Positions 1 through 64,000 of a DNA stretch of 64,000 nt are shown here, piece after piece (the stretch's first letter is position 1; every line of letters begins with the position of its first letter). A program made the translations under genes and the position numbers. This DNA is from Acidovorax benzenivorans (GTDB lineage: Bacteria; Pseudomonadota; Gammaproteobacteria; Burkholderiales; Burkholderiaceae_C): assembly GCF_028680575.1 (NCBI RefSeq), contig NZ_JAPCKI010000010.1:1-64000 (forward strand), in the 5' to 3' direction. Under the pieces are notes generated by a model that was given only the letters and a program-made list of their open reading frames with translations, ran no database searches and was not told the origin of the DNA.

Positions 1-126
1 GGGGGCCAGCCACTCCAGGCGCTCGATGTAGGTCTTGGGGCGGAAGTTGCCCTGCTCGTCAAAGTCGGTGATGGGGAAGGACAGCAGGCCGGAGCCCATG
101 ATGGATTTGAGTTCTTGCGGGGTCAT
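1..126 (-). CDS. kdgD: 5-dehydro-4-deoxyglucarate dehydratase, N-terminal fragment
   Basis: Only the first 42 codons are in the window; the gene runs off the left edge. Read on the minus strand from the ATG at 126, it begins [18 protein letters not shown] and continues with TDFDEQGNF and [10 protein letters not shown]. This is the characteristic N-terminus of KdgD, a class I aldolase-fold (DHDPS family) enzyme. KdgD dehydrates and decarboxylates 5-dehydro-4-deoxy-D-glucarate to 2,5-dioxopentanoate in glucarate/galactarate catabolism. The catalytic lysine lies beyond the window. It sits 48 bp downstream of a Bug receptor gene on the same strand, so the receptor and enzyme are probably co-transcribed. 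This placement suggests an aldaric acid as the transported substrate. Confidence 0.85.
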
Positions 127-174
127 GTCAGTGCGGGGGGTTAACAGGAAAATGGAGAAGCGGGAGCAGGGGGC

Positions 175-1146
175 TCAATCCAGCTTGATGTTGGCGGCCT
201 TCACCACGCTGGCCCAGCGCGAGCGCTCCTTGGCGAAGAACTGGTCTTGCTCGGCGGGGGTCATGGTCACCACCTCGGCGCCCTGGCCAGCCAGGCGGGA
301 GCGGATCTCCGGCGCGCGAATGGCGGTGATGAGCGCCTTGTTGAGCTTTTGCACCACGGCTTCTGGCGTGCCACGCGGCACCAGAATGCCTTGCCAGGTG
401 CCCGACTCGAAGCCGGGAACGCCCTGCTCCGCAATGGTGGGCACGTCGCCGATCAGCGGCATGCGCGTGGCCTTGGAGACGCCCAGCACCTTGAGCTTGC
501 CGTTCTGCACCTGGGGCAGGGTGGCCAGCATGCCGTTCATCAGCACCTGGGTCTGGCCCGCCACGGTGTCCTGGATGGCGGTGACGCCGCCCTTGTAGGG
601 GATGTACTGCCAGCGTGCACCGGCGGCTCGCTCCAGTGCCACACCTGCGACGTGGGGGGCGCTGCCGGTGGCGGTGACGGCAAAGTTCAGGTCGTTCTTT
701 TTCGAGTACGCCACCAGTTCCTTGAGATTGCTGACCGGCACCGAGGGGTGCACCACCAGCAGGTGGGGCGAGTAGGCCAGCATGGTCACGCCGCGCAGGT
801 CCTTGGATGGGTCGAACGACAGCTTGGTGTAGACCGATGGGCTAATCGCCAGCGCGCCCACGTCGCACAGCAGCATGGTGTAGCCGTCGGGCTCGGCCTT
901 GCTGACAAAGTCAGCGCCCAGGTTGCCGTTGGCACCGGGTTTGTTTTCGACGATTACCGATTGCTTGAGCGCCTCGGACATGGCCTGGCTGATCGAGCGC
1001 GCAATGATGTCCGAGCTGCCTCCTGGCGGGTAGGGCACCACGATGCGCAGGGTCTTGCTGGGCCAGTCGGCGGTCTGTGCCGTGGCGGATGCCGCAGCCA
1101 GTGCGGCGGTACAGGCCAGGAGGAGGGCGCGACGTTGCAGGCTCAT
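175..1146 (-). CDS. Bug-family (TctC-like) periplasmic solute-binding protein
   Basis: This is a 323-residue tripartite tricarboxylate transporter receptor. The start MSLQRRALLLACTAALAA gives a clean signal peptide ending near ATAQ. The open frame extends further upstream to 1233, but that stretch covers the promoter region. Family hallmarks are visible: TLRIVVPYPPGGSSDIIAR near residues 33-51, the NKPGANGN loop, EPDGYTMLL, IPYKGG, and GDVPTIAEQG. These proteins bind carboxylates in the periplasm and deliver them to TctA/TctB membrane partners, neither of which is in the window. It precedes kdgD on the same strand, so an aldarate ligand is a reasonable inference. A GntR-like operator lies 29 bp upstream of the start. 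Confidence 0.85.
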   Translation of the reverse strand: MSLQRRALLLACTAALAAASATAQTADWPSKTLRIVVPYPPGGSSDIIARSISQAMSEALKQSVIVENKPGANGNLGADFVSKAEPDGYTMLLCDVGALAISPSVYTKLSFDPSKDLRGVTMLAYSPHLLVVHPSVPVSNLKELVAYSKKNDLNFAVTATGSAPHVAGVALERAAGARWQYIPYKGGVTAIQDTVAGQTQVLMNGMLATLPQVQNGKLKVLGVSKATRMPLIGDVPTIAEQGVPGFESGTWQGILVPRGTPEAVVQKLNKALITAIRAPEIRSRLAGQGAEVVTMTPAEQDQFFAKERSRWASVVKAANIKLD

Positions 1147-1174
1147 GAATTGTCTCTGTGTGTTGATGTTGTTA

Positions 1175-1187
1175 GTCATCGTACAAC
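1175..1187 (-). promoter_or_regulatory. Putative GntR/FadR-type operator, site 1
   Basis: Read on the minus strand the site is GTTGTACGATGAC, ending 28 bp before the start codon of the Bug receptor. It matches the pattern T-x-GT-A-x-x-A-x-x-A of FadR-subfamily operators with one mismatch in the second half. It shares 11 of 13 positions with the site at 1379-1391, which faces the opposite gene. The cognate regulator is not in the window. Confidence 0.45.
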
Positions 1188-1378
1188 TAGGCCGAGAAAA
1201 ATACAACCTATCCTCTGAGTGTTCCTGGTGCATTCAATGGAATTCCAGGGTTTGTACTGAGATTTGCAGGCGTAAATTGCGCTTGAAAGCTCCGTTTGGA
1301 GTGGGTTCCAAAGTCCCGTATCACTTCGGGTAATCCCTTTCCCCGTCCATGCCAGACCTGAGTAAGAATGCGAGTCTT

Positions 1379-1391
1379 GTTGTATGACGAC
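1379..1391 (+). promoter_or_regulatory. Putative GntR/FadR-type operator, site 2
   Basis: The site GTTGTATGACGAC is an imperfect palindrome (GTYGT-NNN-ACRAC). It fits the FadR-subfamily consensus T-x-GT-NNN-AC-x-A completely. It lies 133 bp upstream of the lactonase start and is the counterpart of the inverted site at 1175-1187. A single GntR-family regulator controlling both divergent units is the simplest reading. Confidence 0.5.
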
Positions 1392-1524
1392 ATATCACAA
1401 GCGTCTGATGCACCGTCGATTTTCCACCCTTCAGGTGGCTTCTAAGCCGCGCAGCCGAACCACAGCAACCACGATGGCCAGCGCACTTCGGAGCCGCAGT
1501 GCAGCCACTACCAGAGGACTTTGC

Positions 1525-2622
1525 ATGACCATCGCATTTCGCATCCGCCGCCGGGCCGCTCCCGTGGTGCTGGCCGTCACTGCCGTGCTGGGCGCGCAGG
1601 TGGTGCAGGCCGCCACCTGGGTGTATGTGGCCAATGCCGACAGCCAGGATGTGTCTGTTCTGGAACTGGACCGCACCGCAGGAACGCTCAAGCCGGTGGA
1701 CACCACTGCGCTGGGCGGTACCGCCATGCCCATGGCCGTCAGCCCGGACAAGCGTGTTCTGTATGTGGCGCTACGCTCGCAGCCGTTTCGGGTGGTCAGC
1801 CTGGCCATTGACCCGGCCAGCGGCAAGCTGCGCAAGCTGGGCGAGGCGCCACTGGCGGACAGCATGGCCAACATCGACACCGACGCCACCGGGCGCTGGC
1901 TGTTTGCGGCCTCCTACCCTGGGCACAAGATCACGGTCAACAGCATCGGCAAGGATGGGGTGGTGGGGGCTGTGCAGCAACTCATCCCCACCGCGCCCAA
2001 CGCGCACGCCATCCATGTGGACGCGGCCAACCGCCATGTCTTTGCCACCAGCCTGGGTGGCGACCACCTGGTGGCCTGGAAGTTCGATGCCGAGACCGGC
2101 AAGCTCACTGCGCACGAGCCCGCGCTGACCCCGGTGGCGCCCGAAAAGTCCGGCCCCCGCCACTTTGTCTGGAGCCGCGACCAGCGCCACCTGTATCTGC
2201 TGGACGAGCTGGATGCCGCCGTGCATGTGATGGCCTACGACAAGGAGCGTGGCACGCTGCGCCCGCTGCAACGCTCCACCGCATTGCCTGCTGGCTTTAC
2301 CGGCAAGCCCTGGGCTGCAGACATTCACCTGTCGCCTGACGGTCGCACGCTGTATGCGTCCGAGCGCACCTCCAGCACGCTGAGCAGTTTTCGCGTTGAT
2401 GCCACCACCGGCCAGCTTCAGCCCCTGGGCCAAGTGCCCACTGAAAAGACTCCGCGCGGTTTTGCGGTGGATGCATCGGGCCGCTTCCTTATCACTGCAG
2501 GACAGGAGTCTCACCATGTCGCACTGCACACCATTGACGCAGTGACGGGGCTTCCCGGCATACCCACCCGCATTCCGGTGGGCAAGAACCCCAACTGGAT
2601 CGAGATCGTCGATATGCCCTGA
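1525..2622 (+). CDS. Secreted lactonase, 6-phosphogluconolactonase-type beta-propeller
   Basis: The product is 365 residues. The start MTIAFRIRRRAAP is chosen because AGAGGA precedes it by 7 bases and a signal peptide follows (cleavage near VVQAA). The mature part has repeated beta-propeller blades such as TWVYVANADSQDVSVLELD, MAVSPDKRVLYVALRS, HVFATSLGGDHLVAWKFD, LSPDGRTLYASERTSSTLSSFRVD and FAVDASGRFLITAGQESHHV. These are typical of the YbhE/Pgl lactonase family (PF10282), which hydrolyses sugar-acid lactones. Export to the periplasm plus neighbours for aldarate uptake and KdgD suggest hydrolysis of aldarolactones before import. That substrate is inferred, not shown. A second Bug receptor follows 100 bp downstream, probably in the same transcript. 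Confidence 0.75.
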   Translation: MTIAFRIRRRAAPVVLAVTAVLGAQVVQAATWVYVANADSQDVSVLELDRTAGTLKPVDTTALGGTAMPMAVSPDKRVLYVALRSQPFRVVSLAIDPASGKLRKLGEAPLADSMANIDTDATGRWLFAASYPGHKITVNSIGKDGVVGAVQQLIPTAPNAHAIHVDAANRHVFATSLGGDHLVAWKFDAETGKLTAHEPALTPVAPEKSGPRHFVWSRDQRHLYLLDELDAAVHVMAYDKERGTLRPLQRSTALPAGFTGKPWAADIHLSPDGRTLYASERTSSTLSSFRVDATTGQLQPLGQVPTEKTPRGFAVDASGRFLITAGQESHHVALHTIDAVTGLPGIPTRIPVGKNPNWIEIVDMP

Positions 2623-2722
2623 GCGAGTAAGGGCGTGGGTTCACGGGCTGCACCGACAACACGGCCTTCGCAGGCCCCCTCGCTCATCGTCCCCCCTTTT
2701 ATTACCCCTAGGAGACAAACAC

Positions 2723-3715
2723 ATGCAACGCAGAACCCTGGTCCAATCCGCAGCCCTGGCAGCCGCAGGCGCGCTGACGGCGCTTCCCGCCATGGCCCAG
2801 ACCACCTGGCCCACCGGCAAGCCCATCAGCTACGTGGTGCCCTTTGCAGCGGGTGGCACCACCGATACCCTGGCGCGCCTGATCGGCCAGCAACTCGGCA
2901 CAGCCCTGGGCACCACGGTGGTGGTGGAGAACAAGGGCGGTGCGGCAGGCAGCATTGGCTCTGAGGCGGCCGCGCGCTCGGCCCCGGATGGCTACACGCT
3001 GCTGGGCGGTACCGTCAGCTCGCATGCCATCAACATCAGCCTGTACCCCAAGCTGGGCTACGACCCCATCAAGTCGTTCAGCCCCGTCACGCTGATCGGC
3101 ACGAACCCGGTGGTGCTGGTGGTGTCCGCCGCAAGTCCCTACAAAACCTTGAAAGACGTGCTGACGGCCGCCAAGGGCAAGCAGGGCGGCTTGTCGTCGG
3201 CGTCGGCTGGCACAGGCAGCTCGCAGCACCTAGCGGTGGAGCTGTTGGCCTACAAATCGGGCGTGAAGTTCACGCACATCCCCTACAAGGGCAGCGGCCC
3301 CGCCATCCAGGACGTGATCAGCGGTCAGGTTGACATGATGTTCGACACCACCGTGGTGGCCGCCCCCCACATCCAGAGCGGCAAGCTGCGCGCCATTGCG
3401 GTCACATCGTCCAAGCGCCTGGCTTCCATGCCCGATGTGCCCACGGTGGCAGAGTCGGGTGTGGCCGAGCTCAAGGACTTTGAGGTGCAGTCCTGGCAGG
3501 CTGTCTTTGTGCCTGCGGGCACACCCACCCCTGTGGTCAGCCGCCTGCACGACGAGATCCGCAAGATCCTCGCCCAGCCCGACATGCAGACCCGCCTCAA
3601 GGGTTTTGGCATGGAGCCAGCCGACATGAATGTGACCCAGATTGCCGCGTTTCAGAAGGCTGAGGTCGAGAAGTGGGCGCAAGTCATCAAGGCCGCCAAC
3701 ATCAAGGTGGACTGA
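2723..3715 (+). CDS. Bug-family (TctC-like) periplasmic solute-binding protein
   Basis: This 330-residue receptor starts at an ATG preceded by AGGAGA with an 8-base spacer. The signal peptide MQRRTLVQSAALAAAGALTA ends near PAMAQ. Family motifs follow in order: ISYVVPFAAGGTTDTLAR, VVVENKGGAAGSIG, APDGYTLLGG, AGTGSSQHLAVELL, IPYKGSGPAIQD and MPDVPTVAESG. It lies downstream of the lactonase on the same strand and is followed by a strong terminator. No TctA/TctB membrane genes accompany it, as is common for the expanded Bug family in Comamonadaceae and Bordetella. The ligand is unknown; the context favours an aldonic or aldaric acid or its lactone product. Confidence 0.85.
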   Translation: MQRRTLVQSAALAAAGALTALPAMAQTTWPTGKPISYVVPFAAGGTTDTLARLIGQQLGTALGTTVVVENKGGAAGSIGSEAAARSAPDGYTLLGGTVSSHAINISLYPKLGYDPIKSFSPVTLIGTNPVVLVVSAASPYKTLKDVLTAAKGKQGGLSSASAGTGSSQHLAVELLAYKSGVKFTHIPYKGSGPAIQDVISGQVDMMFDTTVVAAPHIQSGKLRAIAVTSSKRLASMPDVPTVAESGVAELKDFEVQSWQAVFVPAGTPTPVVSRLHDEIRKILAQPDMQTRLKGFGMEPADMNVTQIAAFQKAEVEKWAQVIKAANIKVD

Positions 3716-3752
3716 TCGCCCGGGCGACCCCTTTTTTTCCCTGTAGAGACTT

Positions 3753-3787
3753 GGCGGAACTGCCTTCGGGCCGTTCCGCCTTTTTTT
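3753..3787 (+). terminator. Rho-independent terminator after the lactonase-Bug unit
   Basis: An 8-bp perfect stem, GGCGGAAC at 3753-3760 pairing with GTTCCGCC at 3773-3780, is followed directly by seven T residues. It lies 37 bp after the Bug stop codon. The converging XRE gene on the other strand ends within the T run. Confidence 0.85.
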
Positions 3788-4109
3788 ATGGGGCTGTGGT
3801 GGGTTGTGCGCGGGCGGGTGCGTCCGCTGATGGGGAGCGCGGGGTGAGCACGAGATCGGGATGCTGCCCGGTGAGCAACAGAAACATCGCGAACACCGGT
3901 CCCTGCATGTTGCGCTCGTCGGTCATGCTCTCCAGCGCCTGCCAGGTGCGCGACTGCACGCCGCCCCGGCTGCCGGTCTGCAGTGGGTAGCCCATGAGTT
4001 CGGCCGCTTGCGCCTGGCTGAGCCCGGCTGCAACGCGCGCGGCCTTGAGCTGCTCGCCGGTGGGCACAGGCATCGCAAGGGCCATGACAGAAAGTGGTGG
4101 TGTGGACAT
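3786..4109 (-). CDS. Small XRE-like helix-turn-helix protein
   Basis: The product is 107 residues. Residues about 17-70 contain GEQLKAARVAAGLSQAQAAE, a standard Cro/C1 helix-turn-helix start, followed by SRTWQALESM and an ERNMQGPVFAMFLLLTGQHP stretch typical of small XRE proteins. The tail is Pro/Ala-rich. It is monocistronic, converges on the preceding terminator and diverges from the Sel1 protein gene. A dispersed repeat copy lies directly upstream of its start. The target is unknown. An alternative in-frame ATG eight codons later is possible. Confidence 0.6.
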   Translation of the reverse strand: MSTPPLSVMALAMPVPTGEQLKAARVAAGLSQAQAAELMGYPLQTGSRGGVQSRTWQALESMTDERNMQGPVFAMFLLLTGQHPDLVLTPRSPSADAPARAQPTTAP

Positions 4110-4110
4110 G

Positions 4111-4169
4111 AATTGCTATAAAAAAAGGAGCTTATGGCGTATGAAATACCGGCGCTACAGCCCATTCTT
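4111..4169 (+). repeat. Comamonadaceae dispersed repeat, degenerate copy
   Basis: The stretch runs from AATTGCTATAAAAAAAGGAG to GGCGCTACAGCCCATTCTT. It keeps the order of the family: GCTAT/AGC core, a GCGTAT spacer, then CGGCGCTACAGCCC and a T-rich end. It sits in the gap between the XRE gene and the Sel1 protein gene. It is one of twelve copies in the window. Confidence 0.5.
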
Positions 4170-4339
4170 ACCCAAAAAATGGAAGTCGCTATCCGAATGT
4201 GGTGCTGACACATCACTGGACAAAACAGAGAAGTGCCGCAGCGCATGCTGGCGGGGGGAGCTTCTAGAATTTGCTCTCATTTGACGAGCGTCAACACCCA
4301 CAACAAGCCGCATTTCGAGCGGCATCCGAGGAGGGAGCC

Positions 4340-6376
4340 GTGAGTTACACCATCCAGATCTGGGCAAAGCCCGCCGATTGGCCGTGGCCCACCACCAAGG
4401 CCGAGGCGGACGCGCAGTACGAGCGTGCGGAGGCTGGCCCCAAAGTGCCGCTGAACCCCAAGTACGCAGCATGGGCCCAGGCCGTCGAGCAACGCTTTCC
4501 CGGGTTCTGGGACATCTACCTCGGCGACCCTGAAATCACCGACCCGACCTTCGGCGTGGGCATCAACACCCGCTTTCCGGATTGGGGTCCGCCGTTTGAC
4601 GATGGCTGGGAGCAGGCGGCCCGCTTGGGCCTGAATCTGTATGACCCACAAAGTGGCGTGCACTACCTGGCCAATGGCGACGCCCCTGAGGAGCCCGACT
4701 TGCAAATGCGCCATGCATTACGTGCGCGGCAGGCGGGCGATGACGCCAAGGCCTGGGCCGAGTACCGGCGCGGGGCCGCGCGGGGCAACTCCCATGCGCT
4801 GTATGCGCTGGGCCGGGCCTTGCGATTTGGCACCATGGGCCAGCGCAGGCATTTCGATCTGGCGGCTGCCCTACAGCTCATGGGCGCGCACGATGCGGAG
4901 ACTCGCAAAGACGCCCAAGCTTTCTACGAGCGCTTTCCGGACAAGGCCAAGGTCCGCGTTCAGGCTCTGATGGCACGGCTGAAGGCCGCCCCGGGCGAGA
5001 CACTGCTGCAGATCGTGGACGAAGAACGCAAGGCAGTCGATGACGCTGTGGCCCGCAGCGAGCAACTGGCCTTGTGCTCGCGCAAGCGCATTGAAGCTGC
5101 AGACGCCCTGGAGCCCGCAGCGGCCCAGGGCCACGAGGTGGCAGCCTTTCTGCAGGCGCTGGAGACTGTGATCGGCTGGGAGCAGCCCAACTACGAGAAC
5201 GCGCGCTCCTGGTGCCAGCGCGCGGCAGACTGGGACCATGAACCCGCCAAACGCCTGTTGGCCGTGATGTTCGAGCGCGGCTGGGGCGGACCGGCGGACG
5301 CCCAGCAGGCCGCCAAGTGGAGCGCCGCCGCGCAAGCGCAGCGGCAGCGAGCGCAACAAAAGAAGCAGGCCCAGGAAGCGTCCGAATCGCCCAGCGGCCT
5401 CAGCCTGGCGCCCATGGCTGCGGCCTCGTCTGCACCAGGTACCGCAGCGCCCCTGGTGTGGACTGGCAACCCCTTGCGCGACCTGCCTGGCTGGTACGCC
5501 CGCGAGGGAGACCCGCACGCTGCGTTCCACCTGGGCACCAGCGACGAGCATGGCCGCTATGGCGGCCCCGTGAACCTGGCTCAGGCCCGCGCCTGGTACG
5601 CCCAGGCGGCCGAGGCAGGCCACGCCGACGCCACCTACAACCTGGGCACGTTCATCGAAAGCGGCAAGGGCGGCCCCAAGGACGCGCTCGTGGCCAAGGC
5701 CTTGTTCATGCTGGCCAACACGCGGGGCACCACCATGCAAGTGGCCGACCTGCGCCTCGAGCCGCAAGAGCAGGGGCCCGTGCGGGCGCTGGTGATGGCA
5801 CTGCGCGAGCCGGGGCGGCTGCGTGCCGTGCTGCAAGAGCGGGGACTCGCACCGAACCTGTCGGCGCCTGGTGGGACAGCCGCCAAGGCGGTGGGTGCAG
5901 CGGCAGCGGCGGGTCTGTCCGCAGGCGAGTGGGGGCGGGGTGACGGAGCCCAGCCCTCACCAGCCACAGCCAGGCCGCCCCAGCCCCAGACTTCGCGCTC
6001 GCAGGCTCCCAGGCCCTCACGCAGCCGCACGGGTCAGACACATCGCAGCGATGAAGGAGACGAAGACGATGCGTATGAAGATTCCCGCTACGGGCGCTCC
6101 ACCTCTGCGTTTGCCTGGCACCTGGGTCATGCGGCGCTGGGCATCGGTGTGGCCAACGGGGCATTGCTGATGGCGTTCTTCAAGCCCGGAGCCAGCTTTC
6201 GCATGGGCATGTTGGTGCTGGGCCTGATCGCCGCGCTGGGCGCCTGGCGCACGGCGCGCGACTTTGACTGGTCGCCCCTGGCGCGCGCGGTGGTCGCCGC
6301 GCTGGCCGCCATCCCTTTGCTGGGCATGGGCGTGTGCCTGGGCCTGCTCTTCAAGGCCTTGCGCGAACGCGGGTAG
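4340..6376 (+). CDS. Sel1-repeat protein with C-terminal membrane segments
   Basis: This is a protein of 678 residues if started at the GTG at 4340, which has an excellent GAGGAGGGA ribosome binding site. The longer frame from 4271 has none. The N-terminal ~110 residues (YTIQIWAKPADWPWP, FWDIYLGDPEITDPTFGVGI) form a Trp-rich domain I do not recognise. Sel1/TPR-like repeats follow: AEYRRGAARGNSHALYALGR, ENARSWCQRAADWDHEPAKR, and AQARAWYAQAAEAGHADATYNLG. A Pro/Ser/Arg-rich, acidic low-complexity linker follows (about 525-600), then three hydrophobic segments up to the C-terminus. Sel1 proteins usually scaffold protein complexes at membranes. No functional partner is evident nearby. Confidence 0.65.
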   Translation: MSYTIQIWAKPADWPWPTTKAEADAQYERAEAGPKVPLNPKYAAWAQAVEQRFPGFWDIYLGDPEITDPTFGVGINTRFPDWGPPFDDGWEQAARLGLNLYDPQSGVHYLANGDAPEEPDLQMRHALRARQAGDDAKAWAEYRRGAARGNSHALYALGRALRFGTMGQRRHFDLAAALQLMGAHDAETRKDAQAFYERFPDKAKVRVQALMARLKAAPGETLLQIVDEERKAVDDAVARSEQLALCSRKRIEAADALEPAAAQGHEVAAFLQALETVIGWEQPNYENARSWCQRAADWDHEPAKRLLAVMFERGWGGPADAQQAAKWSAAAQAQRQRAQQKKQAQEASESPSGLSLAPMAAASSAPGTAAPLVWTGNPLRDLPGWYAREGDPHAAFHLGTSDEHGRYGGPVNLAQARAWYAQAAEAGHADATYNLGTFIESGKGGPKDALVAKALFMLANTRGTTMQVADLRLEPQEQGPVRALVMALREPGRLRAVLQERGLAPNLSAPGGTAAKAVGAAAAAGLSAGEWGRGDGAQPSPATARPPQPQTSRSQAPRPSRSRTGQTHRSDEGDEDDAYEDSRYGRSTSAFAWHLGHAALGIGVANGALLMAFFKPGASFRMGMLVLGLIAALGAWRTARDFDWSPLARAVVAALAAIPLLGMGVCLGLLFKALRERG

Positions 6377-6410
6377 TGGCGGACCCAACCACCGCATACC
6401 CCCGAGGCAG

Positions 6411-6737
6411 TCAGGCGGTCACAGGGTGCTCCAGCATCTGCGCAAAGTACGATTCGGGCTGGATGTTGGTGTAGTTGGGAATGTCTGCCGACAGTTCGGT
6501 CATCGTCGCCTTGGCGGCCGTTTGGGCCTGCTTCAGGTCGCTGAAGAACGCGTTGGTCAGCGCCACGATCTGGCCAGGGCGCGGCTCGCCAGGGTAGAGA
6601 ACACGGTCGCTCTCCAGCCGCACCAGGCCCAGCGGCTGCAATGCTGCGCGGGCGATGCGCATGTGCTCGGAGTGGTAGTAGTTGTGGTTGAAGGTGGCGC
6701 CTTCACGCCAGCGGTAAACGGCGGTGACTTTGATCAT
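6411..6737 (-). CDS. EthD-family (dimeric alpha+beta barrel) protein
   Basis: The product is 108 residues starting MIKVTAVYRWREGATFNHNY. The sequence HNYYHSEHMRIARAALQPLG, the later ALTNAFFSDLKQAQTA and the closing PNYTNIQPESYF match the EthD family (PF07110). These are small ferredoxin-like barrel proteins often found with degradative monooxygenases or as stand-alone genes. The upstream in-frame extension to 6797 lacks a ribosome binding site. It follows the ABC exporter gene on the same strand with a 114-bp gap. No catalytic role can be assigned from sequence. Confidence 0.65.
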   Translation of the reverse strand: MIKVTAVYRWREGATFNHNYYHSEHMRIARAALQPLGLVRLESDRVLYPGEPRPGQIVALTNAFFSDLKQAQTAAKATMTELSADIPNYTNIQPESYFAQMLEHPVTA

Positions 6738-6851
6738 CAGTGCGATTCCATCCGGTGGTTGAAACCCGCCACCGTAGGGACAACACACCCGCCGCACAGC
6801 CGCGTGCGCGACAGCGTGTCGCCCATGCGGCTCGTGTCCGTCCTCGCCGAC

Positions 6852-8696
6852 TCAGTCTTCTTCCGATTCGCCCAGGAACCCGCCGCTCTGGTGGCCCCAC
6901 AGCCGGGCATACACGCCGCCCTGGCCCAGCAGCTGCGCGTGTGTGCCTTCTTCCACAATGCGGCCCGCGTCCATCACGATGAGGCGGTCCATGGCGGCAA
7001 TGGTGGACAGGCGGTGGGCAATGGCGATCACCGTCTTGCCGTGCATCAAGCCGTCCAGGCTTTGCTGGATGGCCGCTTCCACCTCGGAGTCGAGCGCGCT
7101 GGTGGCTTCGTCCAGCAGCAGGATGGGCGCGTCTTTCAGCATCACGCGTGCAATGGCCACACGCTGGCGCTGGCCACCCGAGAGCTTGACGCCGCGTTCG
7201 CCCACATGGGCGTCGTAGCCGGTGCGGCCCTGCAGGTCGGTGAGTGTGGCGATGAAGTCTGCCGCCTCGGCGCGCTCGGCCGCCTGGTGCAGGTCGGCCT
7301 CGCTGGCATCCGGGCGGCCATACAGGATGTTGTCGCGCATGGAGCGGTGCAGCAGAGACGTGTCTTGCGTGACCATGCCGATGTGGCGGCGCAGGCTGTC
7401 CTGGGTGACATGGGCAATGTCCTGCCCATCGATGAGAATGCGGCCCGACTGCACATCGTGAAAACGCAGCAGCAGGTTGACCAGCGTGGACTTGCCCGCA
7501 CCCGAGCGGCCAATGAGCCCGATCTTTTCACCGGGGCGGATGGTCAGGTTGAGCTGATCGATAACGGGCTTGGCCTGTGGCCCGGTGCCGTAGGCAAAGC
7601 TCATGTTTTCGAAACGCACCTCGCCCTGCGTCACGGCCAGGGGGCGGGCATCGGGCGCATCGACCACGGCGCGTGGCCTGGTCAGTGTGTTGATGCCGTC
7701 CTGGATGGTGCCCACGCTCTCGAACAAGGTGGTCATCTCCCACATCACCCAGTGCGCGTGGCCGGATACGCGCAGCGTCATGGCGGTGACGGCGGCCACG
7801 GCGCCTGCGCCCACCTCGCCCGCTGACCACAGCCACAACGCGGTGCCGCAGGCGCCCAGGATCATCGCCACCACCAGCAACTGGTTGACGATCTCGAACA
7901 GGCTCACCAGGCGCATCTGCGCGTAGCCGGTGAGCTTGAAGGCGTCCATGGCCGCGCGCGCAAACTCAGACTCACGCCGCGTGTGTGAAAACAGCTTGAC
8001 GGTGGCGATGTTGGTGTAGGCGTCGGTGATGCGCCCGGTCATCACCGAGCGCGCATCGGCCTGCTGCTTGCCTACCTGGCCCAGGCGCGGCACAAAGTAC
8101 CAGCAGGCCAGGCCATAGGCCACCATCCACGCGGCAAACGGCAGCAGCAACCGCGCATCAAAGCCCGCCAACAGCACCAGGATGGTCACCAGGTAGATGC
8201 CCATGCCGATCACCACGTCGGTCGTCGTGAAGATCATGTCGCGCACGGCCAGCGCGGTCTGCATGATCTTGGTGGTGATGCGGCCTGCAAACTCGTCGGC
8301 GTAGAAGGCCATGCTCTGGCCCAGCATCAGCCGGTGGAAGTTCCAGCGCAGGCGCAGCGGAAAGTTGATAGCCAGCACCTGGTGTTTGATGCTGGTCTGA
8401 AGCGCCACCAGCACCACGGAGGTCAACAGCAGGGCGGTGATACCGATCAGCGCGCCTTGGCGCTCGGCCCACAGCGCGCCGGGGGCGGTAGTGGCAATCC
8501 AGTCCACCACATGGCCCAGCACCGCAAACAGCAGCGCTTCATAAATGGCAATGGCCGCAGACAGGCCCGCCATGGCGGCCACATAGCCTCGCAGGCCACG
8601 GGTGCCGTCCCACACAAACGCCAAAAAGGCCTTGGGTGGCAAGTGTGGCTCTGCAGCGGGATAGGGGGGAAGCCGGCTTTCGAAAAAACGGAACAA
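6852..8696 (-). CDS. ABC exporter with fused membrane and ATPase domains
   Basis: The product is 614 residues with a TTG start at 8696, preceded by AGGAG with 8 bases between; the protein then begins (L/M)FRFFESRLPPYPAAEP. The longer frame to 8765 has no such signal. The N-terminal ~320 residues carry the transmembrane segments of a type I exporter (ABC_membrane). The ATPase domain has Walker A GRSGAGKST (396-404), signature LSGGQRQRVAIAR (from about 505), Walker B ILLLDEATSALD (from about 525) and an H-loop AHRLSTIA. It would work as a homodimer in the inner membrane. The closest architecture is the MsbA/multidrug-type exporter; the substrate is unknown. A CopD-like membrane gene lies upstream on the same strand. 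Confidence 0.85.
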   Translation of the reverse strand: MFRFFESRLPPYPAAEPHLPPKAFLAFVWDGTRGLRGYVAAMAGLSAAIAIYEALLFAVLGHVVDWIATTAPGALWAERQGALIGITALLLTSVVLVALQTSIKHQVLAINFPLRLRWNFHRLMLGQSMAFYADEFAGRITTKIMQTALAVRDMIFTTTDVVIGMGIYLVTILVLLAGFDARLLLPFAAWMVAYGLACWYFVPRLGQVGKQQADARSVMTGRITDAYTNIATVKLFSHTRRESEFARAAMDAFKLTGYAQMRLVSLFEIVNQLLVVAMILGACGTALWLWSAGEVGAGAVAAVTAMTLRVSGHAHWVMWEMTTLFESVGTIQDGINTLTRPRAVVDAPDARPLAVTQGEVRFENMSFAYGTGPQAKPVIDQLNLTIRPGEKIGLIGRSGAGKSTLVNLLLRFHDVQSGRILIDGQDIAHVTQDSLRRHIGMVTQDTSLLHRSMRDNILYGRPDASEADLHQAAERAEAADFIATLTDLQGRTGYDAHVGERGVKLSGGQRQRVAIARVMLKDAPILLLDEATSALDSEVEAAIQQSLDGLMHGKTVIAIAHRLSTIAAMDRLIVMDAGRIVEEGTHAQLLGQGGVYARLWGHQSGGFLGESEED

Positions 8697-8802
8697 CGTC
8701 AAAACTCCTGGGGCCACATAGCGGGTGCCGCCGCGCAGTGCGGCGGCCCGTGGGCCCATCAACATGGGGCTGCTCGGCGGGGGGATGGAGGCTAGCTGGC
8801 GG

Positions 8803-9270
8803 CTAGACCAGCAGCGTGACCACGATGATCACCACGCCCAGCGCTAGATTCACGCCCACCCAGCTGCGGATGCTGCCCAGGGCCTTGGCACCGCTGGGCC
8901 AGTCCGACGCCGCCACGGCGTGCTGCAGGCGCCTGAACAGCGCAAAGCGAATGTGGCCGAAGATGGCCATCATCACCAGGCCCAGCGTGGCCATGATGGT
9001 CCAGTCCAGCGGCATGGAGAACACCCCGCCGGTCTGGACGGCCTGCTTGGCCGCGCGGCCGATCATCCATAGGCCGCTGACCAACGCCACCGCCACCGCG
9101 ACGGTCACTGCCGCAAAAAAACGCTGCATCACGTCATGCATCAACCGCACGCGCTGCGGCGGCTCCAGCGCTTGCGCGGCAGGCCGCAGAAAGAAATGAG
9201 CGAACACCATGCCCCCCACCCACACGATGATGGACAGGACATGGACAAGCTTCAAGGCGTTGTAGAGCAT
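8803..9270 (-). CDS. CopD-family small integral membrane protein
   Basis: The product is 155 residues starting MLYNALKLVHVLSIIVWVGG. Four hydrophobic segments are visible: VHVLSIIVWVGGMVFAHFFL, FFAAVTVAVAVALVSGLWMI, WTIMATLGLVMMAIFGHIRF and GVNLALGVVIIVVTLLV. The first carries the LKxxHVLxxxxWxGG motif common to CopD/YphA-type membrane proteins with conserved histidines, suggesting metal or haem binding. It lies 106 bp upstream of the ABC exporter on the same strand and may be co-transcribed. Copper handling is possible but not demonstrated; no other copper gene is near. Confidence 0.65.
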   Translation of the reverse strand: MLYNALKLVHVLSIIVWVGGMVFAHFFLRPAAQALEPPQRVRLMHDVMQRFFAAVTVAVAVALVSGLWMIGRAAKQAVQTGGVFSMPLDWTIMATLGLVMMAIFGHIRFALFRRLQHAVAASDWPSGAKALGSIRSWVGVNLALGVVIIVVTLLV

Positions 9271-9404
9271 GGGTGTGTGGCGCTGGGCGCCGAGTGTGGT
9301 GAAGTGACCCAGTGATGGGCCAGAGCATCCGGCCGGGGGGTGCGAATGCCAGGCCGCATTGTGCGGTGATATGCCTGCGGCGGTGGGCTCCGGCCCAAGA
9401 ACCC

Positions 9405-9728
9405 CTATGTGTCTGCGTGGCCATCTGGCTTGTGCAAGAGTGCCTTGGCCAGGCGCCACAGTGGGGGCAGCAGCAGGGCCGCGGCCATTGGCACCCACAC
9501 GGCCATGTAGCACCAGCTGGCCGGTCCGCTGTGGCCCACGCTTTCGATGCCTGTCGTGCGCTCCAGCCATGACCACACCGGATAGAGCATCAGCGTGACG
9601 GAAAGGGCCACCGGCAAGGCCGCCCCAGCCAGTCCCAACCGCACCGCCAACTGCAGTAAGAGCGCCTTGGTTCCTTTGTATGCCCCCACCGAAGTCGCCT
9701 CAGAGCCAGGGGCGGACGTGTGCAACAC
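9405..9728 (-). CDS. Conserved small membrane protein
   Basis: At most 107 residues. Two hydrophobic segments (LGLAGAALPVALSVTLMLYP and AVWVPMAAALLLPPLW) flank a loop WSWLERTTGIESVGHSGPAS that looks conserved and periplasmic. The start is uncertain: the ATG at 9728, or the GTG at 9689 that would give a shorter N-terminus. It begins 18 bp after the stop codon of the GGDEF protein on the same strand, so it is probably translated from that transcript. I know no function for it. Confidence 0.5.
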   Translation of the reverse strand: MLHTSAPGSEATSVGAYKGTKALLLQLAVRLGLAGAALPVALSVTLMLYPVWSWLERTTGIESVGHSGPASWCYMAVWVPMAAALLLPPLWRLAKALLHKPDGHADT

Positions 9729-9746
9729 GGGCTGGCAACATGGACA

Positions 9747-11144
9747 TCAGGAATGCTGGGACACCAGCGCCACCCGCACCTGGTTTCCGCCGTTGCGCTT
9801 GGACAGGTACATGGCCTCGTCGGCGTGGCCCAGCAGGTGGTGCTCTTCGCCGCCATGCTCGGGGTAGATGGCCACGCCGATGCTGGGCTGGATGTAGAGG
9901 CGCTGGCCTTCGAGGTCGAAGTCCTGGCCAAAGGCGGCGAGTATCTTGTTGGCGGCTGTGGTGGCGTGCTCGCGGGCCTGGCCGCCCTCGAGCAGCACCA
10001 CAAATTCATCGCCCCCCAGCCGCGCCACGGTATCGGACGCCCGCACGCATTCGAGCAGCCGCTGTGCCACCCGCTGCAGCAGCAGGTCGCCCATGGCGTG
10101 GCCCAGCGTGTCGTTCACTTCCTTGAAGCGGTCCAGGTCAATGAACAGCAGCGACAGCAGCGTCTGCTCGCGCCGCGCGCGGGCCAGGGCTGTCTTGAGC
10201 CGGTCCAGAAACAACTGGCGGTTGGGCAGGTGCGTGAGCTGGTCGTACTGCGCCATGTGTTCCAGGCGCTCATACATCTGCTTGCGTTCAATGGCGGCCG
10301 CCACCTGGGTGGAGACGAACTGCAGCAGCTCCTTGTCCTTGTCGGTGTAGCGGCCTTGTTCGGTATAGCTTTGCAGCACCAGCGCTCCTAGCGGACCGCG
10401 CTGCGTCTGCAAGGGAACGCCCAGCCAGTACAGCGGCCCCTGCGCCCCTGGTGCCGCAGCGGTAGCCGCCTGGGCGGCATGCGATGCGGGGCGCCAGTGG
10501 GTAGCCTTCGCTACCAAGGCGTCTGGCGTGAGCAGCAAGGTGGCGCCGCCACGGATCACCTCCGCATAACGCGCGTCTTCAGCCAGTGCCATGGGCTCGG
10601 GCGCGGGCAGATGCTCGTTCACGTGGTACGGAAAGCTCAGCCGGTCGTCGTGTGGGTCGTACAGGGCCACCGCAAAATTGGTGGCGGGCAACAGGCCGCC
10701 AACAATCTGGTGAATATGCAGGAACAGCGCCTGCAGGTTGTGCGTGGTGTGCGCGGCTTCGGAGATGGCATAGATCACCGCCTGCATCGATTCGGTGGCT
10801 TTGCGCTCGGTGATGTCATGCGCCACGGCCAGCCGCACCTGCATGTCGGGCAGCCAGCGGGCCGTCCAGCGGATGTGGGCAATGGAGCCGTCCTTGCGCA
10901 CATAGCGGTTCTCAAACTGCAGCTGCAGCTCGCCCTGTGTCACGATCTGGGCCTGATGCTGCGTGGCTGCCAGGTCATCGGGGTGCACCAGGTCCAGCAT
11001 GCGCTTGCCGATCACTTCGTCGGGTGCGTAGCCAAAGATGCGCTCGAACGCCGGGCTGACAAACACAATCGTGCTGTCCACCTGGACAACGCAGACGGCA
11101 TCAAGCAACAGGTCCACCAGGTTGAACGAAGAAATGCTTTGCAT
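9747..11144 (-). CDS. PAS-GAF-GGDEF diguanylate cyclase
   Basis: The product is 465 residues with no transmembrane segment. Residues about 5-118 form a PAS domain (IFVSPAFERIFGYAPDEVIG, then HDITERK). Residues about 125-285 form a GAF-like domain with GVPLQTQRGPLGALVLQSY. Residues about 295-455 form the GGDEF domain: DQLTHLPNRQLF, FIDLDRFKEVNDTLGHA and the intact active site GGDEF. An inhibitory I-site RASD sits exactly five residues before GGDEF, so product inhibition by cyclic di-GMP is expected. The protein should make cyclic di-GMP in response to an unknown cytoplasmic signal. The small membrane gene downstream follows after 18 bp. Confidence 0.9.
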   Translation of the reverse strand: MQSISSFNLVDLLLDAVCVVQVDSTIVFVSPAFERIFGYAPDEVIGKRMLDLVHPDDLAATQHQAQIVTQGELQLQFENRYVRKDGSIAHIRWTARWLPDMQVRLAVAHDITERKATESMQAVIYAISEAAHTTHNLQALFLHIHQIVGGLLPATNFAVALYDPHDDRLSFPYHVNEHLPAPEPMALAEDARYAEVIRGGATLLLTPDALVAKATHWRPASHAAQAATAAAPGAQGPLYWLGVPLQTQRGPLGALVLQSYTEQGRYTDKDKELLQFVSTQVAAAIERKQMYERLEHMAQYDQLTHLPNRQLFLDRLKTALARARREQTLLSLLFIDLDRFKEVNDTLGHAMGDLLLQRVAQRLLECVRASDTVARLGGDEFVVLLEGGQAREHATTAANKILAAFGQDFDLEGQRLYIQPSIGVAIYPEHGGEEHHLLGHADEAMYLSKRNGGNQVRVALVSQHS

Positions 11145-11249
11145 GGGGCAGCGCGCACGGTGTGCTGGAAAAGCCCATTGTGCCCGGCCCCGGTGGCTTG
11201 TGCGGCCCCTGGGGTAAAAACGCGACGGGTGCTGGCCCCGTGCGCGGCG

Positions 11250-12116
11250 CTACGGCCTGGCGTACTTTGTCTCCAGCGCATCCCAGTCGGCCTTGCGCAC
11301 CAGCCGCTGGCGCTCTGCGAACGGCGCCACCAGCACAGGGTCCTCGTCGATGCGCTGGTTGTCGCGCAGCACGGTCAACGCCTTTTGCATGCCCGCCACC
11401 GCGCCTTGCAGCGCCGCGTTGGCATACAACACCAGGCCGTAGCCCAGGCCCGCCAGTTCTTCAGCGCTGGTGATGGGGGTCTTGCCGCCGATCACCATGT
11501 TCATCAACTGCGGCGCCGCCAGCCGCTGGGGCAGGGCGCGGATCTCGTCCAGCGAGGTGACGGCCTCGACAAACAGGATGTCGGCACCCGCCTCCTGAAA
11601 ACGCTGGGCACGCTCCACGGCGGCCTCAAAGCCCTGGGTGGCGCAGGCATCGGTGCGGGCCAGGATGAGGGTGTCCGGGTCTCGGCGTGCGTCGACGGCG
11701 GCCTTGATCTTGCCGAGCATTTCGTCGGTACTGATCACGTCCTTGCCGTTGAAGTGCCCGCAGCGTTTGGGGCTGACCTGGTCTTCCAACTGAATACAGT
11801 CGGCCCCCGCGCGTTCCAGCGTGCGCACCGCATGGTAGGTGTTGAGCGCGTTGCCAAAGCCGGTGTCAGCATCGACGATGAGCGGTAGCTCCACCGCGTC
11901 GCGGATGCGCGCCGTGTGGTCGGCAATGTCGGTCAGCCCCATGAAGGCCTGGTCCGGCAGGCCAAACCACATGTTGGTGACGCCCGCGCCGGTGATGTAG
12001 ATGGCTTCAAAGCCCAGGTCAGCCACCACGCGGGCAGAGAGGGCGTTGAACGCGCCGGGCACGATGACGCCACGGCGGGCCTGGGCCAGGGCTTTGAGTT
12101 GTTGTTTGGTATTCAT
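11250..12116 (-). CDS. PrpB-like lyase of the isocitrate lyase/PEP mutase family
   Basis: The product is 288 residues starting MNTKQQLKALAQARRGVIVP. Family motifs include ITGAGVTNMWFGLPD, the metal-binding DADTGFGN, QLEDQVSPKRCGHFNGK with the catalytic-loop KRCGH, and ARTDACATQG. The superfamily includes methylisocitrate lyase, dimethylmalate lyase, oxaloacetate decarboxylase and carboxyphosphonoenolpyruvate mutase. The N-terminus differs from canonical PrpB (no SxxxxFR-ALA opening), so methylisocitrate lyase activity is not assured. It is the third gene of a Bug-Bug-lyase unit with a 35-bp gap. It probably cleaves or decarboxylates the organic acid imported by those receptors. Confidence 0.75.
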   Translation of the reverse strand: MNTKQQLKALAQARRGVIVPGAFNALSARVVADLGFEAIYITGAGVTNMWFGLPDQAFMGLTDIADHTARIRDAVELPLIVDADTGFGNALNTYHAVRTLERAGADCIQLEDQVSPKRCGHFNGKDVISTDEMLGKIKAAVDARRDPDTLILARTDACATQGFEAAVERAQRFQEAGADILFVEAVTSLDEIRALPQRLAAPQLMNMVIGGKTPITSAEELAGLGYGLVLYANAALQGAVAGMQKALTVLRDNQRIDEDPVLVAPFAERQRLVRKADWDALETKYARP

Positions 12117-12151
12117 GGTTCTTTGCGAAAAAGGGGTTGATGCGGACTCGC

Positions 12152-13183
12152 TCAGTCCAGTGAGATCTTGGCCGCCTTGATCACGGGCTCCCACTTGGCG
12201 CGTTCGGCATCGAGAAACTTGCCATACGCCTCGGGCGTTCCGCCCGCGATCAAGCCACCGCTGCTTTCAATCATTTCGCGTAGCGCAAGGTCATTCTTGA
12301 GGGCGTTGTTGACAGCCTGATTGAGCTTGGCGATCAAGGCGGGTGGCGTGCTGGCGGGGGCGATCATGCCCAGCCAGTTGTACGACTCGAAGCCTTTGAT
12401 ACCGGCTTCATCCAGCGTTGGCACATCGGGCAAAACAGCCAGGCGCTTTTTGCTCGATACGGCCAGGGCGTTGATCTTTTTGGCTTTGATGGACGGCAGG
12501 GCCGAGTACCCCATCTCAAACATCATGGCCAGGTGTCCGCCCATCAGGTCTGCCGCTGCCAGCGAGCCGCCCTTGTAGGGCACATGCGTCATCTGCGTGT
12601 TTGTCTGATAGGCAAGCAGCTCGCCTGACAGGTGGTGTGCGCCACCCACACCCGACGAGCCAAATGTCAGCTCTCCCGGCTTGGCCTTGGCAAAGGCCAC
12701 TAGCTCCTGCACGTTCTTGAACGGCTGGTTCAGAGCGGTGGTGAGGAACAGCGGCGCCTCTTCGATCAGGATGATGGGCTTGAGCGCCGTTTTGGCGTCA
12801 TACGGCATCTTCTTCATCAGCATGGGGTTGGTGACCAGTGGGCCCGGGGAGCCAAAGCCAAAGGTGTGGCCGTCGGTGGCCTTGGCGATGGCATCGGTGC
12901 CCGTGACGCCTCCCGCGCCGCCCCGGTTGTCCACGATGACGGGTTGTCCCAGTGCCTTGCCTAGTTGTTCGGCAATCAGGCGAGCGCGCGTGTCTGCATA
13001 ACCCCCTGCGGCATACGGGACGATGAGGCGCACGGTGCGCGTGGGCCAGGCGTCGGCACCCTGGGCTCTGGCCAGATGGGGTGCGCCCACCAGGGCGCAG
13101 GCTGCGATGGCGACAGACAGCGCCGTGGCGCCGCGCAAGGTGGATTGCACGGTTGCGAGAAGTGTGGTTTGGAGCGAAATCAT
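12152..13183 (-). CDS. Bug-family (TctC-like) periplasmic solute-binding protein
   Basis: The product is 343 residues from the start MISLQTTLLATVQSTLRGAT. A longer frame to 13258 would be encoded by a dispersed repeat copy, which argues against it. A long signal peptide ends near HLARAQ. Family motifs are VRLIVPYAAGGYADTRAR, IVDNRGGAGGVTG, TDGHTFGFGS, SSGVGGAHHLSGELLAY, VPYKGG and LPDVPTLDEAG. It is the middle gene of the unit Bug (13284-14261), this gene, PrpB-like lyase. Two receptors in one operon may reflect two ligands or paralogous redundancy. Confidence 0.85.
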   Translation of the reverse strand: MISLQTTLLATVQSTLRGATALSVAIAACALVGAPHLARAQGADAWPTRTVRLIVPYAAGGYADTRARLIAEQLGKALGQPVIVDNRGGAGGVTGTDAIAKATDGHTFGFGSPGPLVTNPMLMKKMPYDAKTALKPIILIEEAPLFLTTALNQPFKNVQELVAFAKAKPGELTFGSSGVGGAHHLSGELLAYQTNTQMTHVPYKGGSLAAADLMGGHLAMMFEMGYSALPSIKAKKINALAVSSKKRLAVLPDVPTLDEAGIKGFESYNWLGMIAPASTPPALIAKLNQAVNNALKNDLALREMIESSGGLIAGGTPEAYGKFLDAERAKWEPVIKAAKISLD

Positions 13184-13231
13184 GGATTGGCGCGTCGATT
13201 TAATAGCTTTGGGAATCGGGGCGTTTTCGGA

Positions 13232-13280
13232 CTCCAGCGCCCGTGTATGAAGCGTCATGTGCTATATATTTTGATGAATT
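13232..13280 (-). repeat. Comamonadaceae dispersed repeat copy between two Bug genes
   Basis: On the plus strand it runs CTCCAGCGCCCGTGTATGAA then GCGTCATGTGCTATATATTT, which is the family order read in reverse. It sits in the 100-bp gap between the two Bug receptors of the operon, three bases from the stop of the upstream gene. Confidence 0.6.
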
Positions 13281-13283
13281 CGA

Positions 13284-14261
13284 TTATTTTTCCTGCATGC
13301 GCGCTGCCTTGACGATTTCGCCCAGTCGCTTGCGCTCGGCGTCCACAAACACCACGAATTCGGCACGCGTGCCGCCGATCGGCTCAATGCCCAGACCGGT
13401 GAGTTTTGCGACCGTGGCGGGTTCATGCATGGCTTTGTCTACGGCGGCGGCCACCTTATCCAGCACGGTGGCGGGTGTGCCCGTGGGCGCGTGGATGCCC
13501 GCCCAGTGCGCGATCTGCACGTCTGCAAACCCCTGTTCCACGGCGGTGGACAACTGGGGGTAGGCCGAGATGCGCTGCGTCCACGTCGTCGCCAAGGCTT
13601 TGAACCTGCCGTCCTTCAGGATATGGGGCAGGGCAATGATGCTGGCCTCGGATGTGCCTTCCACCTGGCCACCCAACACGGCGGTGGTGCTTTCTCCTCC
13701 ACTCTTGTAGGGCACGGGCTGCAGTTGTGCTCCGTATTTCACGTTCAGCATCTCGGCCACAAAGTGGGGCGTGCTGCCGGTGCCGGCCGTGGCAAAGTTA
13801 AACCCTTGGCCCTTTTTGGACGCCTCGACAAAGTCGCGCAGGTTGTTGTACGGCGCGTTTTTGGGCACCACGATCACCGAAGGGGCCAGCCCGATCATGA
13901 CCAGCGGCGTGAGCGCATCGTCCTTGAAGGGCATGGTCTTCTTGATCATGCTGTTGGAGATCACCCCAGCCGCGCTGACCAGCAGCGTGTAGCCATCAGG
14001 CGCCGCCTTGGCCACGATGTCGGCGCCCACGGTGCCGCCCGCGCCCGCTCGGTTGTCCACCACGATGGGCTGCCCGAGAATTTTGGAGGCCCCCTCGGCC
14101 GCAGCCCGTGCCATCAGGTCGTTGGCGCCTCCTGCTGCGAACGGCACGACCAGGCGGATAGGCTTGCTGGGCCAGGCTTCTTGCGCCTCGACTCGCGTAG
14201 TCAGCAGCCCGCAGGCCGCGAAAGCGGCGCAGACCAGCGTGGTGCGGTGGATCAATGTCAT
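13284..14261 (-). CDS. Bug-family (TctC-like) periplasmic solute-binding protein
   Basis: The product is 325 residues starting MTLIHRTTLVCAAFAACGLL, with GGAGAC 5 bases upstream. The signal peptide ends near RVEAQ. Motifs are IRLVVPFAAGGANDLMARAA, VVDNRAGAGGTVG, APDGYTLLVSA, TAGTGSTPHFVAEML, VPYKSGG and an HAPTGTPATVLDKV segment. It is the first gene of the Bug-Bug-lyase operon and is preceded by a near-consensus sigma-54 promoter at 14297-14313, about 35-50 bp before the start. The divergent neighbour is a PrpR-type sigma-54 activator, so that regulator very likely controls this operon. Confidence 0.88.
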   Translation of the reverse strand: MTLIHRTTLVCAAFAACGLLTTRVEAQEAWPSKPIRLVVPFAAGGANDLMARAAAEGASKILGQPIVVDNRAGAGGTVGADIVAKAAPDGYTLLVSAAGVISNSMIKKTMPFKDDALTPLVMIGLAPSVIVVPKNAPYNNLRDFVEASKKGQGFNFATAGTGSTPHFVAEMLNVKYGAQLQPVPYKSGGESTTAVLGGQVEGTSEASIIALPHILKDGRFKALATTWTQRISAYPQLSTAVEQGFADVQIAHWAGIHAPTGTPATVLDKVAAAVDKAMHEPATVAKLTGLGIEPIGGTRAEFVVFVDAERKRLGEIVKAARMQEK

Positions 14262-14296
14262 GGGTGTCTCCGTAAAAGGTCGTTGTGTCCGGTCTT

Positions 14297-14313
14297 TGCA
14301 ATGCGTGTGCCAA
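14297..14313 (-). promoter_or_regulatory. Sigma-54 (RpoN) promoter for the Bug-Bug-lyase operon
   Basis: The minus strand reads TTGGCACACGCATTGCA. It matches the sigma-54 consensus YTGGCACG-N4-TTGCW at every position except the last G of the -24 block, with correct GG-N10-GC spacing. Transcription would start near 14287, about 25 bases before the Bug ATG at 14261. The divergent gene encodes an AAA+ activator with the GAFTGA sigma-54 contact loop, which strongly supports the call. Confidence 0.8.
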
Positions 14314-14410
14314 GCATCCAGGGGGGTCTGCGGCGTGGGGTAAGTGCTTGACCGCACAGCATTTTTTCAAAAAGACCCACCGTGATCGGATCTTCTGGAT
14401 GGGCGTGGTG

Positions 14411-14441
14411 TTTCAATAATGAAATAATTCATTGCATGAAT
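14411..14441. promoter_or_regulatory. Inverted repeats, candidate binding site of the sigma-54 activator
   Basis: Two AT-rich inverted repeats lie side by side: TTTCA-ATAA-TGAAA (14411-14424) and ATTCAT-TGC-ATGAAT (14427-14441). They are about 125-155 bp upstream of the predicted sigma-54 transcription start, the usual distance for an enhancer-type activator site. They also overlap the first ATG of the regulator gene, which would permit autoregulation. The function is inferred from position. Confidence 0.45.
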
Positions 14442-16424
14442 GAATCAATGTTGCAGTCGCCTGAAATGGCTATGCCCCACATCGTCACCGTGGGGCGCCA
14501 TCGCATTGGCCGCGTGCTGGAGCGCTTGGCCGGAGGCATTGCACACCAAGCGCGTGTTGCGCACATCAGCGCGTCGTTCGACACCGCTGTTGACGCCCTG
14601 CTGGCGCTGCATGCGCGCACGCCGATCGACGCACTGGTGGTGGCCGGGGCCAGTGGCGCCTGGATACGCGAGCGCGTGGACATTCCCGTGGCGATGATCG
14701 AGGTGCGCGGCTTTGACTTGTTGGGCGCGCTGGCCAGGGCGCGCGCGCTGTCGCCGCGTGTGGGCCTGGTCACGTTGGACGGGCCGTCGGATCTGCTGGC
14801 CCGGTTTGATGCGCAATTTGGTGTGGGCATTGCCCAGTTCAGCTATCACGGGCCAGAAGATGCGCACAGTTGCGTGCAGGCCATGCGGGCCGCAGGCATT
14901 GGCGCCGTGGTGGCGCCGGGCCTGGTAGCCGACCTGGCGCAAGAGGCTGGCATAGCCAGTGTGCTGCTGTATTCAGACGATGCCGTGCTGCAGGCCTTGA
15001 ACGAGGCCGTGCTGCTGGCCCGCCATCGTCTGGCCGAGCGCGCCCGCCACCAGCGGCTGGAGACGATTCTGAGTCAACTGCAAGACGGCGTGGTGGCGGT
15101 GGATTGCGATCAGCGCATACAGGCGCTCAACCCCACCATGGCGGCCTTGCTGGGCACACCGGCCGGGCAGTTGCACGGCCGCGCCCTGGACGATGTGGCC
15201 CCACAACTGGACATGGCGGCTACGCTGCAGCAGCGCGAAAGCAGCGAAGAAGTAGTGCAGTTGGCTCTGCGCACCCAGGTCGTGCGCCGCGCACCTATTG
15301 TTGAAAACGGCGTGCTCACCGGTGCGCTGCTGGTGTGCCGCGACCCATCGGTCATCCAGAACGCCGACCGCCACCTGCGCGCCAACCAGCGCCAGCGTGG
15401 CTCGGGGGTGCGCTGGCGCATCGATGACTATGTGGGCGACAGCCCTGCCGTGGTGCGCCTGCGGGCGCTGGCGCGCCAGTGCGCCGGCAGTGATGCCACC
15501 GTGCTCATCATGGGCGAGAGCGGCACCGGCAAAGAACTGGTGGCCCAAGGTATCCACCGCGCCAGTCGCCGCGCAGCGCAGCCCTTTTTGGCCGTGAACT
15601 GCGCCGCTTTAGGCGAGAGCCTGCTGGAGAGCGAGCTTTTTGGCTACGAAGAAGGCGCCTTCACCGGGGCGCGCCGGGGAGGCAAGACTGGGTTGATCGA
15701 AGCGGCGCATACCGGCACCTTGTTTCTCGACGAAATCGGCGACATGCCGCTGGCGCTGCAGTCGCGCCTGCTGCGCGTGCTGCAAGAGCGCGAAGTGCTG
15801 CGCGTGGGCTCCACCACGCCCGTGCCGGTGGATGTGCGCGTGATTGCCGCCACCCACGCCGACCTGGGCATGCAGGTCGGCAAAGGACTGTTCCGCCGCG
15901 ACCTGTACTACCGCTTGGCCGTGTTGCGCCTGGCCACGCCCGCGCTGCGCGAGCGCGCAACCAGCGACGTGGCCCAGCTCGCACAGACACTGCTGCAGCG
16001 CCGCCTGAAAGCCTCAACCGCTCATGCCCCCGATGCCGCGCAAGAAGCCAGAAATGCCGCTGTCGCCCACACGCTACTGACCACCGTGCTGCAGCGCACA
16101 GTCGCCTACCCATGGCCCGGCAACGTGCGCGAGCTGGAGAACTGGACTGAGCGCTTGCTGGCATGCCAAAACTATGTATGGAGCGCGCAGGGCGGGGTAG
16201 ACGCTGCGCGGCTGCTGGAGGTGTTCCCCGAATGCACCGAGCCTGTGCCGCTGGCGGCTCCCGACAATGCCCCGGCCATCCCGCTGCCGCTCAAAGACAC
16301 CCGCCACCGCGCAGAGCAGCAGCGCGTGCGCGAGGTGCTTGCATCGGTGGGAGGTGACCAGCGGCAGGCGTGCGAGATTTTGGGGATCAGCCGGGCGACA
16401 CTGTGGCGCCGGATGAAGGGGTAG
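14436..16424 (+). CDS. prpR: PrpR-type sigma-54-dependent transcriptional activator
   Basis: The product is 662 residues from the ATG at 14436; ATGs at 14448 and 14466 are alternatives because no clear ribosome binding site is visible. Domains in order: PrpR_N sensor (about 10-185), PAS (about 200-310, LETILSQLQDGVVAVDCDQR), AAA+ (about 325-560) with Walker A GESGTGKE, the sigma-54 contact loop GAFTGA and LFLDEIGDMP, and a C-terminal Fis-type helix-turn-helix (QACEILGISRATLWRRMKG). PrpR proteins classically sense 2-methylcitrate. Here the best sigma-54 promoter lies before the divergent Bug operon and none is evident before prpC, so the controlled genes may be the transport/lyase operon. The ligand is unproven. 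Confidence 0.85.
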   Translation: MNESMLQSPEMAMPHIVTVGRHRIGRVLERLAGGIAHQARVAHISASFDTAVDALLALHARTPIDALVVAGASGAWIRERVDIPVAMIEVRGFDLLGALARARALSPRVGLVTLDGPSDLLARFDAQFGVGIAQFSYHGPEDAHSCVQAMRAAGIGAVVAPGLVADLAQEAGIASVLLYSDDAVLQALNEAVLLARHRLAERARHQRLETILSQLQDGVVAVDCDQRIQALNPTMAALLGTPAGQLHGRALDDVAPQLDMAATLQQRESSEEVVQLALRTQVVRRAPIVENGVLTGALLVCRDPSVIQNADRHLRANQRQRGSGVRWRIDDYVGDSPAVVRLRALARQCAGSDATVLIMGESGTGKELVAQGIHRASRRAAQPFLAVNCAALGESLLESELFGYEEGAFTGARRGGKTGLIEAAHTGTLFLDEIGDMPLALQSRLLRVLQEREVLRVGSTTPVPVDVRVIAATHADLGMQVGKGLFRRDLYYRLAVLRLATPALRERATSDVAQLAQTLLQRRLKASTAHAPDAAQEARNAAVAHTLLTTVLQRTVAYPWPGNVRELENWTERLLACQNYVWSAQGGVDAARLLEVFPECTEPVPLAAPDNAPAIPLPLKDTRHRAEQQRVREVLASVGGDQRQACEILGISRATLWRRMKG

Positions 16425-16470
16425 GGCGCGCGCGACACGATGCGCCCCGTGGGTAGTTGCTTCTCTTTTG

Positions 16471-16510
16471 TGGCTGCCAGCGCTTGACATCAAGCGCGGG
16501 GGCATTTTGT
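16471..16510 (-). repeat. Comamonadaceae dispersed repeat, partial copy
   Basis: The plus strand reads TGGCTGCCAGCGCTTGACAT followed by CAAGCGCGGGGGCATTTTGT, keeping the paired GCGCTTG/CAAGCGC arms but not a clear GATAGC core. It lies in the 219-bp gap between the convergent regulator and prpF genes. Nothing else was recognised in that gap. Confidence 0.5.
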
Positions 16511-16643
16511 GCATGGTTGTAGGGGCGCGCTGCAACGGTCTTGCTACGAGCGCAGGCGGTGTCGCGACACATCCTAGGCACCGGAAAGCCAAACCATCAC
16601 GTGCCAGGTTTAGGCATCCGGATAACGCCGCAGCGCCAACCGT

Positions 16644-17903
16644 TCACCTCTCCACCAACACATCCCCCGGCACCCGCACCCAGCCTTCCATCAAAATCCG
16701 CGCGCTGCGGCTCATGATGGCTTTGGTGACCTGCCACTGGCCGTCTACCAGGGCGGTCTCGGCGCCCACGCGCAGGGTGCCGGAGGGGTGGCCAAAACGC
16801 ACAGATTGGCGCGGGGCGCCGCCCCCATGGATCGCGCCTGCGTCCTCCGCGCCACCAGCGGCCCGGTGGACCAGCGTGCCAGGGATGGCTGCCGCCACGC
16901 CGATGGCGACCGCGGCGGTACCCATCATGGCGTGGTGCAGTTTGCCCATGGAAAGGGCGCGCACGAGCAGGTCCACATCCCTCGCATTTACCTCTTTGCC
17001 GCTGGATGTGGTGTAGCTGGAGGGAGGCGCCACGAAAGCAATTTTGGGGGTGTGCTGGCGGTTGGTGGCTTCTGACTCGTGCTGGATCAGGCCCATGTGT
17101 AGGGCGCCCTGGGCGCGAATGGCTTCAAACCGGGCCAGCGCGTGGGCGTCTTCGTTGATGGCGGCTTGGGGTTCGCGGCCGGTGTAGCCCAGGTCTTGGG
17201 CGTTCAGGAAGATGGTGGGGATGCCCGCGTTGATGAGCGTGGCGGAAATGCGGCCTACGCCAGGAACGTCCAGCTCGTCAACGAGATGCCCGGTCGGGAA
17301 CATGGCGCCAGCATTGCCGTCGTTGCCGTCGCCCTCGGCGGCCGGGTCGATGAACTCCAGCGCCACTTCTGCCGCAGCAAAGGTCACACCGTCGAGTTCG
17401 AAATCGCCGGTTTCCTGCACCTGGCCGTCTGTGATGGGCACGTGGGTGACGATGGTTTTGCCGATGTTGGCCTGCCAGATGCGGATGGTGGCCGTGCCGT
17501 TGGCGGGGATGCGCGCCGCGTCGATCAGGCCCATGTGGATGGCACAGGGGCCCACGGCGGCCGAGAGGTTGCCGCAGTTGCCGCTCCAGTCCACAAAGGG
17601 TTGGTCGATGCTGACCTGGCCAAACAAATAGTCCACATCGTGGTCGGGCCGCGTGCTGCGGCTCAAGATCACGGCCTTGCTGGTGCTGGACGACGCATTG
17701 CCCATGCCGTCGATCTGTTTGCCATAGGGGTCGGGGCTGCCCAGCACGCGCAGCAGAATGGCGTCGCGCACGGCGCCGGGTTGCTGCGCTGCGACGGGCA
17801 GGTCCTGCAGCTTGAAGAACACGCCTTTGCTGGTGCCGCCGCGCAGGTAGGTGGCGGCGATCTTGATTTGTGGCGCGGGGTGGGTGGTAGAGGCGGTTGT
17901 CAT
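16644..17903 (-). CDS. prpF: 2-methylaconitate cis-trans isomerase PrpF
   Basis: The product is 419 residues starting MTTASTTHPAPQIKIAATYL. The motifs RGGTSKGVFFKLQDLP, DHDVDYLFGQVSIDQPFVDW, GNCGNLSAAVGPCAIHMGL and MGKLHHAMMGTAAVA are characteristic of PrpF, the diaminopimelate epimerase-fold protein required with AcnD. It isomerises 2-methyl-trans-aconitate to the cis form in propionate oxidation. It is the last gene of the thioesterase-prpC-acnD-prpF unit. No Shine-Dalgarno is visible: the bases before the ATG are AATCCCCCC, immediately after the dispersed repeat that ends acnD. A longer start at 17945 would be wholly repeat-encoded and is less likely. Confidence 0.92.
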   Translation of the reverse strand: MTTASTTHPAPQIKIAATYLRGGTSKGVFFKLQDLPVAAQQPGAVRDAILLRVLGSPDPYGKQIDGMGNASSSTSKAVILSRSTRPDHDVDYLFGQVSIDQPFVDWSGNCGNLSAAVGPCAIHMGLIDAARIPANGTATIRIWQANIGKTIVTHVPITDGQVQETGDFELDGVTFAAAEVALEFIDPAAEGDGNDGNAGAMFPTGHLVDELDVPGVGRISATLINAGIPTIFLNAQDLGYTGREPQAAINEDAHALARFEAIRAQGALHMGLIQHESEATNRQHTPKIAFVAPPSSYTTSSGKEVNARDVDLLVRALSMGKLHHAMMGTAAVAIGVAAAIPGTLVHRAAGGAEDAGAIHGGGAPRQSVRFGHPSGTLRVGAETALVDGQWQVTKAIMSRSARILMEGWVRVPGDVLVER

Positions 17904-17911
17904 GGGGGGAT

Positions 17912-17957
17912 TATCAATTTTGATAGCTGCTTGCGCTTTGTGCACATGCGCTGGACC
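17912..17957 (+). repeat. Comamonadaceae dispersed repeat forming the 3' end of acnD
   Basis: The plus strand reads TATCAATTTTGATAGCTGCT, TGCGCTTTG and TGCACATGCGCTGGACC, among the best copies in the window. On the minus strand it encodes the last residues of AcnD (SSACAQSASSYQN) and its TGA stop, and it ends 9 bases before the prpF start codon. Confidence 0.8.
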
Positions 17958-20562
17958 GTGCTTTGGCTAAAAAGTCCTGCGCAAAGCGCTGCAAGACACC
18001 GCCCGCTTCGTACACCGAGACTTCCTCCGCAGTGTCCAGCCGACAGCGCATGGGCACCTTCACCACGTCGCCGTGTTTGCGGCGGATGACCAGCGTCACC
18101 GTGGCGCCCGCCTGCAGGTCGCCCTCCACGCCAAAAATCTCCGTCCCATCCAGCCCCAGCGTGACGCGATTGACCCCCGCGTGAAACTCCAGCGGCAACA
18201 CCCCCATGCCAATCAGGTTGGTGCGATGGATGCGTTCAAAGCCCTCGGCCACTACTACCTCCACCCCCGCCAGCCGCACGCCCTTGGCGGCCCAGTCGCG
18301 GCTGGACCCCTGGCCGTAGTCGGCACCGGCAATGATGATGAGCGGCTGGCGGCGGTTTAGGTACGTTTCCATCGCCTCCCACATGCGCATGACCCGGCCT
18401 TCGGGCTCCACGCGGGCGAGTGATCCCTTTTTCACCTGGCCATCGACCGCGGCCATTTCGTTGACGAGCTGAGGGTTGGCAAACGTGGCCCGCATGGCGG
18501 TAAGGTGGTCGCCCCGGTGCGTAGCGTAGGAGTTGAAGTCCTCTTCGGGCACGCCCATGTGCGCGAGGTATTCGCCCGCCGCGCTGTCCGGCAGGATGGC
18601 GTTCGACGGTGACAGGTGGTCGGTGGTGATGTTGTCGGGCAGGATGGCCAGCGGGCGCATGCCTTTCAACGTGCGCGGGTGGGCAGCCAGCGCGCCGATG
18701 CCTTCCGTGTCCCAGTAGGGCGGGCGGCGGATGTAGGTGGACTGCGCGCGCCAGTCGTATTGCGGCGACACGCGCTGGCCATCGTCGTGGCGTATGGCAA
18801 ACATGGGGTCGTACACGGCGCGGTACTGCGCGGGTTTCACCGCAGTCTTCACCACGGCGTCGATTTCTTCGTCGCCGGGCCACAGGTCCTTGAGACGGAT
18901 CTCCTTGCCACCAATGACCGCCAGCACGTCCTTCTCGATGTCAAAACGCACGGTACCCGCAATCGCATAGGCCACCACCAGGGGCGGCGAGGCCAGAAAC
19001 GCCTGCTTGGCATAGGGGTGGATGCGCCCGTCAAAGTTGCGGTTGCCTGAGAGCACGGCGGTGGCGTACAGGTCGCGGTCGATGATCTCCTGCTGGATGG
19101 CAGGGTCCAGCGCGCCACTCATGCCGTTGCAGGTGGTGCAGGCAAAGGCCACGATGCCAAAACCCAGCTTTTCCAGGTCGGCCAGCAAGCCCGCTTCCTT
19201 CAAATACAGCTCCACTGCCTTGGAGCCGGGCGCCAGCGAGGTCTTGACCCAGGGCTTGCGCGTGAGGCCCAGCCGGTTGGCGTTGCGCGCCAGCAGCGCG
19301 GCGGCGATGACGTTGCGCGGGTTGCTGGTGTTGGTGCAGCTGGTGATGGCGGCGATGACCACGGCGCCGTCGGGCATCGTGCCTTGGCTGGGCGAGGGCA
19401 TGGTCCACGGGCCTGCAATGCCTCGGGCGGCCAGGTCGGACGTGGCCACACGAGCGTGGGGGTTGGAGGGGCCGGCCAGGTTGCGCACCACGGTAGACAG
19501 ATCGAACACCAGGTTGCGCGCGTAGACCGCATCTTTGAGGGTGTCAGACCACAAACCCGCCGCCTTGGCATAGGTCTCGACCAGCTTTACTTGGCTTGCC
19601 TCGCGGCCCGTCAGTGTCAGGTACTCCAGCGTCTGTTCGTCGATGCTGAACAAGGCTGCCGTGGCGCCGTATTCGGGCGCCATGTTCGAGATGGTGGCGC
19701 GGTCGCCAATGGTGAGCTTGGCGGCGCCTTCGCCAAAGAACTCCAGGTACGCGCCCACCACCTTGGCCTTGCGCAAAAACTCGGTGAGCGCCAGCACCAC
19801 ATCGGTGGCGGTGATGCCGTCCTGGCGCTGGCCGGTCAGCTGCACGCCCACGATCTCGGGCAGCCGCATCATCGATGCGCGGCCCAGCATCACACTCTCG
19901 GCCTCCAGGCCGCCCACGCCGATGGCGATCACGCCCAGGGCGTCCACATGCGGTGTGTGGCTGTCGGTGCCCACGCAGGTGTCGGGGTAGGCCACGCCCC
20001 GGTCGGCATGGACCACGGGCGACATCTTTTCCAGATTGATCTGGTGCATGATCCCGTTCCCCGCCGGGATCACATCCACATTGGCAAAGGCTTTTTTGGT
20101 CCACTCGATGAAGTGGAAGCGGTCTTCGTTGCGGCGGTCTTCGATGGCGCGGTTCTTGGTGAAAGCGTCGGGGTCGAACCCGCCACACTCCACGGCCAGC
20201 GAGTGGTCCACGATGAGCTGCACTGGCACCACAGGGTTCACCTGGGCCGGGTCGCCGCCCTCCTTGGCAATCGCATCGCGCAGGCCCGCCAGATCCACCA
20301 GCGCCGTCTGACCCAGGATGTCGTGGCAGACCACGCGCGCCGGGTACCAGGGGAAGTCGCGGTCGCGTTTGCGCTCGATGAGCTGGTACAGGCAGTCGTT
20401 GATGGTGGCCGGATCGGCGCGGCGCACGATGTTTTCGGCGTGGACCCGGGCGGTGTAGGGCAGGGTGGCCCAGGCGCCCGGTTGCAGAGATTCGACGGCC
20501 TCGCGGGCATCAAAGTAGTCGAGCTGCGTGCCGTGCAGCTTTTTGCGATACAGAGTGTTCAT
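17914..20562 (-). CDS. acnD: Fe/S-dependent 2-methylcitrate dehydratase AcnD
   Basis: The product is 882 residues, typical for AcnD. This aconitase-family enzyme dehydrates 2-methylcitrate to 2-methyl-trans-aconitate. The [4Fe-4S] cysteine contexts are visible: ITSCTNTSNPRNV, and FACTTCNGMSG. Other aconitase landmarks are VGTDSHTPHVDALGVIAIGVGG, LSGNRNFDGRIHP, NITTDHLSPSN and the domain-4 ADYGQGSSRDWAAKG. It lies between prpC (33 bp upstream) and prpF. The final ~15 residues come from a dispersed repeat and are not expected to be conserved. This AcnD/PrpF pair replaces PrpD. Confidence 0.95.
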   Translation of the reverse strand: MNTLYRKKLHGTQLDYFDAREAVESLQPGAWATLPYTARVHAENIVRRADPATINDCLYQLIERKRDRDFPWYPARVVCHDILGQTALVDLAGLRDAIAKEGGDPAQVNPVVPVQLIVDHSLAVECGGFDPDAFTKNRAIEDRRNEDRFHFIEWTKKAFANVDVIPAGNGIMHQINLEKMSPVVHADRGVAYPDTCVGTDSHTPHVDALGVIAIGVGGLEAESVMLGRASMMRLPEIVGVQLTGQRQDGITATDVVLALTEFLRKAKVVGAYLEFFGEGAAKLTIGDRATISNMAPEYGATAALFSIDEQTLEYLTLTGREASQVKLVETYAKAAGLWSDTLKDAVYARNLVFDLSTVVRNLAGPSNPHARVATSDLAARGIAGPWTMPSPSQGTMPDGAVVIAAITSCTNTSNPRNVIAAALLARNANRLGLTRKPWVKTSLAPGSKAVELYLKEAGLLADLEKLGFGIVAFACTTCNGMSGALDPAIQQEIIDRDLYATAVLSGNRNFDGRIHPYAKQAFLASPPLVVAYAIAGTVRFDIEKDVLAVIGGKEIRLKDLWPGDEEIDAVVKTAVKPAQYRAVYDPMFAIRHDDGQRVSPQYDWRAQSTYIRRPPYWDTEGIGALAAHPRTLKGMRPLAILPDNITTDHLSPSNAILPDSAAGEYLAHMGVPEEDFNSYATHRGDHLTAMRATFANPQLVNEMAAVDGQVKKGSLARVEPEGRVMRMWEAMETYLNRRQPLIIIAGADYGQGSSRDWAAKGVRLAGVEVVVAEGFERIHRTNLIGMGVLPLEFHAGVNRVTLGLDGTEIFGVEGDLQAGATVTLVIRRKHGDVVKVPMRCRLDTAEEVSVYEAGGVLQRFAQDFLAKARSSACAQSASSYQN

Positions 20563-20595
20563 GAACGTGGGGCAGGGAGCTGGGGGCGTCTTGTT

Positions 20596-21759
20596 TTACT
20601 TGCGGTCCTGGATCGGCACGAACGCCAGGTCTTCGGGCCCGGTGTAGTTCGCGCTGGGCCGGATGATCTTGTTGTCCTGCCGCTGCTCGATGATGTGCGC
20701 CGCCCAGCCGCTGGTGCGCGCAATCACGAACAGCGGCGTGAACATGGCGGTGGGCACACCCATCATGTGGTAGCTCACGGCGCTGAACCAGTCGAGGTTG
20801 GGGAACATTTTTTTCACCTCCCACATCACGGTCTCCAGCCGCTCGGCAATGTCGAACATCTTGGTGCTGCCGGCGTCTTCAGACAGGCTGCGCGCCACGC
20901 CCTTGATGACGGCGTTGCGCGGGTCGCTCACCGTGTAGACCGGGTGGCCGAATCCGATCACGACCTCCTTGGCCTCCACGCGGCGGCGGATGTCGGCCTC
21001 GGCCTCGGCGGGGCTGTCATAGCGCTTCTGGATCTCGAAAGCCACCTCGTTCGCGCCGCCATGCTTGGGGCCCCGCAGCGCACCGATGGCGCCGGTGATG
21101 GCCGAATACATGTCGCTGCCCGTGCCTGCCACCACGCGGGCCGTGAAGGTGGACGCGTTGAACTCATGTTCGGCATACAGGTTGAGCGAGGTGTGCATCG
21201 CACGCTCCCAGGCGGGGCTGGGTGGGGTGCCGTGCAGCAGGTGCAAGAAGTGCGCGCCGATGGAGTCGTCGTCGGTCTCCACCTCGATGCGGCGGCCCGA
21301 GCTGGCCCAGTGGTACCAGTACAGCAGCATGGAACCCAGCGATGCCATGAGCCGGTCGGCAATGTCGCGCGCACCAGGCAGGTTGTGGTCGTCCTTTTCG
21401 GGCAGGGCGCAGCCCAGGGCCGACACGCCCGTGCGCATCACATCCATGGGGTGGCTTGCGGCGGGCAGTTGCTCCAGCGCGTGTTTCACACTCATGGGCA
21501 GGCCGCGCAGGGCCTTGAGTTTGGCCTTGTAAGCCTTGAGTTCGGCGTGGGTGGGCAGCTTGCTGTGCACCAACAGGTGGGCAATCTCTTCAAACTCGCA
21601 GACCTCGGCAATGTCCAGGATGTCATAGCCACGGTAGTGCAGGTCGTTGCCCGTGCGGCCCACGGTGCACAGGGCGGTGTTGCCTGCCGTCACGCCCGAC
21701 AGGGCCACGGATTTTTTGGGCTTGAAGCCCGGGGTGTCTGCGGTGGTGGTAGTGGTCAT
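20596..21759 (-). CDS. prpC: 2-methylcitrate synthase
   Basis: The product is 387 residues of the citrate synthase family, condensing propionyl-CoA with oxaloacetate. The openings [20 protein letters not shown] and [13 protein letters not shown] are typical of PrpC. Catalytic-region motifs are [12 protein letters not shown] and [14 protein letters not shown], and the C-terminus has [20 protein letters not shown]. Its ATG overlaps the stop codon of the upstream thioesterase gene (ATGA at 21756-21759), implying translational coupling. acnD follows after 33 bp. A canonical prpB is absent from this operon. Confidence 0.95.
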
Positions 21760-22151
21760 GCGGTCTCCTGGTTCAAATAAGCGTTGGTGATGGGGACAGG
21801 GCGGCCCTTGCCATCCACCGCCACCATTTCAAAAATCCCCTTCAGTACCTCTTCCGGTGGCGAGCCCAGCGTGGCGGCCAGGCCGGTCACACACACGGTG
21901 AGGGAGCTGCGGCCGATGCGGGTGACCCAGGCGCGCAGCGTGAGCACATGGCCCACGGGCACGGGAGCCAGAAAGCGCACATCGGTCACACCCGCCATCA
22001 CCACATCACGGGCTGCGGCCCCGCGCGCTGCCAGAAACGCCGCCTTGGCCATGAGCTGCAGGGCGTTGCCGCCAAACAGCGTGCCGTAGTGGTTGGCCTC
22101 TGCGGGGAAGACGATCTCCGTCAGTTCGATGGTGCCGGTGGGGGTTATCAT
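21756..22151 (-). CDS. Hotdog-fold acyl-CoA thioesterase
   Basis: The product is 131 residues starting [20 protein letters not shown]. The motif [20 protein letters not shown], followed by [20 protein letters not shown], matches YciA/BFIT-type acyl-CoA thioesterases (4HBT superfamily). It is the first gene of the propionate operon and its stop overlaps the prpC start by four bases. It may relieve propionyl-CoA or other short acyl-CoA accumulation and free CoA when the cycle is saturated. That role is inferred from position. The longer upstream frame would cross the divergent operator region and is rejected. Confidence 0.8.
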
Positions 22152-22153
22152 GC

Positions 22154-22244
22154 TTCGCAATTTACGCAAAATAGCATCCCTATGTAAGGCCTGAATTGGC
22201 GAATGATTGCGAATCAAAAATTCATAGTTTGCAAAGTTTGCGAA
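22154..22244. promoter_or_regulatory. Cluster of TTTGC-type half-sites between the prp operon and its regulator
   Basis: The 133-bp divergent region is AT-rich and contains repeated TTGCGAA/TTCGCAA-like elements: TTCGCAA (22154-22160), TTTACGCAAA (22161-22170), GGCGAAT (22198-22204), TTGCGAAT (22207-22214), the palindrome TTTGCAAA (22228-22235) and GTTTGCGAA (22236-22244). TTTGCAAA-type sites are what I recall for RamB and mycobacterial PrpR, homologues of the adjacent regulator. The cluster is therefore the likely shared operator. Confidence 0.6.
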
Positions 22245-22284
22245 TGGCGACAAAGGCAACACGCGGCAACGCTGGAAAGATGGA

Positions 22285-23748
22285 ATGAAAAAAACCTTCA
22301 TGGGCGTGCGCTTGCGCCGCCTGCGCGAAGAACGTGGCATGACCCAGGTGGCGCTGTCGCGCGCGCTGGACCTGTCGGCCAGCTACCTCAACCAGCTGGA
22401 GCAGAACCAGCGCCCGCTCACGGTGCCTGTGCTGCTCAAGATCAATGCCGTGTTTGGCGTGGATGTGCAGCGCTTTTCGGACGACGACGAGGCGCGCCTG
22501 ATCACTGGCCTGCGCGAGGTGCTGGCCGATCTGCCCGCCGGTGTGGGCGGGGAAGGCGCGGGTGACGTCGTATCCCTGGCCGAGATCCGCGAGCTGGCCG
22601 CCGGTATGCCCGCCGTGGCACGCACGCTGCTGGCGTTGCACCAGCGGCACCGGCAGGCGCTGGAACGGCTGGAGGCACTGGGCAGCCAGTGGGGGGACGA
22701 CCGCAGCGGGGTGGCCCCACTGCCCAGCCACCCACCCATGGCCTATGAAGAGGTGCGCGACTTCTTCTTCGCGCGCCAGAACCACATTGCCGAGCTGGAC
22801 GACGCTGCTGAACGCTGCGCGGCCGAGTGGGGTCTGTTGCCCGGTCGTGCCGATGAAGCGCTGGTCCAACGCCTGCTGGTGGCCCATGGCGTGCGTGTGG
22901 TGGATGTGGCCGACCTACCCGGGCAGGCGCAGCGCGTGTTCCAGGCCGACGCTGGCGTGCTGCAGCTGGCAGCGGGGCTGGAGCGCGGGCAGCGTGCCTT
23001 TCAGATGGCAACGCAGCTGGCGTTTTTAGAGCAGGGCGCGGAACTGCAGCGTTTGGCCAATGGCGCTGGGTTGTCGAGTGACCAGGCCAGGGCCCTGGCG
23101 CGTATTGGCCTAGCCAACTATTTTGCGGGGGCGCTGGTGTTGCCCTACACGCCCTTCTTGCGGGCGGCAGAGGCTGCGCACTACGACATTGACCGGCTGG
23201 GCCACCAGTTTGGCGTGGGCTTTGAGACGGTGTGCCATCGCCTGTCCACCCTGCAACGCCCTAGCGCGCGCGGCGTGCCGTTCTTCTTCATCCGGGTGGA
23301 CCGCGCGGGCAACATCAGCAAGCGGCAGTCGGCCACGCACTTTCACTTCAGCAAGATCGGCGGCACCTGCCCGCTGTGGAATGTGTACGAGGCCTTTGCC
23401 CAACCCGGCCGCACTGTGCCGCAGGTGGCACGCATGCCCGATGGCCGTGCCTACCTGTGGGTGGCGCGTACCGTATCGCGCAGCGGGGGCGGGTGGGGCG
23501 TGCCCGGCAAGGAGTTCTCGGTAGCGCTGGGTTGTGACATCCGCCACGCGCCACAGCTGGTGTATTCACGCGGGCTGGACCTGGCCAACCCTGATGCAGC
23601 CGTGCCCATCGGCATGGGCTGCAAGGTGTGCGAGCGGGCCGCCTGCCCACAGCGGGCGTTTCCGCCCATCGGGAGGGCGCTGGATGTGAATGAAAACCGC
23701 AGCCAGTTCGCGCCGTACCCGGTCGCGCCAGGGGTAACCCTCGGGTAA
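22285..23748 (+). CDS. ScfR/RamB-type short-chain acyl-CoA-responsive regulator
   Basis: The product is 487 residues. Residues 5-65 form an XRE helix-turn-helix (RLRRLREERGMTQVALSRAL, SASYLNQLEQNQRPLT). The middle (about 155-300) is an IrrE/ImmA-like DUF955 domain without a clear HExxH zinc motif (LAFLEQGAELQ is at that position). The C-terminal DUF2083 region contains KIGGTCPLWNVYEAF and a CKVCERAACPQRAFPP segment. The three cysteines (C-x2-C-x4-C) resemble the [4Fe-4S]-binding cysteines of mycobacterial PrpR. This family controls 2-methylcitrate and glyoxylate genes in response to acyl-CoA. It is divergent from the thioesterase-prpC-acnD-prpF unit, its probable target. Confidence 0.85.
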   Translation: MKKTFMGVRLRRLREERGMTQVALSRALDLSASYLNQLEQNQRPLTVPVLLKINAVFGVDVQRFSDDDEARLITGLREVLADLPAGVGGEGAGDVVSLAEIRELAAGMPAVARTLLALHQRHRQALERLEALGSQWGDDRSGVAPLPSHPPMAYEEVRDFFFARQNHIAELDDAAERCAAEWGLLPGRADEALVQRLLVAHGVRVVDVADLPGQAQRVFQADAGVLQLAAGLERGQRAFQMATQLAFLEQGAELQRLANGAGLSSDQARALARIGLANYFAGALVLPYTPFLRAAEAAHYDIDRLGHQFGVGFETVCHRLSTLQRPSARGVPFFFIRVDRAGNISKRQSATHFHFSKIGGTCPLWNVYEAFAQPGRTVPQVARMPDGRAYLWVARTVSRSGGGWGVPGKEFSVALGCDIRHAPQLVYSRGLDLANPDAAVPIGMGCKVCERAACPQRAFPPIGRALDVNENRSQFAPYPVAPGVTLG

Positions 23749-23780
23749 ATCCGTAGACTTTCGGGTTATGAAATGCGCTC

Positions 23781-23833
23781 ATCATTTCATAGCTTGCGAG
23801 GCATGTCACTGTGGCGCTAGAGGCACTTTTTTC
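23781..23833 (+). repeat. Comamonadaceae dispersed repeat, degenerate copy
   Basis: The sequence ATCATTTCATAGCTTGCGAG, GCATGTCACTGTGGCGCTAG and AGGCACTTTTTTC keeps the order ATAGC core, TTGCG arm, GCGCTAGAGGC arm and T-rich end. It lies 33 bp after the stop codon of the ScfR-like gene. Confidence 0.55.
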
Positions 23834-23947
23834 TTAAATTTTTCACCGTAACCAAATGTTGGCTCCATACTGGCGGGATTGCCGCTATCCTGCGCAACTT
23901 GCATGGTGTCCGGCCCAAACTCTGGCTGGTAACGCAAAGGTGCGTCT

Positions 23948-26900
23948 CTGACTTCTTTCACCCATTCCCCCCTGGCAGCCCTGGCCCCCCAAAGCCGCTA
24001 TCGGCATTGGGTTGCGGGCGTGGGCGTGGCCGTTCTGGGGTTGGTGGTAAGCCTGTGGCTGGTGCAGCACCAGGCCGCGTCGATGGCACAGATCGAAGAA
24101 GCGCGCTTTACCCAGGAGACGCGGGCGTTTACCGAGGCGCTGAGCCAGCGCATCTTCGGTCACACCGAGGTCGTCAACGGCCTGCGTGGGCTGTTCACTG
24201 CCAACCCTCATTTGTCACGCCTGGACTTTGAGCGGGCGGCCAGCGAGATGGAGGTGGGCCAGCGCTACCCCGGCGTGCGCAACCTGTCTTTCACACGCTG
24301 GGTGCCGGGGAGCGAGCGCGAGGCCTACGAGGCCAGGGTGCGGGCCGACACCTCGTTGTCGCCCGAAGGTTTGCCCCAGTTCAAGATCCATCCGCCCGGC
24401 GAGCGGGCCGAATATTTTGTGGCCGAGTACCTCTGGCCCATGTTTGGCAACGAAGGCGTGCTGGGCCTGGACATCAGTGCCCAGCCCGCCAACCTCGCGG
24501 CCATGCGCTACAGCCGCGACAGTGGGCGGACCGTGGTGTCTGCCCCGTTCGACCTGCTGCAGGAGGAGACACACCGCGCAGGCATTGTCATTCGCGTGCC
24601 GGTGCTCGACCCTACTGCAGGCTCGGCAGAGCGGCGTTTTTTGGGGGCAGTGGCGTCCACCCTGCGGGTTTATGACCTGGTGCAGGGGTTGGGTAGCCAA
24701 GGGTTCCTGAACGGCATCGCCGTCGCCATGGCCGACCTGGGGCCGGTGCGCACCGACTCGGGCGACGCCACGGTGCGCCCCTTGCTGGCGCAGACTGCCC
24801 CGGGCCTGCCCGGCGCGAAGCCCCTGGTACGCGAGCTGCGGGTGCACGACCGGCGCTGGCAGCTCACCTTCTACCCGACCCGGTCGTTTCTGACGGCGTC
24901 GGAAACGCGCTTGCCGTGGCTGGCCGGACTGGCCGCAGGGCTGGTGTCGTTGCTGCTGGCGTCCACCGTGGCCCTGTTGGTGCGCCAGCGCACCCTGGCG
25001 CTGGTGCGCGCCCAACTGTCCGACGAGGCGCGGCGCGAGAGCGAAGAGCGGTTTCGTGCGCTCTTCAACCAGGCCACCGTAGGTGTGGCCCAGGTGGATT
25101 CGGCCACTGGCCAGTTTGTGCGGGTCAACCAGCGCTACGGCGACATCCTGGGATATAGCCCGCAGGAGCTGGTGGGTATGACCTTTCAGAGCTTCACCCA
25201 CCCCGACGACCTGGCGGCAGACCAGGCCCATGCGCGGCGACTGCAGAACGGTGATGTGCCCGAGTACCGGCTGGAAAAACGCTATATCCACAAGGACGGG
25301 CACGAGGTTTGGGGCGATCTGACGGTGTCGTCGATGTGGGCGACGAGCTCCGCGCCCGGCTACCACATTGCCGTGGTGCAGGACATCACGGGACGCAAGC
25401 GCATGGAAGAAGACCTGCGCGCCAATGAACAGCGCCTGCGCAGCATTCTGGAGCGCCTGCCCATGGGCCTGTGCCTGGTGCAGGACGATGGACTCATCAG
25501 CTTCCGCAACAAGCGCTATGTCCAGATCTGTGGATACACCCAGGAGGACGTGCCCGACAGCGATACTTGGTGGAAACGCGCCTACCCCGACGTTGCAGAG
25601 CGTGAAGAGATCCGCAAAAGGCTCCTCGATGCCACGCACCAGGGCCTGGTTCCGCTGGCCGAGTACACGATCTGTTGTGCGGACGGCAAGTACAAGCCGG
25701 TAGAGATCTCCGGCATTTTTGTCGAGGGTGGCCGCCTGATCACCATGCAGGACCTGAGCGAGCGCAAGGCCGCCGAGGAAGAGATCAACCAGCTGGCCTA
25801 CTACGATCCGCTCACCCGGCTGCCCAACCGCCGCCTGCTGATGGACCGGCTGCAGCAGGCGCTGGCCACCAGCGCGCGCCACCAGCGCAGTGGTGCACTG
25901 CTGATGCTGGACCTGGACAACTTCAAGACCGTCAACGAAACCCGAGGCCACGACCGGGGGGATGCCTTGCTGCTACAGGTGGCGCACCGCCTGCGCGGCT
26001 GTGTGCATGAGGATGACACCGTGGCCCGCCAGGGCGGCGACGAATTTGTGGTCGTGCTGGAAGACCTGGGGGATAGCCCCGAGGAGGCCGCCGCGCGTGC
26101 TGAGGACGTGGGCCAGCGCATTCTGGGCGTGCTGCGCGAGCCCTATCAGATCGACGGCGACGCGCACCACAGCTCGCTGAGCATGGGCGTCACCATTTAC
26201 AGCGGCACGCGCGAGACCGTGGACGAGCTGCTCAAGCGTGCCGACCTGGCCCTGTACCAGGCCAAGAACGCAGGGCGCGATACCTTGCGCTTTTATGACC
26301 CCCAGATGCAGGCCGTGGTCAGCGCCCGCGCCACGCTGGAGCTGGACATGCGGGTGGGTCTGGCCCAAGGCCAGTTCGAGCTGTATTACCAACCCCAGAT
26401 CGACCACGGTCGCATCACCGGGGCCGAGGCGCTACTGCGCTGGCGGCACCCGCGCGAGGGGTTCATCTCGCCCGCACATTTCATCCCGCTGGCCGAAGAA
26501 ACCGGCCTGATCCTGCCGCTGGGCGAGTGGGTGCTGCAGGCGGCTTGTCGGCGGCTGGCCGCCTGGGCGCAGCAGCCCGACCTGGCCTTGCTGAGCCTGG
26601 CGGTCAATGTGAGCCCTCGGCAGTTTCACCAGGTCAGCTTTGTCGCCCAGGTGCTCGCGGCGCTGGCCGGTGCGGGGGCCGACGGCCACCAGCTCAAGCT
26701 GGAGATGACCGAAGGCTTGTTGCTGCAGGATGTGGAGGACACCATCGACAAGATGGGCCAGCTCAAAGGCTACGGCGTGGGCTTTTCGCTCGACGACTTT
26801 GGCACCGGTTACTCGTCGCTGAGCTATCTCAAGCGCCTGCCGCTGGACCAGCTCAAGATCGACCAGAGCTTTGTGCGCGACGTGCTCACCGACCCCAACG

Positions 26901-27112
26901 ATGCTGCGATTGCGCGCACCGTGGTGGCGCTGGGCACCAGTCTGGGCTTGCGCGTGATCGCCGAGGGCGTGGAGACCGAGGCGCAACGCGAGTTTCTGGA
27001 ACGCCACCACTGCCACGCCTGGCAGGGCTACCTGCTAAGCCCCCCCGTGGCGGTGGCTGCGTTTGAGGAGCTGGTACGCCGCACCAATGGCGCACTGGAT
27101 GGCAGCCGCTGA
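23948..27112 (+). CDS. CHASE-PAS-PAS-GGDEF-EAL membrane sensor for cyclic di-GMP
   Basis: About 1050 residues. The frame opens after a stop at 23930-23932 with no ATG before the membrane segment. I suggest a CTG at 23948, which has AAAGG seven bases upstream, so that the whole first helix (HWVAGVGVAVLGLVVSLWLV) is included; a GTG at 24020 is the alternative. Domains: CHASE periplasmic sensor (about 45-270), second helix (WLAGLAAGLVSLLLASTVAL), two PAS domains, GGDEF with an intact GGDEF motif but HEDD instead of an RxxD I-site, and EAL with AEALLRWRHP, DDFGTGYSSLSYLKRLPLDQ and KIDQSFV intact. It should be bifunctional or mainly a phosphodiesterase. The signal is unknown. Confidence 0.88.
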   Translation: MTSFTHSPLAALAPQSRYRHWVAGVGVAVLGLVVSLWLVQHQAASMAQIEEARFTQETRAFTEALSQRIFGHTEVVNGLRGLFTANPHLSRLDFERAASEMEVGQRYPGVRNLSFTRWVPGSEREAYEARVRADTSLSPEGLPQFKIHPPGERAEYFVAEYLWPMFGNEGVLGLDISAQPANLAAMRYSRDSGRTVVSAPFDLLQEETHRAGIVIRVPVLDPTAGSAERRFLGAVASTLRVYDLVQGLGSQGFLNGIAVAMADLGPVRTDSGDATVRPLLAQTAPGLPGAKPLVRELRVHDRRWQLTFYPTRSFLTASETRLPWLAGLAAGLVSLLLASTVALLVRQRTLALVRAQLSDEARRESEERFRALFNQATVGVAQVDSATGQFVRVNQRYGDILGYSPQELVGMTFQSFTHPDDLAADQAHARRLQNGDVPEYRLEKRYIHKDGHEVWGDLTVSSMWATSSAPGYHIAVVQDITGRKRMEEDLRANEQRLRSILERLPMGLCLVQDDGLISFRNKRYVQICGYTQEDVPDSDTWWKRAYPDVAEREEIRKRLLDATHQGLVPLAEYTICCADGKYKPVEISGIFVEGGRLITMQDLSERKAAEEEINQLAYYDPLTRLPNRRLLMDRLQQALATSARHQRSGALLMLDLDNFKTVNETRGHDRGDALLLQVAHRLRGCVHEDDTVARQGGDEFVVVLEDLGDSPEEAAARAEDVGQRILGVLREPYQIDGDAHHSSLSMGVTIYSGTRETVDELLKRADLALYQAKNAGRDTLRFYDPQMQAVVSARATLELDMRVGLAQGQFELYYQPQIDHGRITGAEALLRWRHPREGFISPAHFIPLAEETGLILPLGEWVLQAACRRLAAWAQQPDLALLSLAVNVSPRQFHQVSFVAQVLAALAGAGADGHQLKLEMTEGLLLQDVEDTIDKMGQLKGYGVGFSLDDFGTGYSSLSYLKRLPLDQLKIDQSFVRDVLTDPNDAAIARTVVALGTSLGLRVIAEGVETEAQREFLERHHCHAWQGYLLSPPVAVAAFEELVRRTNGALDGSR

Positions 27113-27476
27113 TAACGCGGGCCCGCGCCGGGTGCATGGGACTGCCCGCATGACCGCTACGCGCTCCAACGCGACTCCCCGCGAGATCGCAAGCACCTTC
27201 TGAGAGCTTCTGAGGCCTGTTGCAGATCCATCAAAATTGATAGCAAACAAGCCTTGTTGCACTAGCACATCAGGCCAATTTGACTGAATTTTCCAGTCGA
27301 AAGTCTCCCAAGGTGCCACCTGCGCCCCCAGGGCTGCGGGGTCGGGCAGGCGGCGCGGTATCATTCCGGCCTTGCCGACACCCGGCCCTGCCGGTGTGTT
27401 TTACGCCGGGACTGCGCACCGGCGCCGTGTCTGTATGACCCCCGCGTCCCTCCTGCTTTTATCCGCCTTCTGATCC
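27113..27476. other. Intergenic region upstream of smc
   Basis: This 364-bp stretch lies between the GGDEF-EAL gene and smc. It contains one dispersed repeat copy (27230-27283). The part just before smc is GC-rich and ends with an in-frame TGA at 27471-27473, so the GTG at 27477 is the first possible smc start. I see no further gene, terminator or RNA. Confidence 0.5.
27230..27283 (+). repeat. Comamonadaceae dispersed repeat copy upstream of smc
   Basis: It has the full palindromic core ATCAAAATTGATAGC, then AAGCCTTGTTGCACTAGCAC and AGGCCAATTTGAC, matching the family order. It lies about 120 bp after the GGDEF-EAL gene. Confidence 0.65.
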
Positions 27477-30400
27477 GTGCGTCTTACCTCGATCAAGCTC
27501 TCCGGCTTCAAGTCGTTCGCTGAACCCACCAACTTCATGCTGCCCGGGCAACTGGTCGGCGTGGTGGGCCCGAACGGCTGCGGCAAGTCCAACATCATGG
27601 ATGCGGTGCGCTGGGTGCTGGGCGAGAGCAAGGCCAGCGAGCTGCGTGGCGAGTCCATGCAGGACGTGATCTTCAGCGGCACCACCACCCGCAAGCAGGC
27701 CAGCCGCGCGAGTGTGGAGCTGGTCTTCGACAACTCCGACCACCGCGCGGGCGGGCAGTGGGGCCAGTACGGTGAGGTGGCCGTGCGCCGCGTGCTCACG
27801 CGCGACGGCACCAGCAGCTACTACCTCAACAACCAGCCCGTGCGCCGCCGCGACGTGCAGGACGTGTTCCTGGGCACGGGCCTGGGGCCCCGTGCCTACG
27901 CCATCATCGGCCAGGGCACCATCAGCCGCATCATCGAAAGCCGCCCTGAGGAACTGCGCCTGTTCCTCGAAGAGGCTGCGGGCGTCTCCAAATACAAGGA
28001 GCGCCGCCGGGAGACCGAAAACCGCCTGTCGGACACGCGCGAGAACCTCACGCGGGTTGAAGACATCCTGCGCGAGCTGAACGCCAACCTCGAAAAGCTC
28101 GAAAAGCAGGCCGAGGTGGCCGCCAAGTACAACACCCTGCAGGCCGACGCAACGCTCAAGCAGCACCAGCTGTGGTTTTTGAAGCGGGCCGAGGCAGAGG
28201 AGCAGCAGAACAAGGTGCGCCTGGACGGCCTGCAGGCCGTGAACGACCTGGAATCGCGCATGGCCGATCTGCGCGCGGTGGAGTCTGATCTCGAAACCAT
28301 CCGCCAGGCCCACTACGCCGCTGGCGACCAGGTGAACCAGGCCCAGGGCAAGCTTTATGAAGCCACGGCCGAGGTCGGCAAGCTCGAAGCCGAGATCCGC
28401 TACGTGATAGAAGGCCGCCAGCGCGTGGAGCAGCGCCTGGTCACGCTGGCCGAGCAGATCGCCCAGTGGCAGGCCCGCAAGGAAGTGGCCGATACTGAGC
28501 TCGAAAACCTGGCCGGTGCCGGTGTGGACGCCGAAGAACGCGCCGAGATGCTGGCCGCCCAGGTGGAAGAGCAGGCCATGCAGCTGCCCGACCTGGAAGA
28601 GGCCCTGCGCCAGGCGCAAAGCCGCACGGCCGAGCAACGGACTGCCGTGGTGCAGGTGCAGCAGCAGATTGGCGTGCTCGCTGCCGAGCAGCGCAGCTTT
28701 GACGAGCAAAGCCGCCAGCTCGACGCCCGCTTTGAGCGCCTGCGCACCGACCGCAACGCGCTGGCCGCGCCCGACGAAGCCCGCCTGACCAACCTGCGCG
28801 AGCAGCTCGAAGAAGCGCAAGAGATCGCAGAAACGACCGCAGCCCGCCTGCACGAGCTGCAGGAGTCCGTACCCCAGCTCGACGACGACCGCCGCGCGCG
28901 CCAGCAGGCCGTCAACACCGAAAGCGCTCGCCAGGCCGACCTGTCGGCCCGCATGGAGGCCCTGAAGGCTCTGCAGGAAAAGGTCAAGACCGATGGCAAG
29001 CTGCGTCCCTGGCTTGCCAAACATGGGCTCGACGGCCTGCAAGGACTGTGGAGCCGCATCCACATCGAGCCCGGCTGGGAAAACGCGCTGGAAGCTGCAT
29101 TGCGCGAACGCTTGGCTGCCTTGGAAGTAGGGCGCCTGGACATGGTGCGCGGCTTCCTGGGCTCCGGCGGTAACGATGCTCCGCCCGCCCGCCTGGCTTT
29201 CTACAGCGCCCCCGCTGCGGGCCACCCCGAAACATCGTCCCCCCACGCCCGCCTGTCGGACCTGCTGCGCCTGAACGATGCGGGCCTGCGTGCGGTGTTG
29301 GTGGACTGGCTGCAGGGGTGCTACACCGCTCCCACGCTGGACGACGCTTTGGCCCGCCGCAGCACGCTGCAGCCCGGGGAGGTAGTGTTTGTTCCTACCG
29401 GCCATGCTGTCAGCGCGCACAGCGTGAGCTTCTATGCGCAGGACTCCGAGCAGTCCGGCATGCTGGCCCGCGCGCAGGAAATAGAGCACCTCGAAAAAGA
29501 GCTGCGCGCGCAGGCCCTGATCGCGGAAGAATCGCGCACGGCCCTGGTCCGCGCAGAGGCTGCGTATGCCGATGCTTCCCAGCGCCTCGTGGCCGCACGC
29601 CGCGAAGCCACCGAAACACAAAGTCGTGCCCACGAGCTGCAAGTCGAAACCCTGCGCCTCACGCAGCTGGCCGAGCAGACCCGCGCACGCAGCCAGCAAA
29701 TCGACGGCGATCTGGCCGAGGTGGAAGCCCAGCTGGCCGACCTGCAGGAGCGCCGCGTGGCCGCCGAGGCACGCTTTGAAGAACTGGACATGCAGCTGGC
29801 CGACAGCCAGGAGCGCGAGGCCCAGCTGGGCGACAAGGTCATCGAAGCCGAACGCAAACTCACCGCCTGCCGCGAGCAGCAGCGCACGCTGGAGCGCCAG
29901 GCGCAGGAGGCCACGTTTTCGCAGCGCAGCCTGGAGGCGCGCCGGGGCGAACTCAACCGCTCCATCGAAACCGCCACCCAGCAGGCCAAGGCCCTGGCTG
30001 ACGAAGAGCAGCGCGCACGCGATGAGCTTGCCCGCCTGTCGGATGCCGCTGCGCAAGGCGGCCTGCAGGCCGCGCTGGAAGTGAAGATGGAGCGCGAAAA
30101 GGCCCTTGGTGCCCAGCGCAGCGAATACGACGATCTGACGACCAAGCTGCGCGCCAGCGATGAACGCCGCATGCAGCTCGAACGTGCGCTCGACCCGCTG
30201 CGCGCGCGCATCACTGAATTCCAGCTCAAGGAGCAGGCCGCGCGCCTGGGCTTGGAGCAGTACACCACCTTGCTGACCGACGCCCAGGCCGACCTCGAAG
30301 CCGTGGCCCAGTCGATCACCGAAGGCAATGTGCGCGTGGGTGGCTTGCAAAGCGAAATCGACCGCCTGCACCGCGAGATCGCCGCCCTGGGCGCCGTGAA

Positions 30401-31001
30401 CCTGGCAGCACTGGACGAACTGAAGCTCGCCAGCGAACGCAAGATCTTCCTCGATGCGCAAACCGCCGACCTGACCGAGGCGATGAACACGCTGGAAGAC
30501 GCGATCCGCAAGATCGATGGCGAAACACGCCAGCTGCTCTCAGGCACTTTCGATACGGTCAACGGCCACTTCGGGCGCATGTTCCCCGAGCTGTTTGGCG
30601 GCGGCCAGGCCAAGCTCATCATCACGGGCGACGAAATCCTCGATTCCGGCGTGCAGGTGATGGCCCAGCCCCCCGGCAAGAAGAACCAGACCATTCACCT
30701 GCTGTCGGGTGGCGAAAAGGCCCTCACGGCCATTGCGCTGGTGTTTGCCATCTTCCAGCTCAACCCCGCACCGTTCTGCCTGCTGGACGAGGTGGACGCG
30801 CCGCTGGACGACGCCAACACCGAGCGTTATGCCAAGCTCGTGTCCAGCATGAGCAAGGGCACGCAGTTTTTGTTCATCAGCCACAACAAGATCGCGATGG
30901 AAATGGCCGAGCAACTGATCGGCGTGACCATGCAGGAGCAGGGCGTGTCGCGCATCGTAGCGGTGGACATGGAGTCCGCGCTTTCGATGGCCGACGCCTG
31001 A
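27477..31001 (+). CDS. smc: Chromosome segregation protein SMC
   Basis: The product is 1174 residues with a GTG start (MRLTSIKLSGFKSF), the first codon available after an in-frame stop two codons upstream. The N-terminal ATPase half has Walker A GPNGCGKSN (31-39) and GTGLGPRAYAIIGQG. Long coiled coils of Glu/Gln/Arg/Ala composition flank a hinge around residues 510-640. The C-terminal half has the ABC signature LLSGGEKALTAIAL and Walker B FCLLDEVDAPLDD. SMC dimers work with ScpA/ScpB to compact and segregate the chromosome. zipA follows 22 bp downstream and ligA after that, the conserved betaproteobacterial order. A 1000-codon open frame on the opposite strand is a composition artefact. Confidence 0.97.
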   Translation: MRLTSIKLSGFKSFAEPTNFMLPGQLVGVVGPNGCGKSNIMDAVRWVLGESKASELRGESMQDVIFSGTTTRKQASRASVELVFDNSDHRAGGQWGQYGEVAVRRVLTRDGTSSYYLNNQPVRRRDVQDVFLGTGLGPRAYAIIGQGTISRIIESRPEELRLFLEEAAGVSKYKERRRETENRLSDTRENLTRVEDILRELNANLEKLEKQAEVAAKYNTLQADATLKQHQLWFLKRAEAEEQQNKVRLDGLQAVNDLESRMADLRAVESDLETIRQAHYAAGDQVNQAQGKLYEATAEVGKLEAEIRYVIEGRQRVEQRLVTLAEQIAQWQARKEVADTELENLAGAGVDAEERAEMLAAQVEEQAMQLPDLEEALRQAQSRTAEQRTAVVQVQQQIGVLAAEQRSFDEQSRQLDARFERLRTDRNALAAPDEARLTNLREQLEEAQEIAETTAARLHELQESVPQLDDDRRARQQAVNTESARQADLSARMEALKALQEKVKTDGKLRPWLAKHGLDGLQGLWSRIHIEPGWENALEAALRERLAALEVGRLDMVRGFLGSGGNDAPPARLAFYSAPAAGHPETSSPHARLSDLLRLNDAGLRAVLVDWLQGCYTAPTLDDALARRSTLQPGEVVFVPTGHAVSAHSVSFYAQDSEQSGMLARAQEIEHLEKELRAQALIAEESRTALVRAEAAYADASQRLVAARREATETQSRAHELQVETLRLTQLAEQTRARSQQIDGDLAEVEAQLADLQERRVAAEARFEELDMQLADSQEREAQLGDKVIEAERKLTACREQQRTLERQAQEATFSQRSLEARRGELNRSIETATQQAKALADEEQRARDELARLSDAAAQGGLQAALEVKMEREKALGAQRSEYDDLTTKLRASDERRMQLERALDPLRARITEFQLKEQAARLGLEQYTTLLTDAQADLEAVAQSITEGNVRVGGLQSEIDRLHREIAALGAVNLAALDELKLASERKIFLDAQTADLTEAMNTLEDAIRKIDGETRQLLSGTFDTVNGHFGRMFPELFGGGQAKLIITGDEILDSGVQVMAQPPGKKNQTIHLLSGGEKALTAIALVFAIFQLNPAPFCLLDEVDAPLDDANTERYAKLVSSMSKGTQFLFISHNKIAMEMAEQLIGVTMQEQGVSRIVAVDMESALSMADA

Positions 31002-31023
31002 AAAACTCAAATTCTCTGAACCC

Positions 31024-34310
<3,287 letters not shown>

Positions 34311-34425
34311 CGGGGCACGGTGCACCATGCCCGACTCTCTTTTCGCATTCTCCTTCCGACTCCTTCATGACCTGCCCTTGGTGGGGCGGTCCTGAAGCGA
34401 CCTCTTATCTCCCGGCGATTCATTG

Positions 34426-36720
34426 ATGCACAAGTGGCTGCTTTCTTTCCGGGCCCGCATGGCGGGCCTGTTGGCCTGGGTTCCCCGGCCCGTGCGGCGC
34501 CTGCTGCTGTGGACGGTGGTGGCGGTGCCTGCTGCGCTGCTGGTGTTCACGCTGGCGCTGGTGCCTTTCACCCCTGGCATCAGCGACATCCGCAAGGCCA
34601 AGAGCGAGCTGCCCGCGCAGCTCATGTCCGCCGACGGCAAGCTGCTGGCCGAATACCGCTGGGCCAACCGTGAATGGGTGGAGCTGAACCAGGTTTCGCC
34701 CAACGTGGTGGACGCGCTGATCGCGACCGAGGACCACCGCTTTTACAAGCACTTCGGGCTGGACTGGCGGCGCACGGCGTCGTCGGTGGTGCTGACGCTG
34801 CGTGGCGACCCGCAGGGCGGCTCCACCATCACCCAGCAGCTGGCGCGCAACCTGTTCCCGGAGGAAATTGGCCGCTCGCGCACCCTCACGCGCAAGCTCA
34901 AGGAGGCGATCACCGCGCTCAAGATCGAGGCGTCGTATTCCAAGGACGAGATCCTGGAGACCTACCTCAACACCGTGCCGTTTCTGTACAACGCCTACGG
35001 CATCGAGATGGCCGCGCGCACCTACTTTGACAAGTCGGCCGACAAGCTCAACGTGCTGGAAAGCGCCACGCTGATCGGCATGCTCAAGGGCACGGCCTAC
35101 TACAACCCGGTGCTCAACCCCGAGCGCGCGCAGGCCCGTCGTAACACGGTGCTGTCGCAAATGGTCAAACGCGGCAAGCTCGATGCCAAGCAGTTCGAGA
35201 CGCTGCAAAAACGCCCGCTGCGCATCAACTTCGAACGTCAGACCGAGGTCATGGGCCCGGCGCCGCATTTTGCGATCCAGCTGCGCAAGCAGCTCATCGA
35301 CTGGGCCGACAGCAAGGGCTACAGCCTGTATTCGGACGGCCTGGTGATCCGCACCACCATCGACTCGCGCCTGCAGGCCTATGCCAACCAGGCGGTGGCA
35401 CGGCAGGGGCGCCAGCTGCAAGGGGTGGCAGACACCGCCTGGTCCCAGCGCAACGGCTGGGGGCCCAAAAACGAGCTGGTACAGACCCTGGTGCGTGAAA
35501 GCGCCGACTACCGCGCCGCCGTGGACAAGGGCGACACCCCCGACGACGCGCTGAAGGCGCTGCTGGACGACACCACCTTCATGGCCAAGCTGCGCTCCGA
35601 CAAGACGCGCGTGCAGGCAGGCTTTCTGGCGCAAGACCCGGTCACCGGCCATGTGCTGGCCTGGGTGGGCAGCCGCGACTTTGCACAAGACCCGTTTGAC
35701 CATGTGCAGGCTGCGCGCCGCCAGCCGGGCTCTACCTTCAAGCCGTTTGTGTATGGCGCTGCGTTTGCCAACGGCGCCACGCCCGAAGACACGCTGATGG
35801 ACACTGCGGTGGAAATACCGCTAGGCGGTGGCCGTGTGTGGCGCCCCACCGATGGCGGGCCACCCAGCGACCAGCCCATGACGTTGGCCGACGGCCTGGC
35901 GTTCTCCAAAAACACCATCACCGCGCAGGTGATGCAGCAGGTGGGCCCGGCCCGTGTGGCCGAGGTGGCGCGCGCCCTGGGTGTGCGGCAGTCCAAGCTG
36001 GAAGAGGTGCCGTCCCTCGCGCTGGGCACCAGCCCGGTCACGCTCAAGGAGATGATCTCGGCCTACAGCAGCATCGTGAACCTGGGTCGCTATGTGGAGC
36101 CCGTGCTCATTACCAGCATCGAAGACCGCCACGGCAAGGTGCTGGAGACCTTTGCCAAGCCCGTGCCCGAAGAGGTCTTCCAGCCCCGGGCGGCCCAGAC
36201 CCTGCGCAACACCATGCGCGGCGCCGTGGACCGGGGCACCGCCACGGCCATCCGCACGCGTTATGGCATCCAGGCCGACGTGGCGGGTAAGACCGGCACC
36301 ACGCAAGACAACACCGATGGCTGGTTCATTCTGATGCACACCCGCGTGGTGGCGGGCGCCTGGGCGGGATTCAACGATGGGCGCATCACGCTGCGCAGCG
36401 ACTACTGGGGGCAGGGCGCGCGCAGTGCGCTGCCCATGGTGGGCGAGTTCATGCAGCAGGCCATCCGCAACAAGGTGGTCGACGGCAACGACCGGTTTGT
36501 GGACGAGTTCGACACCAGCCCGCCACCGCCGCCTGATAGCTCGCTGAGCACCATGCGCGACTGGATCCGGGGCCTGTTCCGCACCGACCCGCAGCAGGCT
36601 CCCGTGCCTGGCATGCCGCCCCGGCCTGCGGGTGCGGGAGGGCTGCCGCCAGTCACCATCGATCCGCCTGGCTCTGTCTCACCGCCCGTGCCTGCGGAAG
36701 ATCGGGTCGGTGGCGAATGA
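34426..36720 (+). CDS. mrcA: Class A penicillin-binding protein (PBP1A type)
   Basis: The product is 764 residues. A cytoplasmic N-terminus and one membrane anchor (LLLWTVVAVPAALLVFTLAL) precede a GT51 glycosyltransferase domain with catalytic E102 in ATEDHRFYKHFGLD and the GGSTITQQLARNLF motif. The transpeptidase domain carries S436-TFK (PGSTFKPFVYG), SKN (494-496) and KTGTT (622-626). It polymerises and cross-links peptidoglycan on the periplasmic face. The C-terminus (about 700-764) is Pro-rich. A TTG one codon upstream is a less likely start. It follows ligA after 115 bp. Confidence 0.92.
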   Translation: MHKWLLSFRARMAGLLAWVPRPVRRLLLWTVVAVPAALLVFTLALVPFTPGISDIRKAKSELPAQLMSADGKLLAEYRWANREWVELNQVSPNVVDALIATEDHRFYKHFGLDWRRTASSVVLTLRGDPQGGSTITQQLARNLFPEEIGRSRTLTRKLKEAITALKIEASYSKDEILETYLNTVPFLYNAYGIEMAARTYFDKSADKLNVLESATLIGMLKGTAYYNPVLNPERAQARRNTVLSQMVKRGKLDAKQFETLQKRPLRINFERQTEVMGPAPHFAIQLRKQLIDWADSKGYSLYSDGLVIRTTIDSRLQAYANQAVARQGRQLQGVADTAWSQRNGWGPKNELVQTLVRESADYRAAVDKGDTPDDALKALLDDTTFMAKLRSDKTRVQAGFLAQDPVTGHVLAWVGSRDFAQDPFDHVQAARRQPGSTFKPFVYGAAFANGATPEDTLMDTAVEIPLGGGRVWRPTDGGPPSDQPMTLADGLAFSKNTITAQVMQQVGPARVAEVARALGVRQSKLEEVPSLALGTSPVTLKEMISAYSSIVNLGRYVEPVLITSIEDRHGKVLETFAKPVPEEVFQPRAAQTLRNTMRGAVDRGTATAIRTRYGIQADVAGKTGTTQDNTDGWFILMHTRVVAGAWAGFNDGRITLRSDYWGQGARSALPMVGEFMQQAIRNKVVDGNDRFVDEFDTSPPPPPDSSLSTMRDWIRGLFRTDPQQAPVPGMPPRPAGAGGLPPVTIDPPGSVSPPVPAEDRVGGE

Positions 36721-36769
36721 GCGACCGAGGTGCCGGTTCAGCAAGCGGCCTGATGGGGGCGCTGCGCAG

Positions 36770-37021
36770 TCAGGCCACTGTGCCGGGCCAAACGATGGCC
36801 TGCGCCACGATCACGGTTTGCCCGTTGAAGGTGGCCGCTGGAGATCCGTACAAGCGATAGCCCAGCGCCAGCGCGTCGCTCACGCGGCGGCAAAAGCTGG
36901 CGTCGTCAGGGCCGGTGAGCAGGCGGTAGCTGGGCAGACCGCCGGGCGGTGCGCTGGCCTGGGTGGTTGATGCGGGTAATGCTGGTGATGCGGGCGATGC
37001 AGTGGGGGTGACGACCGTCAT
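36770..37021 (-). CDS. DUF1737-domain small protein
   Basis: The product is 83 residues. After a Pro/Ala/Ser-rich N-terminus, residues about 30-80 (LPSYRLLTGPDDASFCRRVS, ALALGYRLYGSPAATFNG, VIVAQAIVWPG) match the DUF1737 family. Members are short cytoplasmic proteins of unknown function. It begins 8 bp after the stop of the Nudix gene on the same strand, so the two are likely translated from one message. Confidence 0.7.
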   Translation of the reverse strand: MTVVTPTASPASPALPASTTQASAPPGGLPSYRLLTGPDDASFCRRVSDALALGYRLYGSPAATFNGQTVIVAQAIVWPGTVA

Positions 37022-37029
37022 TGCAGCGC

Positions 37030-37581
37030 CTATTCAATGTCAATGAAATGCATGCCCGTGGCGCCCGTCTTGCGGTCGGCAAAGTAGCACTCCAGCGTTT
37101 CCTTGACGGTGCGAAAGGCCAGCTCGTCCCAGGGCACTTCGTCTTCGGCAAACAGTCGCGCCTCAATGGTCTCGTAGCCGGGGTTGAACTGGTCGCTGAG
37201 CAGCGTGGCCCGGTAGAACAGGTGTACCTGGCCCACGCGGCGCACGTTCAGCAGGCTGAACAGGGGGCCCATTTCAATCTGTGCACCCGCCTCTTCATCG
37301 GTCTCACGCGCGGCACCCTGGGCCGTGGTTTCGTCCAGCTCCATGAAGCCTGCGGGCAGCGTCCACTTGCCCCAGCGGGGTTCAATGTTGCGCTTGCACA
37401 GCAGGATGCGGCCATCGGGCAGCGCAGGCACCGTGCCCACCACGTTGAGCGGGTTCTCGTAGTGCACCGTGTTGCAGGCGGGGCACACTGCGCGCTGTTT
37501 GGTGTCTCCGTCGTCGGGCAGGCGGTACACCACGGCGGTGCCACAGGCGCGGCAATGTTTGATGGGGCTGCGGTAGGTCAT
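37030..37581 (-). CDS. Nudix hydrolase with N-terminal zinc ribbon
   Basis: The product is 183 residues. A zinc ribbon is formed by CRACG (residues about 9-13) and CPACN (about 35-39). The Nudix box G-x5-E-x7-RE-x2-EE-x-G is read as GFMELDETTAQGAARETDEE followed by AG. The arrangement recalls NudC-like and ADP-ribose pyrophosphatase-like enzymes that hydrolyse nucleoside diphosphate derivatives. The NADH pyrophosphatase SQPWPFPxS signature is absent, so substrate assignment stops at the family level. It is followed closely by the DUF1737 gene. Confidence 0.85.
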   Translation of the reverse strand: MTYRSPIKHCRACGTAVVYRLPDDGDTKQRAVCPACNTVHYENPLNVVGTVPALPDGRILLCKRNIEPRWGKWTLPAGFMELDETTAQGAARETDEEAGAQIEMGPLFSLLNVRRVGQVHLFYRATLLSDQFNPGYETIEARLFAEDEVPWDELAFRTVKETLECYFADRKTGATGMHFIDIE

Positions 37582-37596
37582 GCAGGGGATTGAGGG

Positions 37597-37647
37597 TCAA
37601 AATGGCTGGTGGCGCAAGTACAACAAGCGCCACCAGCTATGAAAAAC
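37597..37647 (-). repeat. Comamonadaceae dispersed repeat copy
   Basis: The plus strand reads TCAAAATGGCTGGTGGCGCA, AGTACAACAAGCGCCACCAG, CTATGAAAAAC, giving a GTGGCGC/GCGCCAC stem and the GCTAT core in reverse orientation. It occupies the gap between the FAH-family gene and the Nudix gene. Confidence 0.6.
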
Positions 37648-37691
37648 GTAGTGAATGATTTGCCGGGGCGATGGTGGTCGCCCGGCGGTCC

Positions 37692-38387
37692 TCACACCAC
37701 GGTCAGGCGCAAGGGGGTAAGGCCTTCGACGCCGCCTTCGAGCGTATCGCCACGCACCACGGCGCCCACGCCTTCGGGGGTGCCCGTGTAGATCAGGTCG
37801 CCGGGTTGCAGCTCCCACGCGGCCGACAGGTGCTCAATGGTCTCGGCAATGTTCCAGATCAGCTGGGCCACGGTGCTGCGCTGGCGGTCCGCTCCGTTGA
37901 CCTGCAGCCAGATAGGCGCATTGACCACATCGCCCGCCTGGGCCGCCGGGGTGATGGGGCCGATGGGTGCGCTGGCGTCAAAACCTTTGCCGATGCACCA
38001 GGGGCGGCCCTGTTTCTTCATGTCGTTTTGCAGGTCGCGGCGCGTCATGTCCAGGCCCACGGCGTAGCCATAGATGTGCGCCAACGCGTCGGCGGCTTGG
38101 ATGTTCTTGCCACCCTTGCCAATGGCCACCACCAGCTCGATCTCGTGGTGCAGGTTGGCCGTCAGGCTGGGGTAGGGCAGCTGGCCGGTTTCGCCAGCGT
38201 TGACGACCACAATGGCATCGGCGGGCTTCATGAAGAAGAACGGTGGCTCGCGGCCGGTGAAGCCCATCTCCTTGGCGTGTTCTTCGTAGTTTCGGCCCAC
38301 GCAGTAGATGCGGTGCACCGGAAAGCGCTCGCCGCGGCCCACCACGGGCACGCTGACCACAGGGGCTGGAGAAAACACGTAGCTCAT
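37692..38387 (-). CDS. Fumarylacetoacetate hydrolase family protein (fumarylpyruvate hydrolase-like)
   Basis: The product is 231 residues starting [20 protein letters not shown]. The family landmarks are [26 protein letters not shown], the metal-binding [37 protein letters not shown] and [16 protein letters not shown]. This short form resembles fumarylpyruvate hydrolase (NagK type), which splits fumarylpyruvate to fumarate and pyruvate in the gentisate pathway. A zeta-class isomerase gene lies just across a MarR regulator, which supports a ring-cleavage role. No gentisate dioxygenase is in the window, so the assignment to gentisate rather than homogentisate remains inferred. Confidence 0.8.
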
Positions 38388-38517
38388 GTCTGCCTTTCAA
38401 TTGTTCTGGGGTTCTGGGGATGCCATCAAAAAGGTCGGGCGCCATAGGGTGCACGCCCTAGTGTGGCAGTGTGCCATGGGCGCGAGCGCTCTGCTGGGGG
38501 GCGCTACACTCGCGCCC

Positions 38518-38973
38518 ATGGCAAAGAGCTTCGATTTCCACAATACGCCGGGCCACCTGGTGCGCCGCGCCCACCAGCGGACCGTGGCACTTTTCATGGA
38601 AGAGACGGCCGGATTTGACGTGACGCCGGTGCAGTTCGCCATCCTGCATGAGCTACTGGCCCAGCCGGGCGAGGACCAGGTCACCCTGGCCGCCCGCGTG
38701 GCGTTCGATGCGGCCACTTCGGGTTCGGTGATCGGGCGCCTGGAAAAGCGCGGCTGGATCCGCCGCGAGCCCGACACCCGCGACCGCCGCCGCAAGCTGC
38801 TGTGGATCACCCCCGAAGGCGAAGTGGCTGCCCTGCAGATGCGTGACGCCGCTCAGCGCGTGCAAGAACGCCTGACAGCACCGCTCACCGCCCAGGAAAG
38901 CGCCGACCTGATGGTGCTGCTCTCCAAAGTCGTTTACAACCACCAGGATCCGGCAGGCACCTCGGGCGCCTGA
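38518..38973 (+). CDS. MarR-family transcriptional regulator
   Basis: The product is 151 residues starting MAKSFDFHNTPGHLVRRAHQ. The winged-helix core has TPVQFAILHELLAQPGEDQV, FDAATSGSVIGRLEKRGWIR and the wing DTRDRRRKLLWITPEG. MarR proteins are dimeric repressors that usually respond to aromatic or acidic ligands. The gene is divergent from the FAH-family hydrolase and precedes the isomerase, both plausible targets. A short inverted repeat GGCGC-TACACTC-GCGCC lies immediately before its start (38500-38516) and could be an operator or a translational hairpin. The longer upstream frame is not supported by a ribosome binding site. Confidence 0.85.
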   Translation: MAKSFDFHNTPGHLVRRAHQRTVALFMEETAGFDVTPVQFAILHELLAQPGEDQVTLAARVAFDAATSGSVIGRLEKRGWIRREPDTRDRRRKLLWITPEGEVAALQMRDAAQRVQERLTAPLTAQESADLMVLLSKVVYNHQDPAGTSGA

Positions 38974-39086
38974 CCTTCACGCCCGGATGCTCCCAGGTCC
39001 CCGGGGGCATGCCATCTGCGGCGTGTCGGCACCACGATGCGCCTGTTCCGTATCCCTCACTGACTCACAAGAGGCTCCGCTCTTCC

Positions 39087-39755
39087 ATGCAGTTGTACAA
39101 CTACTTTCGCTCTTCCGCCTCGTTCCGCGTGCGCATTGCGCTGCAGCTCAAGGGCCTGGACTATGACTATCTGCCCGTGCACCTCGTCAAGGGCGAACAC
39201 AAGGACCCTGAGTACCTGCGCCGCATCGGCGACGCGCTGGTGCCCACGCTGGTGACCGACGGCGGCACGGCGCTGTCGCAGTCCATGGCCATCATCGAAT
39301 ACCTGGACGAAACCCACCCGACGCCCGCGCTGCTGCCCGCCACGCCGCTGGCCCGGGCCCGGGTGCGGGCGCTGGCGCAGATGGTGGCGTGCGAGATCCA
39401 TCCGCTCAACAACTTGCGCGTGCTCAAGTACCTGGTGCGCGACCTGAAGGTGGATGAGAACGCCAAGAACGCCTGGTACCACCACTGGGTGCGCAGTGGG
39501 CTGGAGGCTTTCGAGCGGCAGCTGGAGCTGCTGGCCCAGGAGCGCGCAGCGCAGGGCATGGCGCCCTCGGTGCTGTGCTGGGGCGACACGCCCACGCTGG
39601 CCGACTGCTGCCTGGTGCCGCAGATCTTCAACGCCCAGCGCTTCAACGTCAGCCTGGACGGCCTGCCGCTCACCATGGGGGTCTTTGATGCCTGCATGGC
39701 ACTGCCTGTGTTCCAGCAGGCGCAGCCATCGGCCTGCCCGGACAACGAGGCGTGA
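39087..39755 (+). CDS. maiA: Maleylacetoacetate/maleylpyruvate isomerase (zeta-class GST)
   Basis: The product is 222 residues starting MQLYNYFRSSASFRVRIALQ. The SSASFRVRIAL motif near the N-terminus is the glutathione-binding active site of zeta-class GSTs. LVPTLVTDGGTALSQSMAII and GDTPTLADCCLVPQIFNAQR follow the family pattern. The enzyme uses glutathione to isomerise maleyl to fumaryl ring-cleavage products, feeding the FAH-family hydrolase encoded nearby. Its stop codon overlaps the GTG start of pgeF (GTGA at 39752-39755). Whether the substrate is maleylpyruvate or maleylacetoacetate cannot be decided from sequence alone. Confidence 0.88.
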   Translation: MQLYNYFRSSASFRVRIALQLKGLDYDYLPVHLVKGEHKDPEYLRRIGDALVPTLVTDGGTALSQSMAIIEYLDETHPTPALLPATPLARARVRALAQMVACEIHPLNNLRVLKYLVRDLKVDENAKNAWYHHWVRSGLEAFERQLELLAQERAAQGMAPSVLCWGDTPTLADCCLVPQIFNAQRFNVSLDGLPLTMGVFDACMALPVFQQAQPSACPDNEA

Positions 39756-40687
39756 CCAGTCTGTCGGCGTCCGCGTCAGCATGGCCTGCGGGCCGCATCG
39801 CTGACTGGCTGGTGCCCGACTGGCCCGCGCCACCCGGTGTGCACGCGCTGTGCACCACGCGGGCGGGCGGCGTGAGCCGCGCACCGTACGACCAGTTCAA
39901 CCTGGGCACCCATGTGGGTGACGATCCGCTGTCGGTGGCTGCCAACCGGCAGACCTTGCAGTCCGCCTTGCAGGCCACGACCCCAGGCGCCCGCGCTGTG
40001 TTCTTGAACCAGGTGCACGGCGATGGCGTGGTGCTGCTCGACGGGCGTACCTCTGACGGCACCGAGGCCGATGCCTGTGTGGCCAGCGCGCCAGGCGCCG
40101 TCTGCACCATCATGGTGGCCGACTGTCTGCCGGTGTTGCTGACCCACCGCTCCGGCCAGGTGGTGGCGGCAGCCCACGCAGGCTGGCGAGGGCTGGCGGG
40201 GCATGCAGGGCAGGGGGTGTTGGAGGCTGTTTTCAAGCATTTTTGCCTCCAAGCGCAGGTGGATCATGCGCCAATAGCTATCAAAAGCGGAGCAAGTGCG
40301 TCGCCCGTAGCTGCCGCAGCTTCTTCTGACGTGGCTGCCGACACGCTGGCCTGGCTGGGCCCCTGCATCGGCCCAACGGCCTTTGAGGTGGGGGCCGATG
40401 TTCGTGCTGCGTTTTGCGACCCCCAGGGCGCCATCCCGGACGCCATGAGCGAGGCTGCAGCATCCTGCTTTGTGGCCCGGGCCGATGCGCCCGGCAAGTA
40501 CCTGTGCGATCTGGCAGGGCTGGCCCGACTGCGGCTGCATGCCATGGGCATCACCCACATTTATGGCAACGACAGTACCCCGCCGTGGTGCACGGTCACG
40601 CAGGGCTCAAGGTTCTTTTCGCACCGCCGCGACAGCGCTACCCTCGGCGGCAGCGGGCGCTTTGCCGCCTGCATCTGGCGCGGCTGA
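39752..40687 (+). CDS. pgeF: Peptidoglycan editing factor PgeF / multicopper-type purine phosphorylase family
   Basis: The product is 311 residues with a GTG start overlapping the maiA stop. Family motifs are TTRAGGVSRAPYDQFNLGTH, VFLNQVHGDGVVLLD, MVADCLPVLL, AAHAGWRGLAG and LGPCIGPTAFEVG, with the conserved His and Cys metal ligands. Family members (YfiH/YlmD) show polyphenol oxidase and purine nucleoside phosphorylase activity and edit peptidoglycan precursors. Residues about 160-195 (from FKHFCLQAQVDH to ASSDVAADTL) are an insertion relative to the usual family spacing, largely encoded by a dispersed repeat at 40241-40286. The 3' end overlaps the convergent membrane protein gene by 81 bp. 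Confidence 0.88.
   Translation: MTSLSASASAWPAGRIADWLVPDWPAPPGVHALCTTRAGGVSRAPYDQFNLGTHVGDDPLSVAANRQTLQSALQATTPGARAVFLNQVHGDGVVLLDGRTSDGTEADACVASAPGAVCTIMVADCLPVLLTHRSGQVVAAAHAGWRGLAGHAGQGVLEAVFKHFCLQAQVDHAPIAIKSGASASPVAAAASSDVAADTLAWLGPCIGPTAFEVGADVRAAFCDPQGAIPDAMSEAAASCFVARADAPGKYLCDLAGLARLRLHAMGITHIYGNDSTPPWCTVTQGSRFFSHRRDSATLGGSGRFAACIWRG
40241..40286 (-). repeat. Comamonadaceae dispersed repeat inside pgeF
   Basis: The plus strand reads TTTTGCCTCCAAGCGCAGGT, GGATCATGCGCCAATAGCTA, TCAAAA, preserving the GCCTCCAAGCGC and TAGCTATCAAAA elements. It is translated in frame as part of a family-atypical insertion between AGWRGLAG and LGPCIGP. Confidence 0.75.
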
Positions 40688-40948
40688 CGCTGCCGACTCG
40701 GCTCCCGCATCGGCCACGCGGGCTGCAGCCTGCTCCGCGTCATATGCAGCCTGTTCGGACGCCTCCCGTTCCTTGATCTTGCGCTTGCGCGAAGGCGTGC
40801 CCAGGATGTACACCAGAATGCCCATGGGCAGCAGGCCGTACAACACAAACGTGATGATGGCGCCCAGTACGGTACCCTGGGGACTGGTGGCCTCGGCCAC
40901 CGCCATCATGAGCGTGACGTAGGTCCAGGCGATGACGATGAGGTACAT
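40607..40948 (-). CDS. Small membrane protein with charged C-terminal tail
   Basis: The product is 113 residues starting MYLIVIAWTYVTLMMAVAEA. Two hydrophobic segments (LIVIAWTYVTLMMAVAEA and LGAIITFVLYGLLPMGILVYI) are followed by a basic stretch (PSRKRKIKERE) and an Ala/Glu/Asp-rich tail. I recognise it only as a conserved Comamonadaceae-type membrane protein without assigned function. Its last 81 bp overlap the 3' end of pgeF on the opposite strand. It is divergent from phaC. Confidence 0.6.
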   Translation of the reverse strand: MYLIVIAWTYVTLMMAVAEATSPQGTVLGAIITFVLYGLLPMGILVYILGTPSRKRKIKEREASEQAAYDAEQAAARVADAGAESAASAAPDAGGKAPAAAEGSAVAAVRKEP

Positions 40949-41071
40949 TGATTTGTGTGCACTGAAAGCGTTGAATTCGTTGCCATGCACCATGGGGGTG
41001 GGCAACAATGAACCTGCGAGACAAAAACCAGGCCCCAGCCGCTGCAAGCGACCAACCATTGAGGAATGAGC

Positions 41072-42775
41072 ATGACTTCTGAATCACCCTGGGCCGAGAG
41101 CGCCCAGCAGTTCCAGCAGATTTTCGGGCAAAGCTGGTCGCAGGCGCTGCAATCGTTTCAGAAACTGGACCTGGGGAGCGCGCAGGTACCTGCCGCAGCC
41201 CCCCTGAAGCTGTCGCAAACCAAGCTGCAGGCCCTGCAGCAGCAATACCTCAAAGAAGCCCAGGACCTCTGGGCGCAGGGCCTGCAGGGGCCCCCCGAAG
41301 TCAAGGACAAGCGCTTTGCCGGCGAGGGTTGGGCCAGCAATCCCGTGGCGGCGTTTTCTGCTGCCGCCTACCTGCTCAACGCCCGCACCCTCATGGGCCT
41401 GGCCGAAGCGGTGGAGGCTGACGAAAAGACCAAGGCCCGCATTCGTTTTGGTGTGGAGCAGTGGATGGCTGCCATGGCACCCAGCAACTTCCTCGCCTTC
41501 AACGCCGAAGCACAAAAGAAAGCCATCGAGACCAAGGGCGAAAGCATTGCCAAGGGCATGCAGAACCTGCTGCACGACATCACCCAGGGCCATGTGTCGA
41601 TGACCGACGAAAGCCTGTTCGAGGTGGGCCGCAACGTGGCAACCACAGAAGGTGCGGTGGTGTACGAGAACGAGCTGTTCCAGCTGCTCGAATACAAGCC
41701 CCTCACTGCCAAGGTGTACGAACGCCCGTTCCTGCTGGTGCCGCCCTGCATCAACAAGTTCTACATCCTCGACCTGCAGCCCGAGAACTCGCTGATCCGC
41801 TATGCGGTGGAACAAGGCCACCGCACCTTCGTGGTGAGCTGGCGCAACCCTGACGACAGCCTGGCCCATAAGACTTGGGACGACTACGTGGAAGACGGCG
41901 CCATGGCCGCCATCGACGTAGTGCAGAACATCACCGGTGCCGAGCAGATCAACGCGCTGGGTTTTTGCGTGGGCGGCACCATCCTGTCCAATGCGCTGGC
42001 CGTGCTGGCAGCGCGCGGCGACGAGCCCGTGGCCAGTGCCACCTTCCTCACCACGCTGATCGACTTCACCGACACGGGCATTCTGGACGTGTTCATCGAT
42101 GAAGCCTTCGTCAAGTTCCGCGAGATGCAGATGGGCCATGGCGGGCTGATGAAGGGGCAGGACCTGGCGTCCACCTTCAGCTTTTTGCGACCCAACGATC
42201 TGGTCTGGAACTACGTGGTGGGCAACTACCTCAAGGGCGAAACGCCGCCGCCGTTTGACCTGCTGTACTGGAACAGCGACAGCACCAACCTGCCCGGCCC
42301 GTTCTACGCGTGGTACCTGCGCAATTTCTACCTGGAGAACAACCTGGTCAAGCCAGGCAAGCTCACCGTGTGCGGCGAAAAGCTGGACCTGGGCAATCTC
42401 GACCTGCCCGTGTACATCTACGGCTCGCGCGAAGACCACATCGTGCCGGCCACGGCTGCTTACGCGTCCACCCAGGTGCTTCCGGGCAAGAAGCGCTTTG
42501 TCATGGGCGCTTCAGGCCACATCGCCGGGGTGATCAACCCTCCTGCCAAGGGCAAGCGCAGCCACTGGACCCGTGCCGACGGCAAGTTTCCCGCCACGCT
42601 GGACCAATGGATGGAAGGCTCCACCGAGCACCCTGGCAGTTGGTGGACCGACTGGTCAGGCTGGCTCAAGAGCCATGCGGGCAAGCAGATTGCCGCGCCC
42701 AAGGCCTATGGCAAGGGCACCAAATTCAAGGCCATCGAACCTGCACCTGGCCGCTACGTCAAGCAGAAAGCCTGA
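41072..42775 (+). CDS. phaC: Class I poly(3-hydroxyalkanoate) synthase
   Basis: The product is 567 residues. The start MTSESPWAESAQQFQQIFGQ is preferred over the ATG at 41066 because GAGGA sits 6 bases before it. The alpha/beta-hydrolase core has the lipase-like box GFCVGG with catalytic C299, D455 in YGSREDHIVP and H483 in GASGHIAGVI, and the synthase motifs FLLVPPCINKFYILDLQPEN and RTFVVSWRNPD. It polymerises 3-hydroxyacyl-CoA (mainly 3-hydroxybutyryl-CoA) at the granule surface. phaA and phaB follow on the same strand in the Cupriavidus-type order. Confidence 0.95.
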   Translation: MTSESPWAESAQQFQQIFGQSWSQALQSFQKLDLGSAQVPAAAPLKLSQTKLQALQQQYLKEAQDLWAQGLQGPPEVKDKRFAGEGWASNPVAAFSAAAYLLNARTLMGLAEAVEADEKTKARIRFGVEQWMAAMAPSNFLAFNAEAQKKAIETKGESIAKGMQNLLHDITQGHVSMTDESLFEVGRNVATTEGAVVYENELFQLLEYKPLTAKVYERPFLLVPPCINKFYILDLQPENSLIRYAVEQGHRTFVVSWRNPDDSLAHKTWDDYVEDGAMAAIDVVQNITGAEQINALGFCVGGTILSNALAVLAARGDEPVASATFLTTLIDFTDTGILDVFIDEAFVKFREMQMGHGGLMKGQDLASTFSFLRPNDLVWNYVVGNYLKGETPPPFDLLYWNSDSTNLPGPFYAWYLRNFYLENNLVKPGKLTVCGEKLDLGNLDLPVYIYGSREDHIVPATAAYASTQVLPGKKRFVMGASGHIAGVINPPAKGKRSHWTRADGKFPATLDQWMEGSTEHPGSWWTDWSGWLKSHAGKQIAAPKAYGKGTKFKAIEPAPGRYVKQKA

Positions 42776-42845
42776 TACGCAAAAGTCCTGACTTAGGGCG
42801 CTGCGAGAATCATTGAACCACCACTAACCACTACAAGGACATTCC

Positions 42846-44024
42846 ATGGAAGACATCGTCATCGTTTCGGCCGCTCGCACCGCTGTGGGCAAATTTGGTG
42901 GCGCGCTGGCCAAGACGCCTGCGACCGAACTCGGCGCCATCGTGATCCGCGAAGCCATCGCGCGTGCGGGCCTCTCGTCCGACCAGATCGGCGAAGTCAT
43001 CATGGGCCAGGTGTTGGCGGCTGGCGTGGGCCAGAACCCCGCACGCCAGGCCTCCATGAAGGCAGGTGTGGCCAAGGAAACCCCGGCCCTCACCATCAAC
43101 GCGGTGTGCGGCTCTGGCCTCAAGGCCGTGATGCTGGCGGCGCAGGCCGTGGCCTGGGGTGACAGCGAGATCGTCGTGGCCGGCGGCCAGGAAAGCATGA
43201 GCCTGGCACCTCACGTGCTGCCGGGCTCGCGTGACGGCCAGCGCATGGGCGACTGGAAGCTGGTCGACACCATGATCGTGGACGGCCTGTGGGACGTTTA
43301 CAACCAGTACCACATGGGCATCACGGCGGAAAACGTGGCCAAGCAGTACGGAATCACCCGCGACATGCAGGATGCCCTGGCCCTGGCCAGCCAGCAAAAG
43401 GCAGCTGCTGCGCAAGACGCAGGCAAATTCGCCGACGAAATCGTGGGTGTGAGTCTGGCGCAGAAGAAGGGCGACCCCATCCTGTTCAACGCGGATGAAT
43501 ACCTGAACCGCAAAACCAACGCCGAGGCGCTGGCAGGCCTGCGCCCCGCATTTGACAAGGCGGGCAGCGTGACCGCCGGCAATGCCTCGGGTCTGAACGA
43601 CGGCGCTGCTGCTGTGGTGGTGATGACTGCCAAGAAGGCCGCCGCTCTGGGCCTCAAGCCTCTGGCTCGTATCGCCGCCTTTGGCACCAGCGGCCTGGAC
43701 CCTGCCACCATGGGCATGGGCCCCGTGCCTGCCTCGCGCAAGGCCCTGCAGCGCGCTGGATGGAATGCTGCCGACGTGGACCTGTTCGAGCTGAACGAAG
43801 CCTTTGCGGCCCAGGCCTGCGCTGTGAACAAGGAGCTGGCCATTGACCCTGCCAAGGTCAACGTGAACGGCGGTGCCATCGCCATCGGCCACCCCATCGG
43901 CGCGTCCGGTTGTCGTATCCTGGTCACGCTGCTGCATGAAATGCAGCGCCGTGATGCCAAGAAGGGCTTGGCTGCGCTGTGTATTGGTGGCGGCATGGGC
44001 GTGTCGCTGGCTTTGGAACGCTAA
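42846..44024 (+). CDS. phaA: Acetyl-CoA acetyltransferase (beta-ketothiolase)
   Basis: The product is 392 residues, the standard length for thiolases. Catalytic residues are visible: nucleophile C88 (NAVCGSGLKAV), H349 in GHPIGASGCR and C379 in ALCIGGGMG. It condenses two acetyl-CoA to acetoacetyl-CoA, the first step of PHB synthesis. AAGGA lies 5 bases before the ATG, and the gene starts 70 bp after phaC. A terminator-like hairpin follows at 44106. Confidence 0.95.
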   Translation: MEDIVIVSAARTAVGKFGGALAKTPATELGAIVIREAIARAGLSSDQIGEVIMGQVLAAGVGQNPARQASMKAGVAKETPALTINAVCGSGLKAVMLAAQAVAWGDSEIVVAGGQESMSLAPHVLPGSRDGQRMGDWKLVDTMIVDGLWDVYNQYHMGITAENVAKQYGITRDMQDALALASQQKAAAAQDAGKFADEIVGVSLAQKKGDPILFNADEYLNRKTNAEALAGLRPAFDKAGSVTAGNASGLNDGAAAVVVMTAKKAAALGLKPLARIAAFGTSGLDPATMGMGPVPASRKALQRAGWNAADVDLFELNEAFAAQACAVNKELAIDPAKVNVNGGAIAIGHPIGASGCRILVTLLHEMQRRDAKKGLAALCIGGGMGVSLALER

Positions 44025-44105
44025 AGCCATTAGCCCGGGCGGGGTCGCATCATGGGGTGCAGCTCCGGCCCTATTGATCGATAGCGCAGCTGTCGATGGT
44101 GAGGA

Positions 44106-44132
44106 GGCCGCATGCTATGCGGCCTTTTTTTT
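44106..44132 (+). terminator. Hairpin with T run between phaA and phaB
   Basis: An 8-bp perfect stem GGCCGCAT/ATGCGGCC (44106-44113 and 44117-44124) with a 3-base loop is followed by eight T residues. It would terminate or attenuate transcription between phaA and phaB, suggesting that phaB also has its own promoter in the 281-bp gap. Confidence 0.8.
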
Positions 44133-44305
44133 GATGCATCTGCAGGCGCCACTCCGGTGAAGCCTTGTTCAGCTTGCCTTGCGTCAACTGTGCGATGCAT
44201 GTGGATATGTCAAAAAGGAAAGGGCTTCAGTGTTTTCCTTCACGGCAGTGCCCAATTTCTTCGGTAGAGTGGGTCCTGAGCCAATTACTAACAAGGAGAA
44301 ATCAC

Positions 44306-45043
44306 ATGAGCCAGAAAGTCGCGTACGTCACCGGCGGTATGGGAGGCATCGGCACCGCCATTTGCCAACGTCTGCACAAGGAAGGTTTCAAAGTCATCGC
44401 TGGCTGCGGCCCGACACGGGATCACGCCAAGTGGCTGGCAGAACAAAAGGCCCTGGGATACACGTTTTATGCGTCTGTGGGCAATGTGGGTGATTGGGAT
44501 TCCACCGTGGAAGCCTTTGGCAAGACCAAGGCAGAACACGGCGCCATCGATGTGCTGGTGAACAACGCAGGCATCACGCGGGACCGCATGTTCCTCAAGA
44601 TGTCGCGTGAAGACTGGGACGCTGTGATCGAAACCAACCTCAACAGCATGTTCAACGTCACCAAGCAAGTGGTGTCCGACATGGTGGAAAAGGGCTGGGG
44701 CCGCATCATCAATATCAGCTCGGTCAACGGCGAAAAAGGCCAGGCAGGGCAAACCAACTACTCTGCCGCCAAGGCAGGCATGCACGGCTTCTCGATGGCC
44801 CTGGCTCAGGAACTGGCTACCAAGGGCGTTACCGTCAACACGGTGAGCCCTGGCTATATTGGCACTGACATGGTCAAGGCCATCCGCCCGGACGTACTGG
44901 AAAAGATCGTGGCGACCGTTCCTGTCAAACGCCTGGGCGAGCCCAGCGAGATCGCGTCGATCATCGCCTGGCTGGCCTCGGAAGAGGGTGGATACGCCAC
45001 AGGCGCAGACTTTTCGGTCAATGGTGGCCTGCACATGGGCTAG
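44306..45043 (+). CDS. phaB: Acetoacetyl-CoA reductase
   Basis: The product is 245 residues starting MSQKVAYVTGGMGGIGTAIC after AAGGAG. This is a short-chain dehydrogenase: the nucleotide-binding TGGMGGIG, the NNAG motif, S138/S139, Y152 and K156 (NYSAAKAG) are in place. It reduces acetoacetyl-CoA to (R)-3-hydroxybutyryl-CoA with NADPH for PhaC. The longer frame to 44165 crosses the phaA-phaB terminator and is rejected. A strong terminator follows. Confidence 0.95.
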   Translation: MSQKVAYVTGGMGGIGTAICQRLHKEGFKVIAGCGPTRDHAKWLAEQKALGYTFYASVGNVGDWDSTVEAFGKTKAEHGAIDVLVNNAGITRDRMFLKMSREDWDAVIETNLNSMFNVTKQVVSDMVEKGWGRIINISSVNGEKGQAGQTNYSAAKAGMHGFSMALAQELATKGVTVNTVSPGYIGTDMVKAIRPDVLEKIVATVPVKRLGEPSEIASIIAWLASEEGGYATGADFSVNGGLHMG

Positions 45044-45067
45044 ACATCGGCTCAGTCCCTTTGGACC

Positions 45068-45101
45068 AACAAAAAACCCCGCATCTGCGGGGTTTTTTGT
45101 T
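45068..45101 (+). terminator. Rho-independent terminator after phaB
   Basis: The stem AACAAAAAACCCCGC pairs with GCGGGGTTTTTTGTT around a short ATCT loop, 25 bp after phaB. The A-rich left and T-rich right flanks make it potentially bidirectional. Confidence 0.9.
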
Positions 45102-45106
45102 GGGAC

Positions 45107-45533
45107 TTGCAAGGATTGCAGGGAGATAACCCTGACCTTGCTCTGGTCCGCCTGAGAAATATCGAGCTGAGGTGTCTACATTTCCCACGCTTTGGTATGC
45201 GTCTGCGCTCGTTGTGCAATGAGGGATGTCATCGGCTTACACAACAGCGGCTTGGCGGCAGCGCCTTCAGAAGCGGGCGGGGGCGCGTTTACGGTCGCGT
45301 TCGTCTTCGGGCCAAGCGGACAAGATTGCGGTGGTATTCATGGTGGAAAACTCCTGTGATGTACCAACAACGTCGGCAGTCCACAGTCCGTTGACAACCT
45401 TTCGCAAAAAAATGCAACCGCAATAGCCTGTAGCGTTACATTAAAAAATGCTTCACATTTAATAGCAAAAAAACCATGCTGGTGAATGAGAAATCCTGAA
45501 AATTCGGGTGAGTATTTACAGGACTTTACATCC
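45107..45533. other. Long region without a recognised gene between phaB and the ABC-F gene
   Basis: About 430 bp lie between the phaB terminator and the end of the ABC-F gene. The part from 45390 to 45510 is unusually AT-rich for this genome, with runs of A and TTTAATAGC-like sequence. On the minus strand a 17-codon frame begins at 45342 (MNTTAILSAWPEDETRP, ending at 45289). It is preceded by AGGAG with a 9-base spacer and lies directly downstream of the AT-rich stretch, as if from a promoter. I cannot match it to any family. A small protein, a leader peptide or a small RNA are all possible. Confidence 0.3.
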
Positions 45534-47573
45534 TCAACCCACCGAGGCGACTGAAATTTCTTCGAGTTCGGAAGAAACCTCCAGCCAGCGTTCTTCCAAT
45601 TTTTCCGTCTCGTCGTTCCCTGCTTTCAAACGTCGACCGCACTCGGCGATCTCTGCCGGAGGCAAGGCTTCCGTCAGTTTTTGCTCCAGTTGAGTGCGTT
45701 CTGCGCTCAAAGCAGCCAGACGCTTGTCGATCTGTTCCAGCTCTTTTTTGAGTGGCCGGGTCTTTTCGGCCAGCTGTTGGCGTGTCTGGGCGTCAAGCTT
45801 GCGCTGCTCGCGCCCGTCACGCGAAGGAGCGGAGGCGGGGGCTGGTGCAGGCGCGGCAACGGAGGCCACCGTGACCACGGGTGCCGGTGCGGCGACGGGT
45901 GCAGCTGCAGGGGGCCGTGACGCCTGTGCCTGTTCGGCGAGCCGTGCTTCTTCGCGCAGGCGCTTGGATTCTTCGAGCAGGTAGCGCTGATAGTCGTCCA
46001 GGTCGCCGTCGAAGGGCCCCACAACCCCCCGGCCCACCATCCAGAAGTCTTCGCAGACCGAGCGCAGCAACGAACGGTCGTGGCTGACCAGCATGACGGT
46101 GCCGTCGAAGTCGTTGAGCGCCATGGCCAGGGCTTCGCGGGTCGCCAAGTCGAGGTGGTTGGTAGGTTCGTCCAGCAGCAGCAGGTTGGGACGCTGCCAC
46201 ACGATCATGGCCAGAACGAGGCGGGCTTTTTCGCCACCGCTCATCGTGCCCACGGCCTGCTTGACCATGTCGCCCGTGAAGTTGAACGTGCCCAGATAGC
46301 TGCGCAGGTCTTGTTCGCGGCTAGGCTGCTTGGCGTCGGGACCCAGCTCCTTGGCCAGGCGGATCATGTGCTCCAGCGGGCTTTCGCTGGGGCGCAGCAC
46401 GTCGAGTTCCTGCTGGGCAAAGTAGCCGATGTTCAGGCCCTTGCCTTCGGTCACGCTACCGCCCAGGGGCTTCATGGTGCGGGCTATGGTTTTGACCAGC
46501 GTGGACTTGCCCTGGCCGTTGGCACCCAGAATGCCGATGCGCTGGCCCGCCAGCACAGAGCGGTTGACGCCCGTGAGGATGGTGGTGGGCGTGCCCTCGT
46601 CGTCCACATAGCCGAACGAGGCGTCGCTGATGGCCAGCATCGGGTTGGGCAGGTTGGCAGGCTCCTTGAACTCGAAGGTGAAGTCCGCTTCGGCGAGCAC
46701 AGGGCCAATCTTTTCCATGCGTTCGAGCTGCTTGACGCGGCTTTGCGCCTGCTTGGCCTTGCTGGCCTTGGCCTTGAAGCGGTCGATGAACTTCTGCAGG
46801 TGGGCCATCTTCTCCTGCTGCTTGGAGAAGCTTGCCTGTTGCAGTTCAAGCTGCTGAGCGCGCAGCTCTTCGAACTTGCTGTAGTTGCCACCGTAGCGGT
46901 TCAACTCACCTTGCTGGATTTGCAGGGTGACGTTGGTGATGGCATCGAGAAACTCCCGGTCGTGGCTGATCACGATCATGGTGCCCACGTAGCGCTTGAG
47001 CCAGGCTTCAAGCCAGACGAGGGCATCCAGGTCCAAGTGGTTGGTGGGTTCGTCCAGCAGCAGCAGATCGCTGGGACACATCAGCGCACGTGCCAGTTGC
47101 AGCCGCATGCGCCAGCCGCCGGAGAAGCTGTTAACGGGCTGGTCCAGCTCGCTCACGCGAAAGCCCAGGCCCAGGATGAGCGCCTGGGCGCGGGCCACGG
47201 CATCGTGTGCGCCGGCGTCATGGAGGTCAGAATAAGCGTGGGCAATGGCCATGCCGTCGTCGCTGGCCTCAGCCTCTGCCAGCTGGCGCTGCACTTCGGC
47301 CAAACGCGTGTCGCCTTCCAGCACAAAATCGGTGGCCGACTGATCGGTCTCGGGCATGTTCTGCGCGACTTCGGCCATCCGCCAGCTCGATGGGATATGA
47401 AAATCCCCACCGTCTTCATGCAGCTTGCCGCTGAGCAGCGCGAACAGGCTGGACTTGCCCGCGCCATTGCGGCCCACAAGCCCGACGTTTTCGCCGGGGT
47501 TGATGGTGGTGGACACGCTGTCGAGCACGACTTTCGTGCCGCGTCGCAAAATTACATTTTTCAGTTGGATCAT
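45534..47573 (-). CDS. ABC-F family ATPase (YheS/Uup-like)
   Basis: The product is 679 residues with two ABC ATPase domains and no membrane segments. Domain 1: Walker A GRNGAGKSS, signature FSGGWRMRLQLARAL, Walker B LLLLDEPTNHLDL. A linker of coiled-coil character follows (KMAHLQKFIDRFKAKASKAK). Domain 2: GANGQGKST, MSGGEKARLVLAM, LLLLDEPTNHLDL. The C-terminus has an Ala/Pro-rich linker and a coiled coil (REQRKLDAQTRQQLAEK onward). ABC-F proteins act on the ribosome to relieve stalls or help assembly. Subfamily YheS is suggested by length and layout; Uup is the alternative. It is monocistronic on the minus strand, upstream of the AT-rich block. Confidence 0.88.
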   Translation of the reverse strand: MIQLKNVILRRGTKVVLDSVSTTINPGENVGLVGRNGAGKSSLFALLSGKLHEDGGDFHIPSSWRMAEVAQNMPETDQSATDFVLEGDTRLAEVQRQLAEAEASDDGMAIAHAYSDLHDAGAHDAVARAQALILGLGFRVSELDQPVNSFSGGWRMRLQLARALMCPSDLLLLDEPTNHLDLDALVWLEAWLKRYVGTMIVISHDREFLDAITNVTLQIQQGELNRYGGNYSKFEELRAQQLELQQASFSKQQEKMAHLQKFIDRFKAKASKAKQAQSRVKQLERMEKIGPVLAEADFTFEFKEPANLPNPMLAISDASFGYVDDEGTPTTILTGVNRSVLAGQRIGILGANGQGKSTLVKTIARTMKPLGGSVTEGKGLNIGYFAQQELDVLRPSESPLEHMIRLAKELGPDAKQPSREQDLRSYLGTFNFTGDMVKQAVGTMSGGEKARLVLAMIVWQRPNLLLLDEPTNHLDLATREALAMALNDFDGTVMLVSHDRSLLRSVCEDFWMVGRGVVGPFDGDLDDYQRYLLEESKRLREEARLAEQAQASRPPAAAPVAAPAPVVTVASVAAPAPAPASAPSRDGREQRKLDAQTRQQLAEKTRPLKKELEQIDKRLAALSAERTQLEQKLTEALPPAEIAECGRRLKAGNDETEKLEERWLEVSSELEEISVASVG

Positions 47574-47724
47574 TGAAATGAGTCCGCAATCAGAAACCTA
47601 CGCTGTAGTCACGTCTGAAACGATGCAGCAGTGCACTCTTCAAAACGAGTGCTGTTGGGTTGGACCGACTGGATATCGGGTAGAAGACGGCGGGTGTTCG
47701 TAAAAAACGAGAGCCTATCTTTTT

Positions 47725-49119
47725 TTAAAAGTACAGACTGCCCATTTTATATTGGGCAGCCAGTGTGGTGGTTAGTACATAAAGCGAATAAATTAAAAAG
47801 GCAGTGAGTACGACTTTTTCTGCAGGTCGCGATATCCTGCCTCCAGCCTCTACGCGCCCGATGGATGCGGCAATGAAAAGCATTGGTATAAGAAAATAAC
47901 GCCCCTGCACGCCCCAAATTTTTTCACTTGGATAGTTATTCCAGGATATTGCAAGTGCAAAAAATATAAGCAAAGTGCTAGCAATGCCAATTAATAGAAA
48001 TGTGGCACGTTTTGGCCATTCGCGGCGCCAGGGCGTCACTGCAATCAATACCAGTGCTGTCACAGCTATTGCGACGGAAAAAACTCTGACTGCTTGACGG
48101 GAGATCGGTGTATCCAGCCATCCAAGGATTCCAAGAAATGAATGGCGGTAGAACCTCCGAATTTCAAAGTCGCTGATTGTTCTATTCAATAAATCAAAAA
48201 ACTCACCTGGATTAATTAAATAATTGATCAGTATATTTACAGTGGTGTAATCACGGACAACTCTACTGTCATGCGTGGTGGAAATTCCGAAAGCAATCCA
48301 AGCAACAGTCAATAGGTACATGAACAAGACGGCTGTAATCCGCTGTCGAGTCGGCTGTGACGCAGCAAGTGCGAGCGGCACCAGCAAGGCGGGGAGAAGG
48401 TTGGTGCGTGCAGCACAAAGCACAAGTATCAACCCGTAGAGGCCGATTTCTTGCCATGAAAGTTCGCCATGGTTCCTATATCGATCTGAACTTGAGACCT
48501 GAAGCCACAAACCAATAGCCAATACAGCCATAGCAGTGCAGAGGCCATCGATGGTCGGAGAGTTCAGTTGAAACAACGCCATGGGCGTTGTAAGGAGCAT
48601 TATGAAAAGTACGTTGGGCGTATATAAGAAAAAAGCCCCACCCATAATAGCGAGCGATGTCGCAACCACCAGGGCGCGAGTTATCTCATAACTCGCACGC
48701 ATTGAAAGATCGAGTTTTCGCGAAATAAAAAGCCCAAGTGCATGCGGAGCGTATATTATCGGGAGGTAATACCCTGTTCCTGCTGCATTTGCAAAGTTCT
48801 GTTGGTGGGCCCATTTTATTTGACCCAGGTCACTCACTAGCGCAGGGGTATTTTCCTTGCTGGCGCTGTTTCCAGAAATTCCCATCATGGACTCAATGAA
48901 AACGATCAAATTAGAGTCCACCAGGCCGCCTTCACGCCCCTTGTTTTCAGTGCCTGGCAGCAGTAGCCACTGCCCATGCGAAATCATGTCTGCGCGCATC
49001 AGATGAACATTCTCGTCAGGCGATTGGACTGGCGGGATAAGTCGCGTAATTGCTGTGGCGACCAAAATAACAAGAAAAACAAGAATTATGATTTTGAATA
49101 GCTGTTTTTTGAGTATCAT
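47725..49119 (-). CDS. DUF2142 polytopic membrane protein, probable GT-C type transferase
   Basis: The product is 464 residues from MILKKQLFKIIILVFLVILV; an ATG five codons earlier (49134) is possible. At least ten hydrophobic segments are visible. After the first one comes IPPVQSPDENVHLMRADMIS, with the acidic DE pair expected in the first periplasmic loop of GT-C enzymes and typical of DUF2142. The family is linked with surface polysaccharide loci. It is the last gene of a three-gene minus-strand block with an EamA-type small flippase and a GT2 enzyme, so it may transfer a lipid-linked sugar to a surface glycan. Base composition is clearly AT-richer than the flanks, suggesting acquisition. 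Confidence 0.75.
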   Translation of the reverse strand: MILKKQLFKIIILVFLVILVATAITRLIPPVQSPDENVHLMRADMISHGQWLLLPGTENKGREGGLVDSNLIVFIESMMGISGNSASKENTPALVSDLGQIKWAHQQNFANAAGTGYYLPIIYAPHALGLFISRKLDLSMRASYEITRALVVATSLAIMGGAFFLYTPNVLFIMLLTTPMALFQLNSPTIDGLCTAMAVLAIGLWLQVSSSDRYRNHGELSWQEIGLYGLILVLCAARTNLLPALLVPLALAASQPTRQRITAVLFMYLLTVAWIAFGISTTHDSRVVRDYTTVNILINYLINPGEFFDLLNRTISDFEIRRFYRHSFLGILGWLDTPISRQAVRVFSVAIAVTALVLIAVTPWRREWPKRATFLLIGIASTLLIFFALAISWNNYPSEKIWGVQGRYFLIPMLFIAASIGRVEAGGRISRPAEKVVLTAFLIYSLYVLTTTLAAQYKMGSLYF

Positions 49120-49170
49120 GCTTTCATTCAACACCTTAATGTTTGAATTTATGATTTTTGAAATGATTGC

Positions 49171-49521
49171 TCAAGAAGTGGAGACAATCAGGATCAGCCC
49201 GGCAGCGATCATGGCAGAGCCTGCGAAATAGCCGCCGGAAAATTTCTCTCCAAACAAAAAATAACTTGCAATCGGAACAAAAACAAAAGCAAGCGCCATG
49301 ATGGGGTATATTTTTCCAAGCTCTGCATGCCGGAGTATCAATACCCAGCCAATCGAGGTTATCCCGTAAAGAGCCATTGTGCCACTCAGCAGTAGCAAGG
49401 GTTGCATCGAAAATATGCTGCCAGCCTGATTGATGGCGATGGCACTGTACTTGAACATGACTTGTCCAGTAGCAATCCCCAGGACGCACAGGATGGCTAA
49501 TAGATGAATTCCCGTTACCAT
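49171..49521 (-). CDS. Small EamA/SMR-type membrane protein, probable lipid-linked sugar flippase
   Basis: The product is 116 residues starting MVTGIHLLAILCVLGIATGQ. Four hydrophobic helices are visible, the pattern of half-size EamA proteins such as ArnE/ArnF. The SMR-like RHAELGKIYPIMALAFVFVP segment lies near helix 3. In its setting between a GT2 bactoprenol-type transferase and a multi-pass putative transferase, it likely flips the undecaprenyl-linked sugar across the inner membrane, the job GtrA does in phage gtr cassettes. It begins one base after the stop codon of the GT2 gene. Confidence 0.7.
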   Translation of the reverse strand: MVTGIHLLAILCVLGIATGQVMFKYSAIAINQAGSIFSMQPLLLLSGTMALYGITSIGWVLILRHAELGKIYPIMALAFVFVPIASYFLFGEKFSGGYFAGSAMIAAGLILIVSTS

Positions 49522-49522
49522 A

Positions 49523-50524
49523 TCAAACTCCCTGTTTTGTCGTAATATTCTTCTTTCGCCGAAGGTGCAATAATTTATGCATTGGTCGCTGCGGCTGGTT
49601 AGCCACGTCGCTGGCAATAAATGCGAGGAGTAGATGCAGGCCCGCGATCACAGGCAAAGCTGCCAACATCACTGTGCCGGCAGGGGATGGAACGTTGATG
49701 GCGGATGATTGAATCCAGTGCGTTATCCCAAAAATTGTGCCAAAGCACATGAGAAAAATACCCGCAGGCAGCTGGAGGGACGCGACCGACATGTCGCGCA
49801 AGTAGTAGTTATAAAAAATACGCTTGATGGTGTTTTTGAAATGCTTTCCTAAAAATTCTGGAAGAATTTTTGTGATGCGCAAATTGCTCTCTTCGTCACC
49901 GTACATTGCATCCATGGGAATGTCGATGACTGCGGCACGCAAAGTATTCAAGCGAAAGAGCATGTCGGTTTCAAAAAAATAGCGTTTGCTGATTTTTTCC
50001 ATCGGCAGGTGGCTTGCAACTTTCGCGTGGATGGCCGTGTATCCATTAGTAGGATCAAAAACACCCCAATAACCCGTGGAGAGCTTGCTCATGAACGACA
50101 GAACGGCATTGCCAAAAAGCCGAATGGCAGGCATGTTGTGAATTTCTTCGAGGTGGTAAAAGCGATTACCCTTGGCATAATCCGCTTCTCCGGCGAGCAG
50201 GGGGCTCACAAATGCGGGCAGAAGGCTTGGGTCCATCTGTCCATCGCCGTCTACCTTCACCAATATATCGTGCCCGTCCGCAATAGCACTTTGGTAGCCG
50301 GTCATGACAGCACCACCGACACCTTGATTTTCAGTATGAAAGACGACATGAACCCGGGGGTCAGTGCATTCTGCCGCCACAAAATTCCCTGATTCCTCGG
50401 GGCAGCAATCATCCACGACGTAGATGGCCGCTACTTCTGAGCCTATACGGGCAATAACATCCAGAATATGACGACGGACCCGGAAGCAAGGAATAACTAC
50501 GGCGATAGACATTGAAGGATTCAT
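49523..50524 (-). CDS. GT2 glycosyltransferase, bactoprenol-glycosyltransferase-like
   Basis: The product is 333 residues. The GT-A fold is seen in IAVVIPCFRVRRHILDVIAR, IYVVDDCCPEESG, NQGVGGAVMTGYQSAIADGH and the metal-binding VDGDGQMDP. Two C-terminal hydrophobic segments (LPAGIFLMCFGTIFGITHWI and AGTVMLAALPVIAGLHLLLA) anchor it, as in GtrB and DPMS-like enzymes that load a sugar on undecaprenyl or dolichyl phosphate. Its ATG overlaps the prmB stop codon by four bases, so the acquired cassette is translationally coupled to a housekeeping gene. It is the first gene of the AT-rich block. Confidence 0.85.
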   Translation of the reverse strand: MNPSMSIAVVIPCFRVRRHILDVIARIGSEVAAIYVVDDCCPEESGNFVAAECTDPRVHVVFHTENQGVGGAVMTGYQSAIADGHDILVKVDGDGQMDPSLLPAFVSPLLAGEADYAKGNRFYHLEEIHNMPAIRLFGNAVLSFMSKLSTGYWGVFDPTNGYTAIHAKVASHLPMEKISKRYFFETDMLFRLNTLRAAVIDIPMDAMYGDEESNLRITKILPEFLGKHFKNTIKRIFYNYYLRDMSVASLQLPAGIFLMCFGTIFGITHWIQSSAINVPSPAGTVMLAALPVIAGLHLLLAFIASDVANQPQRPMHKLLHLRRKKNITTKQGV

Positions 50525-51459
50525 AAAATCTCTTGTGACTTCAGCCAGTGGCGAAGAGCGATAGCACTCACCAGCAAAACCTGGTCTTCGCCCGCACTGG
50601 TATCGAGCCAGAAAACGGGCAATTGCGGAAAGGCCGCCTCAAAGTGCGCACGCTCGTTGCCGATCTCCAGAATGATCACGGCGTCCTCGCTCATGCAGGC
50701 GGGTGCGGCGGCAAAGAGCTGGCGCACAAAGTCCATGCCATCGTTTCCACCGGCCAGGGCCAGTTCGGGCTCTGCGCGGTACTCGGTGGGCAGTGCAGCC
50801 ATGCTGGCGGCGTTGACGTAGGGCGGGTTGCACAGGATCAGGTCCCAGGGGCCGGGCAGGGCAGCCAGGCCATCGGACAGCTGCAGCTGGATGCGGTCTT
50901 GCAGGCCGTGTTTGTCCACGTTGATGCGGGCTACGGCCAGGGCGTCGGGCGAGATGTCGGCACCAGTGACCGCCACTTCGGGCCAGGCCATGGCCGCCAG
51001 CACGGCCAGGCTGCCGTTACCCGTGCACAGATCCAGCACCTGGCGGGTGCGGTCGCTCAGGTACTCGTCGGCGCCCCCATCGACCAGCAGTTCAGCGATA
51101 AAGCTGCGCGGCACGATGGCGCGTTCGTCCACGTAGAACGGTACGCCCTGCAGCCAGGCCTCTTGCGTGAGGTAGGCTGCGGGCTTGCGGGTGCGGATAC
51201 GCTCTTCAAAAAGAGTAGCTACCAACGCTTGATCGGCGGGCGCTACGGGCTGATTCTTCATGGAATCCGGGGCATCCGACAGATCGCTGTCCAGCGGCAA
51301 CCCTAGACGCCAGAGCACCAGCCAGGTGGCTTCATCGTGGGCATTGGTGGTGCCATGGCCAAAGGAAACACCTGCTGCTGCAAGGCACTGTGCCCCCGAT
51401 TCGACCAAGGCACCCACGGTATTGCCCGCGAGCGTGGGGTGCTGTTGTGGTGTGTTCAT
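50521..51459 (-). CDS. prmB: Ribosomal protein L3 glutamine N5-methyltransferase PrmB
   Basis: The product is 312 residues. The SAM-dependent methyltransferase core has [20 protein letters not shown] (motif I) and the glutamine-methylation signature NPPYV (in [15 protein letters not shown]). The N-terminal PrmB/HemK-type helical domain is at residues about 15-110. Residues about 68-86 ([20 protein letters not shown]) overlap an in-frame dispersed repeat. Its ATG overlaps the dapE stop and its stop overlaps the GT2 start, so it is tightly coupled on both sides. Confidence 0.9.
51205..51258 (+). repeat. Comamonadaceae dispersed repeat inside prmB
   Basis: The plus strand reads TTCAAAAAGAGTAGCTACCA, ACGCTTGATCGGCGGGCGCT, ACGGGCTGATTCTT, the GAGTAGC variant of the family core followed by CGCTTGAT and GGCGCTACGGGC. 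It is translated in frame on the minus strand. Confidence 0.65.
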
Positions 51460-52649
51460 GCGGGCACCCCGTCGGTAGCCACGGCCTGCGCATGCAGGTT
51501 CTCCAGGGTGCGGCGGTAGATGTTCTTCAGGGGTTCGATGTCAGCCACCACCACATGCTCGTCAATCTTGTGGATGCTGGCGTTGGGCGGGCCCAGTTCG
51601 ATCACCTGCGGGCAGACCTGGGCGATGAAGCGGCCGTCGCTGGTGCCACCGGTGGTAGACAGTTCGGTAGTCAGGCCGGTTTCTGCGGTGATGGCTTGCT
51701 GCACGGCGCCCACCAGTTCACCGGGCGTGGTGAGGAAGGGCTGGCCGCCCAGCGTCCAGCGCAGGTCGTATTCGAGGCCGTGGCGGTCGAGCACGGCGTG
51801 CACACGCTGCTGCAGCCCTTCAGCGGTCGATTCGGTGGAGAAACGGAAGTTGAAGTCAACCACCACCTCGCCTGGGATCACGTTGGTGGCGCCGGTGCCG
51901 CCATGCATGTTGCTGATCTGCCAACTGGTGGGCGGGAAGAACGCATTGCCGTTGTCCCACACGGTGGCGGCCAGCTCGGTCAGTGCAGGCAGGGCCTGGT
52001 GGATGGGGTTGCGTGCGAGCTGCGGGTAGGCGATATGGCCCTGGATGCCGCGCACCCTGAGCTTGCCGCTCAGGGTGCCGCGTCGGCCGTTCTTGATCAT
52101 GTCGCCGGTCTTTTCGACCGATGTGGGCTCGCCCACGATGCAGTAGTCCAGCCGCTCGCCGCGTGCCTGCAGCTGTTCGACCACCACCTTGGTGCCATCC
52201 ACCGATGGGCCTTCCTCATCGCTGGTCAGCAAAAAGGCCAGTTCGATCAACGGGGCTGGCGTGGCGGCCAAAAATTCTTCCACCGCCACCACAAAGGCCG
52301 CGATCGAAGTCTTCATGTCGCTGGCACCCCGACCGTAGAGCTTGCCGTCTTTGTGGGTGGGTACAAACGGGTCGCTGCTCCACTGCGCCAGCGGGCCGGT
52401 GGGCACCACATCGGTATGGCCCGCAAAAACTACAGTTTTGATAGCGGATGAGGCATGTTTTGCGGGCGCTACTGGCCGTTTTGCCCACAAATTGCTGACC
52501 CGGAAGTCTGCCGGGCCACTATCCAGGCGCTCACACACAAAACCCAAGGGGGCCAGTCGCGCGGCCAGCACATCCAGGCAACCGGCGTCCTCCGGGGTGA
52601 TGGAGGGCAGGGAGATCAGCTGTTCGGCCAGATGGAGAGTGCGGGACAT
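51456..52649 (-). CDS. dapE: Succinyl-diaminopimelate desuccinylase
   Basis: The product is 397 residues starting [20 protein letters not shown]. This is an M20 metallopeptidase-fold enzyme: zinc ligands fall in [39 protein letters not shown] and near the C-terminus [13 protein letters not shown]. It makes LL-diaminopimelate for lysine and peptidoglycan. Residues about 56-71 ([16 protein letters not shown]), just before the active-site strand, are an insertion encoded by the dispersed repeat at 52432-52483; the usual family spacing there is short. The order dapC-dapD-pilU-dapE-prmB keeps three lysine genes together. Confidence 0.93.
52432..52483 (+). repeat. Comamonadaceae dispersed repeat inside dapE
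   Basis: The plus strand reads ACAGTTTTGATAGCGGATGA, GGCATGTTTTGCGGGCGCTA, CTGGCCGTTTTG, with TTTTGATAGC core, GCGGGCGCTACTGGCC arm and T-rich end. It is translated in frame within DapE directly before the FAGHTDVVP active-site segment. Confidence 0.75.
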
Positions 52650-52735
52650 GGGGCGAGAGTGGAAAGGGAACTTGATCAACGAGTGGTTTCGGGCGCCATA
52701 GCACCTACTGACGCAGCCCAGGCGAGGGCGCTGAG

Positions 52736-52800
52736 CAAAGGCCGCCCCGCAACGAGGGCGTCGTCCCCCTTGGGGGAAGGCGCCGGAGGCGGCTCAGAGG
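52736..52800. repeat. Second type of dispersed GC-rich repeat, possible terminator
   Basis: The sequence TCCCCCTTGGGGGAAGGCGC followed by CGGAGGCGGCTCAGAGGG lies in the 159-bp gap between the pilU-like gene and dapE. CCCCCTTGGGGG is a perfect inverted repeat. I recall this kind of element as a common intergenic repeat in Comamonadaceae genomes. It occurs once here. Confidence 0.45.
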
Positions 52801-52808
52801 GCATCACA

Positions 52809-53972
52809 TCATGCGGCTGGCTTGACGTCCAGCACGATCTCGGTGAATGAAGGCGCGTCGTCCGGCGCGTCGCGCGCTTCCTTCTGAGCCTTGGCGGCAT
52901 TGGCGGCCAGGGAGAAATCGTTTTGCAGGCGCCACATCAGGTTGGTGGGCGAATCGGCGTAGGCCATGCCTTCCTTGCGGTCGATCTGCGCATCCATGAT
53001 GAGGCGGGCCAACGCTTCTTCAAAGGTTTGCGATCCTTCGGCCATGGATTTTTCCATGGCTTCGCGCACGCCCGAGAAGTCGCCTTTTTCGATGAGGTCG
53101 GACACCAGCTTGGTGTTGAGCATGACCTCGACCGCAGGCACCCGGCCGCCGTCGGTCTTGCGTACCAGGCGCTGGGACACCACCGCCTTCAGGGCCGACG
53201 CCAAGTCGCCCAGCATGGTGGGGCGCACCTCGACGGGGTAGAACGACAAGATGCGATTGAGCGCGTGGTAGCTGTTGTTGCCGTGCAGCGTGGCCAGGCA
53301 CAGGTGGCCCGACTGCGCATAGGCAATGGCGGCCGACATGGTTTCACGGTCGCGGATTTCGCCGATCAGGATCACGTCGGGGGCCTGGCGCAACGCGTTC
53401 TTCAGGGCGGTCTGCAGCGACTGGGTATCGCTGCCGATCTCGCGCTGGTTGACGATGGATTTCTTGTTCTTGAACTGGTACTCGACCGGGTCCTCAATCG
53501 TGAGGATGTGCCCCGTCAGCGCCTCGTTGCGGGTATCGATCATCGACGCCAGCGAGGTGCTCTTGCCAGAGCCCGTGGCTCCCACCATCAGGATCAGCCC
53601 GCGCTTTTCCAGGATGAGTTCGCGCATCACCGGGGGCAGGCCCAATGAATCGAACTCGGGGATCTGCTGCGAGATGAAGCGGATCACCACCGCGTAGCTG
53701 CCACGCTGGCGCATGGCGCTGACCCGGAAGCGGCCCACGCCACTGAGCGGCACACCCATGTTGAGTTCGCCGGTTTCCTCCAGTTCTTCGATGCGGTCCG
53801 GGGGGACCACTTCGGAGAGCAGGTTGCGCGGCGCGTCTGGCGGCAGGATCTGGTTGTTGATGGGCACGCACTCGCCGTTGATCTTGATCAGCGCGGGTGC
53901 GTTGGCCGACAGATAGACGTCCGAGGCCTTTTTCTCTGCCATCAGGCGAAGAATTCGTTCCATCGTGCTCAT
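52809..53972 (-). CDS. pilU: Type IV pilus retraction ATPase, PilU-like
   Basis: The product is 387 residues. PilT/PilU hallmarks: RLMAEKKASDVYLSANAPAL at the N-terminus, Walker A GATGSGKST (131-139), Asp box ILTIEDPVEYQF, Walker B-like DVILIGEIRDRETM and His box GHLCLATLHGNN. The length, the RFRVSAMRQRGSYAVVIRFI segment and the extended acidic C-terminus fit PilU better than the ~345-residue PilT. PilU assists PilT in pilus retraction at the inner membrane. It is unusual in lying inside the dapC-dapD / dapE lysine gene run, with 159 bp before dapE and 68 bp after dapD. No other pilus gene is in the window. Confidence 0.88.
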   Translation of the reverse strand: MSTMERILRLMAEKKASDVYLSANAPALIKINGECVPINNQILPPDAPRNLLSEVVPPDRIEELEETGELNMGVPLSGVGRFRVSAMRQRGSYAVVIRFISQQIPEFDSLGLPPVMRELILEKRGLILMVGATGSGKSTSLASMIDTRNEALTGHILTIEDPVEYQFKNKKSIVNQREIGSDTQSLQTALKNALRQAPDVILIGEIRDRETMSAAIAYAQSGHLCLATLHGNNSYHALNRILSFYPVEVRPTMLGDLASALKAVVSQRLVRKTDGGRVPAVEVMLNTKLVSDLIEKGDFSGVREAMEKSMAEGSQTFEEALARLIMDAQIDRKEGMAYADSPTNLMWRLQNDFSLAANAAKAQKEARDAPDDAPSFTEIVLDVKPAA

Positions 53973-54040
53973 GGTGTTTCCCTCTTGTTGTCAGTCTCTG
54001 TCGGCGAGGCGGCCGAACTGGCCGCCCTCATGCAGCGAAA

Positions 54041-54874
54041 TCAGTCGCGCAGCAGGTCGTTGATGCTGGTCTTGGAGCGCGTTTGTGCATCCACCTGCTT
54101 GACGATGATGGCAGCGTACATGCTGTAAGGCGCGCCGTTGGCGGCCGTTTTGGGCAGGTTGCCGCTGACCACCACCGAGCCCGAGGGCACGCGGCCGTAG
54201 CTGATCTCGCCAGTGGCGCGGTTGAAGATGGGAGTGCTCTGGCCCAGGTACACGCCCATGCCCAGCACGGAGTTTTCTTCCACCACCACGCCTTCGACCA
54301 CCTCGGAGCGGGCGCCGATGAAGCAGTTGTCTTCAATGATGGTAGGACCGGCCTGCAGGGGCTCCAGCACGCCGCCAATGCCCACGCCGCCGGACAGGTG
54401 CACGTTGGCGCCGATCTGTGCGCACGAGCCCACGGTGGCCCAGGTGTCGACCATGGTGCCTTCGCCCACATAGGCGCCGATGTTGACGTACGAGGGCATC
54501 AGGATCGCACCCTTGGCGATGAAGCTGCCACGGCGAGCCACAGCGGGGGGCACCACGCGCACGCCGGTGGCCTTCATTTCTTCTTCGGACAGGTGGGCGA
54601 ACTTGGTCTGCACCTTGTCGTAAAAGCCCAGGTCACCAGCCTTGACGACTTCGTTGTCCTTCAGGCGGAACGACAGCAGCACGGCCTTCTTGATCCACTG
54701 GTGCACGGTCCACTGGCCCACGCCTTCACGGGTGGCCACACGCAGCTTGCCATTGTTCAGCTCGGCGATCACATGCTCGACAGCGTCCTGGATCTCCTTG
54801 GGGGCGGCGGCAGGCGAGAGGCTGGCGCGGTTGTCCCAGGCGTTGTCGATGAGGGTTTGGAGTTGTTGGGTCAT
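54041..54874 (-). CDS. dapD: Tetrahydrodipicolinate N-succinyltransferase
   Basis: The product is 277 residues starting [20 protein letters not shown]. The left-handed beta-helix of hexapeptide repeats is seen in [40 protein letters not shown] and [20 protein letters not shown]. The N-terminal [20 protein letters not shown] is typical of DapD. It succinylates tetrahydrodipicolinate in the lysine/diaminopimelate pathway. It starts 17 bp after dapC. The longer open frame in phase is a reading-through of dapC sequence in another frame. Confidence 0.95.
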
Positions 54875-54890
54875 GTTGTTGTCGATCAGA

Positions 54891-56096
54891 TCAGGCAGTA
54901 CGGGATTGGATGAATTGCACGATGCGCAGCGCAGCTTCCGCGCATTCTTCGGCCTCGGCCACCAGGGCCATGCGCACGCGTTGGGCGCCGGGGTTGCTGC
55001 CCTGGGCCTCGCGGGCCAGGTAGCTGCCGGGCAGCACCGTGACATTGTATTGAGCCAGCAGGGCGCGCGCGAACTCGGCGTCGTCCATGCCCAGGGCTTC
55101 AGGCACCTTGGCCCACAGGTAAAAGCCGGCATCCGGCAGGGCGACTTCCATCACACCTGCCAGCAGTGGCGTGACCTGGGCAAACTTCTTGCGGTACAGC
55201 GCGCGGTTTTCCACCACATGCTTTTCATCACTCCAGGCGGCGATGCTGGCGGCCTGCACGATAGGGCTCATGGCGCTGCCGTGGTAGGTGCGGTAGAGCA
55301 AGAACGATTTGATCAGTGCCGCGTCACCGGCCACGAAGCCGCTGCGCATGCCGGGCACGTTGCTGCGTTTGGACAGGCTGGTGAAGGAGATCAGGTTCTT
55401 GAAGTCGCCACGCCCCAACTGCGCCGCAGCCTGCAGACCACCCAGGGGAGGCTCGTCGCGGAAATAGATCTCGCTGTAGCACTCGTCCGAAGCAATTACA
55501 AAACCGTAGCGGTCGCTCAGCTCAAACAGCTTCCTCCACTCGCTCAGCGGCATCACTGCACCCGTGGGGTTGCCGGGGGAGCAGACGAACAACAGCTGGG
55601 TGCGCTGCCACACGGTATCAGGCACGGCATCCCAGTTCACGGCAAAGTTGCGGCTGGGGTCGCTGGCTGCGTAGTAAGGCTGGGCGCCAGCCAGCAAGGC
55701 GGCACCTTCGTAGATTTGGTAGAACGGGTTGGGGCAGACCACCAAGGGTTGGCCCTGTGAGGGGTCGATGACAGTCTGCGCAAACGCAAACAACGCCTCG
55801 CGCGAACCGTTGACGGGCAGCACCTGGGTGCCGGGATCCAGGGTCAGTGCATAGCGCTGGTGCAACCACTGGGTGAAGGCTTCGCGCAGCTTGGGTTCAC
55901 CGGCGGTAGCGGGGTAACTGGCCAGCCCGCCCAGGTTGTTACTGAGTGCATCTTTGATGAACTGCGGTGTAGGATGGCGTGGCTCACCCATGCCCAGGCT
56001 GATGGGGCTGTAAGCCGCCGGGGGGGTGACTCCCGCAAAAAGTTGCCGCAGCCGCTCGAAGGGGTAGGGCTGGAGTTGGGAGAGCAAGGGATTCAT
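54891..56096 (-). CDS. dapC: Succinyldiaminopimelate aminotransferase
   Basis: The product is 401 residues, a fold-type I PLP aminotransferase. Visible features: [20 protein letters not shown], the pocket [22 protein letters not shown], and the PLP lysine segment [20 protein letters not shown]. It transaminates N-succinyl-2-amino-6-ketopimelate. The placement before dapD and the DapC-type N-terminus ([17 protein letters not shown]) support dapC over a generic aspartate aminotransferase. It is the first gene of the minus-strand dap run and is divergent from the chemoreceptor gene. Confidence 0.93.
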
Positions 56097-56255
56097 GGAG
56101 CGACATTATGGGCGAAGGGCATGGGCGCACGGGTCTGCGCCGTGCATGGCGTCCTTGGGGCGAAAGGTGCGGTCAAGGGCCGGATTGCGTTGTCAATCCG
56201 ACGTAAGAGCAGGCACCTAGCATGGGCCACTTGCAAAAACGATAACGGAGACAAG

Positions 56256-57743
56256 ATGTCTGGATTCCTACCGCTGCGCCCCGGGCTCTGGTGGATGCGC
56301 AGGTGGCATCTGCCGGGCAAACTGGTGACCCTGGGTGTGTTGATGGGGGGCGCCCTGGCATTGGCGGCCCTGGATGCGCCGTGGTGGGGTGTGGCACTGG
56401 CTGCCGCCGTGGTTTTGTACGCCCTGTGCGCGTTGTATGTAGGGCTGGCATTTGACCTCAGAGGACTGGCGCATGCGATGGAGCAGACCACGCGCGGAGA
56501 CCTGTGCGCCCGGGCGGGTGTCTATGGGCGCGACGAGATCGGGGCCATGGCCCAGTCGCTCGACGACATGGTGCTGACGCTGTCGTCCATGGTGGCCGAT
56601 ATCCGCAGCAACGCCGCGCTGGTGGCCCATGCGGGGCAAAGCCTGGCACAAGGTAACCGGTCGCTGGCCGACCGCACCGAACAGCAGGCGGCCAACCTGG
56701 AGCAGACTGCCGCCAGCGTGGAGCAGTTATCGTCGGCCGTCCAGAACAATGCGCAGACCGCGCGCAGCGCTGATGCTCGCGCCGCCGAGGTGCGCAAGGC
56801 AGGCGACACCGGAGCCGAGGCCATGGCCCGTGCAGTGCAGTCTGTGGAAGCCATCCAGCAAAGTGCGCGCCGAATGACCGAGATCATCGGCGTGATCGAC
56901 GGCATTGCTTTTCAAACCAACATCCTGGCCCTGAACGCTGCCGTAGAGGCCGCTCGCGCCGGTGAGCAGGGCCGGGGCTTTGCTGTGGTGGCGGGCGAGG
57001 TGCGTACGCTGGCCAAGCGCTCGGGCGACGCGGCGCGGGAGATCCGCGAGCTGATCGGCGCCTCGGTGAGCCAGGTCGAAGCCAGCGCTGGCCTGATTCG
57101 GTCGGCGGGTGAAGGCATTGCCAACATGGCCAGCGGCATCCGCAGTGTGGCGGCCAGCATGACCGAGATCTCCAGCTCCAGTGTCGAGCAAAGCACCGGT
57201 TTGAGCGAAGTCAGCTCGGCGGTGCAGCAGCTTGACCAGATCACGCAGCACAACGCACAGATGGTAGGCCATGCCGTCTCTCAGGCCGAGGCACTGGAGC
57301 ACCGCGCGTCCACTCTGTCGCAAGCGGTGGCGGCGTTTCGCCTGCAGCAGGGCACGGCAGATGAGGCGGTAGCCCTGGTGAACAAGGCCGTGGCGCTGCA
57401 CAAGACCAATTCGCGCGACCAGTTTCTGCGCAGCATCACCGACAAGGCCCAGCCCTACCACGACCGCGACATGTACGTGTTTGTGCTGGACACGGCGGGC
57501 ACCTACCTGGCCTTTGGCGGCAACCTGGCCAAGGTCGGGACCCGTGTGCAGGACATCCCCGGCATTGCAGGCGACCGACTGGTGAACGACATCGTGACCC
57601 AGGCCGACCGCGCTCCGGGGTGGGTGGAGTACGACATCAACAACCCAGCCACCGGTGCGGTGCAAACCAAGATGTCTTACGTAAGCCGCGTGGGGGACTG
57701 GTACGTGGGCTGCGGGGTCTACAAGTCGCTGGCCGCCCGGTAA
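56256..57743 (+). CDS. Methyl-accepting chemotaxis protein with C-terminal Cache domain
   Basis: The product is 495 residues from the ATG at 56256 ([20 protein letters not shown]), preceded by CGGAGA. Two close N-terminal hydrophobic segments ([20 protein letters not shown] and [20 protein letters not shown]) leave almost no periplasmic loop. A HAMP domain (about 70-120) and the MCP signalling hairpin with [40 protein letters not shown] follow. After about residue 365 comes a Cache-type domain ([51 protein letters not shown]). A Cache domain after the signalling tip would be cytoplasmic, which is unusual. It should relay to CheA/CheW. The ligand is unknown. Confidence 0.9.
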
Positions 57744-57814
57744 GCGGTGGGTAGGACTGCTGCCGCAAAGACTGCTTCATCGCGCCAACCCCGCACCGCC
57801 CCACACCGGTGAGG

Positions 57815-58519
57815 TCAGTGCGGGCCCTGGCCGCGTAACTGACGGGCTCGCTCCATGGCAGCGGCGATGGCTGCCTTGCGGGCTTCGATTCCCTCGACCG
57901 CCACAGTGGCTGCTGCACCGCTGGATGTAGGCGGTGTGGATTGTTCGGGCGCGCCGGAGCTTTCATCCTCCACATCTTCCAGCGGCACCCGCTGGCGGTG
58001 TTGTTGATACCGCTGCTTGGCTTGGTGCGCGAGCGAGTCAGACCATGCGGCCCATCCGGTCGCCGTGCCGCTGGCACTGTCGAGCTGGATGCAGTCCACC
58101 GGGCAGACGGGGATGCACAGCTCGCACCCCGTGCAGTACGGCTCGATAACGGTGTGCATCTTCTTGTTGGAGCCCACGATAGCATCGGTCGGGCAGGCCT
58201 TGATGCACAGGGTGCAGCCAATGCACCACGCCTCGTCAATGAAGGCCACGCTGCGCGGTGCCTCCACCCCGTGGTCTGCACTCAAGGGCACTGCAGCCAG
58301 ACCGGTGATGGCAGCCAGGCGAGCGACGCCCTCTGCGCCCCCCGGAGGGCACTGGTTGATGGCCGCCCCCCCCTGGGCGATGGCCTGTGCATAGCTGGCG
58401 CAGTCGGGGTAGCCGCAGCGTGTGCACTGCGTCTGGGGCAGGGCGGCATCAATCCGCGCTGCAAGGTCGGTGAGGGCAGCGTGGGGTAGAGCGTTGCTGG
58501 TGGAAGCGGGGTGGCTCAA
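57815..58519 (-). CDS. rnfB: RnfB-like electron transport protein with three iron-sulfur motifs
   Basis: The product is 234 residues. An N-terminal [4Fe-4S] domain with [20 protein letters not shown] and the following NQCPPGG is characteristic of RnfB/RsxB. Two ferredoxin motifs follow: [16 protein letters not shown] and [16 protein letters not shown]. It lacks the N-terminal membrane helix of enteric RnfB, and no other rnf genes are nearby, so it is the stand-alone betaproteobacterial form and its redox partner is unknown. Its ATG overlaps the stop codon of the PHB depolymerase gene (58516-58519). The C-terminal ~50 residues are Ala/Glu-rich. Confidence 0.85.
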
Positions 58520-60120
58520 GCCTTGCGCGCCTTGCTCTTGCTGCCGCTGCGGGAGGACGGAGCCGCTGTGGCGCTGGTCTGGGCAGTCGCCAGATCGACG
58601 GTGGGTGCCTGTGCAGCACCCGTGGGGGCTGCGGCGGGCTGCACCCAGCGGGTGGCCACGGTGGTGGCAGCCACGGGCTTGGCAGCGGCGCGCGCCGGAG
58701 CAGGCTTGGCGGCGGGCTTTGGCGCAGCCTTAGTCACGGCGGTTTTGACGGCGGTTTTGGCTACCGGTGCAGCCTTGACAGGAGCCGGAGCCGGGCTGGC
58801 GAGCTTGGGCGCAGGCGTGGCAACGGAAGTTGCAGCCGCAGCGACTGGCTTGGCGGGTAGTTCGTGCTCCAGAATGAATGCGCGCACCTTGGGATACACG
58901 ATGTCACGCCAGCGGCGGCCGCTGAAGATGCCGTAGTGGCCAGCGCCCTTGGCTTCGAGGTGGCGCTGCTCCTTGCGCACGATGCCGCTGCACAGGTCGT
59001 GGGCGGCTTCGGTCTGGCCCGAGCCAGAGATGTCGTCCAGTTCGCCTTCCACGGTGAAGAGGGCGGTGGTCTTGATGTCTTGCGGACGCACGCGCTCCAG
59101 CTTGCCCGCGGGCGATCGCACGTCCCAGGTGCCATTCACCAGCTTGTAGTCCTGGAACACAGTCTGGATGGTTTCGAGGTAGTAGTCCGCATCCATGTCC
59201 AGGACGGCGTTGTACTCGTCGTAGAACTTGCGGTGGGCTTCGGCACTGGCGTCGTCACCCTTGATCAGGTCCTTGAAGTAGTCGTAGTGGCTGGTAGCGT
59301 GGCGGTCCGGGTTCATGGCCACAAAGCCGGTGTACTGCAAAAAGCCTGGGTACACGCGGCGGCCTGCGCCTGGGAATTTCTCCGGCACGCGGTAGATCAC
59401 GTTGTTCTCAAACCACTCGTAGCTGCGGTTGGTCGCCAGGTTGTTCACCGCAGTGGGCGACTTGCTGGCGTCGATGGGGCCGCCCATCATGGTCATGGTC
59501 AGGGGTGTTTTTTCGCCCCGGCTGGCCATCAGCGATACGGCGGCCAGCACGGGCACCGTAGGTTGGCACACGCTGATCACGTGGCAGTTGCCGTAGATGC
59601 CCTGCAGGTGGCGAATGAACTCCTGCACGTAGTTGACGTAGTCGTCCAGGTGGAACTCGCCCTCCGACAGCGGCACGAGGCGTGCATTCTTCCAGTCTGT
59701 GATGTAGACCTTGTGGTCCTTGAGCATGGTGCGCACAGTGTCGCGCAGCAGCGTGGCGTAGTGGCCCGACAGCGGCGCCACGATCAGCACCACGGGCTGG
59801 CCCTTGAGCTTGGTCAGCGTGGCGGGGTCGTCCGAGAAGCGCTTGAAGCGGCGCAGTTCACAAAACGGCTTGTTGACCTCGATGCGTTCATGGATGGCAA
59901 CGCCGATGCCGTTCACGTCCACGGTGGGGATGTCGAATGCTGGCTTTTCGTAGTCCTTGCCCAGACGGTAGAGCAGGTCGTAACCAGCGGCCATGCGTTG
60001 GGACATCGAGGACTGGCTCAGCGGCGACACGGGATTGCTGAACAACTTGGAAGCCGCCTGCGCAAAATCTGTGAAGGGCTCCATCAGGGAGCGCTGGGTT
60101 TCGTAGAGGTGATACAGCAT
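58516..60120 (-). CDS. phaZ: Intracellular polyhydroxybutyrate depolymerase with long basic tail
   Basis: The product is 534 residues starting [20 protein letters not shown]. Residues 1-425 match intracellular PHB depolymerases of the Cupriavidus PhaZa1 type: catalytic C185 in [12 protein letters not shown]362/D363 in [13 protein letters not shown] and H395 in [10 protein letters not shown]. It mobilises stored PHB. Residues about 425-534 are an Ala/Pro/Lys-rich low-complexity tail ([35 protein letters not shown]) ending [12 protein letters not shown], similar in composition to histone H1-like and PhaM C-termini. That tail could contact DNA or the granule surface. rnfB overlaps its stop codon. 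Confidence 0.9.
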
Positions 60121-60267
60121 GGGGCGAAACTCCGTTTTGTTGCAGTGCAATATAGCAGCACTTGGTAACAAGCGCATGGAGTAAAACCACCAATGTCCAG
60201 TCGCCTATGCGACAAGCGAAGATGGGCTCATGGCGCCGTCCTGCTGTCTATCGATACTCCACATGGG

Positions 60268-60322
60268 GTTATCAAAAAAGATAGCAGACTGGGCAATAAA
60301 CACGGGCGCCTGCGCTGATTTC
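60268..60322 (+). repeat. Comamonadaceae dispersed repeat copy
   Basis: GTTATCAAAAAAGATAGCAG, ACTGGGCAATAAACACGGGC and GCCTGCGCTGATTTC keep the palindromic TATC...GATAGC core, an AATAAACACGGGCG variant arm and the GCGCTGATTT end. It lies between the PHB depolymerase start region and the end of the alarmone synthetase gene. Confidence 0.55.
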
Positions 60323-60326
60323 TGCC

Positions 60327-61415
60327 TTATCCCTGCACTTTGGGCTCCGCGTTGTCGCTCAGCCAGGCCTCGAACGACTCGCGGGCCGAGTTGCGCAGTG
60401 CGGGGCGAAAGGCGGTTTTATTGTTCAGGTACAAGCAGTGGCGGATCACGGTGTAGGGGTTAAAGCTGCCCTGCGGATTTTGTTCTTCAAAGTGCAGCTT
60501 GTAGCGCTTGACCACACCGATCGTCTCGCGCATCAGGCTGTTGAAGCGCGCACGTGTCATGCCCGCTGACCAGGCCTGGATGTCGTCCACAAACCCATCG
60601 ACCTTGGACGGGTCGAACTCAAAGTCCTTGAAGAAATGTGTGGCGATCTTCAAGAAAGTGAAAGCGTTCAGCTCGCTGCTGGTGGCCGCAGCGCGGGTGG
60701 GGGCCTGTAAATCTGCCGCCACATCGAGTGCGGGCTCGGCGGTTTCGTCGGGCGCCTGCAGCAGTTCGGCCGCCGTGGCATCGCGGATCTGGCGGAACTC
60801 GCGGTCGGCCAGCTCGAACAGCGCCGACAGCACATTGATGCGCCGCTTGAGCTGACCCGGAATGGATTTTTTGTACTTGATCTTGTGGTCCAGCACGCTC
60901 CAGGAGTCCTGGATGATGGTGCGTACCTGTAGCTCAAAGGCCCACTGGGCATAGGCGGCGTGCTCTGGCAGGTCGCGCTCGGCAGCGCTCAGCCTCAGGT
61001 CCAGGTGCAGCCCCTTGTAGCCAAATGAGGCCTCGGTGCTTTCCACTGCCGTCACCTTGTCGGTCACATCGATCACGGCGAAATGTGCGCGCACGATCTG
61101 GGCGATCTTCTCCAGCTCGTCTTCGTACAGACACACCACCCGCACTCCAATGAGGTCGGTAATGTAAGTCTGGATGTCGTAGGGCGTGTTGCTCTCTTCC
61201 AGCGTTGGCCGGTACTTGCGCACGAACTTGCGCACGCATTCGTCCACGTCCTTCACGCGGCCCTCTACCTTTGTGACGTCCACACCGCCCGCTTGGGTCA
61301 CCACCGCCGCCACCCGCGCGGTAAGCGCCACGCATGCGTCTTCCAGCGCTGCGGCCTGCGCGGCGTACCAGGCGCGAAATTGGGATTCCTCCAGGTCGAA
61401 ATCAAGCGATGCCAT
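60327..61415 (-). CDS. RelA/SpoT-domain stand-alone alarmone synthetase
   Basis: The product is 362 residues starting MASLDFDLEESQFRAWYAAQ. The (p)ppGpp synthetase fold occupies about 20-205: R53 and K55 in KVEGRVKDVDECVRKF, DLIGVRVV, the G-loop-like FGYKGLHLDL (131-140) and the catalytic E161 in FELQVRTIIQDSW. There is no HD hydrolase domain. The C-terminal ~155 residues (FTFLKIATHFFKDFEFDPSK, VKRYKLHFEEQNPQGSFNPY) are longer than in RelP/RelQ and do not resemble TGS or ACT domains. It should make (p)ppGpp or a related nucleotide. No antitoxin-like partner is adjacent. Confidence 0.8.
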   Translation of the reverse strand: MASLDFDLEESQFRAWYAAQAAALEDACVALTARVAAVVTQAGGVDVTKVEGRVKDVDECVRKFVRKYRPTLEESNTPYDIQTYITDLIGVRVVCLYEDELEKIAQIVRAHFAVIDVTDKVTAVESTEASFGYKGLHLDLRLSAAERDLPEHAAYAQWAFELQVRTIIQDSWSVLDHKIKYKKSIPGQLKRRINVLSALFELADREFRQIRDATAAELLQAPDETAEPALDVAADLQAPTRAAATSSELNAFTFLKIATHFFKDFEFDPSKVDGFVDDIQAWSAGMTRARFNSLMRETIGVVKRYKLHFEEQNPQGSFNPYTVIRHCLYLNNKTAFRPALRNSARESFEAWLSDNAEPKVQG

Positions 61416-61639
61416 GCCGGGCCTTTGTGGTGGGTGTTGCCGGGTTGATAGGGGAGATGGGCACGGGCACGCAGGCCCACAGTGCTGCCGACGCGAGCAT
61501 AAACGGCCCGCAATGACCCGCAATGGACCGCCCTGTGCAGTTTGCGCGCAAATGATTCTTTTCAGCACAGGGCAGATACACATAATGGTGTTGCACCGCC
61601 GGTGCACGATGCCTGTGCACCCAGGACCTGCCACCCACC

Positions 61640-64000
61640 ATGACACCCCACCCCGCCTCCCACGACGAAGCCCCCTCCGCACCGGGGCGGGCTCCGTGGG
61701 CGTCAGGTGAGGTGGCAGGCACCAGCAACCACCGCTGGCTGCCCGTGGTACTGCCTCCGCTGATTGCGCTGCTGACCCTGGGTTTGACCTTCCTGTACTG
61801 GCAAAGCGAAGAGAAGAGCGCACGGACCAAGCGCGAGCAGAACTTTGAGGTGGCGGCGGACCAGATTGCCTACAACCTCAAGGACCGCATGGCGACCTAC
61901 GAGGTGGTGTTGCGCGGCGTCAAGGGTTACTTTGAGGGCTCGGAGCGCATCGACCGGGCGGAGTTCCAGGCTTACGTGCGCGCGCTGCAGTTGCAAGAGA
62001 CCCGCCCTGGGTTGCAAGGGGTGTCGCTGATCGTGCAGTTCCCTGGCAAGGCGCTGGCCGCGCACCTGGAGGACATGCGCCAGCGCGGCTTCGACCAATA
62101 TGCCGTGCGCCCGCCGGGCGAGCGCGAACTGCTGGCCCCCATCACCCACATTGAACCGCTGGAGGGGCCCAACCTCAAGGCCCTGGGTTTTGATGTGCTG
62201 ACCATTCCCCCCGCCAAGGAAGCGCTGGACCGGGCCCGCGATACCGGCACATTGGCGTTGTCCGGAAGCCTGACGTTGATGCAAAACGGCACCCCAGGGC
62301 TGGTGATTTACATGCCCTTGTACGGTGTCAAAGCAGATGCAAGCACGGTGGAAGGGCGGCGCCTGGGGTTGGCGGGATGGGTGTCCGCTCCGTTTCGCTT
62401 GGAAGATGTGATCCTCGGCATGTCCCGCGAATTCGATGCTGACATTGGCCTGCAGATCACCGACAGCACCCCTGGCGGCACCACGGCGTCCCCCGGCACC
62501 GATGGAGCAGACCCAAGGGCCGCTGCAGGCACGCTGCTGTTCAGCAACCTGAAGACCTCTGCCCAGGAGGCAGGCGCCCCGGCCCTGCAGGCGCGGCGTG
62601 AACTGGAGCTGGGGGGGCGCCGCTGGACGCTGCAGATGTCCCCCCAACCGGGCTTTGCCCTGCGCTTCCAGGACGAGGGGCACCACGCGGTGGCGTTGCT
62701 GGGCACGGTGCTGAGCCTGATTCTTGCGTGGTTCACCTGGCTGCTGGCCACGGGGCGCGAACGTGCGGTGGCCCTGGCGCGCGACATGACGGCCGAACTG
62801 CGCGCCGCCCGCGACGACCTGGAGAGCACGCTCAGTGCCATCCCCGATCTGTTGTTTGAGCTGGGGCTGGATGGGTGCATCTACCACTACCGGTCGGCAC
62901 GGTCTGGAAAGCTGGCTGTGCCGCCCGAGATGTTTCTGGGTCGCCGTCTGAGCGATGTGGTCCTCCCCGAGGCCGCCGCCGGTTGCCGTGCGGCGCTGGA
63001 GGCCGCGCACCACACCGGGTATTCGTCCGGCCACCAGTTCCGGCTGGAGTTGGGCGGTACCACCCACTGGTTTGAGTTGTCGATTGCGCGCAAGGAGAGT
63101 GCGGTGCCTGGCGACGAACCCCGGTTCATCGCGCTCTCGCGTGACATCTCCAAGCGCAAGCAGGCCGAGGCCCGATCGCACCAGCTGGCGTACTTTGACG
63201 CACTCACCGGCCTGCCCAACCGGCGCATGCTGCTGGACCGCATGGAACACGCCCTGGTCAACGCGCAAAAGGCCGCGCAGGTGGGGGCGGTGCTCTACAT
63301 CGACCTCGACAACTTCAAGCAGATCAACGATGCGCGGGGGCACACCGTGGGCGATATGCTGCTCATGCAGGTGGCTCAGCGGCTCACCCAGTTGCAACGG
63401 CCGGGCGACATCGTGGCGCGCCTGGGCGGAGACGAATTTGTGGTGCTGGTGCACAACGTGGCGTCAGACATGGAGTCTGCCGGGCGCGCTGCGCTGTTGG
63501 TGGCCGAGGAGATGCGCACAGCACTGGAAGCCCCCTACACCATCGACACCCACCTCTACAGCACCACCGGCAGCATCGGCATCACGCTGTTCCCCAAGCG
63601 CGGTGAGGGTGTTGAAGACCTGCTGCGCGAGGCCGACACGGCCATGTACCGCGCCAAGGACCTGGGCCGCAATCGCATCCGTTTTTACGAAGCCGCCATG
63701 CAGGCCGACGTGCAGGAGCGCCTGGCGCTGGAACAGGACCTGAAAAAAGCGCAAACCTTGGGCCAGTTGGCCGCCTTTGTGCAAAACCAGGTGGACGCGG
63801 CGGGCAACGTGGTCGGCGGCGAGTTGCTGATGCGCTGGGACCACCCCGTGCGCGGCAACGTGCCGCCCAGCCGCTTCATCCCCATCGCCGAGGCCTCGGG
63901 CCTGATCCTGCGCATGGGCGACTGGATGATCCAGCAGGCCTGCGAGACCCTGGCCCGACTGCAGGCTTCAGGGCATGAGCTGTCGCTGTCGGTCAACGTG
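61640..64000 (+). CDS. CHASE-PAS-GGDEF-EAL membrane protein, truncated by the window edge
   Basis: The first 787 codons are present; the 3' end lies beyond the window. From ATG 61640 (MTPHPASHDEAPSAPGRAPW) the order is helix 1 (LPVVLPPLIALLTLGLTFLY), a CHASE periplasmic domain (about 70-330), helix 2 (AVALLGTVLSLILAWFTWLL), a PAS domain, then GGDEF (YFDALTGLPNRRMLLDRMEH, intact GGDEF with an RPGD I-site five residues before). The EAL domain begins AAFVQNQVDAAGNVVGGELL, then RWDHP. The signature is ELL instead of EAL, and the usual YQPQ is VQNQ, so phosphodiesterase activity may be altered. It is divergent from the alarmone synthetase, with 224 bp between them. Confidence 0.88.
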   Translation, partial: MTPHPASHDEAPSAPGRAPWASGEVAGTSNHRWLPVVLPPLIALLTLGLTFLYWQSEEKSARTKREQNFEVAADQIAYNLKDRMATYEVVLRGVKGYFEGSERIDRAEFQAYVRALQLQETRPGLQGVSLIVQFPGKALAAHLEDMRQRGFDQYAVRPPGERELLAPITHIEPLEGPNLKALGFDVLTIPPAKEALDRARDTGTLALSGSLTLMQNGTPGLVIYMPLYGVKADASTVEGRRLGLAGWVSAPFRLEDVILGMSREFDADIGLQITDSTPGGTTASPGTDGADPRAAAGTLLFSNLKTSAQEAGAPALQARRELELGGRRWTLQMSPQPGFALRFQDEGHHAVALLGTVLSLILAWFTWLLATGRERAVALARDMTAELRAARDDLESTLSAIPDLLFELGLDGCIYHYRSARSGKLAVPPEMFLGRRLSDVVLPEAAAGCRAALEAAHHTGYSSGHQFRLELGGTTHWFELSIARKESAVPGDEPRFIALSRDISKRKQAEARSHQLAYFDALTGLPNRRMLLDRMEHALVNAQKAAQVGAVLYIDLDNFKQINDARGHTVGDMLLMQVAQRLTQLQRPGDIVARLGGDEFVVLVHNVASDMESAGRAALLVAEEMRTALEAPYTIDTHLYSTTGSIGITLFPKRGEGVEDLLREADTAMYRAKDLGRNRIRFYEAAMQADVQERLALEQDLKKAQTLGQLAAFVQNQVDAAGNVVGGELLMRWDHPVRGNVPPSRFIPIAEASGLILRMGDWMIQQACETLARLQASGHELSLSVNV

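Follow-up and report, generated by a model that had tools for sequence, protein, structure and literature searches.

A gene block behind prmB in Acidovorax benzenivorans was probably gained by horizontal transfer and probably encodes a three-component glycosylation cassette with an ArnE-like SMR protein and a DUF2142 protein

The window, a 64,000-nucleotide stretch of Acidovorax benzenivorans DNA, carries three tightly packed minus-strand genes between prmB and an ABC-F ATPase gene (Table 1), at the positions given by a first-pass annotation that was made from the sequence alone. The GT2 gene overlaps prmB by 4 bases (ATGA), and from this overlap we read a probable translational coupling of GT2 to prmB. 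The gap between the GT2 and SMR genes is 1 base, as first annotated; that between the SMR and DUF2142 genes, initially put at about 50 bp, is 51 bases with an ATG start or 36 bases with a GTG start. The ATG at 49119 is the better start, and it aligned with a Met of the G038 homologue. On the far flank, the ABC-F gene scored 695.1 bits against NF007921, under the cut-off of 917. The block had been described as AT-richer than its neighbours, and a check of GC and GC3 agreed. The two block genes in our gene list have GC contents of 0.46 and 0.49 and GC3 values of 0.46 and 0.54, compared with 0.57-0.69 and 0.69-0.88 for the 44 other window genes. This list came from a home-made gene finder and lacks the small SMR gene, for which a GC content of 0.48 was computed separately.

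Table 1. Positions of the block genes, their flanks and associated features in the window
Feature	Position	Strand	Remarks
ABC-F ATPase gene, other flank	45534-47573	(-)	PF00005; synteny
Segment differing from empty-site relatives, approximate extent	47574-50567	(-)	DNA alignment, gap comparison
DUF2142 membrane protein, predicted GT-C terminal transferase	47725-49119	(-)	464 aa; PF09913 and model fold
DUF2142 gene, ORF with alternative GTG start	47725-49134	(-)	
PDE motif of DUF2142	49012-49020	(-)	after first helix
SMR/EamA-type four-helix protein, ArnE-like, candidate flippase	49171-49521	(-)	116 aa
GT2 glycosyltransferase, polyprenyl-phosphate-type, candidate loader	49523-50524	(-)	333 aa; two C-terminal TM helices
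prmB (L3 glutamine methyltransferase), one flank	50521-51459	(-)	TIGR03533 307.6 bits, cut-off 229.7

The block had been proposed to be an insertion behind a housekeeping gene, and comparison of the junction among relatives supported this. The prmB/ABC-F gap was empty in 36 of the 46 Acidovorax genomes with prmB (G041, which has no prmB match, was left out) and occupied in 10, by GT2/SMR/DUF2142 and/or DUF7657 genes; the block is thus neither common to all relatives nor of normal base composition. The gap measures 2947 bp here and 112 bp in G008, the nearest relative by flanks (sister support 92/84, unstarred). On a flank tree that included G049 and excluded G028 (contig cut), the distribution of the GT2 module required four changes, three of them forced by starred branches. 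Against G038 and G049, pS was 0.74-0.84 in the block but 0.46-0.51 in prmB/ABC-F. Because synonymous sites are saturated in the block and unsaturated in the flanks, horizontal transfer is well supported; a part of this saturation could be an effect of the composition shift. In the same comparisons, block pN was 0.10-0.34, showing that the block genes are under purifying selection. Descent by vertical inheritance alone, with the block lost many times since a shared ancestor, would account for the same site being filled in G038, in four more Acidovorax genomes and in G049, a member of another genus. We regard this as very unlikely, given the empty site in G008, the four changes demanded by the flank tree, the saturation confined to the block, its AT-rich composition and the altered 3′ end of prmB. 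The last ~10 codons of prmB differ from those of empty-site relatives, and its DNA alignment to G008 ends at nucleotide 892 of 939; this changed 3′ end suggests that the transferred block entered by homologous recombination through its flanks. When flanks of 240 and 300 bases were compared for direct repeats as integration scars, none were found, the longest match being 9 bases.

The GT2 protein matched Pfam PF00535 (E 1.2e-15) and carries the DxDxQ motif as DGDGQ at 50237-50251, with D92, D94 and Q96 invariant in all 11 aligned sequences. According to PMC10821137, DxDxQ may be a hallmark motif of the polyprenyl-P GT2 group. Among structures and characterized relatives, the protein matched DPMS 5mlz with E 3.3e-11 (1.1e-17 with the family profile), and it distantly matched E. 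coli ArnC with E 2.5e-8. The invariant motif and the DPMS and ArnC profile matches mark it as a putative polyprenyl-phosphate sugar synthase. The first-pass annotation had called it GtrB-like, and it matched the phage family phrog_841 'GtrB-like' (E 9e-13). The match to E. coli YfdH/GtrB (hhalign E 1.5e-4, probability 52) was weaker than that to DPMS, and NCBIfam PpgS and AglJ each gave about 50 bits, under their cut-offs. With matches spread over phrog_841, PpgS, AglJ, ArnC and YfdH/GtrB, the protein can be placed clearly in neither the Arn nor the Gtr system, and we read it as a polyprenyl-phosphate GT2 of a general kind resembling DPMS. A simple hydropathy count gave two helices for the GT2 homologue in G038 and four for its SMR homologue.

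The SMR family (A3) matched E. coli ArnE with hhalign E 4.9e-12 over 74 columns. The single protein scored 16.7 bits against Pfam EamA, under the cut-off of 28.2, and 37.1 bits against the NCBIfam ArnE equivalog (NF011625), under the cut-off of 92, which leaves it outside that equivalog. With YfdG, the GtrA homologue in E. coli, hhalign gave no match, and PF04138 (GtrA) was absent from the A. benzenivorans genome; as a control, the PF04138 profile gave matches in 7 of 14 genomes. The candidate flippase thus appears to be ArnE-like and not GtrA, in line with the earlier suggestion of a different flippase family, and its flipping role is predicted. A drug or metabolite exporter that stands here by chance would explain a weak match to EmrE (E 0.0076), but the ArnE match is better, the SMR-GT2 linkage recurs across loci, and the first helix of the SMR protein has no acidic residue in its sequence, where EmrE carries Glu14. 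According to PMC9574504, the central glutamate is frequently missing in lipid SMRs. We therefore consider an exporter extremely unlikely.

The DUF2142 protein belongs to its family by PF09913 (E 1.2e-35, 123.6 bits against a Pfam gathering cut-off of 30.1). The PDE motif noticed at first pass lies after the first helix, and all 29 DUF2142 proteins in the alignment carry it unchanged. By sequence, as a single query or a profile, the protein matched no PDB chain; hhalign did not link it to ArnT of E. coli (E 0.15, probability 0.4; no such Pfam hit), and there was no profile match to E. coli YfdI, the only Gtr-type enzyme compared. Terminal Gtr enzymes differ much among themselves. An AF2 model was obtained with pLDDT 90.5 and pTM 0.91, and the structure prediction that had been proposed as a check gave a GT-C-like result. 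In VIA-align the model reached Z 16.1 with ALG12 and Z 14.2 with ArnT, values to be read against the Z of about 14 that mostly helical models may reach through arrangement alone. Among the matches listed, 46 PDB entries had Z of at least 6.9, all of which we take to be GT-C enzymes, and the next, unrelated entry had Z 4.9. Foldseek against the PDB gave nothing at E<=0.001, the best match being ALG12 at 2.9e-3. The modeled fold is therefore GT-C-like, and we predict that DUF2142 is a GT-C terminal transferase. This role had been put forward at first pass as a new idea; it was already proposed for lactococci, where WpsJ and WpsI are inferred with the help of DUF2142 proteins (PMC12599335) and PMC10821137 describes WpsJ as a transferase of the GT-C type.

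We found no support for the DUF2142 gene having come from a phage: tblastn at E<=1e-5 against 50,697 phage records returned no match, PHROGs held no family for DUF2142, and the model found nothing at E<=0.001 in a viral fold library. The best viral fold match was an uncharacterised Oenococcus phage protein (E 3.4e-3, Foldseek probability 1.00), and phages may therefore encode proteins distantly similar to GT-C enzymes. On plasmids, a DUF2142 relative was present in 6 of 72,556 records, the best at 35%. Designation as a 'gtr cassette' by family is ruled out by the absent GtrA, although the loader matches phrog_841; with an ArnE-like flippase and a genome that lacks GtrA, that name is an analogy.

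Of 60 distinct GT2 matches, 48 were returned as loci, in 38 of which, the window included, an SMR gene adjoins the GT2 homologue; in four more it lies beyond DUF2142, and in the remaining six it was not found within 1.5 kb. A DUF2142 gene lay within the 1.5-kb flank in 16 of the 48. What is new here is that the GT2/SMR pair recurs behind prmB, prfC (RF3) and argH with differing third genes, and that DUF2142 occurs with a foreign pair. GT2 and DUF2142 trees were built from 18 loci chosen for holding both genes. The DUF2142 proteins of L058 and L167 fall in the clade of the window (97/95), whereas their GT2 proteins fall in the RF3-type GT2 clade (100/100). A one-clade topology was rejected (p-AU 1.26e-40) on a GT2 tree of 16 of the 18 loci (without L168 and L169) plus 12 loci from the other GT2 group, for 10 of which RF3 is shown (exceptions L119 and L123). 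In both loci the DUF2142 genes have a GC content of 0.46, compared with 0.60-0.62 for the adjoining GT2/SMR genes. A DUF2142 gene thus stands beside a foreign GT2/SMR pair in one lineage (two loci), and GT2/SMR appears to be a stable core with a varying, exchangeable third gene. For the DUF7657 protein, an AF2 model from a five-row alignment reached pLDDT 33.5, and we found no open-access literature on DUF7657.

Against the cassette reading stand eight stand-alone DUF2142 paralogues, which had no GT2/SMR in the examined flank. Stand-alone paralogues occur in A. soli, CF316, Root219 and A1169.

Overall, the block is probably a transmembrane glycosylation cassette with three components, gained by horizontal transfer, that would work by loading, flipping and transfer, a logic read at first pass and supported by the GT2, the ArnE-like SMR protein and the GT-C-like DUF2142 model. 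At the inner face of the membrane, GT2 would load undecaprenyl phosphate with a sugar taken from a nucleotide-sugar, the SMR protein would flip the lipid-linked sugar across the cytoplasmic membrane, and DUF2142 would move it to a periplasmic acceptor. Such cassettes recur behind housekeeping genes, with the GT2/SMR core kept and a third gene that varies and can be exchanged. The sugar, acceptor, direction and phenotype we can only infer. DUF2142 might instead be a polymerase or oligosaccharyltransferase that moves a lipid-linked oligosaccharide assembled from what GT2 makes, as such roles are proposed for lactococcal WpsI/WpsJ and the model also lies near OST/STT3 and PglB (Z 9-13). The block, however, encodes neither another cytoplasmic glycosyltransferase nor a flippase of Wzx size, its flippase being of the small ArnE type, and we find this improbable compared with single-sugar transfer.

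As acceptor of the proposed transfer, our leading candidate is a glycan of the LPS, such as an O-antigen, at about even chances. The A. benzenivorans genome encodes three Wzy_C (PF04932) proteins, which makes O-antigen-type ligases or polymerases plausible; no open-access literature was found for Acidovorax O-antigen and gtrB. A variant of the same model, in which lipid A or a protein is the acceptor as in Arn- or PMT-like systems, would suit the ArnE-like flippase and the fold matches of DUF2142 to ArnT and protein mannosyltransferases. It seems to us rather unlikely, as the block carries none of the arn genes for sugar synthesis and the DUF2142 sequence does not match ArnT.

The cassette resembles a known type of machine that attaches a sugar to a surface molecule on the outer side of the membrane, here assembled from an unusual combination of parts. 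If this is right, DUF2142, rarely named in the open-access literature searched, gains a testable Gram-negative role with its presumed donor-making partners adjoining, an ArnE-type flippase is joined to a Gtr-like exchange strategy, and prmB, prfC and argH become docking sites for reading Comamonadaceae surface-glycan variation off genomes. A wider proposal, which we hold tentatively and at somewhat below even chances, is that Comamonadaceae switch surface glycans by joining a conserved loader and flippase (GT2 and ArnE-like SMR) to third genes that can be swapped, among them DUF2142, DUF7657/DUF7654, acyltransferases and proteins weakly like Glyco_transf_22. The docking sites behind prmB, prfC and argH would be used again and again, and the cassettes would spread via housekeeping-gene recombination rather than phage integration, and some terminal proteins would use donor lipid in trans.

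Among known systems, ArnC-ArnE/F-ArnT, which brings undecaprenyl-P-L-Ara4N to lipid A, shares the load, flip and transfer logic. The cassette SMR protein matches ArnE, its GT2 distantly matches ArnC, and the DUF2142 model has an ArnT-like fold; however, the block has one SMR subunit where Arn has two, lacks arnA/B/D, and its DUF2142 falls outside the ArnT family by sequence. GtrA-GtrB-Gtr(type) O-antigen glucosylation is likewise a small transferred three-gene system, in which the loader is conserved and the terminal transferase changes faster, and the cassette loader matches phrog_841 'GtrB-like' (E 9e-13). It differs in that the cassette flippase is an SMR protein in a genome with no PF04138, the loader is weakly like E. 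coli YfdH, and the block has no phage genes. In lactococcal cell-wall polysaccharide synthesis, compared here by family and description, DUF2142 membrane proteins (WpsI/WpsJ) are proposed as polymerase or transferase, but this is a Gram-positive system (PMC10821137) with a WpsA/WpsB loader and a Wzx-type WpsG flippase. The three-component pentofuranose system of Citrobacter (GT136; PMC11127046) similarly combines a lipid-linked donor, a flippase and a GT-C transferase, with a PRPP-derived donor, a MATE flippase and another GT-C family setting it apart from the cassette.

The first-pass annotation had described a GT2 enzyme, a small EamA-like membrane protein (here SMR) and a DUF2142 protein encoded in that order behind prmB, and our analysis confirmed the open reading frames, families and order on the minus strand. 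The AT-richness also held: GC was 45-49% in 1-kb windows across the block. Of the genes that a simple home-made gene finder listed in the window, two belong to the block and have a GC3 of 0.46 and 0.54; the 44 others lie at 0.69-0.88. A second, milder GC dip (0.55-0.57) lies at 44001-46000.

Features of the block and its flanking genes
Feature	Position	Strand	Remarks
prmB	50521-51459	-	overlaps GT2 start by 4 bases
GT2 gene	49523-50524	-	PF00535
SMR gene (116-aa membrane protein)	49171-49521	-	1 base after GT2; EamA, ArnE and ArnF matches sub-threshold
DUF2142 gene	47725-49119 (alternative GTG start 49134)	-	PF09913
ABC-F gene	45534-47573	-	after DUF2142 gene

Comparison of the junction in relatives, as had been proposed, revealed the empty site. 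We found prmB in 46 of 47 Acidovorax genomes; in 36 of these it was separated from ABC-F by an empty gap of -4 to 212 bases, and in 10 the gap was occupied. The content was GT2-SMR-DUF2142 in G000 (the window's own genome) and G038, GT2-DUF2142-SMR plus a DUF7657/DUF7654 protein of ~855 aa in G013, G016, G020 and G044, and a DUF7657-type protein alone in G018, G019, G035 and G042 (three of the eight DUF7657 proteins were run against Pfam, and the other five were matched by BLAST). A seventh prmB GT2 cassette occurred in G049, from a different genus of the same family. DUF2142 was detected in 8 of the 47 genus genomes, in two of them at 24-25% identity only, and in 3 of 200 genomes sampled from the order, our own included (E ≤ 1e-10). 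DUF2142 proteins of ~25% identity are also encoded on 27-kb plasmids of Lawsonia intracellularis (NC_008012, NC_020128, NZ_CP107057).

The closest relative of G000 by prmB and ABC-F protein, G008 (96% identity, sister support 92/84), has an empty site, and the GT2-module label required 4 changes on the flank tree, 3 of them forced by starred branches. Identity between G000 and G038 was 85% for GT2, 79% for SMR, 63% for DUF2142 and 84% for prmB. Against G038 and G049, pS was 0.74-0.84 for the block genes and 0.46-0.51 for prmB and ABC-F, with pN far lower throughout (0.06-0.34). We conclude that purifying selection acts on the block and that, apart from effects of composition, the block has been separated between these genomes for longer than its flanks. 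The last ~10 prmB codons of G000 are unlike those of the empty relatives (TRQALAAQSRLTAQ type) and, judged by eye, loosely resemble the G038 and G049 ends, from which we infer that the block arrived together with a piece of donor prmB. We regard the block as real, functional-looking and transferred, and as a putative glycosylation cassette.

The GT2 protein matched archaeal dolichol-phosphate mannose synthase (DPMS) with E 3.3e-11 as a single sequence and 1.1e-17 as a family profile, and the profile matched ArnC chains more weakly (7.5e-5 to 2.7e-4). By hhalign, E. coli ArnC gave 2.5e-8 and YfdH/GtrB a weaker 1.5e-4; the phage family phrog_841 'GtrB-like' was matched at 9e-13, and NCBIfam PpgS and AglJ reached ~50 bits, far under their cut-offs. 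The protein is thus a DPMS-like polyprenyl-phosphate GT2 that we could assign neither to Arn nor to Gtr. Its DGDGQ, with D, D and Q invariant in 11 of 11 homologues, fits the DxDxQ motif, which may be a hallmark of GT2 enzymes of the polyprenyl-phosphate type (excerpt of PMC10821137).

A nine-member SMR family alignment matched E. coli ArnE (E 4.9e-12) and did not match YfdG, a GtrA homologue; EmrE gave E about 0.01. The earlier reading of a gtr-like block with another flippase family holds as an analogy: the candidate flippase is ArnE-like, and the window's own genome has no PF04138 (GtrA) protein. EmrE carries Glu14 in its first helix. The first helix of the SMR protein has zero acidic residues, and the central glutamate is often absent from lipid SMRs (excerpt of PMC9574504).

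For DUF2142, an AF2 model built from 29 sequences (pLDDT 90.5, pTM 0.91) predicted the GT-C-like fold that the annotation had anticipated. Foldseek returned no PDB match at E ≤ 0.001, and its top five were GT-C enzymes, ALG12 being best (2.9e-3). When VIA-align compared the model with 999 chains, all 46 listed rows with Z of at least 6.9 were GT-C enzymes, before a fall to 4.9; they included ALG12 (Z 16.1, 309 residues, 4.7 Å), ArnT (Z 14.2, 326 residues, 4.6 Å), Pmt4, AftB, STT3, AglB, PglB, Emb and others. At the sequence level, DUF2142 matched neither ArnT nor YfdI. Shortly after the first helix, Q32, S33, P34, D35, E36 and H39 are invariant in 29 of 29 DUF2142 proteins; for several GT-C enzymes, a catalytic Asp following TM helix 1 is described (excerpt of PMC11127046).

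We then considered 48 GT2 loci, window included: 20 from a genus search (25 of 47 genomes positive) and 28 from a family search (36 of 299). SMR adjoined GT2 in 38 of them; at 4 further loci it lay on the far side of DUF2142, and at the remaining 6 no SMR turned up within 1.5 kb. DUF2142 lay inside the GT2 flank in 16 loci; among the third genes elsewhere were ones for DUF7657-type proteins, for Acyl_transf_3 proteins and for proteins with Glyco_transf_22/DUF2142 matches under the cut-offs. GT2 homologues in G031, G062 and G232 have one in-frame stop within the match and are possibly broken.

Of the 11 genus loci off prmB that were enlarged (L152-L162), 10 have RF3 (prfC) upstream in the same orientation, several of them with membrane-protein genes in between. 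RF3 marks a second recurrent neighbourhood of Acidovorax GT2/SMR cassettes (L152-L160, L162, L058, L167), in which the membrane proteins vary and two loci have an acyltransferase. Two GT2 cassettes stood directly behind argH; these, L164 and L165, are GT2-SMR-DUF2142 in two other family members, L165 with a DDE transposase gene downstream. In G018, G019, G035 and G042, where DUF7657 stands alone at prmB, the GT2-SMR pair lies near RF3. The ~855-aa DUF7657/DUF7654 family (L049:10922-13483, L170:4131-6797 and kin) is common to the prmB and RF3 neighbourhoods with GT2/SMR, and is possibly another terminal transferase. Four genomes carry three DUF2142 genes and one GT2 (E ≤ 1e-20). In addition to the copy at prmB, four Acidovorax genomes have two stand-alone paralogues each (L064-L070, L080), which had no GT2 or SMR in the examined flank.

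At L058 and L167, both behind RF3, DUF2142 has a GC of 0.46 beside GT2/SMR at 0.60-0.62. Their DUF2142 proteins fall within the window's DUF2142 clade (support 97/95), and their GT2 proteins inside the other GT2 clade (100/100), where RF3 is shown in 10 of 12 other rows. Placing their GT2 proteins in one clade with the GT2 group of the window, a constraint picked from the DUF2142 tree, was rejected (p-AU 1.26e-40). DUF2142 appears to have been exchanged here and sits with a foreign GT2/SMR pair, in what we count as one case since the two loci are close relatives.

In the open-access literature searched, we found neither DUF2142 alongside a GT2 of DPMS-like type and an SMR resembling ArnE nor docking-site exchange in Comamonadaceae. 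Three-component systems whose loaders, flippases and GT-C enzymes come from several families have been described (excerpts of PMC8035078 and PMC11127046). One paper lists DUF2142 membrane proteins in streptococcal rgp loci, and another names DUF2142 in a mutation table only. The supposed novelty of DUF2142 as a terminal transferase did not survive: in lactococci, DUF2142 has served as a basis for inferring WpsJ and candidate polymerases (PMC12599335), and WpsJ is called a GT-C transferase in a paper in which the name DUF2142 does not occur (PMC10821137), so this role had already been proposed.
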